Below, piece by piece: positions 1 through 64,000 of a DNA stretch of 64,000 nucleotides (the first letter of the stretch is position 1; the number at the start of each line of letters is the position of its first letter). Below the pieces are notes generated by a model, which saw only the letters and a program-made list of their open reading frames with translations, was not told where the DNA came from and did no database searches. A program made the translations under genes and the position numbers. This DNA comes from Clavaria fumosa (Eukaryota > Basidiomycota > Agaricomycetes > Agaricales > Clavariaceae): contig OX637796.1 in NCBI GenBank assembly GCA_951802425.1, forward strand, positions 4,154,001 to 4,218,000. The letters run 5' to 3'.

Positions 1-1
1 A

Positions 2-832
2 TACAACTCCCACGCTAACGGCGTCATCGAACGTGCCCATCGATCGGTCCGTGAGTCGTTAATCAAAGCAGCAGATGGAGACGAATCGAAATGGCCGGAC
101 GTTTTACCCTCAGTCATTTGGGCAGAACGAACCACGATCCAACGGTCCACCGGCCACTCCCCATTTTACATCGCACATGGCGTCGAACCGCTTTTCCCCT
201 TCGACATATCCGAAGCAACATATTTAATTTCGACCGCCGACGCCCCGATGACCACTCCGGAACTGATAGCCCTTCGTGCCCACCAACTGCAAAAACGAGA
301 AGAAGATCTAGCAACAATCGCCGATAAAGTGCTCGCTGCCCGCAAACAATCCGTCAAGCAGTTCATCGACGCACACCGGAAGTCTATTATCGACTACGAC
401 TTCCAACCCGGATCGTTGGTATTGATCCGCAATTCGGCCGTTGAAATGGAATTAAATCGAAAAACAAAACCGCGATTCTTCGGACCGATGATCGTCGTTC
501 GCCGAACACAATATGGCGCCTATATTCTCTCGGAACTCGACGGCGCCATTTCCAAAATCCACTACGCAGCTTTCCGCATCATTCCCTACTATCCGAGGTC
601 GCAAACATCGATTCCGGTCACTTCTATCATCGACCAAACGACGGAGATAAACGAGGACATCTCTCCCTATCAAATACACGAGGCGTCACCCAACTCTATC
701 GACAGAGAAGATGAGCAAAACCAAGCGGCTGACCTATCCGATGAATCCGATAATGAAACCACCGACGACGACACTGCAGAAACTCGTCCGCAACGCTCCG
801 GAGCAACCCGGAACCTTCGGCCTCGCCATTAA
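2..832 (+). CDS. Ty3/gypsy integrase C-terminal part (5' end outside window)
   Basis: An open frame runs in from the window edge and ends at a TAA at 830-832. The first residues contain NGVIERAHRS, the region around the third catalytic acid (Glu) of a retroviral-type integrase. HGVEPLFPFD, a long helical stretch and FQPGSLVLIRNS then follow, as in the integrase C-terminal domain that binds DNA in Ty3/gypsy elements. The tail after about residue 210 is acidic and ends with RSGATRNLRPRH. The first two catalytic aspartates and all upstream gag-pol lie outside the window, so completeness cannot be judged. No disabling change is seen in this part. An A-tract of about 19 bases lies at roughly 891-911. 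A clear polypurine tract or LTR was not recognised downstream. Confidence 0.85.
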   Translation, partial: YNSHANGVIERAHRSVRESLIKAADGDESKWPDVLPSVIWAERTTIQRSTGHSPFYIAHGVEPLFPFDISEATYLISTADAPMTTPELIALRAHQLQKREEDLATIADKVLAARKQSVKQFIDAHRKSIIDYDFQPGSLVLIRNSAVEMELNRKTKPRFFGPMIVVRRTQYGAYILSELDGAISKIHYAAFRIIPYYPRSQTSIPVTSIIDQTTEINEDISPYQIHEASPNSIDREDEQNQAADLSDESDNETTDDDTAETRPQRSGATRNLRPRH

Positions 833-1054
833 GTATTTTTTCTCCATCATATCCTTCATTTTTCTATACTTCACATTGATTCACACCTTCAAAAAAAAAA
901 AAAAAAAAAAAATCGAAATTTCGGACAAGTCCAAACTTTATACCCGACGTTCTTTCAACCATTTTCTCACATTCTCACATTCCTCACTTATCCCACACGA
1001 CATACCATACCAAATAGAAAAAGAAAAACATATATAAAAACAAAAACAAAATAT

Positions 1055-1655
1055 TTACTTAGAGGACGACTCGCCAAGGAGGAGCATCCGGAGCAGCTCC
1101 GCTCCGGCCTTCACCTGGTCCGCCCCCCTCTCCATCATCTCCAGCGCCCTATCGAGCGCCTCCCTCCCGGACACCCCTCGCGCCACCTCCCGCTCCTTAC
1201 CCTTCCGACTTGGTCCCGCCTCCGCCCGCCTCTCCTCCGCCTCCGCCTCTGCTGCGGCCCGCTCAGTAGCCGCCCTCTCCTCGCTCGTGCGCTGTTTCTC
1301 GGCCTCGACCTCCTCCCGCCTTCTCGTCCGCTCAGCGGACCACTCGTCCCCGCGGAGCTTCCGCCACTTCTTGAGCCTTCGCGCGACCCGGACGAGTCCC
1401 TCGTCCACCTCCACGTCGTCGTCGATCGCTGCCACATATCCGGCAAGAAAATCGTCCTAAAAACGTTGTCAGTGCGATACAAAAAAGTACGAAAGATTCT
1501 CGTTCACGCACCGCGTCACCCGCATACGTCCCCACCCACTCCGCGCACTCTCCATCCTGCCCCCGATCCGGCAACTCCTCGCCCGGCGCCATGGCCTGCG
1601 CCTCGGTCATCGCCTGGACTGCGTTTCGAAAGATTGAAGAATCGAAGTTTTCCAT
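1055..1655 (-). CDS. hypothetical protein, two exons, charged alpha-helical C-terminus
   Basis: A gene model of 181 residues: exon 1 is 1655-1512, exon 2 is 1456-1055. The 55-nt intron (1457-1511) has a GTGCGT donor and a TTTTTAG acceptor and keeps phase 0, which explains why two frames overlap here. The start MENFDSSIF was chosen because it is the first ATG before the conserved-looking stretch; an ATG further upstream would add 24 residues. The first 60 residues hold GECAEWVGTYAGDA and a short acidic run. The rest is rich in Arg, Glu and Ala with heptad-like spacing (likely coiled coil, about residues 75-125) and a basic RKGKERE patch. I do not recognise the family. Its position between retroelement ends suggests it may be transposon-associated rather than a host gene; that is inference. 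Confidence 0.5.
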
Positions 1656-2476
1656 TGTCGGAGAGTTGACGTGTTGCTGTCGCTGGAGAAAACACAAGGG
1701 TGTGTTTGGACCTATGTGCACCCACACGACGCGTACTTCACGATCAACAAACCGTTATTTGGCCTTGTTTGGTTGCAACCGAGGGCGGTTGCATTTTCAG
1801 CCCCCGGGAGAATGTAAGGACCATATGCGATCTAAACACGGAAACATGACAGATACCGACTATCCGGATGTTTTGCGATCCAAAGAAATTACGTGCGATA
1901 CGAACCGATAACGATCCGACACCGTCCGATAACGACCGATAGTATCCGATACATGTCCGATGTCGGACACTTCGGTCTTCAATCCCCCGTGACGATCACA
2001 GCCCACCGCTCTCACACACCGCCCACGCCTCTCTATTTCACCTCTCCAGCACGGTCAGCGCTCGACATACACACTATTCCATTCCCATTCCTTTATTTCA
2101 TATACCATGCTGTAAATTTCATATTATGATCCCTTTCAACCATTCAATCCTTTAAACGTTTCAAACCCTTTGCAGTACCTTGTCCATTGTTCTTAGTACC
2201 CCTTTGCTGTACCAGCCCCACTTTCCTTCAGTTTATGAGCGGTCCGGACATTTGCTAGTTATCGGACATTTCATTCCTCCGAGCTACTCATTTCCCTTGT
2301 GATATAACTCCTTCATGTAACCCTTCACGCGACATGGCGCTGTTCCATGTGTTTTCCGGACATTTCCGTACATTCCAATTTGCTGTACTTACAGAACTGT
2401 ACTTAAGTACACTCCGGACCTCTCTGAAATACAGCTTTTCTGAACCCCTTCTCTCTGTTAGAAACCTCACCTAAGC
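1656..2476. other. unassigned spacer with CCGATA-type short repeats
   Basis: No convincing gene. Around 1890-1970 the sequence repeats variants of CCGATA/CGATAC about a dozen times, giving a locally palindromic, CpG-rich stretch. A short frame near 1770-1870 encodes a possible C2H2-like remnant (spaced Cys and His, ending MRSKHGN), too short to call. The part from 2150 to 2476 carries several TCCGGACAT-like words and may be the decayed end of the minus-strand gypsy element next to it. Confidence 0.3.
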
Positions 2477-5400
2477 TCACCCGTCGTCGCAACCTTCGAT
2501 CCGCTGGCCTCCGTCGTTGCCGGCCCTTCGTCTTATCGCACCATCCTTATCGGATTTTATCGGACACATAGCAGAATATCCCGGACACCGTATATTTCTA
2601 TTTCTCACACATTTTGAATTCATACTCCACATCCTCAAGGGTGTTTGGTGAATCTCTAACGCCTTACAGGAACCCCTGAAGGACTTGACTGTAATCAAGC
2701 AGTTGCAGCAAGAACCGTAATACCCACTACACCGGAGGAGACGCGCCGCTCCAAGTCCTGTGAGGTCGAGCCCAATCGCTTCGAGCAGTGTCCGTTTCGT
2801 GAATTTGTCGACAATAACAAGGATGGCATTATGTCCACGGGAGAGGGGGAGGGGACCGACTATGTCCCATGAAATCACCGACCAGGGACCATCGGGCACC
2901 AGATGGGGGTGCAGTGGGGCAGCACGCTTGGTACGGTCGGGCTTCGTCCGCTGGCATGTCTCACACCCCTGGGCATACCGATCCGCATCTTTTACCATGT
3001 CCGGCCACCAATAACCCTTCACTAGTGCTGCTCTCAACTTCCGGGGCCCAGGGTGTCCAGCAGCGGGGAGGTCATGCTCAAACTCGAGAACGGCCTCACG
3101 AGCTCCTAGGGGGACCCAAGTGACTATCCCCTTCCGCCAGAGTCCAGCACGATCTCGTGTCCACTCATCATCAAGCTCCTCCGGCTTCTGTATGTGTACC
3201 GCGCTATTTTTCTGGAGTAGCGTCTCCATTTCCGATGTGAATGACACACGGACTTCCGTTTCTGGGAAAACCTGCACCGGTGCATCCTCCTCCACCATCT
3301 CTCCATAGTCCGGTCTCCGGGAGAGTGCATCTGCCTTTGTATTCGACTTGCCAGTGCGATACTTTATCTCAAAGTCAAAGCACTGGAGCTCTCCAACCCA
3401 ACGAACCTGCCTCGGCTTCAACTTCTGGGGCTTCCGGAAGTACTGGAGGTTTGCATGGTCCGTCCAGATCTCAATCGTCTCCTCTGCTCCAATGAGGTAT
3501 GCTCGCCACTCGCGAAGTGCCCGAATCACAGCCAAGAACTCCTTGTCGTACACATCGTAGTTCTTCTCAGCTGCAGTGAGGGCCTTGGAGATATAGTCAA
3601 CAACTCTCCAGGTTCCATCCATCTGCTGCTGCGAGAGCACTCCACCAGTTGCCAGGTTGCTTGCATCTGTCTCTACCTTCCATCTCCCTTTGTCCTGAGG
3701 CAGAGCCAAGACTGGGGCCGATACGAGTGCCTGGCGGAGATCTCGGAAGGCTGCTTCCTCCTCCTCCTCCCATTTCCATGGAACATTCCCAGTCAGCCGG
3801 AAGAGTGGCTTTGCCCGGGCAGAAAGATTCGGGATGTGTCGGCGGAGGTAGTTCAGCATTCCATTGAACCTCTGGACATCCTTCACATTCTTGGGACATG
3901 GCCAATCTCGGACTGCCGCACCCTTGGCCGGATCATGCTCTAGTCTGTTGTGGGAGATCTTCATCCCCAGGAAGATGATCTCGCTCTTCTCAAACTCGCA
4001 TTTACTGAGTTTGAGACACAGCCCATTCTCTCCAAACTTCCTCAAGACCCGATCCATCCAGTACCGGTGTGTAGCCAAGTCCTCTGCAAACACAATGACA
4101 TCATCCACATAGGCCCTCACATGTCCTCCTGCAATCTCCTCCCTCAACACATGATTCATGAAGCGTTGGAAGGTAGCAGGGGCATTCTGCAGTCCAAACC
4201 ACATGACAGCTGGTTCGAAGAGTCCACAGGGTGTCAGGAAGGCGCAGCGGTGCTGGTGCTCGGGCCAGACCTGCATAGATGGGAAACCTCCCTTTGCATC
4301 AATCTTAGAGTAGATCGACGCTCCTTTAAGCACATCCACTGTGTCTCGGATGCGGGGGAGGGGGTACTTGTCCTTGATCAGGTGTGCATTCAGCCTCGAG
4401 TAGTCGATGATTGGCCGCAGTTTGTCCTTCTCATGTTTGAAGAAGAAGGGGCTGGCATACGGGGATTTTGAGGGCCGGATTCGTCCAGAAGCAAGCTGCT
4501 CATCCACCCAACGGTTCATCTCCACCATCTCCTGCCGTGTCAAAGAATACAGCTTGGAGGAGAGGTGCTCAGGGTCCTTTTTGAACTCGATCTTAATATC
4601 GAAGTCTGGTCGGGAGCAGGGAAGTTCATCCCACTTCGCTTCACTAAACACCAAAGGGTAGCGGCTGGGCCAATCGGGGGTAGGGCCAGAGTTGGGAAAA
4701 CGGGTGTCCAGAATACTCGTGGATGTGAGGGTACTCGTTTTCAGGGGTGCAGAGACTCGAGGGGATGGGGAACACTGTGGGGGGCAGCAGGTAAGGCTCA
4801 GCTCTGCCTTCTGCCAGTCGATATCTGGGTTATGCCGCTTGAGCCAGTCATGCCCAAGGATGACCTTGTGGGACTGGGTCTTTCCCAGCAGAAAGTGGAT
4901 CCGCTCCTGGTGGTCACCAACTCTCACCAGCACCTCTATCCCATACCGGACCTTTCCATTCCTGTTCTGTGTCCCATCCACATTATACATGGTGATTGGG
5001 TTCAGCAGGAGAGATGGCTCCAGTCCCACTCCTTTCGCCCACTCCAAATCCATGAAGCAGTTGGTGCACCCTGAGTCAACAAGGGCCTTCATTGTGGTCC
5101 CTTTGCCAGTGCTGAAAGCCTCCAAGTGCACCTGGATGGCTAGCTCTCGTGGCACATGTTTCCGCACTTCTGGCCGCACTCTGGTTAGGCGCTCTGCCAG
5201 TCTCACTTCCTCCTTCACCTCAGCCCCAATTCGGGTATGTCTCCGCTGCAAGATAGTATATCGGGGTATACTTGCAGCAGGCACAGGGATGGAAAGGGGG
5301 CTGGCACACTTCTTCTCCCCAGTGGGAGTCCTCCTCTCTCTCTCACACAGCTCTATGCAGGCTCGGAGCCATGCAATCTCTTTCTCATATCCCTCTGCCA

Positions 5401-6247
5401 TTTGGGGGGCACATGGTGCTGCCCGGGTTTGGGCCCTTGGGACCTGCAGACGCGTATCAGGCAGGGGGCAGAAACGGACAGCATGGCCAGTCTGGTGGCA
5501 TCGGAAACAACATCTCTCATCAGCAGGGGCCCATCCTTGGGCCATGGCCACATCTGGAGTACACAGCAGAGGGGTCACAAGAGGTTGCAAAACGGTCACG
5601 GCAGGTCGTGGTAGGGTCGCGGTGGGTCGCGCAAGGGTCACAGTGGGTCGCGGTGTCCGTTCCGTGAGTATCCCATCCAGTCGCCTTTGCTGGGCATCAA
5701 GCCTCTCAGCCAGCACCTTCCATTCTCCATATGTCTCTGGCATCGGGGAGACACCATAGATTCTCTCCACCAACCTCCTACTCAGGTTCAACTCCAGCCA
5801 ATGGACTAGGATTCCTGAGTCCTTCTCTGCACTCAACTTCGCCCGTCGGAACAGCGTCTCGAATTTTGCGAAGAACTCTGGTGCTGTCATGGCACCCTGT
5901 TTCAGCCCTGCAATATCGGCAAGGGCAGTCGCACGGTCATTCGGGTCATCGAATGCGCACTTCATCTCCTCCACAAACTCTGCCCAGGTTCCGGCCTCGC
6001 CACTACCCAGGATCTCTTCCGCCTTCATATTCGCCCACTCTGCAGCGAATCCTTCTCCAGTAATTTTGCTCAGAGCAAGAAGGACCTTCACCAGGTCCAC
6101 AGCATAGACAGTCGGGTTCGCCATAAACAGGAGGCGAAGGGATCGGAGGAACGTACGGAAGTTCCTTTTCTGCCCATCAAAGGGGGCAACAGATAGGTCA
6201 AGCCTCATAGGTTGGGCTACAGGCGGGGCGACATGGTCTGCCATCAC
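2477..6247 (-). pseudogene. Ty3/gypsy Gag-Pol polyprotein, integrase truncated
   Basis: A single 1256-residue frame. Gag occupies about residues 15-200. A CCHC zinc knuckle (CFRCHQTGHAVRFC) lies near 247-260, and the aspartic protease active site is VDSGCTNCF near 390. Reverse transcriptase runs about 540-740 with YVDD near 712, RNase H starts near 860 (ETDASN), and the integrase HHCC zinc domain is near 1060-1105. The first integrase catalytic Asp (SWDIVG) is near 1128. Homology stops after about residue 1167 (near base 2745). The last 90 residues are unrelated, so the second catalytic Asp, the Glu and the C-terminal domain are missing. The long open frame up to that point suggests a fairly young element broken by a 3' deletion or rearrangement. 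The start is the ATG-ATG pair at 6247. A second, older copy of the same family lies at 10870-12298. Confidence 0.9.
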
Positions 6248-6818
6248 AGGCCCTGGATGCTGTAAATAAAGTTCCAGGCCTTGGGCACTCAGGATTTCTT
6301 CGATCTCTTAACAGTCCTGTCCTCTTAGGCTGCTCTTCTGTGTACTTATGTACCTATAGAACTCTTATTCTATGAAACTTTTGTTAACGTGGGGCCCAAA
6401 TGGTGTCCCAGGTGGTCGCTCCACAACTCCTAATGAGTTGCCCATGCACCCTTCTGACAATGGTCACAGAGCAAGGGCCCTGTCCACTGGACCAGGAAAC
6501 TACAGAAAGACTATGTAGGGGCCTTTCCTTGCCCTGTACACTACACGATTCACTGGTACGTAGCTGTAAAACAAAGTTCCGGGCCTTGGGCACTCGGTAT
6601 CACTTGGGGAGGGTCACAGTTGACTTCCTCCTGGTCTGGTCACGTGTATCTACACACAGTAAAAATTTCGCGCGGTTCTGTTACACACCGCGGGCAGGGT
6701 AAAGGAGAAGAGGATGATAGGGGCTGAGCTGTGACAACGTGTCACAGTTTGAAATTAAGGGTCCAGGCTAGCCGGGTTAGGACACGGGGCTAGGGCGGAC
6801 AGGCGGATCTTAGTATTA
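6248..6818 (-). other. leader / possible 5' LTR region of the minus-strand gypsy element
   Basis: No gene. Read on the minus strand this lies directly upstream of the gag ATG. A stretch of about 30 bp containing GTGCCCAAGGCC occurs twice (about 6255-6290 and 6560-6595), suggesting an internal duplication in the LTR or leader. An inverted repeat CTGTGACA-acg-TGTCACAG sits at about 6728-6747. LTR boundaries could not be fixed because no matching 3' LTR is present. Confidence 0.35.
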
Positions 6819-6913
6819 TATCAGACTGGGTCTCACACAACTTAAGCGTAAGGTCATGACGACAATACTAAGATAAGGGGAAAAGGGTACAAGAATGGAA
6901 AAGACGTAGTATA

Positions 6914-8533
6914 CAGTGAGGGACAAAACTGTTGCAATGTTGAGTCATTTTGCATTATTATCCATGTTATGTAACATTTAAGAAGGGTAAAATTAAGTAA
7001 AAATATACACTGGATAGACCTACTTCTTGGCTATATTTCAGCTTTTATCTCATCCAGATCTATCCATTATTCATTAAGAAAATAAATATTTTGTATGGGG
7101 GTAGTATTGCAACAGTTTTGTCCCTCACAGTTCAGGGTAAAGAAAACTCTATTTATCAGTATTTGGTATGGCCCCCTTTGGCCTTTAACACTGCCTCAAC
7201 TCTCCTAGGCATACTTTCAATAAGTCCCTGGCACACTGATGCATCTATCCCATTCCACTCCTTCTCCAAAGCTCCAGTATTCCACCAGGTGGCTTGTCAT
7301 ATGCCCCAAGCTTCTTCTTCAGGTGATTCCATAAATGTTCAATAGGATTGAGGTCTGGGGACTGTGCTGGCCATGAGAGGACCTTGAAACTATTGTCTTG
7401 GAACCAAGCCTTGGCCTTCTTGCTGACATGTTTGGGGTCATTGTCCTGTTGGAAGATGACATCTCTGGAAGTTTTGTCATAATAGGTGAGGCTGGCTTGA
7501 AGATCCTCCTCCAAGATTTTGGTGTAGAGCTCTGCATCCATCCTACCATCAATCTTGACTGCATAGCCAGGTCCTTCCCACATCATGCACCCCCACATCA
7601 TCAGAGATCCCCCCCCAAACTTCCTAGTCCCCTGCACAAGCCTATCACTCAGGCCCTCCCCTGCCTTTTTCCACACCCATCTCCTCCCATCTGAACCAAA
7701 ACGATTAATCTTGGTCTCATCAGACCAGACAACCTTCTTCCAATCCTCCACAGTCCAATCTTGGTGGCTGACAGCAAAATCCATCCTCTCCTTCCTGTGT
7801 CTCTGAGACAGTGAGGGTTTCTTCTGCTTCACCACAGCTTTCATCCCAGCCTTCTGCAAGCCACGACGTACAGTTTTGGAGGAGAGGGGCTGGTTGGTGA
7901 TATCCTGAAGAGATTTGGTGATTTGGGTGGCATTCTCAGCCTTCTGGGATGAGATAAGGTGGAGGGCATAGCGAATGTTGGCATCAGAGAGGAGGGAGGG
8001 TCGACCACCAAGGGATTTGGAAAGGGAGGAACGATGTTTGGAGCGAAGCCTGGAGATGGTGCTGGTGTGGACTCCAGTCAGAGAGGATATCTGATGGGCA
8101 GAGTGCCCAGAATCAAGCAGAGAAAGGATGTGATTAGCCTGAGTAGTGGTGAGGGGCTTCATGCTGCTCTGAGCTCTGGGGGGAGGATGGTTGCACCCCA
8201 AGGGGGTGTATATATACCACAAAATGAACCAGTCACCTGACATTGTTGATTGCAATGTGTGGCTGTGCTCTATTTTGTAGCAAATCAACAAAATCAGGTG
8301 ACTTTGTACCATCAGACTGGAAGGGACAAAACTGTTGCAATGCTACCCCCACACAAAATATTTAAATCCTCAGTGATTAATGAATGGATTTATATGGGAT
8401 AAATGTTGAAATATAGCCAGGAAGTAGGTCTATTTAAAGAATATTTTTAGCCAATTTTATCTCCAATATATGATATGTAATACAGATGACAATGCAAAAT
8501 GACCAAACATTGCAACAGTTTTGTCCCTCACTG
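6914..8533 (-). mobile_element. Tc1/mariner-type transposon with 217-bp compound inverted repeats
   Basis: The element is 1620 bp, flanked by TA at 6912-6913 and 8534-8535, the usual TA target duplication of this superfamily. Its terminal inverted repeats (6914-7130 and 8317-8533) are both 217 bp and align along their whole length. Each arm begins with CAGTGAGGGACAAAACTG and ends with the same word in inverted orientation, so four copies of the likely transposase site are present. The single transposase gene lies between the arms on the minus strand. The insertion splits family A copy 1. Confidence 0.93.
7245..8162 (-). pseudogene. Tc1-family transposase (DDE), frameshifted near the C-terminus
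   Basis: The likely start is MKPLTTTQAN at 8162, just inside the inverted repeat; an in-frame extension to 8312 lacks family features. Residues about 1-110 carry two helix-turn-helix regions with a GGRPSLLS hook between them, as in Tc1 DNA-binding domains. The catalytic triad is visible: Asp in VVWSDETKINRFG, Asp in FQQDNDPKH, and Glu in SPDLNPIEHLW, 34 residues after the second Asp, i.e. DD34E type. After PPGGILELW the frame is lost by a small indel (about 7256-7275). The other frame continues with EKEWNGIDASVCQGL and ends GGHTKY near 7145, the expected family C-terminus. So about 45 C-terminal residues are out of frame. The enzyme would convert TA sites by cut-and-paste; this copy is probably inactive. 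Confidence 0.88.
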
Positions 8534-8742
8534 TATATAGCGAACGCTTCGGCATTTGCCGGCGTTCCCACGCTCGGACCTCTCGGATCACGTGATGCGC
8601 CCAGGCCCAGGTCATGTGATCTTACGATTATGTAATCTGACCACAGCCACAGGTCATGTGACCTTCCAACAACCCTCCCCAGTTTCTCCACAACTGCACT
8701 TTGGGATGGCTTACATAAGCGATCCTAACAACTCTTGACAGT

Positions 8743-10162
8743 ATGTCATATGCTCCACCACAGACACCCCAACCCAACCCGCCAAGGATGTGCTTGAGGT
8801 CCCATCAGGACGAAACAGCGCTGCCTCAGGCCCCCTCACCATCCATACACACCCAACCGACAACCTTGCAAGGCCCTTCAGGTCCCCAGACCCCGGCCTC
8901 TGCGTCTGCTTTGTTGGGGAGGATGCTCAGGCTAGGTTTGGTTTCTTCAGGAGGCTCCAACCCCCTGGCCCCAGTACCCCCTTATCCTCCTGCTCCACCC
9001 ATGATGCCTCCAAGCCCTACTCTGCTACCTCAGCCCTCAGCCCCTGTTCATGGGTCAAGATATACACTTACACTGGTACTACCCCCACTATCCCCGATCA
9101 TGACTAACTACTCTGGAGTGCTACCAGCACTCCCTTTCCTGATACCTGGTGTTAACCCACCACCCTCAGCACATGGGTCACGATGTCTGCTGCTGCCAAC
9201 CCTGGACCTTCTGCCACAGTTGCCACCACAACCCTTCAAGATTCCAGGGATTCTGCAAGGAATTCCACCAGTGGTACCCCCCATGGTGCCCATTGGAAAT
9301 CTGCCTGCCGGTCCACCACAGTACATCTACTACCTGGTACCTGGAGACGATGGCCCCAAACTCAAGGAGCCCAACATCTTCACAGGTAAGGACCTGGCAT
9401 GGCTAACAATGTTCATCTCACAGTGCATTATGTGGTTTCTGGAGAAGCCGCAGAAATTCACTACTGATCGGGATCACATCTTATTTGCCTTGTCATACCT
9501 CCGAGACCAAGCAAATACCTGGTGGATGCCATACCTCATCCAGCAACCGCCCCCCACAATGTTGGACAAGTGGGACAGCTTCACCACAGAATTATTTCTG
9601 GTATTTGGAAACCCTCACTTACACACAACCTTGAAGAGTGCATTGCACAATTTGAAAATGCCCAACAATTCCTGCATCATGGAATACATTGTCACTTTCA
9701 ATTCGCACATGCCCTACACCAGATACAATGATGCTGTGCTTGCTGAAGCCTTTTACCAGGGGCATCAAAGACCAGTTTCAATACACAAGTCAAGAGCAGG
9801 AGTTCACCGGACTCTGCCAGCAAGCTTTGGCCTTTGATGAGCAGTACTGGCAATGTGAGGAGGAATGAAGCCACTTTCTGATGTCTGTCCAATATGGAAA
9901 GCAACCCAGTGACTCGTCATGTGGAAATTTGTCAAACCCAACCAAAGACTGCAACACGAAACCTGCCAACAACCAATCCTTGAACCGCCCTGCACCTGCT
10001 CCAGCAACCACCCCCACCATGACACCTGCTCTGGCCAAATCCACCTCAACCCCTGTAGCAAAGCCCAAGGAGGGTAAGACAGAGAAATCTGCTCCTTGTG
10101 GACCACTCTCCACTGAGGAGAAAGACTGCTGCCAGGCCACCAGACTTTGCTTGTTGTTATGA
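8743..10162 (+). pseudogene. Ty3/gypsy Gag remnant with frameshift, pol missing
   Basis: The frame 8743-9837 starts with a Pro-rich segment. From about residue 205 it shows a retrotransposon Gag fold: KEPNIFTGKDLAWLTMFI, ANTWWMPYL, and TTELFLVFGNPHL. Near 9750-9762 the frame slips: the natural continuation (GIKDQFQYTSQEQEF, then ALAFDEQYWQCEEE) is in another frame. A further frame 9881-10162 holds the basic, Pro/Thr-rich linker. It ends with LSTEEKDCCQATRLCLL, which resembles the stretch before a zinc knuckle, but only degraded. No protease or reverse transcriptase follows. The ATG sits only 13 bp after the family A repeat end, so that repeat may have been its LTR. Confidence 0.75.
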
Positions 10163-10869
10163 CCCCATCCGATTACATAAGCACAATCCCCGCTCTGGAC
10201 CAACTCTGGCCATCTCTGATCTGCTCCTCTGCTCCTCCACATCCTCTGCTCCACACCTCCCTCGGACTCCATTCCGCCGTACTTTGGACCTTTCGGACTT
10301 TGTTCTAGAACCTTCTCCCTCCATCCCCTTGTTCTGTTTACCATTGAGAGGATACCCTTGACCCATGGGAGTTATTTTTGTTGTTATTTCATTGTTCCAT
10401 GAAAATTGCACAGGCACTTGTGGTGAAACTCTCCTAGTAATTTGATATGTACATTGTTTCACATTACTCCTATACTCTGTCCTTGCAGTATAAGTTCCCA
10501 CTTGTATCTCCCTGCTCCTCAGTTTGAATATTAACATCTCTTGATCCTAAACATCTCTGAGCTTTTGTCCTCATCATCCTCAATGTTCTCCACATCATCC
10601 GACCAACTCCGAGCAACTCCGGCAGACTCCAATCAACTTCGGAGTTTGACTTACATTCTGATTCTCTCTTGGGTATTGTTTCTGTTTGATAAATAGGGAC
10701 ACGTATATACATGGTGGCACAACACATATGTTGAGGCCACAGTCCCATAAGTCTCCTCCTTCTTGTTTACTTCTCCATTTCTCCAATATCGGACTTCGAT
10801 CGGACTCTGATAGAACATCTCTGCTCTGCTCCGCTAACCCCTTTGCTACTAACCTGTTAGGACCGTGAC
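10163..10869. other. unassigned repeat-derived spacer
   Basis: No gene recognised. The stretch is rich in CTCCGxxCTCC-like words (CTCTGCTCC, ACTCCGAGCAACTCCGG) typical of decayed LTR or promoter-like repeat sequence. It ends at a sharp junction near 10870, where minus-strand gypsy protease sequence begins. TGTTAGGACCGTGACA just before the junction resembles an LTR start, but no partner was found. Confidence 0.3.
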
Positions 10870-12298
10870 ACTTGTACTGCATTGCCATGTGGGACTGGGT
10901 CTTCCCTAGCAGGAAGTGGATCCACTCCTGGTGGTCGCCAACCATCACAAGCAGCTCCATCCCATACCAGATCTTACCATCCCTGTTCTGTGTTCCATCC
11001 ACATTATACATGGTGATTGGATTCAGCAAGGGAGATGGTTCCAGTCCCACTTTTTTTGCCCACTCCAAGTCCATAAAGCAGTTGGTGCAGCCTGAGTCGA
11101 CAAGGGCTTTTGTAGTTGCTCCTTTGCCAGTGCTGAGAGCCTCCAGGTGCACCTGGATGGAGAGCTCTTGGGGCATACACAATAGGGTGTTCTTCAGCAC
11201 CTCTGCAAGGCGCTTTGTTGGCTCCACTTTGCTGCTAGTCCCCTTTTCTCTTTTCGGTATTTCACTCTTAGTGGTTTCCATTTCTGCTTTGTCCTTCACC
11301 TCAGCCCCAATCCGGGTGTGTCTCCACTAGGGCTGAGCATGGGTAACCCATGGGTATCCAAGGCTCTACCCATACTTGTACCCATAACCCATGTGGGTTT
11401 ACCCATCATTATGAGCCAAACATTCAAATTGGACAAGAATTGGGAGAGATATGATCAAAACAATGAATTAATTGTATCTCAGTCAATTCTGATCTGATTT
11501 GGATGTTTTTGGGCTTGTTTTGAAGCCGACGGGTAAGGAAATCCATACCCGTACCTGTACCCACACGTACCCGTACCCGTGACCCGTGCAGGTTACAAAA
11601 CCTGTGCTCTTCCCTAGTCTCCACTGCAAGATAGTGTATTTCGGGATACTAGCTGTGGGTACAGGGATGGGAGGGGGGCTGGGATATCTACTCCTGAGGC
11701 TCCAGTTCAGACTCACTGGGCCTCGTCTCCAAAATTCGGCTCCTCAACAGGAGCCCTCTTCTCTCTCTCGAGCAACTCCAGGCAGTCTCAGAGCAGTGCG
11801 ATCTTGTTCTCATAGTCCTCTGCACTACATACCTGGCTTTCCATGGCGCAGACCTGCAGCCTCGGGATCTGCAGACATGTGTCCTGGAGCAGGCAATCTC
11901 TCACCATGTGACCAGCTTGGCCACATCAGAAGCAAGTGTGCAACACTCCAGGGGCACAGGCACAATCCACCACCATGGCATCACTGGCATTGGTGGGACA
12001 CAGCATGGTGGGAGGGGCAGGGGTGTGGGCCAGTGGCTGGGCCAGGAAGGGGTGGGGGGCTGGGGCAAAGCAGGTTTGTTGAGGGAGGGGGCAGCTGGTT
12101 GCAGGCGGAGCAGGACGCACAGAGTTCTGCTGCATGATGACTCCATCGAGGCGACGCTGCTGAGCATCTAGCCTTTCTGCAAGTGCCTTCCACTGCACGT
12201 AGGTCTCTGGCATTGGTGAAACACCATAGACCTTTCCCACTAGCCTCCTGCTCAGGTTCGACTCCATGATCAGTCGCATGTGGGCCTGCCTCACAGGA
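10870..12298 (-). pseudogene. second, decayed copy of the 2.5-6.2 kb gypsy element (gag to protease only)
   Basis: Minus-strand sequence matching the 2477-6247 polyprotein from Gag (RLVGKVYGVSPMPETY, AERLDAQQRRLDG) to the protease (KALVDSGCTNCFMDLEWA; HFLLGKTQSH). Homology starts near 12290 and stops abruptly near 10880. Gag is split over several frames (for example 11926-12294), and the zinc knuckle region is degraded. A 289-bp hAT-like MITE interrupts it at 11328-11616. The reverse transcriptase, RNase H and integrase are absent. The higher divergence from the first copy, with many CG to TG/CA changes, marks it as older. Confidence 0.85.
11328..11616. mobile_element. hAT-like MITE with 8-bp target duplication
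   Basis: A 289-bp insertion inside the decayed gypsy copy, recognised by comparison with the uninterrupted copy at about 5240. It begins TAGGGCTGAGCA and ends TGTGCTCTTCCCTA, giving imperfect terminal inverted repeats (TAGGG..GAGCA). It is flanked by a perfect 8-bp direct repeat GTCTCCAC (11320-11327 and 11617-11624). Eight-bp duplications and TAGGG ends are typical of hAT elements. Both subterminal parts are packed with ACCC(A/G)TACCC words, and there is no coding capacity, so it would depend on a transposase elsewhere. Confidence 0.82.
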
Positions 12299-12322
12299 GC
12301 TCAGCTCTTAGGGAGGAGGTAC

Positions 12323-12606
12323 TGTCATGACCTGACACATCTGCACACTTGACAACCACTCCCAACCCAATTCCACTGCCCAATGAATGTGCAGGACCAA
12401 CAATTGGCAATTCTGTGTGTGGACCATAATTCTGATGGGCTCCACATGCCTTGCTGTTGTTTGGCCAATGTTGGGGAACCTTGGGAAATGAGTGGAGTCA
12501 GTTTAGGACTTGCAGAGTGTCTAGATGAACTAGTGAAGGTCCCTTGATGATATTAGACTTTGGGGTTTGGATATGGTGGCTGAAACATGTTTCCAGGCAA
12601 TTTCTA
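12323..12606 (+). repeat. LTR family B, copy 1 (solo or 3' LTR)
   Basis: Starts TGTCATGACCTGACAC directly after a purine-rich tract (TTAGGGAGGAGGTAC) that looks like a gypsy polypurine tract. It matches 44608-44921 along its length, including the shared 35 bp upstream (CTCACAGGAGCTCAGC). The shared part ends near GGCAATTTCT in both copies. The relation to the minus-strand gypsy remnant immediately before it is probably a chance junction, since the polypurine tract points the other way. Confidence 0.7.
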
Positions 12607-12611
12607 CCAAA

Positions 12612-12776
12612 CACATCAACATCTGACATCATTTTGTTTGTGAGGCAGTTGAGAAAAGCACTATCCAAGTAGAATATGTTCCAATGAGTGAAAACATCAC
12701 CAACAGCTTTACGAAGCCACTCCCATGGCCTGCCTTCAAAACATTTGTTTGGGAACTTGCACTTCTGCCCATTTGA
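12612..12776 (+). pseudogene. Ty1/copia RNase H C-terminal fragment
   Basis: Translation gives HINI, a TGA stop at 12624-12626, then HHFVCEAVEKSTIQVEYVP, SENITNSFTKPLPWPAF and a final TGA at 12774. This is the usual end of copia polyproteins (the HIDIRYHFIRE .. DIFTKPL signature). The internal TGA replaces the expected Arg codon (CGA to TGA). A purine-rich GAGAGGGAGTATTGG follows, as expected for a polypurine tract. The upstream part of pol is missing. Confidence 0.75.
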
Positions 12777-13015
12777 GAGGGAGTATTGGTAATCATCCAG
12801 TCAGATTATGTAACATGTATGTTTATTTGGTTGCAACATAGCAGTGCCACAGCTCAGTCCACTATTTGACTGAGCTGTGAGTTTATCTCTTTTCACTTTG
12901 CATTACAACCATACTGATGGCCTAGGGTAGAATGCAGTAACCCTAGGTACTATAACAAATACATACAGTCCACTATTTGACTGAGCTAACACAGTAACCC
13001 TAGTTTTCTATAAGA
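12777..13015. repeat. short duplicated repeat with CAGTCCACTATTTGACTGAG
   Basis: The word CAGTCCACTATTTGACTGAG, itself a small inverted repeat (CTCAGTC..GACTGAG in the first copy), occurs near 12857 and again near 12966. AACCCTAG-type words lie beside both. It is probably LTR debris of the copia fragments on either side. No gene is seen. Confidence 0.45.
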
Positions 13016-13435
13016 AAGGCCATAAGTGGGTATGCCTTCTTGATTGATGGGGGAGCTGTATTGTGGGCAGCTAAAAAGCAGGAGCTGGTCATTCTCTCAA
13101 TGACAGAGGCCAAATATGTTGCCATGACACATGCGGCAAAGGAAGCAATATGGCTGCGAAGGCTAATCAACAAGCTCGTTCACCCACTCACTGCTCCCAC
13201 CACCCTCTTTTGTGACAACAAATCCGCAATCGTGCTCACACAAGACAGGCACTACCATGCCCACATGAAGCATATTGACATATGATACCATTTCATATGA
13301 TATGTTGTCCAAAATGGATCTATCAACCTAATCTACTGTCCTACAGGTGAGATGGTGGCCGATACCCTCATGAAGGTGCTACCAAGTGCAAAAGCAAAGC
13401 ACTTCGCAAATGTGCTTGGATTACACGTGGTTTGA
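13016..13435 (+). pseudogene. Ty1/copia RNase H fragment with two CGA-to-TGA stops
   Basis: The frame reads KAISGYAFLIDGGAVLW, then SMTEAKYVAMTHAAKEAIWL, LFCDNKSAIVLTQD and HAHMKHIDI, i.e. copia RNase H with its Glu and Asp motifs and the conserved HIDIRYHFIR end. Stops at 13283-13285 and 13298-13300 fall exactly on the two Arg codons of that motif. The frame then continues to ADTLMKVLPSAKAKHFANVL and stops at 13433-13435. GACGGGGGAGTGTTGGAAG follows, a polypurine tract and probable LTR start. The upstream polyprotein is absent. Confidence 0.85.
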
Positions 13436-14055
13436 CGGGGGAGTGTTGGAAGTTCAAACCACCACCCATTACTGCACCTTGCATAACAGCCCATCCCCAC
13501 ATGTTTGCTTCCACACCTGAGCATTTTTCCCTTCATCACTTATTAGTCTAATGTAGCCTTCTTTTTGGCTCCCACTTGTTATATAGTCCTACAGCGTAGT
13601 CCCTGTGCCCTCTCAATGACTCATGTCACTTGAGAGGTACGACATATCACTTACAATCCTTTTATCTACTTACTGACTAACTGAACACTGTAGCTAATCC
13701 AGTGTTCACACATTAGGTACACTCCTTTTAATAATCAACGACTTGTGTCACTTGAGAGCTAATCTGGTGTTTGCACATTAGGTATGAACTGCCAAATAAT
13801 CCACAGAAGTAAGGTAGCAGACACCCAGGCCCAAAAACTGTGGTGGTGCCTTTATGTAATCAGTTCCCATGGCCAAATCAGCTGAACTTATTGTATTTGA
13901 AGTGAATTTATAGCTTTCCTGCTGCACTAAGCTCTGCCATGATCAAAGCAGGCAAGACCCTGCCCATGATACTTTCTATTAGCCCAAACTGCCAAGCTAT
14001 GACTTGGCAGGTTTTTCACTGTATCACATAGTAGAACCAATTCAAGTAATAGTAT
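13436..14055. repeat. probable copia 3' LTR and spacer
   Basis: The sequence after the polypurine tract starts TGTTGGAAGTTC, a common copia LTR start. The far end was not fixed because no second copy is in the window. A short duplicated segment (GCTAATC.GTGTT.ACACATTAGGTA) occurs near 13692 and 13758. No gene is seen before the kinase-like gene. Confidence 0.45.
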
Positions 14056-17000
14056 TCATAAGCCCAGCAGCTCTTGTAGAGTTTGGAACTGCTCACGAGC
14101 CTGGATTGCAGACATATTGCTAGATTTCAAATCTTCACCAAGTGTCCGAAGTTCAGGAGGGAAGCGGAGTATGCTTGTCGAGATCTCTCTGATCAGCATC
14201 CCGACAGCCCAGATGTCAACCTCAGATCCATGATTATCCTGGTACACGGCGGGAGAATGGCACGCTGGATTAAGATGAGGAGCTGCAATAGTTGGTGGTG
14301 AAGCGGCATCCTCCCAATCGACAAGGAACCACTTTGACAAATCATCAGCGCATTTGATGACGTTCGGCCATCGGATATCCCTGTGGAATATCGGATTTGG
14401 TTCTTCATGCATCACCTGCATTGAATTGTCAGTGTAGGATTCCCTATTTATACATTAGATCGACATACAGCCAGGGCTTCAAGTATGCAGCCAATGGCTT
14501 CGAAAACCTCCTTGACACTTTGAGGGAAGATATTTATTCCTTTCGGTTCAAGAAATAATATAGCGTCTGCCCCATCTTGAAGTGATAGAGTAATATGATC
14601 AATGTTGGGCACGCTTTTGGACTCGAGTAATGCATAGACTTGAGTAAGTCGTTGACATCTCACAGCACTCCCTTCGCCTTGGTAAGTTTTTCGGATATTG
14701 GTCCCACACACTTCAATCTTTTTGTTATCTCTGTGGAAGGGAATGTCAATGTGTCCATACATACACATTATAGTTGGCCAACCTGAGGATCGTTATGAGT
14801 TCCGTGACTTCACGCGGTCCGACGATTCGCTGTAGGGCTACAATGAGGCGCCCAATGTTGATAAGGCGGACGATATTCCTCATGCGACCAGCGGTTGACC
14901 TGAGGTCTTCTGTTACGATATCAACAATGACCGGCGCTCTTTGTCGTGGTGGTGGGCGACAGATGGCAACTAGGGTTACGACAGTCCCTCTCGCATAGTA
15001 ACCTGCAAGCAGAAGCGCCTTAGCATGCCATGAAAATGTGAATATAAATAAATAACCCAACCGAGAACATAAGGAGCCGGATGGTAGGTGAAGGTCATTT
15101 TTTCGCTGAGCTCGGACCTGGGATCACCCGAGCCTGCTGGACTTTTCTCTTCTCCCCGGAATAGGCATGTGGTGTTGCACAACAAACCATAGTCTGGTCT
15201 GAGACTAGCAGTGCTCATGTGACGGTTACTATCTCGAATAGATTCAGCGCCCAGGACGATGAGCTCTAGAGTCCACCGCATGTTGAGATCCCAGAATGAA
15301 ATAAATGAGTTCTCCGTCGCATTACTGCCGGGCGGTGGGCGTTCGATGCAGTAACTACATCTCTTCCAGAGTCCTTGTGCACTTTCTTCCTCACTAACGC
15401 GGAAAAGCTTGGCGACATCTTCGGGTAGAGTAACATCTGCCAATTCCATCTGAGGTGAAAGCAAGGAGTCAAATAGGTCTTGCGTCATAGGGATCTTGGC
15501 GCGTTCTGGGAGGGGTGTTTCAAGATACTGGGCAAGTTGCTCAACCCTTGGGAGGGTTGCAGAGCCATGTCGCCAATGACCGAGAATTTCGGTAGTAACA
15601 TTACGTTGGACTGTGCATAGCACATAAAGATCGGGACTGACCCTTCTCGGAAGATTTGGGGAACTCACCAGGGGTAACATCGCGGGAATGCACTGTACAT
15701 AGCATTCATCAAGCGAGCGACATAACGAGACGAAGGGTGCGGAGTATTCGAAACGGAAGGCATAGCAGCGAGGGAAGGGCGAGATATGACGAAGCCACAG
15801 AGAAAGGTAAAGTCGGAAGTCGGTTAAGACGAGGCGATGGCGATAGCAGAATTGAACAAACGGGACAGCAGGACATGTAGGTTGAAGGGAAAGAGGAAAG
15901 CCAGAGTGAAGGGAAAGAGGAAAGCCAGAGTGAAGGGAAAGAGGAAAGCCAGAGTGAAGGGTAAAGAGAGGATGTTAACGTGTCAGCGAGGCAAAAAAGA
16001 TGCGAAGCCGCAGAGGAGGCGAAAGGGGGCAATAAGATATCAGTAGATTCAACTTACACAAAGGTGGGCCCATGCGGGGTCGCTTGGGACGATGGTCACT
16101 TTCTTCTGTTGTAAGAATGATTGGTGGAGAAAGGAATGATGAGAGAATGCAACAGCAACGAAAGGTGAAGTGGCGAGTGGAAGGGGAAATGAATTAGTGT
16201 CAAGAAGAATTCCGCGAGGTACGTGACATCAATGAAGAGGAAAAGGACGATCACGGATGGAAGAGCATGAAAGTTACCCAAGGTTAGAAAAGTGGTTGCA
16301 ATGTTAGCAGGATAATGAAGCGAGCAAGAACGGTGACAAATGAGCAGATAACACGTGAAGATAAAATCAATCACAATAATGTACCAAAGGAAATGAAAAG
16401 CGAGGCAGCAAATGTGTTGTGATTGAGGATGTGCATAGGATAGGAGTAAAGGATGGGAGTAATGGGCCACGACGATGGAAAATGTACGATAGTGATAGCA
16501 GAATCGAACAAACATCATGTGAGAATGTACGGAACATCCAAGATGGAGGGTCAAACCGTTAAGATTGAGATTGCGGATGCGAAGCCGCAAAGAAAACGAG
16601 GTCGTCAAGGGTGTCATTCGACGGTCATGTTGAAAACGAGACGATTTAATAGGGCGAGGGAATTGAAATGTGCAACGCAGTTCATAATCGAAATTGAAGA
16701 AACGAGACGGCCGCACCATGGTAAACGATGTGCACGACGATGGAGATGGTTGAATAGGTGCGACAGACCACTACAAAGTCAAACTATACTCACCGTCCGG
16801 GCGTAGCTCATTGATGGATTTATTAATCTTGGATCGTATACCAAATGATTTGATCCCAATGTCGGATTTCAGGTTTTCAGTGCTGAGGGTGAACAAGACC
16901 TCGCCATCGACGTCATTTTCTGTTTGGGTGGTACGTAGCCTCGAGAATACCTGACGAGTAGGTAGGCGACGCACCCGTGAACATATCACATACGTCCTGC

Positions 17001-17320
17001 CCGTATCCTCCGCTCTTAAGCCAACTGACGACGTCGTTCACCGTCCAGTGTTTGGGATCTATGCTTGCTTTCCCCTTGCCCTTGCCATGCACCTGTGTTA
17101 GTCAAAGCATTGATATTAGATGAGGTAATTACAACTGTGCACTTACCGCATCATCCGGCACTATCTCTTCAGGAGCAATGGGCGTCATGAACACATCCGA
17201 TGAAGTCGATCCTGGTGGGAAGGGTTGGCTGGTCGATGCGATGTTTTCGACGGCTGTAGCTCCTGCGGAGCTTGGCAACATTTCCTTCGATGCTTTGCGA
17301 TTCTTCTTCTTGTTCGCCAT
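14056..17320 (-). CDS. SAM domain / PD-(D/E)XK-like / protein-kinase-like fusion, nine exons
   Basis: Gene model of 626 residues with exons 17320-17147, 17092-16975, 16919-16794, 16105-16058, 15692-15669, 15610-15062, 15002-14783, 14730-14469 and 14415-14056. All junctions are GT-AG and the phases agree. A Lys-rich start (MANKKKNRK) precedes a SAM domain at about 70-138 (HWTVNDVVSWLKSGGY, then NLKSDIGIKSFGIRSKI). A middle domain carries RPDYG (Pro302-Asp303) and RGEEK (Glu317-x-Lys319), a PD-(D/E)XK-like nuclease signature. A kinase-like C-terminus has HRDIRWPNV (Asp520, Asn525) and LVDWEDA (Asp540 in the DFG place), then EVDIWAVGML. Residues after HRD are compact, with no long C-lobe. This order recalls Crinkler-type REase-kinase effectors; that is inference. 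Introns 3 (688 nt) and 4 (365 nt) are unusually long and exon 5 is only 24 nt, so two separate genes remain an alternative. Confidence 0.72.
15890..15962 (+). repeat. 24-bp tandem repeat, three copies, inside a long intron
   Basis: Three nearly perfect copies of a 24-bp purine-rich unit (GGGAAAGAGGAAAGCC followed by AGAGTGAA), followed by a degenerate fourth. They lie in intron 4 of the SAM/kinase-like gene. Similar purine-rich wording and a duplicated phrase (GATGCGAAGCCGCA) also occur in intron 3 near 16577. Confidence 0.85.
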
Positions 17321-18149
17321 TGAGGTATGAGACGGTTGTTGCTTCTGTATTTGGGGCTGCCTAAGACTCAGTAAGAGCGGGCCCTGTGGCCTAGGGGAGA
17401 TGTTGGACAGTATGGGAGTCGCCCATATCAGGCAACATTAGGTAATCTACATATCAACGGACACTTTTTTCTACACTGTGAAAAAAGGTGCTTTGCGCCG
17501 CCAAGTTTTTCAATGGCGGGACTTGCTCACTATTTCCATCGTTCAGGTGTCCAAGTCTGCGCTGAGCTCGGCGAGCTGCTGGCTCTTAATTCCCTTACTA
17601 GAACCTTGACGCCTGGATTGCTCTCAGGCTGGATGGAGTCCCGCCGCTGGCTTCACCCTTGACATTGTGCTGCCCACTCCCTCGACTGTCAATCTTGGAC
17701 ACAGCATCACCACCGACCCCTTCAAACTACGGATCGAAATGAAACCTCCCATGCTCGAGTTGGCTGACGCTTCTTTTCGTCTTAGTTATATCATTTGCAA
17801 TGCGGATATGCAGTTCCGCTCACCCATTGCGCAGTTGACGGACTCGTCGATCGCTGTCTATGTTGTGCATTCTGCCCCCTTTTTTCGTTTCAGGTGCGGT
17901 GTTGACAATGCTTTCTGTGTTTTTAGGGCCAGCAACAGCTGCTCTCGCAGAGCCTCGATTCGCTTTATGCAGGGACGAGCAAATCCGTCTGGGCTGCAGA
18001 TGCAGTGCGACCATTTGCTGGTCATTAAAATGCTCGAGTTGCAGTTCTTTGCATGGCGGGATCAGTATTTCAATTCGTTGCGCACGAAGTGGCATATACG
18101 TTACAAGGATGCGAGACTGAACTCCTACAAGTTCCTCAAACCTGACCTG
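17321..18149. other. promoter region of the SAM/kinase gene and unassigned sequence
   Basis: Contains the upstream region of the minus-strand gene starting at 17320. A plus-strand frame 17667-18593 and an overlapping minus-strand frame look coding-like only in patches. Words such as LDSLYAGTSKSVWAADAVRPF in one frame and YKDARLNSYKFLKPDLENT in another suggest a broken upstream part of the dynamin-like remnant, but I cannot join them with confidence. Confidence 0.35.
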
Positions 18150-18640
18150 GAGAACACGAAAAAACAGGTTCCCCACATAAGTTTGATTACGAGTTGGAAG
18201 CACTTCGCAACTTGCGGAATGCCGGATTCACAGGCCTCACGACAGAGTTTCTCGCTCCTTCGGCCAGCGGATTCATTTGAACAGGAGGTATCGTCATGGC
18301 AGAAACTAGGGCGTATTTCCAAGTCGCTTACAAGGTATTTCGGGGCCCCGCTTCTACCGCATCCATCCAGTCCCTCTGATCGCACCAACCGCACCCACAG
18401 CGCATTATTGACATCTTCCCAATGGCGATTGAATACGAGCTCAATCAAGCTCTCGCGAGTGACATGCAGGGAAAGCTCCTTCACACGTTGTTCACACAAG
18501 ACCGAGCTGCTGAACATTTCGCCCAGTTGCTTGGCGAGGAGCCGGCAGCTGCAAAGGAGCGAGAATTCCTTCAGAAACATGCCCACATCCTAAGCATCAA
18601 GGCAAGGTTAGATGCTTTTGAACGAGACTTCAATTATTAG
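18150..18640 (+). pseudogene. Mx/dynamin-like GTPase, C-terminal stalk and GED remnant
   Basis: The clearest parts are KFDYELEALRNLRNAGFTGL at about 18177, MAETRAYFQVAYK ending at 18334, and, after a 66-nt GT-AG intron (18335-18400), RIIDIFPMAIEYELNQAL. The last exon closes with LLGEEPAAAKEREFLQKH and stops at 18640. RAYFQVAYKR.(I/V)D..PMAI is the hallmark of the stalk-to-GED region of fungal Mx-like dynamins, and the end matches the GTPase effector domain in size. Between the first two pieces the frame changes (LLRPADSFEQE lies in another frame and a TGA interrupts), so this copy is broken. No GTPase domain is seen upstream. It sits between two kinase-like genes on the opposite strand. Confidence 0.65.
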
Positions 18641-18936
18641 TGATCTGTTTGGACGAGTCGACGTACTATTGTTAAAGCCGCACTTCTGTCACGAATTTAT
18701 TTGTTTTTTCGCTTGTGTTGTGCACTAAAATAATCTGACGAACGCAATGTCGTCACCTTTCTGTGGTCTTTCTGGGGTTCCTGTTCAGCAACCAGGCTCA
18801 CCCATAAATTTTGTATCTCTGAGCTCTTCTGAAAGGTATGCAAGATGGATGAATACAGGACACGTTGTGGTAATGACAAAGTAGTGAACATTGACCGAAA
18901 AAGAATAAATTCATGGCCCCTGGCCGATTGCTCATA

Positions 18937-21442
18937 TTAATCAACAGTGCGTTCCTCGCCGCTGGTTTCCTCGCCGCTGGTTTCCTCGCCGCTGGTCTCC
19001 TCATAGCTGGTTCCCTCACCGCTGGTTTCCTCGCGGCTGGTTTCCTCGTAGCTGGTTCCCTCGCGGCTGGTTCCCTCGCGGCTGGTTCCCTCGCGGCTGG
19101 TTCCCTCGCGGCTACCTCCCTCACCAAGGTGCTCAGATATCGATGGCATAAACCGTTGCCTCTGTTTGGGCAAATAGTCATCATTATTCTCCGATTTTCT
19201 CTTTCGGCCCGAACGAGTCTTGTGAGCCAATGGATTCGGGATGGACTTGTCATCTTGTGGCCATGCCTCACGGTTCGCCAAAGCTTCCGCGAAGGTCTCC
19301 AACATCCAGTCAGAACTCTCCAGTGCCGCTAATTTGCGTTCATACTGCGCCGCAAGCAGAGAATGAAGCATAGCAAGCTCATCATCACGCTTGGGCTGCA
19401 TCTTGCGAGATGCAGCAAGCCCGCCATCAGAAGGACGTTCCTCGTAGCGAACGGCACAGGTTTCAGTAAGATCCTTCAGCAGGTTCCTGAGTATCTGTTG
19501 GCGGAATCCGATTTTCGGAACTTGACCTCCAAGCAGGTAGTTCTGCTTGGAAAGCCCTCCTCGGGCATAACCGTCGTCTTCCTCATAAGAATTGTCGAAC
19601 ATGTCACCCAGAAGAGAGGTTAGGGCCTTAGGACTCAAGTCATGAGGCGTGAACCGTAACGCGACCCAGCTTAGCACATGAAGGAATGACTCCAGATCGT
19701 CGGCAAGAGTGTGCACTATCGGTGTTAGACTCGAGAGCAACCGAGCAGCCATAAACTGCCAAGTCCCCTGAAAGTACACGAGGCAACTGCTCAGGGTCCA
19801 AAAATATGCAAAGGGAAAAGGAGATTTACCGAGCGTTCCCCTTGTCGGGCACCTTTTGCGAGGTCCTCAGTGTGTTTAGACAAGTCCCAGTCTATCAGCA
19901 TTCCATGTCCATCGTTGGTGATCAATATATTGCCGACGCTGATGTCACGATGCAGAATTTTCGCTTTTTCGAATGCTTCTTTGTGAGCTACAAGGAGAAG
20001 GCGTGATATCAGGATAGGATCGTAATCGGTGTAATATTAAAGCGAACGCGCCTTGCATCGCATCTTTCATAGCATTGACTAGTTCCCAAGTTGAATCAAA
20101 CGACGTAAGGTCACGGCCAACTTCTCCAAGCACCATTCGATAGTGCTGATGGGGTCGCAGTGGCTTAGCGAGCGGTCGAGCCCACGAGGCAGAAACAAAG
20201 TCTTGCGAGCGGGTTCGTTGGCGGGGAACATCATCCCCTCGTACGAATGTGGGAATATTCGACACATTAGCTTTGTGAAGAGCGCGGTAAATCGTGCCTT
20301 CCTTCATCATATGAGGAAGATCTATTCTCCATGTATCCTTCAAAAATACGACGCGTTCCGTGTCCGGGTCGACGACGACGAATGTTCGAGTGGCTCGTCC
20401 GGTCGGGGAGGCGTTGCTATTGAATGTTGGCTTGCTTCCAATATAATAAGAAACAGTGTCGTCGATTTCGTCATAAACTTCAAACTTTACAAGGCGGGCA
20501 CATTCTTCAAGCTTGAGCAGTTTCCTAGCTAAAATAGCCTCCTTTTCCGAAGGCTTAGATACGGAACAATCCACTCCCCGGACACTGGGATCTGAATGAT
20601 TGTACCGCCAGTAAAATTGCGCCAAATGCCTTCCTGTATAGTCGAACGCTTTGGAGACGACGGCTCCTGATCGATCCCAGCGTAGAAGTCTCGCATATTT
20701 GCCACAGATCAGGACGGAAAAGATGTGTGAGCGGAACTGAGTCGCAAGCTGAGCGACGGCGTAAGACGTGATTTGGCCTTGGGTGTCTTTGCTCGCCTCA
20801 GTATCGTGTTCTATTGACTCGGGCGAGTCGTCGCAAAAAGGATCGTCTCTTTCGTCGAATTTGACCTCTGTGTGAATCTCCATCAAAGAGAAATCCGTCA
20901 CTTGATCCCTACCGCTTTTAGTGATGTAGGCGGTGATGTCAGGTTTAAGCAGGTTTTGATTCAGGATGCTAGATTCGCCGACGTGGTTATGTGTGTCGAC
21001 GAGTTCGAGGTTGGGACAGAATGCCTCTAATGCTTTTATCTAACAACGAAAGCCGTTAGTTAAAATAGCAAAGATATTGTTGAAATAAAATGAAATGAAC
21101 CAATGGTTTATACATCGCTTTTTCGGACCCCTGCTTTGCCACGCGTTTAAAAGCTGCTTGATGCTTCTTCTTCCATGGCATGGTTGGGAAATTGCCAGAG
21201 GGTAGGAATTTGTTTAGGAATTTGGCAACAGGCATGGGACCAACAAATTTCCCTTCCATCTCTGCGCCCAGTCGTCGCATCCGGAAATCCCTTTCATGAT
21301 GAAGTGACGTGTAGGGGTCCGTCCTAGATGCCCTCTTGCTAATCGGAGTATCTTGGAGAGCAGCTGAAGGAATGGCAGATGGTGGCGGGGTAGTATCACG
21401 AAAACTAGAAGCAGATGAGGCCAAAGGGCCTTTCGGGGACAT
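18937..21442 (-). CDS. fungal-type protein kinase (FunK1 family), four exons
   Basis: Gene model of 772 residues: exons 21442-21101, 21039-20052, 19987-19830 and 19767-18937. Introns are 61, 64 and 62 nt; the second appears to use a GC donor (CAAG|GCGCGT), the only choice that joins KDAMQ to AHKEAFEKAKILHRDIS in frame. The N-terminal half has the FunK1 pattern MYKPL..IKALEAFCPNLELVDT, with KPD (Pro147-Asp148) and TEVK (Glu172-x-Lys174). The kinase core has HRDISVGNIL (Asp458, Asn463), LIDWDLS (Asp476 in the DFG place) and GTWQFMAARLL. A basic patch SGRKRK near residue 685 may be a nuclear signal. The last 60 residues are about twelve (G/R/Y)E(G/E)TS pentapeptides. FunK1 kinases are expanded in mushroom-forming fungi; substrates are not known to me. 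The start is the ATG before SPKGPLASS; one seven codons upstream is possible. Confidence 0.85.
18953..19125 (-). repeat. 15-bp coding minisatellite in the kinase tail
   Basis: About eleven tandem copies of a 15-bp unit (plus strand GCGGCTGGTTCCCTC and variants) encode the Glu/Gly/Thr/Ser pentapeptides at the FunK1 C-terminus. The unit is a multiple of three, so copy-number change alters protein length without breaking the frame. Neighbouring copies are identical in places (four GCGGCTGGTTCCCTC in a row), a sign of recent slippage. Confidence 0.9.
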
Positions 21443-22699
21443 GATTTGGCGGTTTCTTTTCACCTAGGTATTGGGTGAACCGTAGTCTGTTATGTGGAGG
21501 CGATGTTATCCGACAATAACAACAGACAATAACAACATACAACGCGTCCCCATTTTAGCAGGCTCTGTGTCTGGAATCAAATATTAGCCACATTAGGCTA
21601 ATAGAACTAGGGCTCGCTCGTGCTCGTGGGACCTTGCTTATGTGAGGTTGGAACTTTGAAAAATAATCATTGCTACATGCAAGTATGACAGTGCATGTCA
21701 GCATGTTGTTTGTGGAGCTCTCGGAGTTTGTGTTTGAGTCTCTCAAGGTGCAATTCATTGTTCATAAGGGAAAGTCAAGTGTCTGCAGTCAGGGGAAAGT
21801 TGACAAAATGTCTGTGTAAAGTGTCGTATGTTTAAGAGCATCAGTTTCAATCTTTTTTCTTCTCCAAGGCCTGCCCCGTTGCTTGCTTGTTATTGTCATC
21901 TCCAGGTTTTTTTGAAGGGCCTGCAATAGGCATTGTGGGATTTGGTCTGATAGGACCTTCATGGACATTCTTTTGCTTGTATGCTGTGCAGGGAGTAGGG
22001 GCTCCATCCATCTCTGAGGATGACAACTTGTTCTATGACTGCTGTCAAAGAGTCAAAACTGTTGTCTTTCTTGTGGATATAGGTCAAACCCCAAATTTCC
22101 CTTTGACTGCATTCAATGCCTATGTTGTGTTGTCTTGCAGTTGTGGGAGGCAGTCCATACGGTTACTCAGGGATGTCAATAATTCAATATTTACTCAACA
22201 TCCCAGTGAAGACTTGAGGAAAGAGGACAAACAATTAGAGACGCTGCAGGTCATCAGGAAAAAAAGTTCAAACAATATAGTACTATGTAGTCATGGTAGC
22301 AGCAGTAGCTCAGTAGCTAGTAACGAGTTATATAGACCCAGTAGATCCCATATATTGCTCTGTAGTAATGGTAGTTCCCATATATTGCTCTGTAGTAACA
22401 GTAGTTCCCATATATTGCTCTGTAGTAATGGTAGTTCTTATATATTGCTCTGTAGCACTGAGTAGATCCCATACAATGCACCAGAGTATACAAAGGACAT
22501 AAATGTGATTCAATGGTACATGGTAGTTCACTTGTCTCAAATGGTAGCCCGGGTTGATACTACAGTAGACTATGGTAGTGCTATGTGCCGCTTCCTGCTG
22601 CCACCACTGCTCCTTCCTTCCTCTGCACACCAGCCACCACAAAATCAATGGCCCAGGTCCCCGCTGTCAGTCTGGGACTGCAGTAGGGGGCCTGGGCCA
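21443..22699. other. spacer upstream of FunK1, with a 30-bp tandem repeat
   Basis: The promoter of the FunK1 gene lies at the left end. No gene is recognised; short frames on both strands lack family features. At 22346-22455 four copies of a 30-bp unit containing CATATATTGCTCTGTAG occur in tandem. The region then passes into the triplet minisatellite. Confidence 0.5.
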
Positions 22700-23700
22700 T
22701 TGCTGCTGCTGCTGCCGCCGCCGCCGCTGTCACCGCCGTCGCCGCCATCGCCGCCGTCACCGCCATCGCCACCGCCGCCATCGCTGTTGTTGCCGCCGCC
22801 ATCGCTGTCGTTGCCACTGTCGTTGCCACTGTCGTTGCCACTGTCGTTGCCACCGCCGTTGCCGCCATCGCCGCCGCCGCTGTTGCTGTCGTTGCCGCCG
22901 CCGCCGCCATTGCTGTCGTTGCCGCCGCCGCCGCCATTGCTGTTGTTGCCGCCGCCGTCGCTGTTGTTGCCGCCACTGTCACTGTTGTTGCCGCCGTCGT
23001 TGCAACCGCTGTCGCCGCCGTTGCCGCCATCGCTGCCGCTGCTGTCGCTGTCGTTGCCGCCGCCGTTGCTGTCGTTGCCGCCGCCGTCACCGTTGCTGCC
23101 GCTGCTGTCGCTGCCGTTGCTGTCATTGCCGCCACCGTTGCTGTCGTTGCTGCCGCCGTTGCTGTCGCTGTCGTTGCTGCCGCCATCGCTGTCACTGCCA
23201 CTGCTGTCGCCGCCGTCGCTGTCGTTGCTGCCGCCGTCGCCGTCGCTGTTGTTGCCGCTGCTGTCGCTGTCGCTGTTGTTGCCGCCGCCGTCGCTGTCGC
23301 TGTTGTTGCCGCCGCCGTCACTGTCGCTGTTGTTGCCGCCACCGTCACTGTCGCTGTTGTTGCCGCCGCCGCCATCGCTGTTGTTGCCGCCGCCATCGCT
23401 GTTGTTGCCGCCGCCATCGCCATCGCTGTTGTTGCCGCCGCCGCCATCGCTGTCGTTGCCACCGCCATCGCCGTCACTGCCGCCGCCACCGTCGTTGTTG
23501 CTGCCACTGCCGTCGATGTTGCTGCTGCCGCTGCCACCCTCGCTGTTGCCGCCACTGCCGCCGCTGTTGCTGTCGCTGTTGCCGTCGCTGCCGCTGCCGT
23601 CACCGTTGCTGCCGCCGCTGTCGCTGTCGCCGTCACTGCCGCCGCTGTTGCTCTGTTGCCGCTGCCGCCGCCGCTGTTGCGTTGCTGCTGCCACTGCCGT
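22700..23700. repeat. 1-kb minisatellite of G-pyrimidine-pyrimidine triplets
   Basis: Nearly every triplet is GCC, GTC, GTT or GCT (GYY), with fixed higher-order blocks such as GCCGCCGTCGCTGTCGTT repeated many times. All six frames stay open over most of its length (long Ser/Pro/Leu, Cys/Arg or Ala/Thr runs), which is a composition artefact; I call no gene here. Alternating GC-rich and GTTGTT blocks are arranged in arrays of 18-27 bp. Confidence 0.9.
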
Positions 23701-23707
23701 CATCGTA

Positions 23708-24205
23708 GTTGCTGGAGGAGAGAGGGAGGGGGAGGAGAGAGGGAGGGAGGAGAGGGAGGAGAGGGAGAGGGAGGAGAGTGAGAGAGAGGAGACGGAGAAG
23801 TGCCGCCGCCCTCACCATCGCCCTGTAGATTAAAAAAATGAAAAGAATCATGGAAAAAAGGGAGAGGGCGCACCTGGTGGCCCCTCGCTGAGGGTGCCGC
23901 CGCTGCCGTGGTTGTCACTGAAGGAGAGGGAGAGGGAGAGGGAGGAGGTGCCGCCGCCGCCGCCGTCATCGCTGGAGGAGAGAGAGAGGGTGAGGGTACC
24001 GCCGCCGTCGTCGTCATCACTGGAGGAGGGTGAGGGTGAGGGTGCTGCCGCCGTCGTTGTCATCGCTGGAGGTGAGGGTGAGGGTGCCATCGCCGCTGTC
24101 GTCGTTGCTGTGGATGGGAGAAAGGGAGGAGAGAGGGTGAGGGTGCCGTCGCCGCTGTCGTCGTTGCTGGGGATGGGAGAAAGGGAGGAGAGAGGGTGAT
24201 GGTGG
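23708..24205. repeat. purine-rich GAGGGA / GGTGAGGGTG minisatellite
   Basis: Strong strand asymmetry: 23708-23806 is almost pure purine on the plus strand (GAGAGGGAGGA units). After a 70-bp interruption, 23880-24205 alternates purine blocks (GGTGAGGGTGAGGGTG) with CCGCCGTCGTCGTC blocks. A segment ending GGGAGAAAGGGAGGAGAGAGG occurs twice near 24115 and 24175. No gene is seen. Confidence 0.85.
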
Positions 24206-24545
24206 GAGGCAGAGAGAACGACAAGTTCAACACAGAGCATGTGACGACTTTCTGGGACGGCAATTCCCACCATGCCACAAGTACAGCAAGCTTACCAAAT
24301 CAGTGACCCACAAATGTTCTGGCCCATTTCTCAGTCAATTCTCAAGCAATTCTCAAGATTTTTTTTTTTTCATAAGACACTACTTGATCTGTAGATTAAT
24401 GTGGATATGTCAAACAAAAAAAATTGATATTTTCTGTACTAATTTACCAAAATAAATGGGTACCTAGCTTTATCCAAGCTTTGAACACCTTTTTGGAGCA
24501 ATCTTTTGGAAGAGATCATATTCATCCAAACTATCATGATTGATT
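24206..24545. other. AT-rich spacer
   Basis: Contains a T11 run near 24360 and otherwise AT-rich unique sequence. Nothing else is recognised. Confidence 0.4.
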
Positions 24546-24735
24546 TGATGTGTATAAATATATTACTGTCAAGTTGCCATCCAAGCCCCAAGCTGATGAA
24601 CAATTATATCAGATTCATGGAATGCCTGGCCATTCTAATGGACCATGCAAGCCAGCAACTCCACCATGCTTTGACACTACCTTGATCATTGAAAACAAAT
24701 CACAGTGGAAAGAGGATGGATTAAAAGGTTAGTCT
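24546..24735 (+). pseudogene. possible DNA-transposon ORF remnant (Plavaka/KDZ-like tail)
   Basis: A 60-codon frame contains HGMPGHSNGPCK, PPCFDTTLII and EDGLKG. The order (Cys-poor linker, (Y/F)DT.L(V/I) block, then a GLKG turn) resembles the C-terminal tail that I associate with Plavaka/KDZ-type transposases of basidiomycetes. The similarity is weak and short, and nothing upstream supports it, so this is only a suggestion. Confidence 0.25.
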
Positions 24736-24807
24736 AAGGCTATCAATTGTCTACAATTTGATGTCAACTTCAACTAGGTCTTCATGTAGCAAGATTTTTG
24801 ATCTTCC

Positions 24808-25225
24808 AAAGCATCTCATCAGCAAAACAGCTCAGCTGAGTTGTCAGTATACTGTACCATTTCATTCAATTGACCTGTCATGCATCATGCACCTCCCCAA
24901 ATTGGCCAAAAATCACACTGGTCACACATCATTTGAGGAATTGGTCAATTTGTAAGGTGAAATTCCCTTTTTGGGTGACAGTTACCTAATATATACTGGT
25001 GGAGGGGCAGTCAATTATCCCTCATGTGACACTTGACTTCTACTTTCAGTCAATTCAAAATTTGACCAGAGGAATGCATCACACCACCTGGTCAATTGAA
25101 TGAAATGGTACAGTAGAGAGGTATGGACTGGTATGTAACACCCCAAGACAACTTGGGGTGTTACACACCAGTCCATACCAGTCCATACTTACATTTAGCC
25201 AAGCTGTTTTGCTGATGGCCTGGGC
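24808..25225. repeat. imperfect long inverted repeat with nested hairpin
   Basis: The left arm (about 24808-24875) contains CATCAGCAAAACAGCT and ACTGTACCATTTCATTCAAT. The right arm (about 25090-25225) contains their complements in reverse order, ATTGAATGAAATGGTACAGT and AGCTGTTTTGCTGATGG. Inside the right arm a second palindrome, TGTAACACCCCAAG-acaa-CTTGGGGTGTTACA, is flanked by GGACTGGTA/ACCAGTCC. It looks like a foldback or MITE-type element with another small palindrome inserted. No coding sequence. Confidence 0.6.
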
Positions 25226-25527
25226 ATAGTACCACATCCTTTAGCATATGTTCACTGGTACAGACCACTTACAAGCTTTGATCTAGCAACTGGCATGTAT
25301 CAGATTATTTTGTCTACTTGACAAAATTCTGCAAATGCTGAAGTAGTCAGCATTGATAGGATTTGGCACAGTTGTCTGTTGATTCCTCACTTTGGATCAG
25401 CAGATGTACCTATCTCATGGACCAGAAATAATGCTCTTGATTCAGCAGCTCAATTTTATCTCAACAAGTATACTGATATGCATTCATTTATGGAGTACAA
25501 ATCTTTGTAACAATTTTAGTCCAAAAG

Positions 25528-25786
25528 TATCAGACTGGGTCTCACACAACTTAAATGTAAGGTCACAACGACAATACTAACATAAGGGGGAAAGAGTACA
25601 AAAGAGGAAAAGATACTGTGTTCCCATGCTCAGACCCTTGGATCACATGACATGCCCAGGCTCCAGGTCATGTGATCTTACAATTATGTAATCTGACCCC
25701 AGCCACAGGTCATGTGACCTTCCAACAACCCTCCCCAGTTTCTCCACAACTCCTCTTTGGGATGGCTTATGTAAGCAATCCTAACA
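25528..25786. repeat. family A solo LTR-like repeat, copy 2, with 5-bp duplication
   Basis: Starts TATCAGACTGGG, ends AATCCTAACA, and is flanked by AAAAG on both sides (25523-25527 and 25787-25791). It aligns over its whole length with copies 1 and 3. Many CpG sites of copy 1 read TG or CA here (for example CACGTG to CACATG). With no internal coding sequence it looks like a solo LTR. Strand is left open because one end reads TG and the other TA. Confidence 0.85.
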
Positions 25787-25977
25787 AAAAGAGACTACTC
25801 TATGTACTTGTCATATACTGCACAATATCATGAATTGTTCATTTTAATCCTAATCTATAGCATGCTGAAACACTCATGAGTTTATTGCTTCAACCTTGCA
25901 CTGGAATTCACCTCACCTCCACTCAGCTCCTGATTATATCATAATCATGACAACATAATTCAATGTAGTACAAAGGC

Positions 25978-26129
25978 TTACTATCCTACCCAACAGCACT
26001 ATCACTAGTTGCTACTAGGCTCAACATAGTACATAGGCTCTACTACTATTACTAGTATGCACTCATAATATGCTACTAGGCTCAACATAGTACATAGGCT
26101 CTACTACTATTACTACTATGCACTCATAA
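25978..26129. repeat. 61-bp satellite, left part of the array
   Basis: Two copies of a 61-bp unit containing CTACTAGGCTCAACATAG and TACATAGGCTCTACTAC. They are continuous in phase with the array at 35012-35332 if the intervening retroelement is removed. The unit contains CATAA, the target duplicated on insertion. Confidence 0.9.
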
Positions 26130-26356
26130 TGTAAGGCTATAGGCCTTTTCTATTCTTTTATTACATAATATACATACTATAATAGTCTACTAGCATAGCC
26201 GCTTAGGCCATGCTTACATCAGCGGCCCCTAGAGGGCCGCTCGCCTATATATATATCATGTCGCGACTGTACAGAGAGGGTAGATCCCTCTACATAGAAC
26301 TACCATACTCAATATACAGTTGAGTCCGGTTCTTTTGAGGGATAGAAAGTATTACA
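26130..26356 (+). repeat. 5' LTR of the gypsy/chromodomain element
   Basis: 227 bp, TGTAAGGC to ATTACA. The four differences from the 3' LTR all lie in CG/TG/CA dinucleotide contexts. It contains a palindromic GCGGCCCCTAGAGGGCCGC and the TATA tract listed separately. The gag ATG lies only 41 bp after its end. Confidence 0.95.
26245..26256 (+). promoter_or_regulatory. TATA box of the 5' LTR
   Basis: The run CTATATATATAT in the middle of the LTR, about 100 bp before its 3' end, fits the U3/R boundary of an LTR promoter. The same tract is kept in the 3' LTR near 34900 and, shortened, in the third LTR copy near 39793. Confidence 0.7.
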
Positions 26357-26397
26357 ACTTTTTTGAACCTTCAACACAACGAGTGTGGCTAGAAATG

Positions 26398-28119
26398 GGT
26401 TACACCCGTATAGCCGCGCAGAAGAAGCACAACAGGAAGGGAGGAGAAACTCCTCCCTTGGTAGGACCTCTGCGCGACACAGGCGTCGCGCAGCCAGAGG
26501 GAATAGGACCCTCTGTCGAGCCCAGTGGTGAACCCCTGCTAAGGGCTGACGTGGTGTCACCGGCCCCTGACGACGGTGTTAGGTCTGAAACGCTGTCGAC
26601 ACGTGGCAATCGCCACGAGGAGGGCGCCACAACGCGCCAAGTCACTGGCGAAGCGCCATCGCTCGAGAAGGCCGGACCTTCAAAAGGAAAGGGCAGAGAG
26701 CCCTTAGAAACCCGCGAGAGGTGGCCGCGAGAGCGGTCAAGCTCGCAGGCTCCCTCCAATAGTGGAGATGAGCCCACAGCGATAGCGCGAGCTAACGCTG
26801 TAGCCGAGAGACTCTCGGACATTCAGGCGGAACTTTCCCACCAGGATGAAGAGTTTGAGGCTCTTGTAAGGGCGATGAAAAATCGCCAAGCCACTATTTG
26901 GCAATGGCTAAGCGAGGAGGCTACCCACGTTAGGCGGGTGCTGGACTCGCTAGATGAGCAGGGAACCACGCTAGCGGCTCCCTTACGGCGGCAATGCCGT
27001 GATTCGGTGGAACCCGAAGCGGGGCCTGCCCTGCCGAGTCAGGCGCCAGCTGACCACAAGGAAGGGTGGCGAAGGGAGAACCGCGTGGACAGTTCTCGAA
27101 CCCCTGGCGAACCAGGAATGGAGGGCGGTAGCCCTCGAGAAATAGTGGGGCCGGAGCCGCGGCTTATGTCGCGCTACCCACAGCTGGGTCAGCGAGAGCC
27201 AACGGGCCAGATGGGTCTGTTCGGATGGATGGAACCGCCCCAGAAGGAGCGGGAGATTACTCGGGAGGTGTCCCCAAGTTTTACAAACTACCAGAGCGAT
27301 GTATTACATCGCTACCTCGTGATGATACGAGATAAAACCTCGCTATTGCCTGAGGCAATAGCTGAGATTAGGGGGATTAAGATTGACCCCCCTGAGCTTT
27401 ATGACGGACGAGATGACCTCGTCGTCTGGGAAAGGTGGCTCGATGGCCTCCTTAATTACTTCTACTTCTATAGAGTAGTCAGCCCGCAGTTGGAGCACCA
27501 ACGTGTTATGCTAGCGGGGTCACGTTTAAGCGGAATAGCTGCTACTTGGTATACCCAAGAAGTAACGGGTCTATCCCATGCTCCTCGAAGGTCCACCTTT
27601 GAGGAATTGATAACCGCTATGTTTAAGCGGTTCCTGACTGAGGTAACGGCGCAGAAGGCAGTGGATGCCTTCTATCAGGTGAAGTTTACAAAGGCGAAGG
27701 GCGCCTTGGGCTTCTGGAACGAATTGGCCCAGGCGGCGGAGAGAATGCTCACCCCGCCTGACGCCAGTACGATGAAAAGGCAGTTCCTTAACGGACTGCC
27801 TAACGAGATGGTGGAGGCCATCTTCAAAACTCGCGCGATTAGCGTCGAGTTATCCTCGGTTGAGGATATTATTGACGCTAGTCGCCAAGTGGAAGCGACC
27901 CTCCACTACCTCCAGCAGCGGAGGGCGGTGCCTTTGGTAGGGAACCAGGCAGGTCCCAAAGGAAACCCGCCTACAGGCAGAGTGCCTGTGGGGCAGAGGT
28001 TTGTGAGACTGTGGCTGTATCGGCCGCACACAGACCGTAGGCCAGGGGAACCTGTTCCCCTGCGGATCGACCGCGTGCGTGCAAACCGGAGGAAGCAAAC
28101 CCCGGCTAGAACCGCCTAA
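26398..28119 (+). CDS. Gag protein of the gypsy/chromodomain element
   Basis: The frame opens inside the LTR; the chosen start is MGYTRIAAQKKHNRKGG at 26398, the first ATG after the LTR. The first 270 residues are charged and low in complexity, with a helical stretch (AERLSDIQAELSHQDEEF). A retrotransposon Gag domain follows near residues 330-510: PPELYDGRDDLVVWERWL, ATWYTQEVTG, MFKRFLTEV, FLNGLPNEMV and QVEATLHYLQQRR. After this the frame becomes implausible (Arg-rich) and ends at 28119. The zinc knuckle lies in the next frame, so a +1 shift occurs between about 28003 and 28119. It may be a programmed shift or a mutation. Confidence 0.85.
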   Translation, partial: GYTRIAAQKKHNRKGGETPPLVGPLRDTGVAQPEGIGPSVEPSGEPLLRADVVSPAPDDGVRSETLSTRGNRHEEGATTRQVTGEAPSLEKAGPSKGKGREPLETRERWPRERSSSQAPSNSGDEPTAIARANAVAERLSDIQAELSHQDEEFEALVRAMKNRQATIWQWLSEEATHVRRVLDSLDEQGTTLAAPLRRQCRDSVEPEAGPALPSQAPADHKEGWRRENRVDSSRTPGEPGMEGGSPREIVGPEPRLMSRYPQLGQREPTGQMGLFGWMEPPQKEREITREVSPSFTNYQSDVLHRYLVMIRDKTSLLPEAIAEIRGIKIDPPELYDGRDDLVVWERWLDGLLNYFYFYRVVSPQLEHQRVMLAGSRLSGIAATWYTQEVTGLSHAPRRSTFEELITAMFKRFLTEVTAQKAVDAFYQVKFTKAKGALGFWNELAQAAERMLTPPDASTMKRQFLNGLPNEMVEAIFKTRAISVELSSVEDIIDASRQVEATLHYLQQRRAVPLVGNQAGPKGNPPTGRVPVGQRFVRLWLYRPHTDRRPGEPVPLRIDRVRANRRKQTPARTA

Positions 28120-29023
28120 GGCGGTGCCCAAGATTGGAGTACGAGGCGGAGAGGAGCGGAAAGCTCCTCTAACATGCTATATGTGCGGGAAAGCAGGGCA
28201 CTACGCGAATGTGTGCCCTCAGTCACAGCGAAAGCCAGAGGCTTTGAGGGGAAATGTAAGGAACTATGCCTTACAAGAGGAGCCCAAGGAACTGCTGGAA
28301 ACACCGGCGGTTGAAAGCGAGGAGCCGGAGGGTGAAGCCCTACCGGAGGAAGTCACGGAAGACGACTACGCTGGTCGCGGGGACCAGTACGATTCGGACG
28401 AGCTCGAGGAGGAGGCGGAAAGCGACCAGGTCGCTGGAATCCGGGAATTAGAAGAGGACGAAGTCCTCTACACGACAGAAGTACATGTCGGCCATGTTGA
28501 CGACAGGCCATTTCGGGTGCACGTCTGGAAGGAGTGGACGGGATCACGCCCGGTAGTAACAAAGGAGGCTAGGCAATGCCTCGCGGCCTACATCACCGTG
28601 AACGGTGTAAAAGCGTATACACTTTTCGATTCTGGAAGTACCCCGGACCTGATGAGCCCAGACTTTGCCCGGGTGACGAAGGTACCAACCTTCCAACTGG
28701 ATAATCCAGTTCCTATCCAACTCGGCTGTATCGGCAGCCGATTGATGATCACACGCGGATGCCGCGTAGCGGTGGATTTGGGAGGAATACTGGTGGAGGA
28801 CCAGTATTTTGATATAGCGAACATTGACCGCTATGATATCATAGTCAGAACGGCGTTCATGTATGACTGCCGTGTGATACTGGATGTGCACCGACGTGCA
28901 ATCCGGATTGGTGAAGGGAAGGGAAAAACCCTTCAGGCGATGTCGCCCAGTGAGGAGACGGAAGCATTACGCGTCCGTATATCGGCTAAGAATGCGCCGA
29001 GGAAGGGAGCTCGAAAGAGCTGA
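28079..29023 (+). CDS. Gag zinc knuckle and aspartic protease segment
   Basis: In the frame following gag: CCHC zinc knuckle CYMCGKAGHYANVC at about residues 33-46, a long acidic linker, then a retropepsin-like domain with the active site TLFDSGSTPDLM (DSG in place of the usual DTG) and YDIIVRTAFM before the end. The stop at 29021-29023 comes about 22 codons before the reverse transcriptase frame begins at 29088. Typical elements run through, so a frameshift near 29000-29087 has separated protease from polymerase. There is no convincing ATG; translation probably depended on fusion to Gag. Confidence 0.8.
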   Translation: MQTGGSKPRLEPPKAVPKIGVRGGEERKAPLTCYMCGKAGHYANVCPQSQRKPEALRGNVRNYALQEEPKELLETPAVESEEPEGEALPEEVTEDDYAGRGDQYDSDELEEEAESDQVAGIRELEEDEVLYTTEVHVGHVDDRPFRVHVWKEWTGSRPVVTKEARQCLAAYITVNGVKAYTLFDSGSTPDLMSPDFARVTKVPTFQLDNPVPIQLGCIGSRLMITRGCRVAVDLGGILVEDQYFDIANIDRYDIIVRTAFMYDCRVILDVHRRAIRIGEGKGKTLQAMSPSEETEALRVRISAKNAPRKGARKS

Positions 29024-29087
29024 CTACACTCGGGCCCCCGGGATGCGGGTGAGCCCTGGAAGGGGGGAGAGGCTAACGCCTCTGTAA

Positions 29088-32000
29088 AGATAGACGACGC
29101 CTACCTCGAAGGCAGGCGTGAGTACTGGTTTAACCAGTACGCTGAGCTCTTTGGGGGAGTTCCCCCCAGACCGCCGCCGTTTCGGGCGGTGAACCACCGC
29201 ATACCCTTAATAGACGAAAAGCAAGTCTATAATTATTACCTGCCTCGGTGTGCTGAGGCATTTAAGGAACAATTCCTTGAGAAAGTGAACCGTTATATTA
29301 CTAACGGTTGGTGGGAAGCAGGAGCGGCATCGCAAGCAGCTCCTATGTTATGCATACCAAAAAGCAGCCGGAACCCGCTGCTACGGACAGTTGTGGACTG
29401 TCGGAAACGGAATGCGAACACAGTACGGGATATTACCCCATTGCCTGATCAGGATCAGATCAGGCAGGACGTGGCTAGAGCCACATATAGGTCAAAGATT
29501 GACCTATCAGATGCGTAGAGCCTGAGGACGTGTGGAAGACGGCGTTCGCGACCGTCTTGGGCACCATGTTCTCACAGGTGATGCAGATAGGGGATTGTAA
29601 TGCCCCTGCTACCTTCCAGCACCTGATGACGCATATATTTCATCATCAATTGGGAAAGTACGTGCATGTGTACTTAGACGATGTATTCGTCTTCTCCAAG
29701 ACCCTGGAGGACCATGAGTGTCACTTAAAGACGGTCTTTGAGACCCTCAAATGCGCGAGCCTTTTCTTGAGCAAGAAGAAGTGCTCGTTATACACGAAGA
29801 GCGTAGATTGCTTAGGGCATATTATAGATGCCCAAGGAATCCACGTCACAGTGGATAAAATGGATAAAATCTGTAACTGGAAAACACCGACAAGCATTAA
29901 CGAGGTGCAGAGGTTCCTTGGATTAGTACAGTACATCGGACAGTTCATGCCCGATCTGTCCGCTTACACTGGCCCTTTGGCTAGTCTGTGTAGTGAAACG
30001 CGAACGTTTCACTGGAGACCACTCCATGACAAGTGCATGGAGATGATTAAGGCATTGGCGTGTAAAACGCCAATATTACGCCCGGTAGACGCAGCAGTAC
30101 AGGAGCCAATCTGGCTTGTGTGCGATGCATCAGTGTCAGGCATAGGGGCCATGTATGGCCAGGGAAAGACATGGGAAACCTGCTGTCCGGCGGGGTTTAT
30201 GTCTAAAAGGTTTAGCCCAGCCCAGTTTAGTTACAAAACCTGGGACCAGGAGGCCTTAGTGATTGTCGAATCGCTACAGAAATGGGAGGATAAACTCCTT
30301 GGTAGACAAATCAACGTGGTCACAGACCACGAAGCGCTGGGGTTCTTTAAGAACTAAACGCGCTTGTCTGGCCGGCAGGCCAGGTGGATGGAATATATGG
30401 AGAGGTTTAACTACTCCATCACTTACATTAAAGGCGAGAGCAACAAAGTTGTGGATGGCCTTTCGCGTTACCATATGAGTGACGCGATGGATGAGATTCA
30501 TCCAGATCATGAGTACGTAAAGGTGGACGTTCGCCTTGACCCGGAAGGGGACGAGTTGCCCTGCGGACGCCTGGAGGAGGTGCGCGCACTACGAGTATGC
30601 ACACCTGCCGCGGACGAGGAGACTGAGCAGGAGCAACCGCCGCCTATGCCCCAAGCGGACAGGGATGTGAGGGACGAGATGCTCGTGCCCTTAAGGCCCC
30701 GCGTGGAAGGGGGGGATAGCAGGATGCTGCAAAGCATCCGTGATGGCTATGAACAGGATCGCCTGTTCAAAATAATTTTGGAGAAACCGGGAAACTACAC
30801 CGGTTTTAAGATCAGGGATGACCTGATCTTAGCTGAGAATAAAAAAGGAGACGAGGTGCTCTGTGTGCCTCGTACCCTTCATGAAGGGAAAAGCATCCCT
30901 GGGAGAATAATCCAGGAAGCCCATGCGGTCCTAGGACACATGGGGGCGCGGATAACGATGGATTACGTCCGCCGTTACTACTGGTGGCCATCGGTGTCTA
31001 AAGACATTGATAAGTTTTGCTCGTCGTGCGGCGTGTGCCAGACGAGCAAGACTTCCCCTCAGAAGCCGCAGGGGCTTCTACACACCCTTCCGATCCCCAG
31101 GCGGCCCTGGGAATCAATAGGAATGGACTTTGTAGGTCCATTTCCTATGTCGAAAGAGGCGGACTACCTCTGGGTGGTGATCTGCCGCCTCACTTCACTG
31201 GTACACCTAGTACCAGTTACCGTTTCGGTAACGGCAGCAGAGCTAGCCTGGCTCTTCCTAACCCATGTAGTGAGACTGCATGGGTTGCCAGGATCGATTG
31301 TGTCCGATCGTGATCCGAGATTTACGTCTGCCTTTTGGCAGGAAACACACCAACTACTTGGTGTCAAGCTGCGGATGTCCACAGCTTTCCATCCGCAGAC
31401 GGATGGAGCGACGGAACGGTCGATCCGATCCGTGTCTCAGATCCTCCGATCGGTGGTCCAACTGGACCAGACAGACTGGGCGGAGCGAATCCCAATGGTC
31501 GAATTCGCCATTAACGTGTCAATAAGCGCGTCGACGGGGTTTGCCCCGTTTGAGCTCACCTATGGGTACATGCCCCAGATGATGGCAGAGTTGCCAGACG
31601 ACCTCCGGGCGGTGCCCAGAGGGGTACGGATGTTCGCGGAGAAAGCCGCGCTCAACCTTACAATGGCGCATGACGCAATTATAGAAAGTCACGTCCACCA
31701 AACGTTTTACGCTAACCAGCGTAGACGGGCAGAGCACCTGTTTAGAGAGGGAGAATTAGTCTACCTCTCAACGGAGAACTTGAATCTCCCTAAAAAACAA
31801 GCTAGAAAGCTCATGCCGAAGTTTATTGGGCCATACCCAATATGGTCATGTAGACCGGAATCGTCTACATACGAGCTGGAGCTCCCCGACTCGCTAAAGT
31901 CGAGGAGAATCCACCCGACGTTCCATGTCAGCCAGTTGCGGTGACATGAACCAAATGACGACGCGTTGTTTCCGCGTCATGAAGTGAAAGTCTTTTATGA

Positions 32001-32241
32001 CTTTGGTGTGGATCCAAAGGAGGAATGGCTAGTAGATGCCATTATTGGCCATAGGTGGGAAGGCTGCCACCTGGAATGCGAGGTTCGATGGAACCTCGGG
32101 GATACGACCTGGGAGCTGTACATGGGGGTCAAAGAGCTGGCTGCTCTAGACCATTACCTTGAACTACAAGGTGTAGACTCGTGGAGGGTGCTACCTAGGC
32201 GCCCTCGAGCAGAGCGCGGACGGAGCGCCCGCGCGGAGTAG
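29088..32241 (+). pseudogene. reverse transcriptase, RNase H, integrase and chromodomain, disabled
   Basis: The start IDDAYLEGRREYWF leads into reverse transcriptase. After SKIDLSDA a stop and frame change at 29516-29530 mark a small deletion in the palm region. The domain then continues with VYLDDVFVFSK (29671; YLDD rather than YVDD) and RNase H (LVCDASVSGIGAM near 30115). TAA at 30355-30357 stands where CAA (Gln) is expected. The integrase zinc domain is near 30921-31050; the catalytic residues are GMDFVGPF (31126), VSDRDPRF (about 31303) and TDGATERS (about 31403). TGA at 31942-31944 replaces an expected Arg codon just before a chromodomain (EEWLVDAIIGHRW to about 32170). Chromodomains target integration to heterochromatin marks in related elements. 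Three or more lesions make this copy non-autonomous. Confidence 0.9.
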
Positions 32242-32329
32242 TAAACGCGATCGAGCCAGACCGCTGGGTCGTTAGCCACAGTGACTAAGTCACGTGGTGG
32301 CTCCACCGTAAAGTACAAAACCTTAAGAG

Positions 32330-32375
32330 GGCCCGCCCTCTTTTTCTCTTTTTTCCTCATCAGCCATTTGTTACA
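32330..32375 (+). promoter_or_regulatory. splice-acceptor-like polypyrimidine tract before the extra ORF
   Basis: A run of almost pure pyrimidine (CCGCCCTCTTTTTCTC, TTTTTTCCTCAT) ends in CAG at 32362-32364, 12 bp before the ATG of the extra ORF. The tract has the form of a fungal 3' splice site. It would allow the extra ORF to be made from a spliced subgenomic RNA with a donor in the 5' leader, as env genes are. The donor was not identified. Confidence 0.45.
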
Positions 32376-34487
32376 ATGGATGATCCGATGGGGGAAACCC
32401 CATCTCCTCATGCTACCCGCGCCGCCGTCCCTGGCCTTGCGCCAGGGAACTCGCTGCCAACGAGCATCGTCGGAACGGCTGGGTTGTCCCAGCCGTCATT
32501 GTTGCAAGGGGAGGAAACTCTCCCCTGGGTCCAGGATCGCATGATCCATGCGATCACCCACGGATCCCGGTGCACTCAGTGTATTGGATTCCGTCGTCAC
32601 ATCTTCGAGTCGCTGCTGCACTCGGACGAAGTGTTTCAACAAATGCTTAAGGAAGCGCAGGAAAGGGCTAAGCGTGAGCTCGAGCCGGAGCTCGGAATGA
32701 TACAACGCAAGTTGGATGACTTGTATGAAGAGTATGAGAAGGGCAATGCCCTTTGTGCCGGGCACCGGCAAAAGCTTGAAAAAGCTTACAATAGCCTGGA
32801 TAAGGTCGAGGCCGACCTTAGAAAGGCGAAGGAGAAGGTTCTCTCCTTGACAGAAAAGTTGGCAAGCGCCAACGAGGAGCTCGCCACGGTGCGAACGGCG
32901 GCGAAAGGGAAGGGACCTGACAGGGATCCCTTGGAGCGGGACCCTAAAAGGGCCCGCACTGCTGTCTCATACGCGGACATAGCGCCGCCTATGGGGGACG
33001 TGGACGTCCCCATGAACATTGAGGAGGGGTATCCCCCTCTTCCACCTGCTGGTGTTAGCCAGCAGAACCCCGATGCCTCACTGAGGCATAAACGAACGTT
33101 TGCAGAGACGGTGCTTGCGCCTCCGACAAGGGGTTATCCCTTTAATGCCCCCCGCCTGGACAGGGCTCCGGATGGCTATCCCTGGCCATCGGGGATGTCC
33201 GTCAAGCCCGGGGCGTGGGCTGTCAAGTTGAAGACGGTTGAAGAGGTGATAGCCCTCAACCAGCAGGCGCACCATGGAGCGCCTGACGGCAGTTATGATA
33301 TGACTGCCGTAATGAAGATGCGATGGGCCGTTAAGGAGGCCCAGAAGAATGCGGCAGCGGGAAAGCTGCCTACGCCAGTTGAGGACTGGCTGTTGAGGAA
33401 CTGGAGAGTTCCTGCCGGCATCGAGAAATCGGCAGACCGGGTGGCACGCCATCTGCAGGGGCAGATGTTGCGAGAGAGCAGAGGGATGGGCGACCCATCC
33501 CTGAGGGCAGGACCCTTGGAAGTCGCAGGAGGGGGAGCACCCTCCTATCCGTCATACCAGACATTGCCGCTGACAGCGGCAAGAGTGGTTGCGCCTCCCA
33601 TTAGGGAGTTTGTAGAGACTGGGGAGCCATTGCTCCCCCAAGAGCTGTGGCTCTCCTTTGTAGGGGAGAAGGGAGAAATTCCCCCTATGAACCCGAAAGG
33701 CGACAGAGGCGCAGTGTCAGACCTGTGCTGCTGGGCCGCCGACATAAGGATGGGCAGGGCGGCCGTCCTTGGTATTGATAAGGACGGGGACTCACCCCTG
33801 TCCTTTGCACGTAAGGTGGCTATCTGGCGTACCATAATGGCGTGCACACCGTCCCGGGCCCGAATGCGGTGCCCATTCCTAGCAATGGCTGTAGCCCTCT
33901 TTGTGTCAAAGGGGGCATATGCGCAGGCCATTAAAGGGAGAGTCCTCCCTGCACGACATTCCAGGCACTGGAACACAAAGATAACGCCAACCGTCGCACA
34001 GACGATTGAGGCGTTTGTAGACGCCGGAGTCTCCGTTGGGGAAACAGAGCTCTGGGATGAGTTTGTACTCGCGTGGGCACGCGAGTATGTGCGAAAGGGG
34101 AATGCCCCCTTGGACGATGATATCCAGCTAGCACTGGGTGAATGGGAGAAGCCTCCCATACCTCCCTGGACATATGCACTGCTAGAGTGCATAGGGCGCG
34201 GGGCGCGTCCGTGCCGTCTTCGGTTAAGCGAGAAGGTGGGAGACGAACAGAGGGGCGATGCGCCCCTGGAAGACGGTGGAAGCACGTCCACCGTTAGAAA
34301 CCCCCTAGGGCTACCTATTGGGGGTTTAACAATATCCCAGACAGAGGGTGCGGGGCCTTCTCAAAAACAAAAGAAAGCGGCTAAGTCATCAGCCGCTAAG
34401 GCCGCGAAGGGGCCTGTTGTGTCGTCGCCCGACTGGAGCAACGATGAGGGCGAGCCGCCATGCGACTACGAGCAGGGCTCGGACTAA
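32376..34487 (+). CDS. intact extra ORF (703 aa) between pol and 3' LTR, unknown function
   Basis: An uninterrupted frame in the position of env genes. Residues 1-60 are low in complexity. A CTQC motif with nearby His (66-75) may be a small metal site. Residues about 85-178 form a strong coiled coil (QERAKRELEPELGM, LDKVEADLRKAKEKVLSL). DPKRARTA (189-196) is a possible nuclear signal. Residues about 230-600 look globular, with Trp-rich motifs (DGYPWPSGMSVKPGAWAV, EDWLLRNWRVPAG, ELWLSFVGEKGEIPPM). The C-terminus is basic then acidic (KQKKAAKSS .. DYEQGSD). No signal peptide or membrane segment is seen, so it is not a classical envelope protein. A decayed copy lies at 37579-39388, so it belongs to the element family. 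I do not recognise a known family. It is intact although pol is broken in at least three places. Confidence 0.85.
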   Translation: MDDPMGETPSPHATRAAVPGLAPGNSLPTSIVGTAGLSQPSLLQGEETLPWVQDRMIHAITHGSRCTQCIGFRRHIFESLLHSDEVFQQMLKEAQERAKRELEPELGMIQRKLDDLYEEYEKGNALCAGHRQKLEKAYNSLDKVEADLRKAKEKVLSLTEKLASANEELATVRTAAKGKGPDRDPLERDPKRARTAVSYADIAPPMGDVDVPMNIEEGYPPLPPAGVSQQNPDASLRHKRTFAETVLAPPTRGYPFNAPRLDRAPDGYPWPSGMSVKPGAWAVKLKTVEEVIALNQQAHHGAPDGSYDMTAVMKMRWAVKEAQKNAAAGKLPTPVEDWLLRNWRVPAGIEKSADRVARHLQGQMLRESRGMGDPSLRAGPLEVAGGGAPSYPSYQTLPLTAARVVAPPIREFVETGEPLLPQELWLSFVGEKGEIPPMNPKGDRGAVSDLCCWAADIRMGRAAVLGIDKDGDSPLSFARKVAIWRTIMACTPSRARMRCPFLAMAVALFVSKGAYAQAIKGRVLPARHSRHWNTKITPTVAQTIEAFVDAGVSVGETELWDEFVLAWAREYVRKGNAPLDDDIQLALGEWEKPPIPPWTYALLECIGRGARPCRLRLSEKVGDEQRGDAPLEDGGSTSTVRNPLGLPIGGLTISQTEGAGPSQKQKKAAKSSAAKAAKGPVVSSPDWSNDEGEPPCDYEQGSD

Positions 34488-34784
34488 GCGTCCAAGCCCT
34501 TTAAAAACATATGCCTACCCCGCAGGACGAGACAGCGGCACTTGGGGCACCCCCCACCGGGGCGTGCCGCTCGTGACACGCTGTCCAACTGGGGGCAGGT
34601 CACGCAGACCACCGGGTAGGACCCATCAGCACCAGGCGAAGGCCCCAGGAGGGGATCGCGCCCGGTGACATGGCGGTAACCCTGCCCAAGGGGATGCGCC
34701 CCTTGTAACGCTATTCTACTTCTGCTCGTCGTCCCGCGCCGCCCGCGCATTGCCTCTGGTTGGGGCCTCTCCGGAGGGGGAGGG
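34488..34784. other. element 3' region with polypurine tract and antisense Cys-rich frame
   Basis: The polypurine tract GGAGGGGGAGGG (34773-34784) directly precedes the 3' LTR and primes plus-strand DNA synthesis. The stretch before it is GC-rich with a stem GCGGCAC..GTGCCGC near 34532-34568. On the minus strand a frame (34750-34484) reads VCVTCPQL and GGCPKCRCL, i.e. two CxxC pairs; it is partly kept in the second copy at 39402-39647. Whether it is expressed is unknown. Confidence 0.55.
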
Positions 34785-35011
34785 TGTAAGGCTATAGGCC
34801 TTTTCTATTCTTTTATTACATAATATACATACTATAATAGTCTACTAGCATAGCCGCTTAGGCCATGCTTACATCAGCGGCCCCTAGAGGGCCACTCGCC
34901 TATATATATATCGTGTCGTGACTGTACAGAGAGGGTAGATCCCTCTACATAGAACTACCATACTCAATATACAGTTGAGTCCAGTTCTTTTGAGGGATAG
35001 AAAGTATTACA
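34785..35011 (+). repeat. 3' LTR of the gypsy/chromodomain element
   Basis: 227 bp, same ends as the 5' LTR; four differences (GCCACTC, ATCGTG, CGTGAC, CCAGTT against GCCGCTC, ATCATG, CGCGAC, CCGGTT). Followed by CATAA, the target duplication, and then by the satellite array. Confidence 0.95.
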
Positions 35012-35332
35012 CATAATATGCTACTAGGCTCAACATAGTACATAGGCTCTACTACCATTACTACTATGCACTCATAATATGCTACTAGGCTCAACATAGT
35101 ACATAGGCTCTACTACTGTAACTACAATGCACTCATAATATGCTACTAGGCTCAACATAGTACATAGGCTCTACTACCATGACTACAATGCACTCATAAT
35201 ATGCTACTAGGTTCAACATAGTACATAGGCTCTACTACCATGACTACAATGCACTCATAATATGCTACTAGGCTCAACATAGTACATAGGCTCTACTACC
35301 GTGACTACAATGCACTCATAATATGCTACCCA
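35012..35332. repeat. 61-bp satellite, right part of the array
   Basis: About five copies of the same 61-bp unit as at 25978-26129, differing mainly in the CCATTACTAC/CCATGACTAC part. The array was one block before the gypsy element inserted. Confidence 0.9.
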
Positions 35333-36312
35333 GTCTATTGCATGCTATATAGTAATCCATACCTTCTATGTATTACTATTTTTCTCACTACATATGCTAC
35401 AGCAGTCTATACAGTCTGTGTAGTCTACATAGTCTATGCTGATAGCTACTGCTGGGGGTTCTTTTTCCTGATGGTGGCCACAACCCAGTGGATTGAAGGA
35501 GCAGAGCGAAGCATACACTTCATCAAAGAGCCCAAGGGTCTAGCCTAAGTGATATAGGTAACGCGTTTTTGGCTTGTCTACGTGAGGCGATGGGCGATTG
35601 TTCCCCGAACTAAGTGCATAATCACAAGAGAGAGAGAGAGATCCAGAAGCGTTGTCTTTCCGATGTTATGCTTTTCTCCATGAGCAATTAATTGTCAAAA
35701 AGTCTATCTAAACCCACTATGGTTCATGGCGTCGATCGACGGGGGCCCTCGCTTGTTCGTTCGCCTCAGCCATCCAGGTCAGAATATTTAGTATCGCCAC
35801 GGACTGCGTAGGAAATTCCAGTGTTGGTCATCGATCGTCGTTCAATCGTGCTTGCATGTAATCGGGCACAATGCAGAGCAACCGGGTACTTAACTGGGTT
35901 ACACAGCACAAGAGAATGGCCGGGGTGGCCGATTTGCTGTGCGGAAAGAGGGGGCGAAAAGATGCGCTGAATGTGTCTCTCGCCGGGGGGTTTCATCGCT
36001 TGTGGGGAAAGTGGTTACTCTATTCGCATTCTGGGTGCATCGAGCCCGAAAGTCGGGCCCTGTACGCTTGGGTTGCTCAGGATGACCCTGCAGGGATGAT
36101 CTTCTGCTCCAAGCTCCACTACGTCGTCAACGGGAGCACGAATTGCAATTGGTGGTTGCCACTTCTGCTGTGAAGGAATCTGATTTAGATTTACGAACAT
36201 TCGTCTAGTACTGTAGTACTGTATCCCCCCCCCTTCCGCCCATGCATTGATGTTGGCATATGATGACAGTGGCACACGACAGCGGCACACAACGGCGGTG
36301 GCACACAAGTCG
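35333..36312. other. CpG-rich unique island with a possible short gene
   Basis: Unlike its surroundings this stretch keeps many CpG sites and shows no recognisable transposon. A GAGAGAGAGAGAG run lies near 35630. A plus-strand frame 35871-36173 (100 codons) starts MQSNRVLNWVTQ and ends NCNWWLPLLL; it has no family match that I know and no clear introns, so I do not call it as a gene. The last 60 bp (ACACGACAGCGGCACAC) resemble the 42-43 kb minisatellite. Confidence 0.4.
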
Positions 36313-36318
36313 TCTACC

Positions 36319-37150
36319 TATGAAGGACCAAACTGGACAAAATTCAAATCTTGGGTCATTTATGCTTCCAGACATGCATGCACACATGTGTACATGCATG
36401 GACATGCATGTCCATGTATGTCCAGACATGTCCATACATGTCCATACATGTCCATACATGTCCATACATGTCCATCTGCATACATGTGTGCCCATTCATG
36501 TACATGCATGGGCCATGAATGTGCATATGTGTCCATGTATGGGCACATGTGTCAATATTGGCCCTGTGTGTGCAAATGTATGCCAATATATGTGCAAGCA
36601 TATGCTAATTTGTGCAAGCTTATGCTAAAATATGTGCAAGCCTATGCTAATTTGTGCAAGCTTATGCTAAAATATGTGCAAGCCTATGCCAATTTGTGCA
36701 GAATTATGCTAAAATATGTGCAAGCCTATGCCAATTTGTGCAAGCTTATGCTATTATATGTGCAAGCTTATGTCAATTTGTGCAGAATTATGCTAAAATA
36801 TGTGCAAGCCTATGCCAATTTGTGCAGAATTATGCTAAAATATGTGCAAGCCTATGCCAATTTGTGCAGAATTATGCTATTATATGTGCAAGCTTATGTC
36901 AATTTGTGCAGAATTATACTATTATATGTGCAAGCTTATGCCAATTTGTGCAGAATTATGCTTATATGTGTGCAGGTCTATGTCAATTTGTGCAGACTTG
37001 TTATATCTGGGTCATGGAGGTCAGGCAGATTCAAGTCCAGTTGGGGTTTGCAAGGTTCAGGCTGCTACAGTGAGGGTAGAACCAGTCAGAGTTCTGGAGT
37101 TAGAATAGAATGAGCACTAGCCAGGTGCCTGTTGGAGTCTGAGCCAAGTG
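36319..37150 (+). repeat. left inverted arm, tandem ACATGTCCAT and TGTGCAAGC repeats
   Basis: The outer part has 10-12 bp units built on CATGTCCATA. The inner part (about 36560-37000) has 42-bp units made of two 21-bp halves with TGTGCAAGC and TGTGCAGAATTATGC. The last 150 bp are unique and end GAGTCTGAGCCAAGTG. Because 42 and 21 are multiples of three, long frames rich in Cys, Ala and Tyr stay open; I treat these as artefacts. Confidence 0.85.
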
Positions 37151-37436
37151 TTAGAGGTGATGGCCAGAGAATTTCCCCTGCGCCTATACCCTCCCTCCCA
37201 ATGGGGAGAGGACCCCTGGTAGTGTCTCTGTGGCATGTGTGGCAGAGTCACATGGTTGCCAGGGAGTGTCAACGGTTGCATGCAAAGGGATGCATAGTGG
37301 TGAACTATGTGGGTACCCCGAAACCTTCTGATCCTAAAGTAAGCTTGACTGGTTGATCTGGCTGGCCGCTGCTTGGGGGCTACTGTAGGCTATCTGACAC
37401 ACACCCGGAGTAGTGTGTACCTAATGGGGGGGTAAT
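37151..37436. other. unassigned interior sequence of the foldback-like unit
   Basis: No gene. It ends with a purine tract AATGGGGGGGTAA that looks like a retroelement polypurine tract for the LTR fragment that follows. Confidence 0.35.
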
Positions 37437-37575
37437 GTGAGGATCACAGGCCATCCTCGCATAAACAGATATGCTATATAAGGTCCGCCAGTCATGGTCA
37501 AGGGATTGACCATTGCTGCCCTTTTGGTGCAGCAGGTTGTAGCGCTGTTGGCGGACACGTGACGTAATTCCTAAC
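37437..37575 (+). repeat. truncated LTR of another gypsy family
   Basis: Starts TGTGAGGATCACAGG right after a polypurine-like tract, carries CTATATAAGG (TATA box) about 40 bp in, and breaks off after CCTAACA at the junction with the decayed extra ORF. No second copy is in the window. Confidence 0.5.
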
Positions 37576-37578
37576 AGA

Positions 37579-39388
37579 AAGCACTAAGCATGAACTCAGG
37601 CTGGAGCTTGGGATGATGCAGTGCAAGCTGGACAACTTGCATGAGGAGTATGAGAAGGGCAATGCCCTTTGTGCTGGGCACTGGCAAAAGCTTGAAAAAG
37701 CTTATGATAGTCTGGATAAGGTCAAGGAGGACCTTAGAAGTGCACAGGAGAAGATTCTCTCCTTGACAGAGAAGTTGGCAAGCACCAATGAGGAACTCAC
37801 CACATTGCGAACCATGGCGAAAGGGAAGGGACCTGAAAGGGATCCCTTGGAGCGGGACCCTAAAAGGGCCTGCACTGCCAGCTCATATGCAGACATAGCA
37901 CCGCCTATGGGGGACGTGGACATCCCCATGAGCGTTGAGGAGGGTATCCCCCTCTTCCACCTGCTGGTATTAACCAGCAGAACCCTGATGCCTCATTGAG
38001 GCACAAATGAACATTTGCGGAGATGGTGCTTGCGCCTCCGACAAGGGGTTAGCCCAGACAGGGCTCTGGATGGCTATCCCTGGCCATCAGGGATGTCTGT
38101 CAAACCTGGCATGTGGGTTGTTGAGTTGAAGATGGTTGAGGAGGTGATAGCCCTCAACCAGCAGGCGCATCATGGAGCACCTGATGGCAGTTACAATATG
38201 ACTGCTGTGATGAAGATGTGATGGGCCATTAAGGAGGCCCAGAAGAACGCGGCAGCAGGAAAGCTGCCTATGCCAGTTGAGGACTGGCTGTTGAGGAACT
38301 GGAGAGTTCCTGCTGGTGTCAAGAAATCAGCAGACCAGGTAGCACACCATCTGCAAGGGCAGATGTTGCGAGAGAGCAGAGGGATGGGCGACCCATCCCT
38401 GAGGGCAGGACCCTCAGAAGTCGCAGGAAGGGGAGCACCCTCCTATTTGTCGTACCAGACATTGCCACTGACAATGGCAAGAGTGGTTGCACCTCCCATT
38501 AGGGAGTTTATAGAGACTGGGGAGCCATTGCTCCCCCAAGAGCTGTGGCTCTCCTTTGTAGGGGAGAAGGGGGAAATTCCCCCTATGAATCCAAAAGGCA
38601 ACAGAGGTGCAGTGTCAGACCTGCGCTGCAGGGCTGCCAATATAAGGATGGGCAAGGTGGCTGTCCTTGGCATTGATAAAGATGGGGACTCACCCCTGTC
38701 TTTTGCATGCAAGGTGGCCATCTGGTGCACCATAATGTTGTGCGCACCGTCTTGGGCCCGAATATGGCACCCATTCCTAGCTATGGCTGTAGCCCTCTTT
38801 GTGTCAAAGGGGGCATATGTGCAGGCCATCAAAGGGAGAGTCCTCCCTGTATGACATTCCAGGCTCTGGAACACAAAAATAACACCAGCCGTCATGCAGA
38901 CAATCGAGGCGTTTGTAGACTCCGGAGTCTCCATTGAGGAAACAGAGCTCTGGGACGAATTTGTACTCACGTGGGCACGTGAGTATGTGCGAAAGGGGAA
39001 TGCCCCCTTGGACGACAATATCCAGCTAGCACTGGGTGAATGGGAGAAGCCTCCCATACCTCCCTGGACATATGCACTGCTAGAGTGCATAGGGTGTGGG
39101 GTGCATCTGCGCCATCTTTGGTTGAGTGAGAAGATGGGAGACGAACAGAGGGGTGATGCACCCCTGGAAGACAGTGGAAGCATGTCCACCATTAGAAACC
39201 CCCTAGGGCTACCTATTGGGGGTTTAACAATATCCCAGACAGAGGGTGTGGGGCCCTCTCAAAAACAAAAAAAGAAAGCAGCTAAGTCATCAGCTGCTAA
39301 GGCTGTGAAGAGGCCTGTTGTGTTGTCACCCAACTGGAGTGATGATGAGGGCAAGCCACCATGCGACTACGAGCAGGGCTCAGACTAA
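37579..39388 (+). pseudogene. decayed copy of the extra ORF (703-aa protein)
   Basis: Aligns with 32690-34487 almost end to end, lacking the first 100 codons or so. Differences are mostly CG to TG or CA. Three stops are CGA to TGA changes: the codons after RHK (about 38007), after VMKM (38219-38221), and in the VLPARH region (38852-38854). A one-base loss near 37945 and a short deletion near 38050 add frameshifts. The coiled coil, EDWLLRNWRVPAG and ELWLSFVGEKGEIPP motifs remain readable. It is followed by the same 3' region and an LTR (39687-39901). No pol precedes it, so it is a 5'-truncated element copy. Confidence 0.92.
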
Positions 39389-39686
39389 GTGTCCGAGACC
39401 TTTAAAAAATATGCCTACCCCACAGGACGAGACAGCAGCACTTGGGGCACCCCCCACTGGGGTGTGCCACTTGTGACATGCTGTCCAACTGGGGGCAGGT
39501 CATGCAGACCACCAGGTAGGACCCATCAGCACTAGGCGAAGGCCCCAGGAGGGGATTGCACCCAGTGACATGGCGGTAACCCTGCCCAAGGGGATGCATC
39601 CCTTTTAAATTATTACACAATCCTGCTCGTCGTCCTGCACTGCCCACATGTCATCTCTGGTTGGGGGCCTCTCCAGTGGGGGAGGG
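39389..39686. other. 3' untranslated region of the decayed copy
   Basis: Matches 34488-34784 including the GC-rich stem region, the antisense CxxC frame and the polypurine tract GGGGGAGGG before the LTR. CpG sites are largely lost. Confidence 0.75.
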
Positions 39687-39901
39687 TGTAAGGCTATAGG
39701 CCTTTTCTGTTCTTATATTACATAAGCTATATACCATATTAGTCTCCGCTTGGGCTATGCTTATGTCAGCAGCCTCTGGAGGGCTGCTTGCCTATATAAA
39801 CTGTGTAGCGACTGTACACAGAGGGTAGATCCCTCTATATAGAACTACTACACTCAATATACCATTGAGTCCAGTTCTTTTGAGGGATAGAAGTCATTAC
39901 A
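39687..39901 (+). repeat. third LTR of the gypsy/chromodomain family, diverged
   Basis: 215 bp, starting TGTAAGGCTATAGGCC and ending CATTACA, clearly related to the 227-bp LTRs but with several small deletions and many CG to TG/CA changes. The flanking sequence AGAGAACCTGGG is not a duplication of the left side, as expected for a truncated element. Confidence 0.9.
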
Positions 39902-40256
39902 GAGAACCTGGGTACCCGGTGAACCTGCCTGAGGGGTACAGCTTTCTCAGGGGTACAAAAATTTGTACCCATACCCATACCCTCACTTACCCATGCAGGT
40001 CTGCATACCCATGTCATTCACTATCTGTAGTGCTGCAAGAGTGGGAGGTCTAGAGGTGCTAGTATAGGTGTACTATGGGTGTTGTATGGACTAGAGTGCT
40101 GAGTGACTGAGTGTCTGCATTCTTTTTGCTTGTCTTTTTCACAGGTGTCAATGTGGTCACCTAGAAAGGAAGTCCCATGTTAGGCATTACTGCAACTGAC
40201 CCTAACCATTCCCAGACCACCCCACAATTGTGGAAATCTGACTCTGACTCCAGCCC
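39902..40256. other. unassigned interior sequence with TACCCATACCC words
   Basis: No gene. At 39960-40015 it repeats TACCCATACCC-like words similar to the subterminal parts of the hAT-like MITE at 11.3-11.6 kb, so it may be a fragment of a related element. Confidence 0.35.
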
Positions 40257-41198
40257 CACTTGGCTCAGACTCCAACAGGCACCTGGCTAGTGCTCATTCT
40301 ATTCTAACTCCAGAACTCTGACTGGTTCTACCCTCACTGCAGCAGCCTGAACCTTGCAAACCCCAACTGGACTTGAATCTGCCTGACCTCCATGACCTAG
40401 ATATACATGTAACAAGTCTGCACAAATTGACATAGACCTGCACACATATAAGCATAATTCTGCACAAATTGGCATAAGCTTGCACATACAATAGCATAAT
40501 TCTGCACAAATTGGCATAAGCTTGCACATATAATAGCATAATTCTGCACAAATTGGCATAAGCTTGCACATACAATAGCATAATTCTGCACAAATTGGCA
40601 TAAGCTTGCACATACAATAGCATAATTCTGCACAAATTGGCATAAGCTTGCACATATTTCTACAAATTGGCATAGGCTTGCACATAAGCTTGCACAAATT
40701 GGCACAGGCTTGCACATATTTTAGCATAATTCTGCACAAATTGGCATAGGCTTGCACATATTTTAGCATAAGCTTGCACAAATTAGCATAGGCTTGCACA
40801 TATTTTAGCATAAGCTTGCACAAATTGGCATAAGCTTGCACAAATTGGCATAAGCTTGCACAAATTTTAGCATAATTCTGCACAAATTGGCATGGGCTTG
40901 CACATATTTTAGCATAAGCTTGCACAAATTGGCATAAGCTTGCACATATATTGGCATACATTTGCACACACAGGGCCAATATTGACACATGTGCCCATAC
41001 ATGGACACATATGCACATTCATGGCCCATGCATGTACATGAATGGGCACACATGTATGCAGATGGACATGTATGGACATGTATGGACATGTATGGACATG
41101 TCTGGACATACATGGACATGCATGTACACATGTGTGCATGCATGTCTGGAAGCATAAATGACCCAAGATTTGAATTTTGTCCAGTTTGGTCCTTCATA
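40257..41198 (-). repeat. right inverted arm of the foldback-like unit
   Basis: Reverse complement of the left arm in the same order, starting CACTTGGCTCAGACTCC and ending GGTCCTTCATA. It is about 110 bp longer because it carries more copies of the 42-bp unit. The shared non-repeat ends show that both arms descend from one sequence. Confidence 0.9.
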
Positions 41199-41219
41199 TC
41201 TACCTACTATGTCTCGATG

Positions 41220-42000
41220 AGGAAAGAAGGTGGCTGCTATGGCCTCGACCTCGACCTCCTTGGCGTGGCCACGGACGCGGACGGTGCCCCGTCTACTGCT
41301 GCTGCAGTATCTTCGGGTCGTCCCCGCTCTGCGGGCTCCGCTGTGGGAGATGGACCGCGTGTTGCGCCCCTGCTGCTGCAGGCCTTTCGTCGACACCGTC
41401 GGTCGCCTTGCACAATGACGACAATGATACTGACAGCAAAAATGGGCTGGATGCAGCATGTCTCGCGCTCGCGAAGAGGCGCGTGTTTCACACTCTTTTT
41501 TACGCTTGCTAACACCTTTCTTTCTTTTCTTTCTTTTTTCCCGCCTTTCTTTGTTGGTCCTGCGGGTTCTCCTCGCAGACATGCCGATCTACTGCGATAC
41601 ATAGCTCAGAACGAGGCCAAGTGCATGGAGTTGCGCTTGCAGCTTGCAATACATGAGGCTGAGCTGTTGCAACGTGAGCGACCCACTCACAACAACTGCT
41701 GACATCTCATCCTTGAATTAAATTACAGTGAAGCGAAAGTGGGAGCGCATCGCGCACCGCCAGTTTGAGCAACAACTACATGCTGCAGCTCTGGCCGACC
41801 ATTTGCCGAGTCCCAGCCTGGCCCACCGCCTCAATGCCGCGGTGCTGGGCGGCATCAAGGAGGCGTTGAGGGCGTCGGCCGGCTGCTTGTCGCCGGAATT
41901 GTCGACCTGGTGCCTTCCCCCATTGCTTCTCCTTCCGAGCTTGCTTCATCCGCTCAATTGCTATTGCCTTCTTGCTCTAGCGACACAACTCCAACTCTGA
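41220..42000 (+). CDS. hypothetical multi-exon gene (model uncertain)
   Basis: Two intron-like gaps suggest a real gene. The first ends TCCTCGCAG near 41578 after a pyrimidine-rich tract; the exon reads HADLLRYIAQNEAKCMELRL and AIHEAELLQ. The second runs from a GTGAGC donor at 41671 to ATTACAG near 41728, and is followed by KRKWERIAHRQFEQQLHAAA, SLAHRLNAAVLGGIKEAL and a stop at 41998-42000. The first exon cannot be settled between two frames (one Ser/Ala-rich, the other ending GLDAACLALAKR). The helical, charged product matches no family that I know. It abuts the foldback-like unit and the next minisatellite. Confidence 0.4.
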
Positions 42001-42049
42001 CTCCGACCTCGACCATCGCCTCTCCTAGATCTTCCATGTCCACAGCATG

Positions 42050-43290
42050 TTCGTAGCACACGATGGCGGCACACGACGACAGCAGCAGCTCACGACGGCA
42101 GCAGCGGCACACAACAGCAGCGCACAATGGCAGTGCCACATAACGGCGGCTGCAGCGGTGCACAATGGCAGCGACAGTGGCACACGATGGTGGCAGCAGC
42201 AGCGCACAACAGCAGCGGCACACGATGGCGGCAGCAGCAGCGCAGGACAACGGCCGCAGCGGCGCATGACAGCGGCGGCAGTGGCGCACGATAGTGGCGG
42301 CGGCAGTGGCGCACAACGGTGGTGGCGGCAGTGGCGCATGACGGTGGTGGCAGCGGCGCACGACGGCGGCGGCAGCAGTGCACGACGGCGGCGGCAGCAG
42401 CGCACGATGGTGGTGGCAGCGCATGACGGCGGCGGCAGCAGCGCACAACCACAGCGGCGGCAGCGCACAACCACAGCGGCGGCAGCGCACGACGGTGGCG
42501 GCAGCAGCGCACAATGGCAGCGGCGGCGGCATCAGCACACGATGGCAGCGGTAGCAGCGCACGACGGCAGCAGCAGCGCACGACGGCAGCGGCAGCAGCA
42601 CACAATGGCGGCGGCGGTGGCATCAGCACACGATGGCAGCGGTAGCAGCGCAGGACAGCGGCGGCAGCAGTGCACGACTGCAGCGGCAGCAGCAGCACAC
42701 AACCGCAGTGGCGGCAGCAGCGCACAACCGCAGCGGCGGCAGCAGTGCACAACAGCAGCAGCGCACGATGGCAGCGGCAGCAGCGCACGACGGCGGCGGC
42801 AGCAGTGCACAATGGCAGCGGCGGCGGCATCAGCACACGATGGCAGCGGTAGCAGCGCACGACGGCAGTAGCAGCGCACGACGGCAGCAGCAGCGCACGA
42901 CGGCGGTGGCAGCAGGGCGGTGGCGGCGGCAGCAGCACACAATGGCGGCGGCGGCGGCATCAGCACACGATGGCAGCGGTAGCAGCACACGACGACGGCG
43001 GCAGCAGCGCGCGGCCGCAGCGGCGGTAGCAGCGCACGACAGCGGCGGCGGTAGCAGCGCACAACGGCGGCGGCGGTAGCAGCGCACGATGGCGGCGGTA
43101 GCAGCGCACGATGGCGGCGGTAGCAGCGCACGATGGCGGCGGTAGCAGCGCACGATGGCGGCGGTAGCAGCGCATGACGGCGGCAGCGGTAGCAGCGCAC
43201 GACGGCGGCGGCGGTAGCAGCGCACGACGGCGGCGGCGGTAGCAGCGCACGATGGCGGCGGTAGCAGCGCACGATGGCGGCGGCGGCAGC
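42050..43290. repeat. 1.2-kb GC-rich minisatellite of GCAGCGCACGACGGC units
   Basis: Tandem units of about 19-25 bp with the common core GCAGCGCACGA(C/T)GGCGGC. The last third (43070-43290) has near-perfect 22-bp copies with GGTAGC. As 22 is not a multiple of three, all frames cycle and stay open; I call no gene. Many copies carry CACACAATGG or CATGACGG instead of CACGACGG, again CG to TG/CA changes. Confidence 0.92.
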
Positions 43291-43298
43291 GGAACCAT

Positions 43299-43482
43299 TG
43301 TCTTGACCCCTTATCACAACTTGTACACTTGATTACTTTGTACACTTGATTGTTCTTGAATCAAGAACTTTAACTTGTATAAGTAGGTTCGTTTTGCGTT
43401 TTCAAGACGGAGTTCTTGACCAAAAAAATTCTTGATCTGTCTTGACCACTAAGGTCAAGACCGATCAAGCTGGGTCAAGACA
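43299..43482. mobile_element. small element with TGTCTTGACCC inverted ends
   Basis: Starts TGTCTTGACCC and ends GGGTCAAGACA, and is about 184 bp long. Inside, TCTTGA/TCAAGA occurs about ten times in both orientations. Dense subterminal palindromic words of this type are typical of non-autonomous hAT elements, but no target duplication could be confirmed (CAT|TGT left, ACA|CTT right). Confidence 0.45.
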
Positions 43483-43580
43483 CTTTGAGGTTTCCTGATG
43501 CTAGGGCGTATTTCCAACTGCAGGCAAGTTGCGCCTGCTCTCGTTGTTGCTGCCTGCCCATGTCCATTTTTGGCCTTGCT

Positions 43581-44297
43581 TCAATGACTTGCTGCCCAGT
43601 GCATTGCACGAGCACTTCTGCTGTGCACACCAATTGCATGATGTTTCTGCGACCCTGATGCACCATTTGCTTGTGAATGCACAGCGTTCACAAATGAGGG
43701 TCCCACAGAACCAATACCTTGTCCTTTTTTCTCTTTGTTAGATTTACTTACCTTTCTGTCCACCAACGTCCACCCATCCTGCCACATGCACGTCTTGAGG
43801 AAACCAAGGTGGGCATAGTGGTACCCATCCGCATCCACCTCCTCGATTTCTGCATCACCCGCACCATGTGCCATCACATCTTGCTGTTGCCAGATTTCTT
43901 CACTCCGCCTATGCTCCCCTGGCATGGGGGTGCAGGTGGCTGTTGCCATTGTTGTTGTTGTCTCTGCCATGTCCACCTTCCATTGCTCCCCCACTGTGTT
44001 CTTGCAGAATATCTCCACCTCCCTCTCAGCAAACCTCATGCATTCCTCCTCTTCCCTCTGCACCTTTTCTGCCTCCTCTTCCCATCAGGCCTGCTCTACT
44101 TCATCTGCCCACTCCATGACCACATTGTTGATCTTCTTGAGGTAATTGCAGATGTTGACGATTGCCCACTTTGCTGCCTCTATCTGCCCCTCTGAATCAA
44201 CAACTTCTCCCTCTGCTGTGGCAAATGCCATGTATCGCTTGCAACAGTCCTGTGGAATTGCCATTGTGTGGTTGGTAATGAGGAAAAAATGGACCAC
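43581..44297 (-). pseudogene. hypothetical protein with one internal TGA
   Basis: One frame from MVHFFLITNHTMAIPQD to AMHWAASH, 239 codons, broken only by TGA at 44087-44085 (QA-stop-WEEEAEKVQ); the context suggests a former CGA codon. The product has a helical first half (EAAKWAIVNICNYLKKI), a charged coiled stretch (EEECMRFAEREVEIF) and a low-complexity middle (TTTTMATATCTP). No family is recognised. Its place beside an LTR of family B suggests an element-borne protein, but the LTR points the other way. Confidence 0.45.
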
Positions 44298-44607
44298 TTA
44301 CTACTAGTTGTTGGGCATCGCCCACCCAGACCTGCAGGTCAAGCACCTCTACTGCTGCCTCAAGTGCCACCTGCCAGTCAGTTTGGGGGGGGAGAGAACA
44401 TTCCACAATTACCACATGTCGGTTTTGGTATTCATTTATCAAGCCTCAGAGAATGGGGAGGAGGGGATGGGTAGTGGGTGCCATGGTGCAGTGTTAGGAC
44501 AAAGGGATGTGCAGCCTTGAGGGATCAGAGAACTGCCTGGACAGAGTCACATGACCAGTCATGCACAGGCCTGCCTCACAGGAGCTCAGCTCTTAGGGAG
44601 GAGGTAC

Positions 44608-44921
44608 TGTCACAACCCAACACACCCATTCACAGACCACCCGACACGTCCCCACACTCAACAACTGTTCCAGGCATAATTCCACCACTCAATGATTGTT
44701 CCAAACTGACAATTGGTAATTCTGTGTGTGGACTGTAATTCTGACAGACTCCGAATGCTTTGCTGTTGTTCAGCCAATGTTGGGGAACATTGGGAAATGA
44801 GTGGAGTCAGTTTAGGACCTGCAGGGTGGTCTCCAGATGAGCTAGTGAAGGTCCCTTGATGATATTAGACTTTGGGGTTTGGATATGGTGGCTGAAACAT
44901 GTTTCTGGGCAATTTCTTAGT
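44608..44921 (+). repeat. LTR family B, copy 2
   Basis: Starts TGTCACAACCCAACAC after the same polypurine-like tract (TTAGGGAGGAGGTAC) as copy 1, and matches 12323-12606 to the common end GGCAATTTCT. It is about 30 bp longer near the start. Both copies are separated from any internal retroelement sequence of their own. Confidence 0.75.
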
Positions 44922-45298
44922 ATTTGTTTTATAACTCCTTCTTTGCAGACTTTCTTCAATACTATCCCATTTTAGATACTTACTTACTATATAATCCTTG
45001 AAGCTGTAGTAGATACTACAGCATATGACATAAACCTGATTACCCACTTATGCACAAGGATTGCTGTCAAGAGCCACTGACTGGGCATTGCATAGCAGTC
45101 ACCCTCTCATGCAGTCTCTGGGTCAAAACCTCCCCTTGTGTTGTCCCACTGTCTCCCACCCTCTCCTGCCACACCCACGCCCCTTCCCATCAATGTGGCC
45201 TGCATGCAGAATTCCCGCCCACCATCAGAATTGCTGCTACACCCCTCCTTGCTGTTGTTTATACCTGTATTTAGGTGGAATTGACCTACTCTTGACAG

Positions 45299-45788
45299 GA
45301 GGTATATATACTAATGGGCAAGGCAGCATATAGTATGAGTCACATGAGTAGGAATGAGGCCATGTGCACTGAGTCACAAGGAGTCAGAAAGGCAAGATAG
45401 GGAAAGGGGAATACCAAGGGGGAAGGGAGTGGCAAGGGGGAGATAAGGAATGCTAATGGGGAAAATGCTTGGCACAGTCTTGGCTGGCCAAGGGGAGGCC
45501 TCAATTAGTCTTGATTAGGCTAGATTGTTTGATAGGGAATGTCAGTGATGCTATCCTGGATCTGCCCCCATCATGAATTCCAAAGTGTGAGAAAGGCACC
45601 AAGTGGTGGGAAGGGTCACATGACTGTTAATGCTGTTAATGCTAGCAATGTTCTTAATGCTCCTGCAAGGTCACAGGTGGTTGCTAAAGGTTGTGAGTGG
45701 TCATGTGACTTTACTTTTTGCTATTTGCTATTAGCCTTTGGAATACATTTGGATTCTGTTAGGGTGGCTTAGGTAAGCAGTCCTGACA
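45299..45788. repeat. diverged relative of the family A repeat
   Basis: The end GGGTGGCTTAGGTAAGCAG followed by TCCTGACA matches the family A end GGGATGGCTTA.ATAAGC.. TCCTAACA. Inside, GTCACATGAC and GGTCATGTGAC words recur as in family A. The left boundary is a guess (GACAGGAGGTATATATAC). AGGCAAGATAGGGAAAGGGG-type purine tracts fill the middle. Confidence 0.4.
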
Positions 45789-45805
45789 TTTAGAGAATTG
45801 GACCA

Positions 45806-45856
45806 AGGCCATTCAGATGATGAGACAGATGATCTGTCTCATCATCTGAATGGCCT
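45806..45856. repeat. perfect 51-bp palindrome
   Basis: Two 25-bp arms, perfect inverse complements (AGGCCATTCAGATGATGAGA.. and ..TCTCATCATCTGAATGGCCT), separated by a single base at 45831. It lies 18 bp after the family A-like repeat end. Confidence 0.95.
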
Positions 45857-46440
45857 CCCCCCCATCCAATGTGATCCACCTCTCATCCCTCTCATCACCC
45901 TTGCTTCCAGAACAGTTTGAGCCACCAGAGTTGACCCCCCACCCAATGTGATCCACAGATGGTAGAGTTGGAGGCCAGGGCTTTAGACATTGCATCCAGA
46001 GAGTGTACATATCCTCCCTGGCTCATTGGTAGAACTCCATCAAAAGTTGTTTGGAGGGTATACTGTCCCCCTCCAATGCCAACTTGTCCAAAGCCTCAAA
46101 TTGGAGACTTGAGTGCATCCAAATTATTACATTTTATTGACTGAAGGTGTGCACTTCCTTGACTTCACATGACTTTGCATTTTTACAGAGGGTGCTGGTC
46201 CATTGCAGTGGAAGGTCATGAAAATTTAATTTAATTTCTGTTTGGACCTGTACCTTGTGCCTGCAAGAATGGATACTTCACATTCCAGTCCCATACTATT
46301 TATTATCCCAGTTTTTACCACAAACCAACTTCCAAAATCAATATATGATGCATTCATTTTTGCATTACATCATGATCATATCAATGTCATGTGTTTTGAT
46401 CGAAGAACCCTACAATCTTGGATTCCTTGGATTCTTATTC
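45857..46440. other. AT-rich spacer at the edge of the repeat block
   Basis: No gene recognised. It contains ACCCAATGTGATCCAC twice (about 45863 and 45938). The base composition changes near 46440 to CpG-rich. Confidence 0.4.
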
Positions 46441-49176
46441 TTCCGAATTCGGTTCCCCCCATTTCGCACAGCGATCTTACGTCACGCTCTCATAGCAGGA
46501 CGTAACCGTGTCCTCTCGCGTTCTGCTTGTCTGTTCTGCTCCGGGTCCCCGACTGCGCAGCCCCGAATCGGCATCGGAAGCGAGTACGGCAGTGTCCATC
46601 CATGTCCTGGTCGCCCATACGTGCATGGGTGTGCTCCCACTCTCTCGCGTCGCTGGCCCCGGAGATATCACGTCGATGAATGTGGGTTCCTGCACCCCCC
46701 ACGCATCGCAGCGCATCGCCGCCTCCAGCTGTCTGCTTTCCCGGGCTGTCTTCTCTTCGGACCGGTTGGGGGCCCAGGAAAGCGTGCGTCTCTCGTCCCA
46801 GCCTGCATGGCCTCACGCCACGCCTCACAGCACATGCGCCCCCGTCCCCCCTCCACCTTCCCTTTTTCGTCTGTCTTCGGCGTGAACTGACGTGACCACC
46901 GTTGCTGGCCTTGCGCGGGGCGGGAGTGTCACGATAGACGTGCTGCGACCCATTCTCGGGACGCCGAGTATATATGCGGGAGGCCGCCCATGGCATAACT
47001 GCCCCCCGCTCTCACGCAACGCGAACCCTGGATCAGAAGAGCTACCCCGCCCCCCGCGCAACCCCACGCCACGAAAACACAATGCAGTCCGCTGTCCTGT
47101 CTCTCCCCCCCCTCTGGGGCCTTCTCTTCGGCGGCAGAGCAGGATCACCCCGTCCGCCGTCCCGGCATTCTGGCGTTGTCCCCCCGGCGTGTCGCCACGA
47201 CAGATGTGTCGTCTTCCATTCAAGTTTCTCCTTTGGTCGGGGTCCCAAGCTAGCTAAGGCCCCGGGGCTGACAGCAATCGCGGGCCGCGCGCTGCCCGGC
47301 TCACACGAGTGGCAGCATACGTGATGGCCCTTCTTTGTACTGCAGCCCATAGCCCATTATCTATGTGGCGCCTTAAGCGCTTAGCGATATGCTTATTGAG
47401 ATTTGATGAGATCACAGTTAGAGTTGTACCGCAGCACTGCCTTGCGCCACACATTGCGCGCGCCCTCAAATCACCTGTCGCGTAACTGATTTATTGATTA
47501 CTGGTTTTTTTTGGCTTGCTGTCCGACACTAAGGGTGAAATAGTCAGTGTCTCTTGCGTGAGTGACTTCGTTTTTTTATGTGGACCAGACAGCGTTGCGA
47601 AAATAAAATTAAGAAAGGCCCATGCCAAGGGGGGATTGAGGTGGCTGTGCGAGTCTTGCACGTGCCTGGTTCCGATGTATTTGGATGTTTGGAACATTTC
47701 CAGGTTTGGACATGCGTGCCTGGATTTGGAATCTCGCCAAGTTTCCGCCCTGTTGGGCGGGTCTCGTCGTGTCTAACACTCGACCGAAGGGGACCAGCAC
47801 AAGGGCGGTGTGATTTTTTCGTTCTAGTACGTTGATTTCTCTCCCTCTTTTTAAAAAATTCTGTTCTTTAGCGCTTCTTTTTGCTGCCATTCAAAAAAAA
47901 AAAAAAAAGGGTCTCGGAAGCTTCACCTTCACCAGGGGGGCCGCTGTCTTTGTCTCTGTGTTCTGTCTCGTCTCGGGACAAAGTCGCAGGGCTCGGCACG
48001 ATGCCCTTTCTGTCGTTTTTTTTTGCCCAGGGCGGACCTAGCACCACCGTGACCCTCCATGCACATGCACGCCCCATGAATGATATGGCCCCCCACGCCC
48101 ACGTCCGACCGGGACGGCGTCAAAGCAAGCGACAAGGGAAGGCACCCACAGCACCCCCCATCCAGGACGGTGCGCGCGCGCGAGCGGCGCCCCTGAGCAC
48201 ATGACGCTGCAAGATCGGGTAGGCAGGAAGGGTTATTGTGCGCGCGTGGCCATCCCTATCCCAGAGCCAGAGCCAGAATTTAAAAAAAATCAATGAATCA
48301 CGGTTACCGACACATACAATACCCAAGCGCCTCCTCTCGGGCCAGCCACGATCTGCTTCCAGGCGTAGAAGCACAACGCTTCCGCGATCTCGCCCGTACA
48401 TAGATACATTCGCGACGTCTCCTCCTGCTAGCACGCACACCCCACTATATAAATGTTTGCCTGGGCCAACACACGGATCGATACAATATGTATAGTACGG
48501 CGGGAGAGTGCCCAGGCCTGTGAATTCATATATAGTTCTAGGCAGAGCCAGACGTTCGCTTGAATTTAGGAGTGTGCGATGTATTTTGTCAGTACGATCG
48601 CAGGGGCCGCGAATGAATTCGAATTCTGAAGGTGCGCGGTACCGCGACTACATATATGTTGCGCATCGCCGTAGCAGTGAAATGCAGCTAGAAAACACGG
48701 ACTCTGGCGTTACACAGGAGAGGCACCTTGTGCGTCCAATTTTTTCCGTTGTTGGTCAGGCCAGCCAGATGCCACTTGAGATCCGCATGTCGCAGTGGAA
48801 TAGAGTTTGTATACTACGCCTAGCTGAGACAGACGGACACAACCGACGAGCGACCGAACGCCGGTGCCGAAAGGCACGCCACAGCCGGCCGCACGCGACC
48901 ACCAACTCTCCTCACTCCACACCGCATGGAAAGAGGTTGTGCCGGACAGAGGCGTACAGCGAGGAAGGCCCGGCCGCGCGCGCGAAAAAGAAATGGGACA
49001 CACCCGACGTCATGCAACACGAGCTGCGCGCACCGCACCGCGTGGCGAATCCAATAACCGGCTCCAATGGCGCCGCCGGGTAATCTAATCAGTGCCCGCG
49101 CAGCCCACTAGCGCCTACTGTGCCCCAAAACAAGAAACCTGAGACATGATGCATGCTGTCCGAGTCGGACGACCAA

Positions 49177-49219
49177 AGCACCGTTCTTTGAAATGCAAAA
49201 CATTTCAAAGAACGGTGCT
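49177..49219. repeat. perfect 19-bp-arm hairpin with 5-nt loop
   Basis: Arms AGCACCGTTCTTTGAAATG (49177-49195) and CATTTCAAAGAACGGTGCT (49201-49219) are exact inverse complements around CAAAA. A shorter palindrome GTCCGAGTCGGAC lies 6 bp upstream. It is in non-coding sequence and its role is unknown. Confidence 0.95.
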
Positions 49220-50390
49220 ACGGTTCGTCTTTTACGAAGACCCACACACCTAATGCTGTAGACCCGAAGCCCGGCATTCCAATCCGACGTGACGCACGCT
49301 AAGGGTCTTTCTTCTGTTTGTTGCGATGGGAGAAAGAAAAAAAAACACAGCCTAGATGAGATTACCGAGCGTTGGCCCTTTCTGATTGCGTCTCTGTCTG
49401 TACAGTAAGACCATTATATTTATTTGGGAATTTGCAAATGGACGGGGTACAGCAAGTAGAGCTGGATAAGCGATGGTAGGCGGGGATGGGTGAAGATCAG
49501 AGAGGAATGCAGACATAAATGACCGGCTTGATCGACACGCGTTCGATAGCAAGTGATATTGGGGACCCTTGCGAGAATGGGGCTAACCAGGCCAGGACTG
49601 TGGTGAGCAGGATCATTGGGTGCCAAGGTGAACGGCGGTTATCACCGTCCGCGCTCTTGTAGCCCAACTGACTTAAGGAAGAAGGGGTTTTGAGTTGTAG
49701 TGCCTGGACCTGGACAAAGCTGTGGATGGTGGGTCTGGGTGGGTCTGGGGGTGGTCTGAGTGCGGGGGCCGCATTCTCAATCCCATCCATTCTTCTCCAA
49801 TCCAGTCTAGCCACTAGCGTGATTGGCCCTGTCATCCTCGTGCAGATCACTTCTCTATAGAACACTCATAATAATACCCGGCACATGGAATAGCAAATGA
49901 GATGGGATTTTGATTGTGGTAGAACGGGACGGGGTAACAACCAGTTGGTATGGTTAGGTGAGTGCCTGAGTTAGTGATAAAGGAATAATTACATAAGGTA
50001 TAAGATTAGGCAAGTGTGTGAAGGATCTTTGGGAAAAAGAACCGACTTGAGATCCGTAAGCGTGGCGTTTTATGTTCTTTGGCTCTAGATTTGGATCGGG
50101 GGAAAGAGTTGAATTACTTGTTTATTCTTATTTATTTGTTATTTTAGTTTTATATATTTTATATATATTTTATATATTTTAAAAGAGCGGTCGGTCGTAA
50201 ACACACTCCGAGAACGATGTGATGATGAGAGCGAACGATGAGCGATGTAGTGTTGGAGAGCAACGTCGGCAACGATGAGCGGAGATATAATCAATGTATT
50301 ATTTCATCCGAGCTAATGCAGCACAATCGAAAGCGCTATCCTACAGCCCTGTTTGATGATGGTCCCCTGGTCTGCTGGTCTGGTACGGTA

Positions 50391-50421
<31 letters not shown>
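50391..50421. repeat. (CAT)10 microsatellite
   Basis: Ten CAT triplets in a row followed by CACACACGCACACAC. Non-coding as far as can be seen. Confidence 0.95.
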
Positions 50422-50422
<1 letters not shown>

Positions 50423-50689
50423 CACACGCACACACCGTATACCCACCCAACATATTCTCTAATGGCAATCAAGCACGCAGCCGGAGTTTATTCTCCGAAA
50501 GGCGCCCTTTTTCTCGCTCCTCCTTCCTTCCTCGCCCTGTGTGTGTGGAGAAGAAACCGGTCGAGTGGAAACGAGAAAACGGCGGCGAACAAGAAACACC
50601 GGGGATGACCACTGCTTGCTAACTGGAGTGACTGACTGACGACGCGTTTCGATATCCGATTGAACCACATCTCAGCGCGTTCTTATCTA

Positions 50690-51437
50690 CTTCTCTCTCT
50701 CACATCGCTAGCTCTATCATCCGCGCTATAGCCTTTCCCTTTCCCTTTCCCTCTCTCTCTCCCTTTTCTCCCCTCTCTCTACGCTGCCTCCTTCCTCTGC
50801 TTTTCTTCCTTCCTTTCTCCCGCCCCCTTGCGTCACTACAAGGCACGCGACCCTCTGGCTTGTACACCATTGCGGACCGGACCCCTTTGACCGCATAGAG
50901 TCGGTCCTTGTGTGCTTTTTCAAAGTCGTGGCCCCCTTCCTTTGTATCGGTATGTCAACTCTCTCTATTCGTTTTAAGATCTCGTTTTGTTTTTCCTGTT
51001 TATCTCTTATGTGCCTACCAAATGACCTTACCTTACCCCCTCCCCCCTTCCCTTCCCCCCTCTACGTACATTTTTTCTATATACCATTGAGGTCTCGACG
51101 TGTCTCATACAATTTTTCCTTTCTCTTTCCCCCATCCCCCCCCTTCCCATCGTTCGATAAGGCATAACTGTATTTCGATCATATCCGATAATTCAATCTC
51201 CGTTGGGTCGATCTTCCAAAATCTCTCTCACTCAATTTCTTTCCCCCGTGTTATTTTTTTTTCTCTTTTTCTCTTTTTCTCTTTTTTCTCTTTATGTTTT
51301 TTTATGTTGCCAGATTTTGCTGACCAATTTACTTACCTTTCTTTGCCCCGCCTTATTTCACCCACAACATTTCCAGGTTCACTTCTCCATCCTTTCTAAC
51401 GATCCCCAAACGGGCCTCGCTGGCGCACCTCCCGGAC
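50690..51437 (+). promoter_or_regulatory. CT-rich promoter and leader of the C2H2 factor gene
   Basis: Long pyrimidine tracts on the plus strand (CTCTCTCTCTC, CCCTTTCCCTTTCCC, TTTTTCTCTTTTTCTC) cover most of this stretch, as is common before fungal genes that lack a strong TATA box. ACAACATTTCCAGGTTC near 51366-51382 could be an acceptor of a leader intron. The coding start follows at 51438. Confidence 0.45.
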
Positions 51438-54177
51438 ATGCAGACGGATGTTTTCCAGAAATTCTATATTGGCGCAGATCAGCAGGCCCACCTGCTCCCG
51501 GGCCAGCACCAGGCGCTCCAACACCAGCAACAGCACCTCCAGCAGCATCTGCAGCTAACCCAGCCCCATTTGCAGCAGCAGCCGTTCCACATGGTCCCCC
51601 TCACGAACCCCGCTCTTCGGGACGTCCGGGAACACCACCATACGCCATCGCCGACGAGGGCGACGCCGACGCCGCATGGGGTAGCGTACGACTACGCGGC
51701 GGCGGCGGCGATGGGGCTTGGTTTCGCACCGCAGCAGCAGCAGCAGCAGCAGCCACAGCGCTCACAGCGCCCCCAGCAGCAGCAGCAGCAGGTATTGAGG
51801 AGCGTTCAGATGCACCAGCACCAGCAGCCGACCCAGGCGCACCCGCAGCAGGCGGCGCATTTCCAGCCGCATCGCGTCCCGCGCGTGTCGTTGCACCAGC
51901 ACCAGCATACGCATCAACACCAGCACCAGCATTCGCACTCGTTCTCGCATCCACATCCGCACCAGCAGCCACAATCACAGCCGCAGCCGCAGCCACACCC
52001 ACATCAGACCCCGAATCCGCATTTGCAAGGAAGCCTGCAGCCACATCAAAACCAACACCGCCAGCACCCGGACATGCCGCCGCCGAGCCCGTACGACGAC
52101 CCCGCCGAATTCGAGCGCATACATGCCCTGATGGCGGCGACGGCCACTGCCACGGCCTCGTCGACCTCCCCCCACTCGGAATCGCAGTCGCCTTCGCCCG
52201 TCGACGCGGGTTGTCCTATGCCGATTTGCTGCGTAGATCATCACTTGCTCCAGCAACAGCAGCAGCAGCAGCTTCGACAACAGCAGCACGCTTATGGTCC
52301 CCCGCAAAGGCCTCAGCAGCAGCCACAAACGCCGCTCGAAGCCGGGTTTCCGATGGAGTGGGAGACATGTCCTACTTCAGCAGCAGCAGCGGCAGCACCG
52401 CATCCCCAACAACAGCAACAAGCGCATTTCGCATACTCACGCGCTCAGAAGCACGCTTTTGAGGCGGCGGCGGCGGCGGTGGCGGTGGCGCAGCCAGGGA
52501 CGGTGATTCCGGCGCATGACAACTTTGTGGCATATGCAGGGAGCGCTATATCTTCGTCTTCATCCTCCGATCCCTCTACTTCGTCTTTGTCTTCGTCGCA
52601 GCGGCAGCAGCAGCACTTGCACAGCCCGACCGGGGCGTATGGCCAGGCTGAGGCGGAGGGCGGCTGCTATTATGCGCCAATTGGGGAGCCTGGCTCTGTC
52701 GAGGCCATGGTGAGTTTTTTTTTCTTTCCTTGGGTTCAGAAGTTGTGTCTGAGAATTTGACGAACCTGTTTTGCTGTCTGTTTCTTTGTGGCGTTGCTAG
52801 GCGAGATTCGTGCACCCTGCGGAGCTGTCTCCGACGGAGGACCTTCAGTTTTCGGAAAACCTGTGTGATTTACAGTACGTCGGCCAGGGCGTCGCCGTCG
52901 TTGGCAGCGGTGGGGTCGGCGGTATCAGCCGGAGACCTGGCTCGATGGACTGCGAAGGAGGAGCATGTGCACCGGGCATCGTCAAGCTGGAGGACACGGG
53001 GTACGACGAGATGAGCTGGTACGACGGTGGGTGTAGACCACGACCACGACCGGGACGACGGCGCCAGATGGGTCTAGGTGCGGACGGCGCTGGTGGCGTT
53101 AGTGGGAAGCGGGAGGATGAGGGTGAGCCGGCGTATACTCTGGAGCGTGAGCAAGGGGGGGTCGATAGGGAAGAGGGAGAGGAGGGTGAGTACGAGCGGG
53201 AGCACCATGAACGCCACGAATACGAGCGCGACAGGCACGAACACGAACACGACGAGGGACATCATCTCGATGGCAGGGGCGAGTACGCTTTCCAAAATGC
53301 GGGGCTCGGGGTCCAGTTTTGCACGACCCCTAATACTGCCGGGCCGTCCTCCAGCGGCGTTAGCGACGGGGAGGCTTTGTTCGTGGAAGGGCGCCGGATC
53401 CTGCGCACGCGCGCGTCGACGGGCGCGCTCTCGCCGCGGTACAGCCCGTACACGTACGACGAAGGGATGCCCAGCAGACGGACAACGAGCAGCCCGTCGT
53501 CGTCGAGCCTTCCGGACTTTGTGTGCCCGGCCTCGGTGACGGGCGGCGTGGGCACGGGCCTAGGTGTTGGGGCGGGTGACGCCAGTGGTGCCGCAGAGTC
53601 CGGCGGTTCTGGCCCTGGCGGCGTCGTCGGGGCGCGCCGCCGCGCGCGGAGCTCGAACAGCCTGCCGATCCCGATCCCTGTGCCGAACCTGACGAAGAAG
53701 TCGCGCGGGCGGAGGGTGCCGACGGTGGCGAGTCTGGATGGGCTGTCGCTGTCGACCCCGGTGTCTATGTCGGCGTCTGCAGGGAGCCTAGTCGGCATGG
53801 GTGGTGGTGGCGGAGGTGGGCGGAGGGGTCCGCACGGCGTGGTGGTGATGCAGGATGGGCTACTGGGCGGCGGGACGAGGCGGGGCAAGGGCCTGCGGAC
53901 GTACATGTGTAGGGTGCATGGGTGCGGCAAATGCTTTGCGCGCGGGGAGCATCTGAAGCGGCACGTCAGGAGTATACACACCTACGAGAAACGTGAGTGC
54001 AGTCCGCTCCTGTTGTCTTGTTATTTTATTGAAATACTCCCCTCCCCCCCCCTCGCATGGTCATTTTTAGCGCACAAGTGTCCGTACCCCGGCTGCGGCA
54101 AGGACTTCTCGAGACACGATAATCTGTGCCAGCATATGCGCGTGCACAAGGACTTCGTGATGCCCGCCAAGGAGTGA
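51438..54177 (+). CDS. C2H2 zinc-finger transcription factor, Gln/His-rich, three exons
   Basis: Gene model of 856 residues: exons 51438-52709, 52801-53992 and 54071-54177, introns of 91 and 78 nt with GTGAGT donors and TAG acceptors. The N-terminal 430 residues are low complexity: Gln/His runs (QQHLQQHLQL, HQHQHTHQHQHQHSHS), Ala and Ser tracts, typical of activation regions. After the first intron come acidic and Arg/Glu-rich parts (EREHHERHEYERDRHEHE) and a Gly-rich stretch. The end holds two adjacent C2H2 fingers: CRVHGCGKCFARGEHLKRH with HTYEKP linker, and CPYPGCGKDFSRHDNLCQH. The second finger is split off by the last intron. The paired fingers at the C-terminus resemble Msn2/Msn4-type stress-element-binding factors (AGGGG); the assignment to that group is inference. 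Acts in the nucleus. The start is the first ATG of the frame after the CT-rich leader. Confidence 0.85.
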
Positions 54178-56135
54178 ACCCGCAGTTTTTCTTGAACCTC
54201 GGGGACGGAGTCGGCCAGTCTATGTTTGCGCGTGCGGGCGCGCCAACGAGCGTACCCGGTATCGAAGGGTGTCTACCGCTCTAGTTTCCTTATCCCGACT
54301 TGCCTTCTAAAAAAACGTTCGGATATCTTCGAATGACCCCCCCCCCGTCTTTAACGCCCTCCCCCGAGTGCGCCGGCGGGGCGCTATTTTTTTTTTTACG
54401 ATTTCGAGTCGAGAGCCTGCCCAGGGTCTCTCGGACGACGCTACTGCTCATAACACACGTGTATTATATTTGCGGAGAAGAGGGAATAAGGAGGGGAGTT
54501 TTGGAGTTGCGTCTAGTGGCTGTTTCCTTTCCTTTTCGTTCTCTCACCCGGTTATTATTGCGGGTCTCCCGCTCTCACTCTCTTGCCTACCACCTCTTCC
54601 GTCTTGGGTCATGGGGGAACTTCTACCTCTTTTCCTATGTGTGCTTTTTCTAACTGTTCACTCACCCGACCTGCTCTGCGTCGCGACAGCATCACCTGTA
54701 TGACCTTTTTCTTGCTTCATTCCCCCGACGACTTACATTGCTTGTTGTTTACGGATGCGCCGGTCTCTTTCTTCCCCCCTGTGGTTCCTATCCGATACTC
54801 TGTCTCAACCTGCTGTCCTACTCCCGGTATTCAACGTCCCACGGATCCCCAGACTGCCTGTATCTCTATAAAAGAACTGTCTCTTATTTTTCCCCTTATC
54901 TCTCCTTACGGACTTGTCCGATGTATGCGTGCACATTGCCCAACCCCGAACAGTGTATTGTATTACAAGAACAAAAAGAAAATAAGAGTAATAATAATAA
55001 AGTGACTTGTAACTGGAAAGAAGGAAAGAAAGATCCCGTTTTGATACCTTTTTATCTGCTTGCGGGATTCGTTTCGACTTGACAGGCCAAGTGATGGCCA
55101 CGAAGACCCCCCTCCCCATGCGGCAAAACCCTGTTCGGATTCCCTGCCATTTGACATGTCCTGTTTCGGCTGGGCTGACGCGCTTTGGGTATTGGGTAGA
55201 TCACGCCACTGATATTAACCCGCGAGGCTCTTTTTTATATGTATATATATTCATTCGTTGGTTCCTTTGCTCCACCTTGAGTTTCTATCCTTCTGAGACG
55301 TAAAAAAAAGCAGTCATTGGACTTCGCGATGCTGCGGCTCGCCCGGAGCTGGGCCGTGTATTCTTAAGCTTGCTGGGTCTCTTTTATTTTCACGATACCA
55401 GAATTACCATCTAACGCCTCACCCCCCCCTTGATTCGGGAGGAGTTGTCCATGTATGGAAGGAAGTTCTGGAAGCTGTTTCCCTTTTTTGTATGCCAGGG
55501 TTATTATGTAATTAGGTTCGGTTGCTGGAAAAACTTTTTGTGTATCTTGAGAAATGAAGGATTTTTTGGCTTTTGTTCTGAAGGAGATCAACGATAAAGG
55601 TACACGAGCTCTGAAGCAAGTCGGGGCTGAGTACTGAGTGTCGAGGGTTGTAGTGGACGAGTATCTCGTAGGGTAAATTCGGGTGTGGTGTTCGCTTTCG
55701 TGCACTCGTGTTGATGGCAAGTTATCGTGCGCCAAGAGTCCACGATAAGATCCGCGAGAACATGGGGGGGGCGGGGCTGTCGGTGAAGGAAGAAGCCAGA
55801 TGCTTCGGCCTCCACGTCAGGATGCTCTTCTACTGCGAGCCTCGCAGGCATCAAAATCAGTAGAGCTGTGCAACCGTGCTAACGGATGCGGTCGTCGTCA
55901 ACGATTCAAGATACCGTTCAGCTGCTATGTATATACACAAAGTCATGTGTGTGGGGGGCCTTGTGAGGGAGAGAGAGAGATGGACGAAAGAGGGAATGCC
56001 GCAAGTCTCCATCTGGTCAAGGAGAAGCTTGGTTGTGATACAGCAAATGGAGAACGGTCCGATAGGAACTCAAGGACAGTGCGGATGCAGAGGACGACGG
56101 GGCCGGACTACGCCGCAGGGTCATATGAATACTTC
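54178..56135. other. 3' regions of two convergent genes, no gene seen
   Basis: Holds the 3' untranslated regions of the C2H2 factor gene (plus) and of CDC31 (minus), which face each other. AATAATAATAAAG near 54992 could serve as a polyadenylation region. Short frames on both strands (for example 55364-55735 minus) lack family features. Confidence 0.45.
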
Positions 56136-56928
56136 TCATGCGTCGTCTGTCATGATAGCGAAGAACTCTTGCTCGTTTATTTCCCCGTCTTGATCCAGAT
56201 CAAATTCATCTATCATGGCTTGTCTAGCGAGAAAAAAAAAAGCATCAGCACACCAAGATAGAAGTTCGGCGCGGTGGGAGAGTGGGGGAGGGGGCGTTCA
56301 TGGGCAGAAAAAGGACGCACAGCTCATCGTCTTCCAGGCGGTCACCGATCTCCTTTGCGACCCGGCGGAGATTGCGAAGGGAAATCTTTCCCGTGTTGTC
56401 GTCATCGAAGAGATGGAAGGCGCGCCGGATCTCCTCCATGGGGTCACGCGCGAGAATCCGCTCGCTCACTGCGAAAAAAAGAACGACGGCCACGCGTCAG
56501 TCAGCGTACACGCTGCTGTGATCGGGGACACGAGGGGATACATGATGACCCGCGCTTGGGCCGCAAGTGGAAAAAAAGGGCATCGCGTCTCAGGGACGGA
56601 GGGAAACAAAAGAGGTGCACGTGGGGCGGTGTGTGTACGGGGGGAGGGGGGGGGACAGGACTCAACTTATCTTGGCAAAGTCTTCAAAGTCCATGAGCCC
56701 ATGGCCTGATTTGTCGTGGTCACGCAAGATCTTGAGCACCTCGGCCTTCTTGAGGTCGAAGCCAAGCGCGCGCATCGCGACTTTGAGCTCGTGGTAGTCA
56801 ACGCAGCCGTCCTTGTCCGTGTCGAACAGCTCGAACGCCTCCTTGATCTCCTGCTTCTGCTCGTCTGTTACTTCGGGCCGTGCGTGGGCGCGCCGTTTCG
56901 CCTTTTGTGCTGCTGACGAGCCGTACAT
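56136..56928 (-). CDS. CDC31: centrin (Cdc31-type EF-hand protein), three exons
   Basis: Gene model of 165 residues: exons 56928-56667, 56468-56321 and 56223-56136, introns of 198 and 97 nt, consistent phases. Four EF hands: [12 protein letters not shown] (loop 1, complete), [12 protein letters not shown] (loop 2, altered), [12 protein letters not shown] (loop 3) and [12 protein letters not shown] (loop 4, complete). The linker [17 protein letters not shown] and the end FFAIMTDDA are centrin hallmarks. Centrin is a calcium-binding protein of the spindle pole body. In yeasts it is also part of the TREX-2 mRNA export complex and the Rad4-type repair complex. The start [13 protein letters not shown] is preferred to an upstream in-frame ATG because it gives the usual 20-residue basic N-terminus. 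Divergently transcribed from LTO1. Confidence 0.93.
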
Positions 56929-57062
56929 TATGTGGGGTTCCCGGGGTATTGAGCGGGTTCTGCTTGTCGCTTGTCGGTTTTGAAGAGGACGCGTTGTTGA
57001 TGCGGCTTTGTGTCGCATGCGCACGTGATCCCGTGACCTGCGATTTCTTCCTTCGCCTCCTC
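56929..57062. promoter_or_regulatory. 134-bp bidirectional promoter between CDC31 and LTO1
   Basis: The two start codons are only 134 bp apart on opposite strands, so both genes must share this stretch for initiation and 5' leaders. No TATA box; CpG-rich with CACGTGATC (E-box core CACGTG) at 57021-57029. Confidence 0.7.
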
Positions 57063-57695
57063 ATGGCAGACGAGTCTGACCTGGAGTCTCTCGTTCATCT
57101 GGAAAGCACGTACGTCTCCCCATTGAAGCCGTTTTGTTTAGCGCACACCCCGCGCACACCCTCACCCCAACCCAACGCCGTAGGTTCTTCGACAAAGGCT
57201 ACAAAGAAGGGTACGAGCACGGGCGCCTCACAGGCCTCGCCGAGGGCCACGCATGTGGTGCGCAGACGGGCTTCGACATGTGGGCCGAACTCGGCTACTA
57301 TGAGGGCTTCGCGGCGATGTGTCTCGCCGTCTATACCAAGCAAGGCAGAGAACAAGAGTGCGTTTCTCCAAAAATAGATTCCCTATCTGTTGTCCTATGC
57401 CTATTATGCCTATAGCCGCGCGGTTCACTACATGAAGCAGCTCGTCGACCTCATAGCGCAGTTCCCGTTCGCGGACCGGTCCAAGCTGGGCGAGTCTGAC
57501 CTGGACGTCGCTCAGATGCTCCAGAAAACGCGATCGAAGTATAAAGTCCTCTGTCGTTCGCTCGGCATGAAGCCGGGCCTTCCGGTGGCCGGAAACACGG
57601 ACTCCGCTGTTCAGGAAGACCCGCTGGTGAAGCAGCGAATTTGGCCATGGATAGACCACACAAAAGAAGCGACACAGCCCGACCTCAGCTTCTGA
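57063..57695 (+). CDS. LTO1: Lto1-type protein (Yae1 N-terminal domain), three exons
   Basis: Gene model of 166 residues: exons 57063-57109, 57184-57357 and 57416-57695; introns of 74 and 58 nt. The first exon reads MADESDLESLVHLEST. The second has the deca-GX3 repeat of this family, Gly at every fourth place through GYKEGYEHGRLTGLAEGHACG, GAQTGFDMWAELGYYEGF. Lto1 works with Yae1 as an adaptor that recruits the cytosolic iron-sulfur targeting complex to the ABC ATPase Rli1, needed for ribosome biogenesis and translation. The C-terminal part (KQLVDLIAQFPF, then a region ending QPDLSF) is less conserved; the usual C-terminal Trp of CIA clients is not seen. The start is the first ATG and gives the expected short N-terminus. 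Confidence 0.88.
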
Positions 57696-58899
57696 AGAGA
57701 GCTTCCATATCCGCGGTCAAATAACGAAGTAAACACGGTAAAATACCACTAGCCATCTTAACAGCTACAGTTCAATTCAATCGGCTTCCGATTTCTTATT
57801 AGGGAAAGCGGCGACGATTTGTGCGTCCTTGGTTCCTGGGACGTCCATGCTTGGATTAGTGCGCGAAAAAATAGTTGGGCTTAAACATGAGCCGTAGGGG
57901 TTCAACCTGAATTTTGTCAACAAATCTGTCAACGCATGGGGATAAGGAACCAGGGTTTAGTTTACACAGACCACTCTTCCGGAAGCGGAATGTGTGTGGT
58001 ACCTAACGCGTATGAAGAGGCATCCAACCCCTCCATCCGTATTTCTCGAGCGATTTTGCTGGAGTCGCGAATCCTGACGGAGACTCAAATAAATGGCTAT
58101 TTTAGTAATTCCATGTTTGCCACTACCACTCACCTGACCACACCCCATCACTTTTCGCTAATGAGGCTGTTAGTAATGCGTTTAGAGCAAGCAAAAGTAT
58201 GCTTTTCATCTTCAGTATTGCAGCTGGGGGGTTACAATTCCCCACCTTTTGTGCACAGGGGAATGATTGAGGTGCTGACTGTCATGGTCCCATCCAGTCA
58301 CCAGATCAAACTTTGGTGCAACTCTGCTCTGGGTCTGGCATGTCTGATTCTGCTCTGCTCTAGCTCTGAAAAGTCTGGTCTGGACTTTTGTTGGACTTTG
58401 ATATTGGTCCTTCAGACCATATGAACTTTGCTTCTAGCATGTCCCTTGGCACTAGTCCATGGTTGGCAACCATTGGGATGATGCCCTCTAACCATAGGAA
58501 CATATCCCTAGTCTTACATGTGTCACCATTCATGCTTCCCACTCCTAAGGAAAATTACATTACATGTTTCATGTATGTTTCATAGTTGCAACTAATGCCT
58601 TTACTTCCCTCATCTCAACACCCCTCACTCACCATTGCCATCACATTCTCTTGCCCCACTCACCTCCACTCACCTAACAACCCTCAGGGCACAGCAGCTG
58701 TTAAAAGTACCCAAGCTGGGGTAGCTTTCCCCCTCCTTGAGGGAGAAATTGGGCAGGTCATGTCATTAGGGCCACTATGGACCCAATAGCAGGTTATTAT
58801 CACCATCTGGTCAGATGATTTATGACTTTCACCCAAAAATCAGTGCAAAACAGGTGATGGGTGATTTCTAATCACCATCAAAATCAAGGGATATTCACT
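57696..58899. other. transition from gene block to repeat block
   Basis: The first 400 bp are CpG-containing intergenic sequence after LTO1. From about 58200 the sequence becomes AT-rich and CpG-poor with CTCTGCTCTGGTCTGG-type words seen in LTR debris elsewhere in the window. AGATGATTTATGACTTTCAC near 58813 recurs near 59165. No gene is seen. Confidence 0.45.
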
Positions 58900-59510
58900 A
58901 GATAAGATTGAGTTATATAATACACCCCTTAATTTGGGTGATATTAAACTGGAGGATATTGGATTGTGCAAAACACTCTTGAAATCCAACATGATGAGAT
59001 TGAGTTATATAATACACCCCCTGATTTGAGTGATATTAGACCAAGGATATTGGGTTGTACAAAGCACTCTTGCTATGATCTAATCTAATGACTGAGCAGG
59101 ATCAAAGAGCTTAAGCAAACAGGTTCTACTGTGGACTCGATAGCAGGTTGATATCACCATCTGGTCAGATGATTTATGACTTACACCCAAAAAACAGGTG
59201 ACAGGTGATTAACTGGAGGATTTGAGTGATTACAAACTGCAGGATATCAAGTGATACAATACACCTCTCAACTTGAGTGATATTAAACTGGAGGATATTG
59301 AGTGATATGACACACCTCTCAATTTGAGTGATATTAAACTGAAGGACATTGAGTGATACAATACACCTCTCAATTTGAGTGATATTAAACTGGAAGATAT
59401 TGAGTGATACAATACACCCATTTAATTTGAGTGATATTGAACTAGAGGATATAAGTGATATTGAACTGGAGGATATTGAGTGATACACATCTCAATTTGA
59501 GTGACATTAA
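58900..59510. repeat. 51-bp tandem repeat array
   Basis: About nine imperfect copies of a 51-bp unit containing GAGTGATATTAAACTGGAGG and ATACAATACACC. The first copies (58905-59075) are more diverged and spaced. Because 51 is 17 codons, the minus strand shows 17-residue protein repeats (SLNILQFNITQIERCIV); I regard that frame as an artefact. Confidence 0.85.
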
Positions 59511-59542
59511 GCCACAAAATCTTATTGTCTAGATGGGGACTG

Positions 59543-59580
59543 TAGTGTAATGGGTAACACAGCAGTTGGGGGTTAAGTCC
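59543..59580 (+). other. tRNA-like A and B boxes (possible SINE or tRNA remnant)
   Basis: TAGTGTAATGG (59543-59553) fits the pol III A-box consensus, and GGTTAAGTCC (59571-59580) is close to a B box. The spacing is too short and no cloverleaf can be drawn, so it is not a working tRNA gene. It could be the head of a tRNA-derived SINE fragment. Confidence 0.25.
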
Positions 59581-60237
59581 AATTCTATGAGTGCTTGGGT
59601 TCTGAGTGCATAATTTACAGGCTAAAAAAATACTTGGAGATATAGTCAAAATCACTGAAAGTATGTAGAAGCCACCTGAAATATCAAGTTGAAATGTGCT
59701 TGATAGCAGTGACATTTACCTGGAGAGCAGCAGGTGAATTTGGTCATATATGTGCCAAAAATAACCCATTTCATTTACCTGTTTATCAACCAATACAGTT
59801 TCAAGATATCATCAATAAATTAATTTTGTGCAATTTCTTGAGGTGAAAGATAGTGAAAAACACCTAAGATTATGGCTAAGATGACCCAAAAACTAACATG
59901 AAATTCACCTATTAGACCAGCTTAAAAGGCACCCATGATAGAGTGAAATCCACCTATTAGAGATCAGCTTAAAATACACTTGTATTGTAGTGATATTCAC
60001 CCAAAAAACAGTGGGTGAATTCAGACATAAAAGTAGTGAAAATCACCCATTCTTTGTACCCAATAAACACTTGATTATCAACTAGTCATGGTGATTTCCA
60101 CTTAGGAAACCATTGATATTCACCACATTTCAGGGTTCTTTGTATGGTGATTTTCACCCAACTTTGGGCCTACAGTGGGTGATGGCCTTTCTTTTCCACA
60201 TGGAGTAGGAGGGCAGGAGCAAGGTACCAGTGTAGAT
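59581..60237. other. spacer rich in TTCACCCA / GTGAAAATCACC words
   Basis: Between 59690 and 60170 the words GTGAAA.TCACC, TTCACCTA and TTCACCCA occur about a dozen times in both orientations, which suggests the subterminal part of a DNA element or a decayed minisatellite. No gene. Confidence 0.4.
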
Positions 60238-61133
60238 TCAATTGGTAATGGCATAGGCAAGGGCAGGTTCAAGGAGCATGACAAAGAGATCCCTGTGGGT
60301 TTCCTCTGAGAGTTCCACCTTTGCAACTAGTTGATCAAACTGTGTTAGGAACTCATTCACCAGTAGATTTCCCTGTTTCAGCTTTACAAGCTGAAGATAG
60401 GCATTCTCCTTCTCCACTGCATCAGAGAACTCAGTGTCAAGGGTCTGCTTGAAGGAGGCCCACATAGGGCAAGAGAGGGGTTCACAACTATTCTGTCAAC
60501 CATGGAGTTCACCCATTCCTTGGCATAACCTCCATGCATCTGGTTCAGGGTGAACAGTACCTTCTTATCCATATCAAACTTTGCCTCCTCCACAATGAAA
60601 AGAATATTGGGTTGATGGGTGACAGTGTGGTATGTGTGTTTATCCCCATTGAAGGGGGTGAGGGAAAATCCACTAGACTTCATATCCAAAGACTTCATTG
60701 TCAATGTCTGAGAGTTCCGTGGAGTCAGGGATGGAGGAGACTGAGGAGGGGGAGAGGGGCTCTGAGGAGAGGGGGGATTGATTCATACAGGGAGGGCAAG
60801 AGCCGTGAGAGGTGGTGAGTGTGTGGGGCTGTTCAAGGGCATCTTGTAGGGACCTTCTGATATCTGAAGTTGGATGGGGCCAGGTACTGGGGTAGACTTG
60901 TGGGTTAATAGGAGCCCAAGAGTGGAGTCTAGGGGGGGTTTGGTCAGTATTGATGATGAGCCACATGTTGCTTGTGCATGCTCATAAGAAATGGTCAGTT
61001 TGGGAGTGGGACTTGGGGGTGTCAGTCTGAATTGTGGCATTGGCATGGTCAGGGAGTCATGGGGAAGTAGGGGCAAGGGCATTCTTGGCAGGGACTCAAC
61101 ATTTTCGATGTCTTCAATTGTCAGACCTTCCAT
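60238..61133 (-). pseudogene. Ty3/gypsy Gag remnant
   Basis: Frames 61133-60783, 60704-60384 and 60465-60238 form one broken gag. The start MEGLTIEDIENVESLPRMPL leads through a Pro/Ser-rich part to FSLTPFNGDKHTYHT, DKKVLFTLNQMHGGYAKEWV, then (after a frameshift near 60465) MWASFKQTLDTEFSDAVEK, NEFLTQFDQLVAKVEL and HRDLFVMLLEPALAYAI. It belongs to a different gypsy family from those at 2.5 and 26 kb. No zinc knuckle or pol follows, and no LTR was matched to it. Confidence 0.75.
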
Positions 61134-62076
61134 GGTCTGACAGAAAATCTCTTGGTTGAGGGCGGCAGTGAGTAGAGCAGGAAACTCAGCAGGAGTGTAG
61201 TTCAGGAAGAGCCTTTGCTCACAAATCTCTCTTGAGGACCAAAATCTGGGCTGTATAAATTGACATTCTACTGAATGGTAGACTGTGCTCTGCAGGTAAT
61301 GCCCATTCAGAGTATTGCAATGTGTGACTGGTACTGGTGTACAGCGATTGATGTATCAGAGGGTGAGGAATCTGTGTGCTTTCTGCCTATTGGTGAGGCC
61401 TAGGGGTTCCAGAAGGTTCTTCTTTCAGAGCTGTGTGAATCCAGTTTGGCTAAGTGGTGGGGGTCATGGCTTTCCAGGTGTGTTAGGTCTGCCAGGCAAG
61501 GGTGGATGGTTGTTGGTCATTGATGTCAAAGCATCACAGACACTAAGTTGGGATGAGGGACAGGCTGAGACTTTAATATTATGTCGCAGTCAATCCAAAA
61601 GTTGAGGACAGAAGGTTGCAGAAAGGTTGCAAGAAGGTTGCAAGGCAGTTTCCTTATTGAGCCTTTAGGTTGAACTCATAGTAGAAAGGTGTGAGGTAAG
61701 AATATTAAAGTCTAAGGAAATACATGCATTTGGTATGGGAGTATATATACTAAGTCTGAGTCCATAGGAACAATGTAAGTACAAAGTTGGGAGGGGGAGT
61801 GGTCAGTGGAAGTGATGGTGGGTAGGAACAAACATATCCAGGTAACAATTGGGGCAGTGCCATGATGTCAGCAGGGTAATAAGGAGTTGGTGAGGGGATG
61901 CAGAGCTGTCATGGGAAGGGGACAAGGGCACCAAGGGAACAGGATAGCAGTAACACAAGGAATCTGGGAATATAAGGTAGGGATGGGGAGGGTCATTTGA
62001 TGGGGAAGTGACAGCTGTCACAGGGTTGACAGGGTGATGGCATCCTGTTTGATGTGCCATCACACAAATGGGCTGT
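61134..62076. other. unassigned repeat debris
   Basis: No gene. GAAGGTTGCAGAAAGGTTGCAAGAAGGTTGC (three 11-bp repeats) lies near 61600-61635, and GGGAGTATATATACTAAG near 61738 looks like an LTR TATA region. It may be the leader and LTR of the gag remnant next to it. Confidence 0.35.
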
Positions 62077-62364
62077 TATCAGACTGGGTCTCACACAACT
62101 TAGGGGTAAGGTCATGACAACAATACTAAGATAAGGGGAAAAGAGTACAAAAAGGATAAAGTGAAGGTACTTATAGTGAGAACCCCAGGACTTGCCAGTG
62201 TTCCCACGCTCAGACCCTCGGATCACATGACATGCCCAAGCCCAAGTCATGTGATCTCTCAATTATGTAATCCTCCACCACAGGTCATGTGACCTTCCAA
62301 CTATCTTCTCTAGTTTCTCCACAACTCCTGTTTTTTGGGATGGCTCAGGTAAGTGATCCTAACA
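62077..62364. repeat. family A solo LTR-like repeat, copy 3, with 5-bp duplication
   Basis: 288 bp, TATCAGACTGGG to GATCCTAACA, flanked by GCTGT on both sides (62072-62076 and 62365-62369). It aligns with copies 1 and 2, and CpG content is intermediate. No internal coding sequence, so probably a solo LTR. Confidence 0.88.
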
Positions 62365-64000
62365 GCTGTACTGTCAGTGATAGTCATGTGAGTCCTTGTG
62401 ACTCACCAGTCATGTGACTGCAACCTTGGTGGGTCACATGATGTTGCTGCAACACATGATTGATAGGTCTTGTCTCACTTGGTGACCTTGACAACACCAA
62501 GACACACTCTGCTTCCATCTAAATCACCCTCTGTGGTTGTACATACTTGTGTGCCTAAGTATTCTCTTCTCTCATTTTGGTACTGATCTTCTGGAACCCC
62601 CTAGCTTCTTCATTCAATTGGCAAAGTCATTGCCTTCACCAATACACTTTTGCTACTACTCATGACCTTGTTACCACACTGTTATTCCTCCAATTCATCT
62701 TTTCTCCCTTCTACATTTTGTCTGACATCTTTGTGACCTTCTGGGACTGAGTATTCTCAATTGTACTCAACAGTTGATTGGTCTTAGTGAGTTCAAACAT
62801 TTGGTCACCAACAAATTGACCTTTGGTACTATTTATGGGATGGGACAAGCCCTAACATCATTATGCTAATGGTAGGTTTTGTCTTTCAGCCATTGTCAGG
62901 ATGACTTTAGCTTCAGTGAGAAAAATTGCTCAAAACAATATTTTAAACAAAATGTTGAAGATCAAACTTTTTTAAAAGGCCTTGTTTTCAAGATAATATT
63001 ACTATCTCAAGAAAATTGGTCTTCAACATTTTTTCTGAGTAAATTTTGTCTTACTAAAATGAAGCCTCAAAATGTGTGTGGAAGCTGGAATAATCATTGC
63101 AACATCTGGCAGCCAAGTGTGATGCAGTGATGAAGTCACACACTTCACATTGTCTGCAGATTGTTACTGCCCTCCAACAACTTCTCCTGCCAAAATCTGG
63201 CTCTGTCCTGGCTCACAAATTGTCCTGCAGCTCATTGTATGTCAAAAAACTCATTTACATGTTACTAAAAAATTCACCTCTGGGCCAGTGGTAAATTGAC
63301 AGCATTAATTTCATCAATATCTTGAGCACATGTAAAGATAGCTTAATTTTAATTATACCATCAAATACTTCAGCAATTTTAATCTATGTTTTAAAAAAAC
63401 ACTGTGTATAGCTTCAGAATTCATTGAGAAACAATTTTTGATGTTTTGTGTCACTCAAATGATCCTTGCTGACTCCTCATGACTCTGTGCATGTAGCCTA
63501 TTCCTGTACACATGACTCACTCTTCACACTGCCTCATTCTATAATATATATACCACACTTGTAGTGGTAATAGATCCTCACATTGAAATTGAGTTCTTCC
63601 CCCTTAGCACTCTTCACTGATCTGGGCTGACACCCAATGGGTGTCACCCATATCCCACCTTATTTTACTGATGTACATGCACAGTAGCAGGATGTTTGTT
63701 TTCAAAAAAAGGCATGATCACACCTGCTCTACCAACCTGCAGCCTCCATGCAACTCATCATTCACCTCCCACCATGCAAGGCAATTGTGACTTCTCTTAC
63801 TAAACAGATGTCACCAAATAAAATCTAATTACCTTACACTATTGTTCTTGTGCTGTGATTATTGCAGAATAAGTCTTTTTGGTCAATGCTGTAGGTGGGC
63901 AGTTCCCTGTTGGTGCAAGAGCTGATTTAAATGAGTGATAGCCAAGTCTAACCATACAAGCTGATGCACCACAGTTTAGATAGGCAAGTGGCTTTCAGCA
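62365..64000. other. AT-rich spacer to window end
   Basis: No gene or defined element. CATGTGACTCACCAGTCATGTGACTG-like words (62390-62450) recall the inside of family A repeats. GGTGTCACCC..GGGTGTCACCC words occur near 63630-63650. CpG is very scarce, as in the other repeat-derived blocks. Confidence 0.4.

What the first reader, a model, noticed from the sequence alone, without database searches (positions are those of the whole stretch)
32376..34487. Intact 703-aa extra ORF in the env position of a gypsy/chromodomain element
Ty3/gypsy elements usually end after integrase. Here a complete frame with a CxxC motif, a coiled coil of about 95 residues and a large Trp-rich globular region lies between the chromodomain and the polypurine tract. 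It has no signal peptide or membrane segment, so it is not an ordinary envelope gene. It is open although pol has at least three disabling changes, and a second copy at 37579-39388 proves it belongs to the family. It could be a capsid-assisting, nuclear-import or host-counteracting protein; the role is unknown.
Basis: partly seen in the sequence, partly recalled or inferred. Interest (0 to 1): 0.85.

Follow-up and report, generated by a model that had tools for sequence, protein, structure and literature searches.

The report
Third gene in a fungal retrotransposon
A family of jumping genes in a fungus carries, besides the usual two genes, a third gene for an unknown protein that natural selection keeps intact; extra genes of this sort are known from other jumping genes, but this protein family is uncharacterised.

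Summary
32376-34487 is an open 703-codon frame between the chromodomain and the polypurine tract of an 8.9-kb Ty3/gypsy element (227-bp LTRs with 4 mismatches, CATAA duplication). It is a family trait: at least 103 places in the host genome match it, and in 30 of 30 fetched copies the element's integrase/chromodomain end lies just upstream. Between copies it evolves like a gene: dN/dS is 0.28 (bootstrap 0.24-0.33) in deep pairs, similar to the integrase end of the same copies, against 0.51-0.66 in neutral simulations and 0.59 in young pairs. So it is a third gene of the element. It has no membrane span by hydropathy, no convincing Pfam, PHROGs or PDB match, and one relative (58%, metagenome) found in 5.8 billion proteins. 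The 80 nt before its ATG vary less than its fourfold sites, which suggests a message of its own; the one obvious splice acceptor is absent in 11 of 30 copies. I favour a self-associating accessory or regulatory protein; no function could be tested. Extra ORFs in this position are known in plant and fungal gypsy elements, so this is a new member of a known kind. In passing: another gypsy family in this genome carries an unrelated antisense extra ORF.

The parts
26125..26129 (+). target site duplication CATAA, left
26130..26356 (+). 5' LTR, 227 bp, TG...CA
   Evidence: 4 mismatches to the 3' LTR
26395..28891 (+). gag with CCHC knuckle and aspartic protease; one frame break near 28080 in this copy
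   Evidence: Pfam weak Retrotrans_gag, zf-CCHC and RVP_2; frames compared with copy L041
29024..32241 (+). pol: RT, RNase H, integrase, chromodomain; broken in this copy by a frame break near 29515 and two in-frame stops
   Evidence: Pfam; Ty3 RT in PDB E 3e-106 for copy L044
32020..32175 (+). chromodomain at the pol C terminus (approximate ends)
   Evidence: same stretch of copy L041 matches the cpSRP43 chromodomain, E 3.6e-5; no Pfam chromodomain hit
32296..32375 (+). conserved 80-nt leader before the extra ORF
   Evidence: p-distance 0.036 against 0.097 at fourfold sites of the ORF, 24 copies
32325..32342 (+). hairpin at the start of a CT-rich tract that runs to about 32358
   Evidence: fold; kept in most of 30 copies and in 3 more distant ones with changes
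32376..34487 (+). extra ORF (third gene), 703 aa
32547..32600 (+). His58, Cys66, Cys69, His75: possible metal site
   Evidence: invariant in 30 of 30 copies and in 3 of 3 more distant ones; metal binding is inference
32625..32903 (+). coiled coil, residues 84-176
   Evidence: weak coiled-coil hits
33216..34295 (+). region of residues 281-640 shared with metagenomic relative P0002
   Evidence: 60% identity over 97% of the region
34299..34487 (+). C-terminal tail: NPLGLPIGGL motif, Lys-rich tract, acidic end
   Evidence: also in P0002; variation among copies
34773..34784 (+). polypurine tract
   Evidence: sequence directly before the 3' LTR
34785..35011 (+). 3' LTR
35012..35016 (+). target site duplication CATAA, right
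37577..39385 (+). second, 5'-truncated and decayed copy of the extra ORF
   Evidence: 80% identity, residues 95-703, 3 TGA; 78%

Best explanation
The ORF is the third gene of a Ty3/gypsy chromovirus family. Shown: it lies in the sense direction between chromodomain and polypurine tract in the family's copies, and selection kept its protein sequence while the element replicated, about as strictly as the integrase end. Inferred: it is made as a separate protein, most likely from its own message started at the conserved CT-rich leader before its ATG; the protein self-associates through its coiled coil and acts inside the cell as an accessory or regulatory factor on the element's RNA or pre-integration complex, not as an envelope. 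My estimates: 0.95 that it is a selected gene of the element, about 0.5 for a message of its own, about 0.4 for the regulatory role. The confidence below is for the statement as a whole.
For: 30 of 30 loci with the family's integrase/chromodomain end upstream; 74 of 103 places with a family RT within 9 kb upstream. dN/dS 0.278 in 134 deep pairs, bootstrap 0.236-0.327, against 0.51-0.66 in neutral simulations; integrase end of the same 18 copies alike. Invariant His58/Cys66/Cys69/His75. No hydrophobic span. Conserved 80-nt leader; splice-acceptor AG absent in 11 of 30 copies.
Against: No function, transcript or fold was tested or found. The 30 loci are the best 30 of 63, so the share of open frames is biased upward. 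Deep pairs share branches and are not independent. Single neutral simulated pairs ranged from 0.38 to 0.89. Copies with a frameshifted ORF sit at separate sites (4 of 4 checked), so an intact ORF in the inserted copy may not be needed, unless the deletion came after insertion or the protein acts in trans. Splicing to another acceptor was not excluded. The leader hairpin could serve the genomic RNA instead.
Confidence: 0.45

Rival explanations
1. A second structural protein: the coiled coil and the 281-640 region help Gag assemble or package RNA in the particle.
For: Large protein with a coiled coil, kept like pol.
Against: No sequence likeness to the element's gag (BLASTP E 0.027, coiled coil only) and no capsid family match. 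Sequence alone cannot separate this from the favoured role.
Confidence: 0.3
2. A factor against host silencing (chromatin or RNA silencing).
For: Separate, non-enzymatic accessory protein with a possible metal site and charged tails; precedents are recalled, not tested.
Against: No match to any such protein; residues other than the metal set change at ordinary rates, and faster host-driven evolution was not seen overall (residues 521-620 are the loosest at 0.49).
Confidence: 0.2
3. An envelope-like gene for passing between cells.
For: Position after pol on the sense strand.
Against: No hydrophobic span or N-terminal hydrophobic segment; the obvious splice acceptor is not kept.
Confidence: 0.02
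4. A passenger: a captured or chance frame without function, carried along by the element.
For: No known homologue family; several copies are frameshifted.
Against: dN/dS well below simulated neutrality in deep pairs and conserved leader.
Confidence: 0.03

Closest known systems
Sense additional ORFs between pol and 3' LTR of plant LTR retrotransposons (aORF-3S; review PMC7264820, abstract and passages seen)
   Same: Position, orientation, presence in most copies, conservation like other element genes.
   Different: Many of those are called env-like and some have transmembrane domains; none was seen here. No sequence comparison with them was possible.
'add. ORF with unknown function' in full-length fungal gypsy elements (Novikova et al. 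2010, PMC2864245; passages and section 5 seen)
   Same: Fungal gypsy elements, chromoviruses included, with an extra ORF of unknown function.
   Different: The text seen does not say which elements carry it or give sequences, so homology to this ORF is open.
brtn, antisense gene of Boty elements in Botrytis (cited in PMC7264820 and PMC8365987, passages seen)
   Same: Extra gene of unknown role in a fungal gypsy element.
   Different: Antisense; here the ORF is in sense. Sequence not compared.
CERV of the C. elegans element Cer1 (PMC10309623, abstract seen)
   Same: Possible likeness of working only: a non-enzymatic accessory protein of an LTR element.
   Different: CERV comes from a spliced mRNA and has a shown role in RNA export; neither is shown here, and homology was not tested.

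Membership tests
Ty3/gypsy chromovirus (the element) | paired LTRs with target duplication | tested here: met
   227-bp LTRs, 4 mismatches, CATAA on both sides
Ty3/gypsy chromovirus (the element) | order protease, RT, RNase H, integrase | tested here: met
   Pfam and PDB matches, order
Ty3/gypsy chromovirus (the element) | chromodomain after the integrase | tested here: met
   copy L041 matches the cpSRP43 chromodomain at E 3.6e-5; against it, no Pfam chromodomain hit up to E 10
[quoted passage not shown]
   30 of 30 fetched ORF loci; 73 of 114 RT hits with a listed ORF downstream, and of 3 of the other 41 read, 2 have a broken ORF and 1 is truncated
Sense additional ORF between pol and 3' LTR (aORF-3S) | conserved like the element's other proteins | tested here: met
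   dN/dS bins close to those of the integrase end
Retroviral or env-like gene | signal peptide or transmembrane segment | tested here: not met
   highest 19-residue hydropathy 1.52, N terminus not hydrophobic; hydropathy only
Retroviral or env-like gene | spliced subgenomic message | tested here: inconclusive
   the obvious acceptor AG is AA in 11 of 30 copies; no RNA data
CERV-like RNA export factor | nuclear protein needed for export of genomic RNA | not testable with these tools
   needs experiments
dUTPase, the other known extra domain of basidiomycete gypsy elements (PMC2864245) | dUTPase domain | tested here: not met
   no such Pfam hit for P0001 up to E 1 or P0002 up to E 10
Host gene picked up by similarity | homologues at loci without the element | tested here: inconclusive
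   none among 30 fetched loci; 29 of 103 places lack a listed RT within 9 kb, 3 of these 29 were read and have the integrase or chromodomain end; other species could not be searched

The most novel reading that the evidence does not exclude
A fungal chromovirus lineage has a dedicated regulatory gene of its own, expressed from an internal promoter, that controls the fate of its RNA or its silencing: a fungal parallel to retroviral accessory genes, with a protein family unrelated to any described one.
Probability: 0.3. Interest if true: 0.7.

Novelty: new member of a known kind. Interest (0 to 1): 0.45.

Why it matters
LTR retrotransposons are usually described as needing only gag and pol. Here a third protein of about 76 kDa has been kept by selection through many rounds of copying. 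Finding its role would show what else an element needs inside a fungal cell. The many copies, the invariant His/Cys set and the conserved leader make the question testable.

Tried and rejected
Fold: two AlphaFold2 jobs with only two sequences each gave mean pLDDT 41.5 and 42.1; no structure search was run on them because it would mean nothing.

Homology: three searches of 5.8 billion proteins (single sequence, alignment, residues 281-640) gave the same one relative, and each scored only about 8,000 candidates. A viral-contig scan gave none. The Pfam hits lie in the coiled coil and below cut-off; the PHROGs and PDB hits are weak. Descent from gag or from the antisense ORF P0003 was not supported by pairwise BLASTP. 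NCBIfam and PADLOC were not searched.

Splicing into the ORF at the CAG before its ATG: weakened, the AG is AA in 11 of 30 copies, 3 of them without a stop in the ORF. Leader RNA structure: z -2.0, 9 of 200 shuffles fold as well; covariation was not counted because the stem columns hardly vary. Self-priming match between LTR and the sequence after it: none of 8 bases or more.

Spreading of copies without an intact ORF: four copies with 385-codon open frames share one small frameshifting deletion and have different 3' flanks, but fall at three places on a tree of the ORF's 3' part; the deletion lies between short direct repeats, so it may have arisen repeatedly.

The first dN/dS run left minus-strand loci unturned and is replaced. 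The count of antisense ORFs used a partial list and is replaced. Naming the element's clade or the host species was not possible; a fungal protein kinase domain in the window only supports a fungus.

Full report
What was checked. The frame 32376-34487 is real and complete. It belongs to an element from 26130 to 35011 with 227-bp LTRs that differ at 4 sites and CATAA on both sides, inserted in 61-bp repeats. The order is gag with CCHC and protease, then RT, RNase H, integrase and chromodomain, then the extra ORF, a 285-nt tail and a purine tract. The chromodomain of copy L041 matches that of cpSRP43 (E 3.6e-5), though Pfam's models give no chromodomain hit. This copy's gag/pol has two frame breaks and two in-frame stops. 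LTR divergence of 4 in 227 means a recent insertion; no rate is at hand to turn it into years.

Is it a gene of the element? The host assembly (48.8 Mb, 17 contigs) has 63 scored matches to the protein. A search with the metagenomic relative P0002 gives 96, of which 40 are new, so 103 places in all, a lower bound. Thirty loci were fetched, the best 30 of 63; all 30 have this family's integrase or chromodomain end just upstream (in L038 only the chromodomain end). Of the 103 places, 74 have a family RT hit within 9 kb upstream on the same strand. Of the 29 without, three (L011, L025, L038) are among the 30 loci. In the other direction 73 of 114 RT hits have a listed ORF downstream; of the 41 without, three were read: two carry a frame-broken ORF and one runs into a simple repeat.

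Selection. Nei-Gojobori dN/dS falls with divergence from 0.59 (dS under 0.05) to 0.28 (dS 0.2-0.4) over 435 pairs of 30 copies. The 134 deep pairs give 0.278, codon bootstrap 0.236-0.327. At fourfold sites 88% of differences are transitions; neutral simulations with that share and four settings of C/G and CpG bias give mean ratios of 0.51-0.66, single pairs 0.38-0.89 (the simulated dS was 0.14-0.15, below that of the deep pairs). Young pairs are thus near neutral, as expected after insertion, and deep ones constrained. The integrase/chromodomain end of the same 18 copies behaves alike (0.51 falling to 0.21). Other frames give 0.92, 1.06, 0.88 and 1.22; the reverse frame that shares wobble positions gives 0.36, which is expected and is no sign of an antisense gene. 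Sixteen of 30 loci have no stop in the matched span and 14 are complete from ATG to stop; neutral simulated copies had 3-4 stops and at most 1 of 30 was stop-free. As the 30 loci were picked by score, only the dN/dS contrast is a fair test.

Anatomy of the protein. H58, C66, C69 and H75 are invariant in 30 of 30 copies and in 3 of 3 more distant ones; residues 56-85 have the lowest dN/dS of nine segments (0.17). Residues 84-176 form a coiled coil. Residues 281-640 are 60% identical to P0002, a 439-aa 'hypothetical protein' on a 2.2-kb metagenome contig. The tail has NPLGLPIGGL, a Lys-rich tract and an acidic end, with counterparts in P0002. No Pfam, PHROGs or PDB family matches convincingly and the models are too poor to search.

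How it may be expressed. The 80 nt before the ATG differ by 0.036 per site among 24 copies (276 pairs), against 0.097 at fourfold sites and 0.043 at codon positions 1+2 (six of the 30 loci were left out because the ORF's end, from which the tail was measured, differs). The block holds a hairpin running into a CT-rich tract, largely kept in three more distant copies. A CT tract followed by CAG looks like a 3' splice site, but the AG is AA in 11 of 30 copies and in two of the three more distant ones. CT tracts before transcription starts are common in fungal promoters (recalled, not tested). I favour a message of its own; this is inference.

What it most likely does. A selected protein without membrane parts, with a self-association helix, a possible metal site and charged tails, is best read as an accessory or regulatory factor acting on the element's RNA or complex. 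A particle component is the main rival, an anti-silencing factor the next. None was tested. Four copies with the same frameshifting deletion stand at four different sites: if the deletion came before insertion, an intact ORF was not needed in those copies and the protein could act in trans; if it recurred after insertion, nothing follows.

What is known. Extra ORFs between pol and 3' LTR, sense or antisense, are described for plants, with the antisense fungal example Boty brtn (PMC7264820, abstract and passages; PMC8365987, passages). Plant Retand elements have antisense ones in all cases studied (PMC11963269, abstract). Novikova et al. [quoted passage not shown] Cer1 CERV shows what such a gene can do (PMC10309623, abstract). 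Seven answered paper searches listed no paper that I recognised as describing this protein; these search words, not sequences, and most subscription papers are not held.

A second case in passing. Eight RT loci of other gypsy families in this genome are only 28-31% identical to this RT. Two copies of one such family have an unrelated antisense ORF after pol: P0003 (360 aa) and P0004 (345 aa), with a coiled coil (by eye) and a Cys pattern near the fungal Zn2Cys6 cluster (Pfam E 0.03 and 0.06, below cut-off). The genome has 124 matches to P0003. Of the first 60 of 150 RT hits, 33 have one on the opposite strand within 6 kb downstream and 2 on the same strand. The pair P0003/P0004 gives dN 0.031 and dS 0.114. 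So two unrelated gypsy lineages of this fungus each carry an extra gene in the same place.

Noticed in passing
L050:1342-2421 (-), L052:1222-2256 (-); 124 matches in the genome: Another gypsy family has an antisense ORF (345-360 aa, coiled coil, Zn2Cys6-like Cys pattern) after pol; 33 of the first 60 RT hits have one on the opposite strand within 6 kb downstream.
   Followed up: partly
L043, L056, L057, L058 (middle of the extra ORF): Four copies at different sites share the same small frameshifting deletion between short direct repeats but do not group on a tree; recurrent slippage or recombination between copies.
   Followed up: partly
e.g. G000 C9:15066-17024, C4:38696-40792, C5:3702924-3704882, C6:3633972-3635930: 67-72% relatives of the extra ORF, with 5-8 TGA and one TAG, recur, often near contig ends; they may be spread by end duplications rather than by transposition.
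   Followed up: no
L043, about 4125-5515: An insertion of about 1.4 kb beginning TG and ending CA, with what looks like a 5-bp duplication, interrupts the extra ORF of this copy (by eye).
   Followed up: no
window 36319-37150 and 40257-41198: Large inverted repeat with 42-bp tandem units on both sides of the second, truncated copy.
   Followed up: no
window 2477-6247 (-): A 1256-aa open frame of another gypsy element (gag, protease, RT, RNase H, integrase zinc domain); its RT is 29-30% identical to this family's.
   Followed up: no
window 25939-26198 and 34948-35390: The element is inserted in an array of 61-bp tandem repeats.
   Followed up: no
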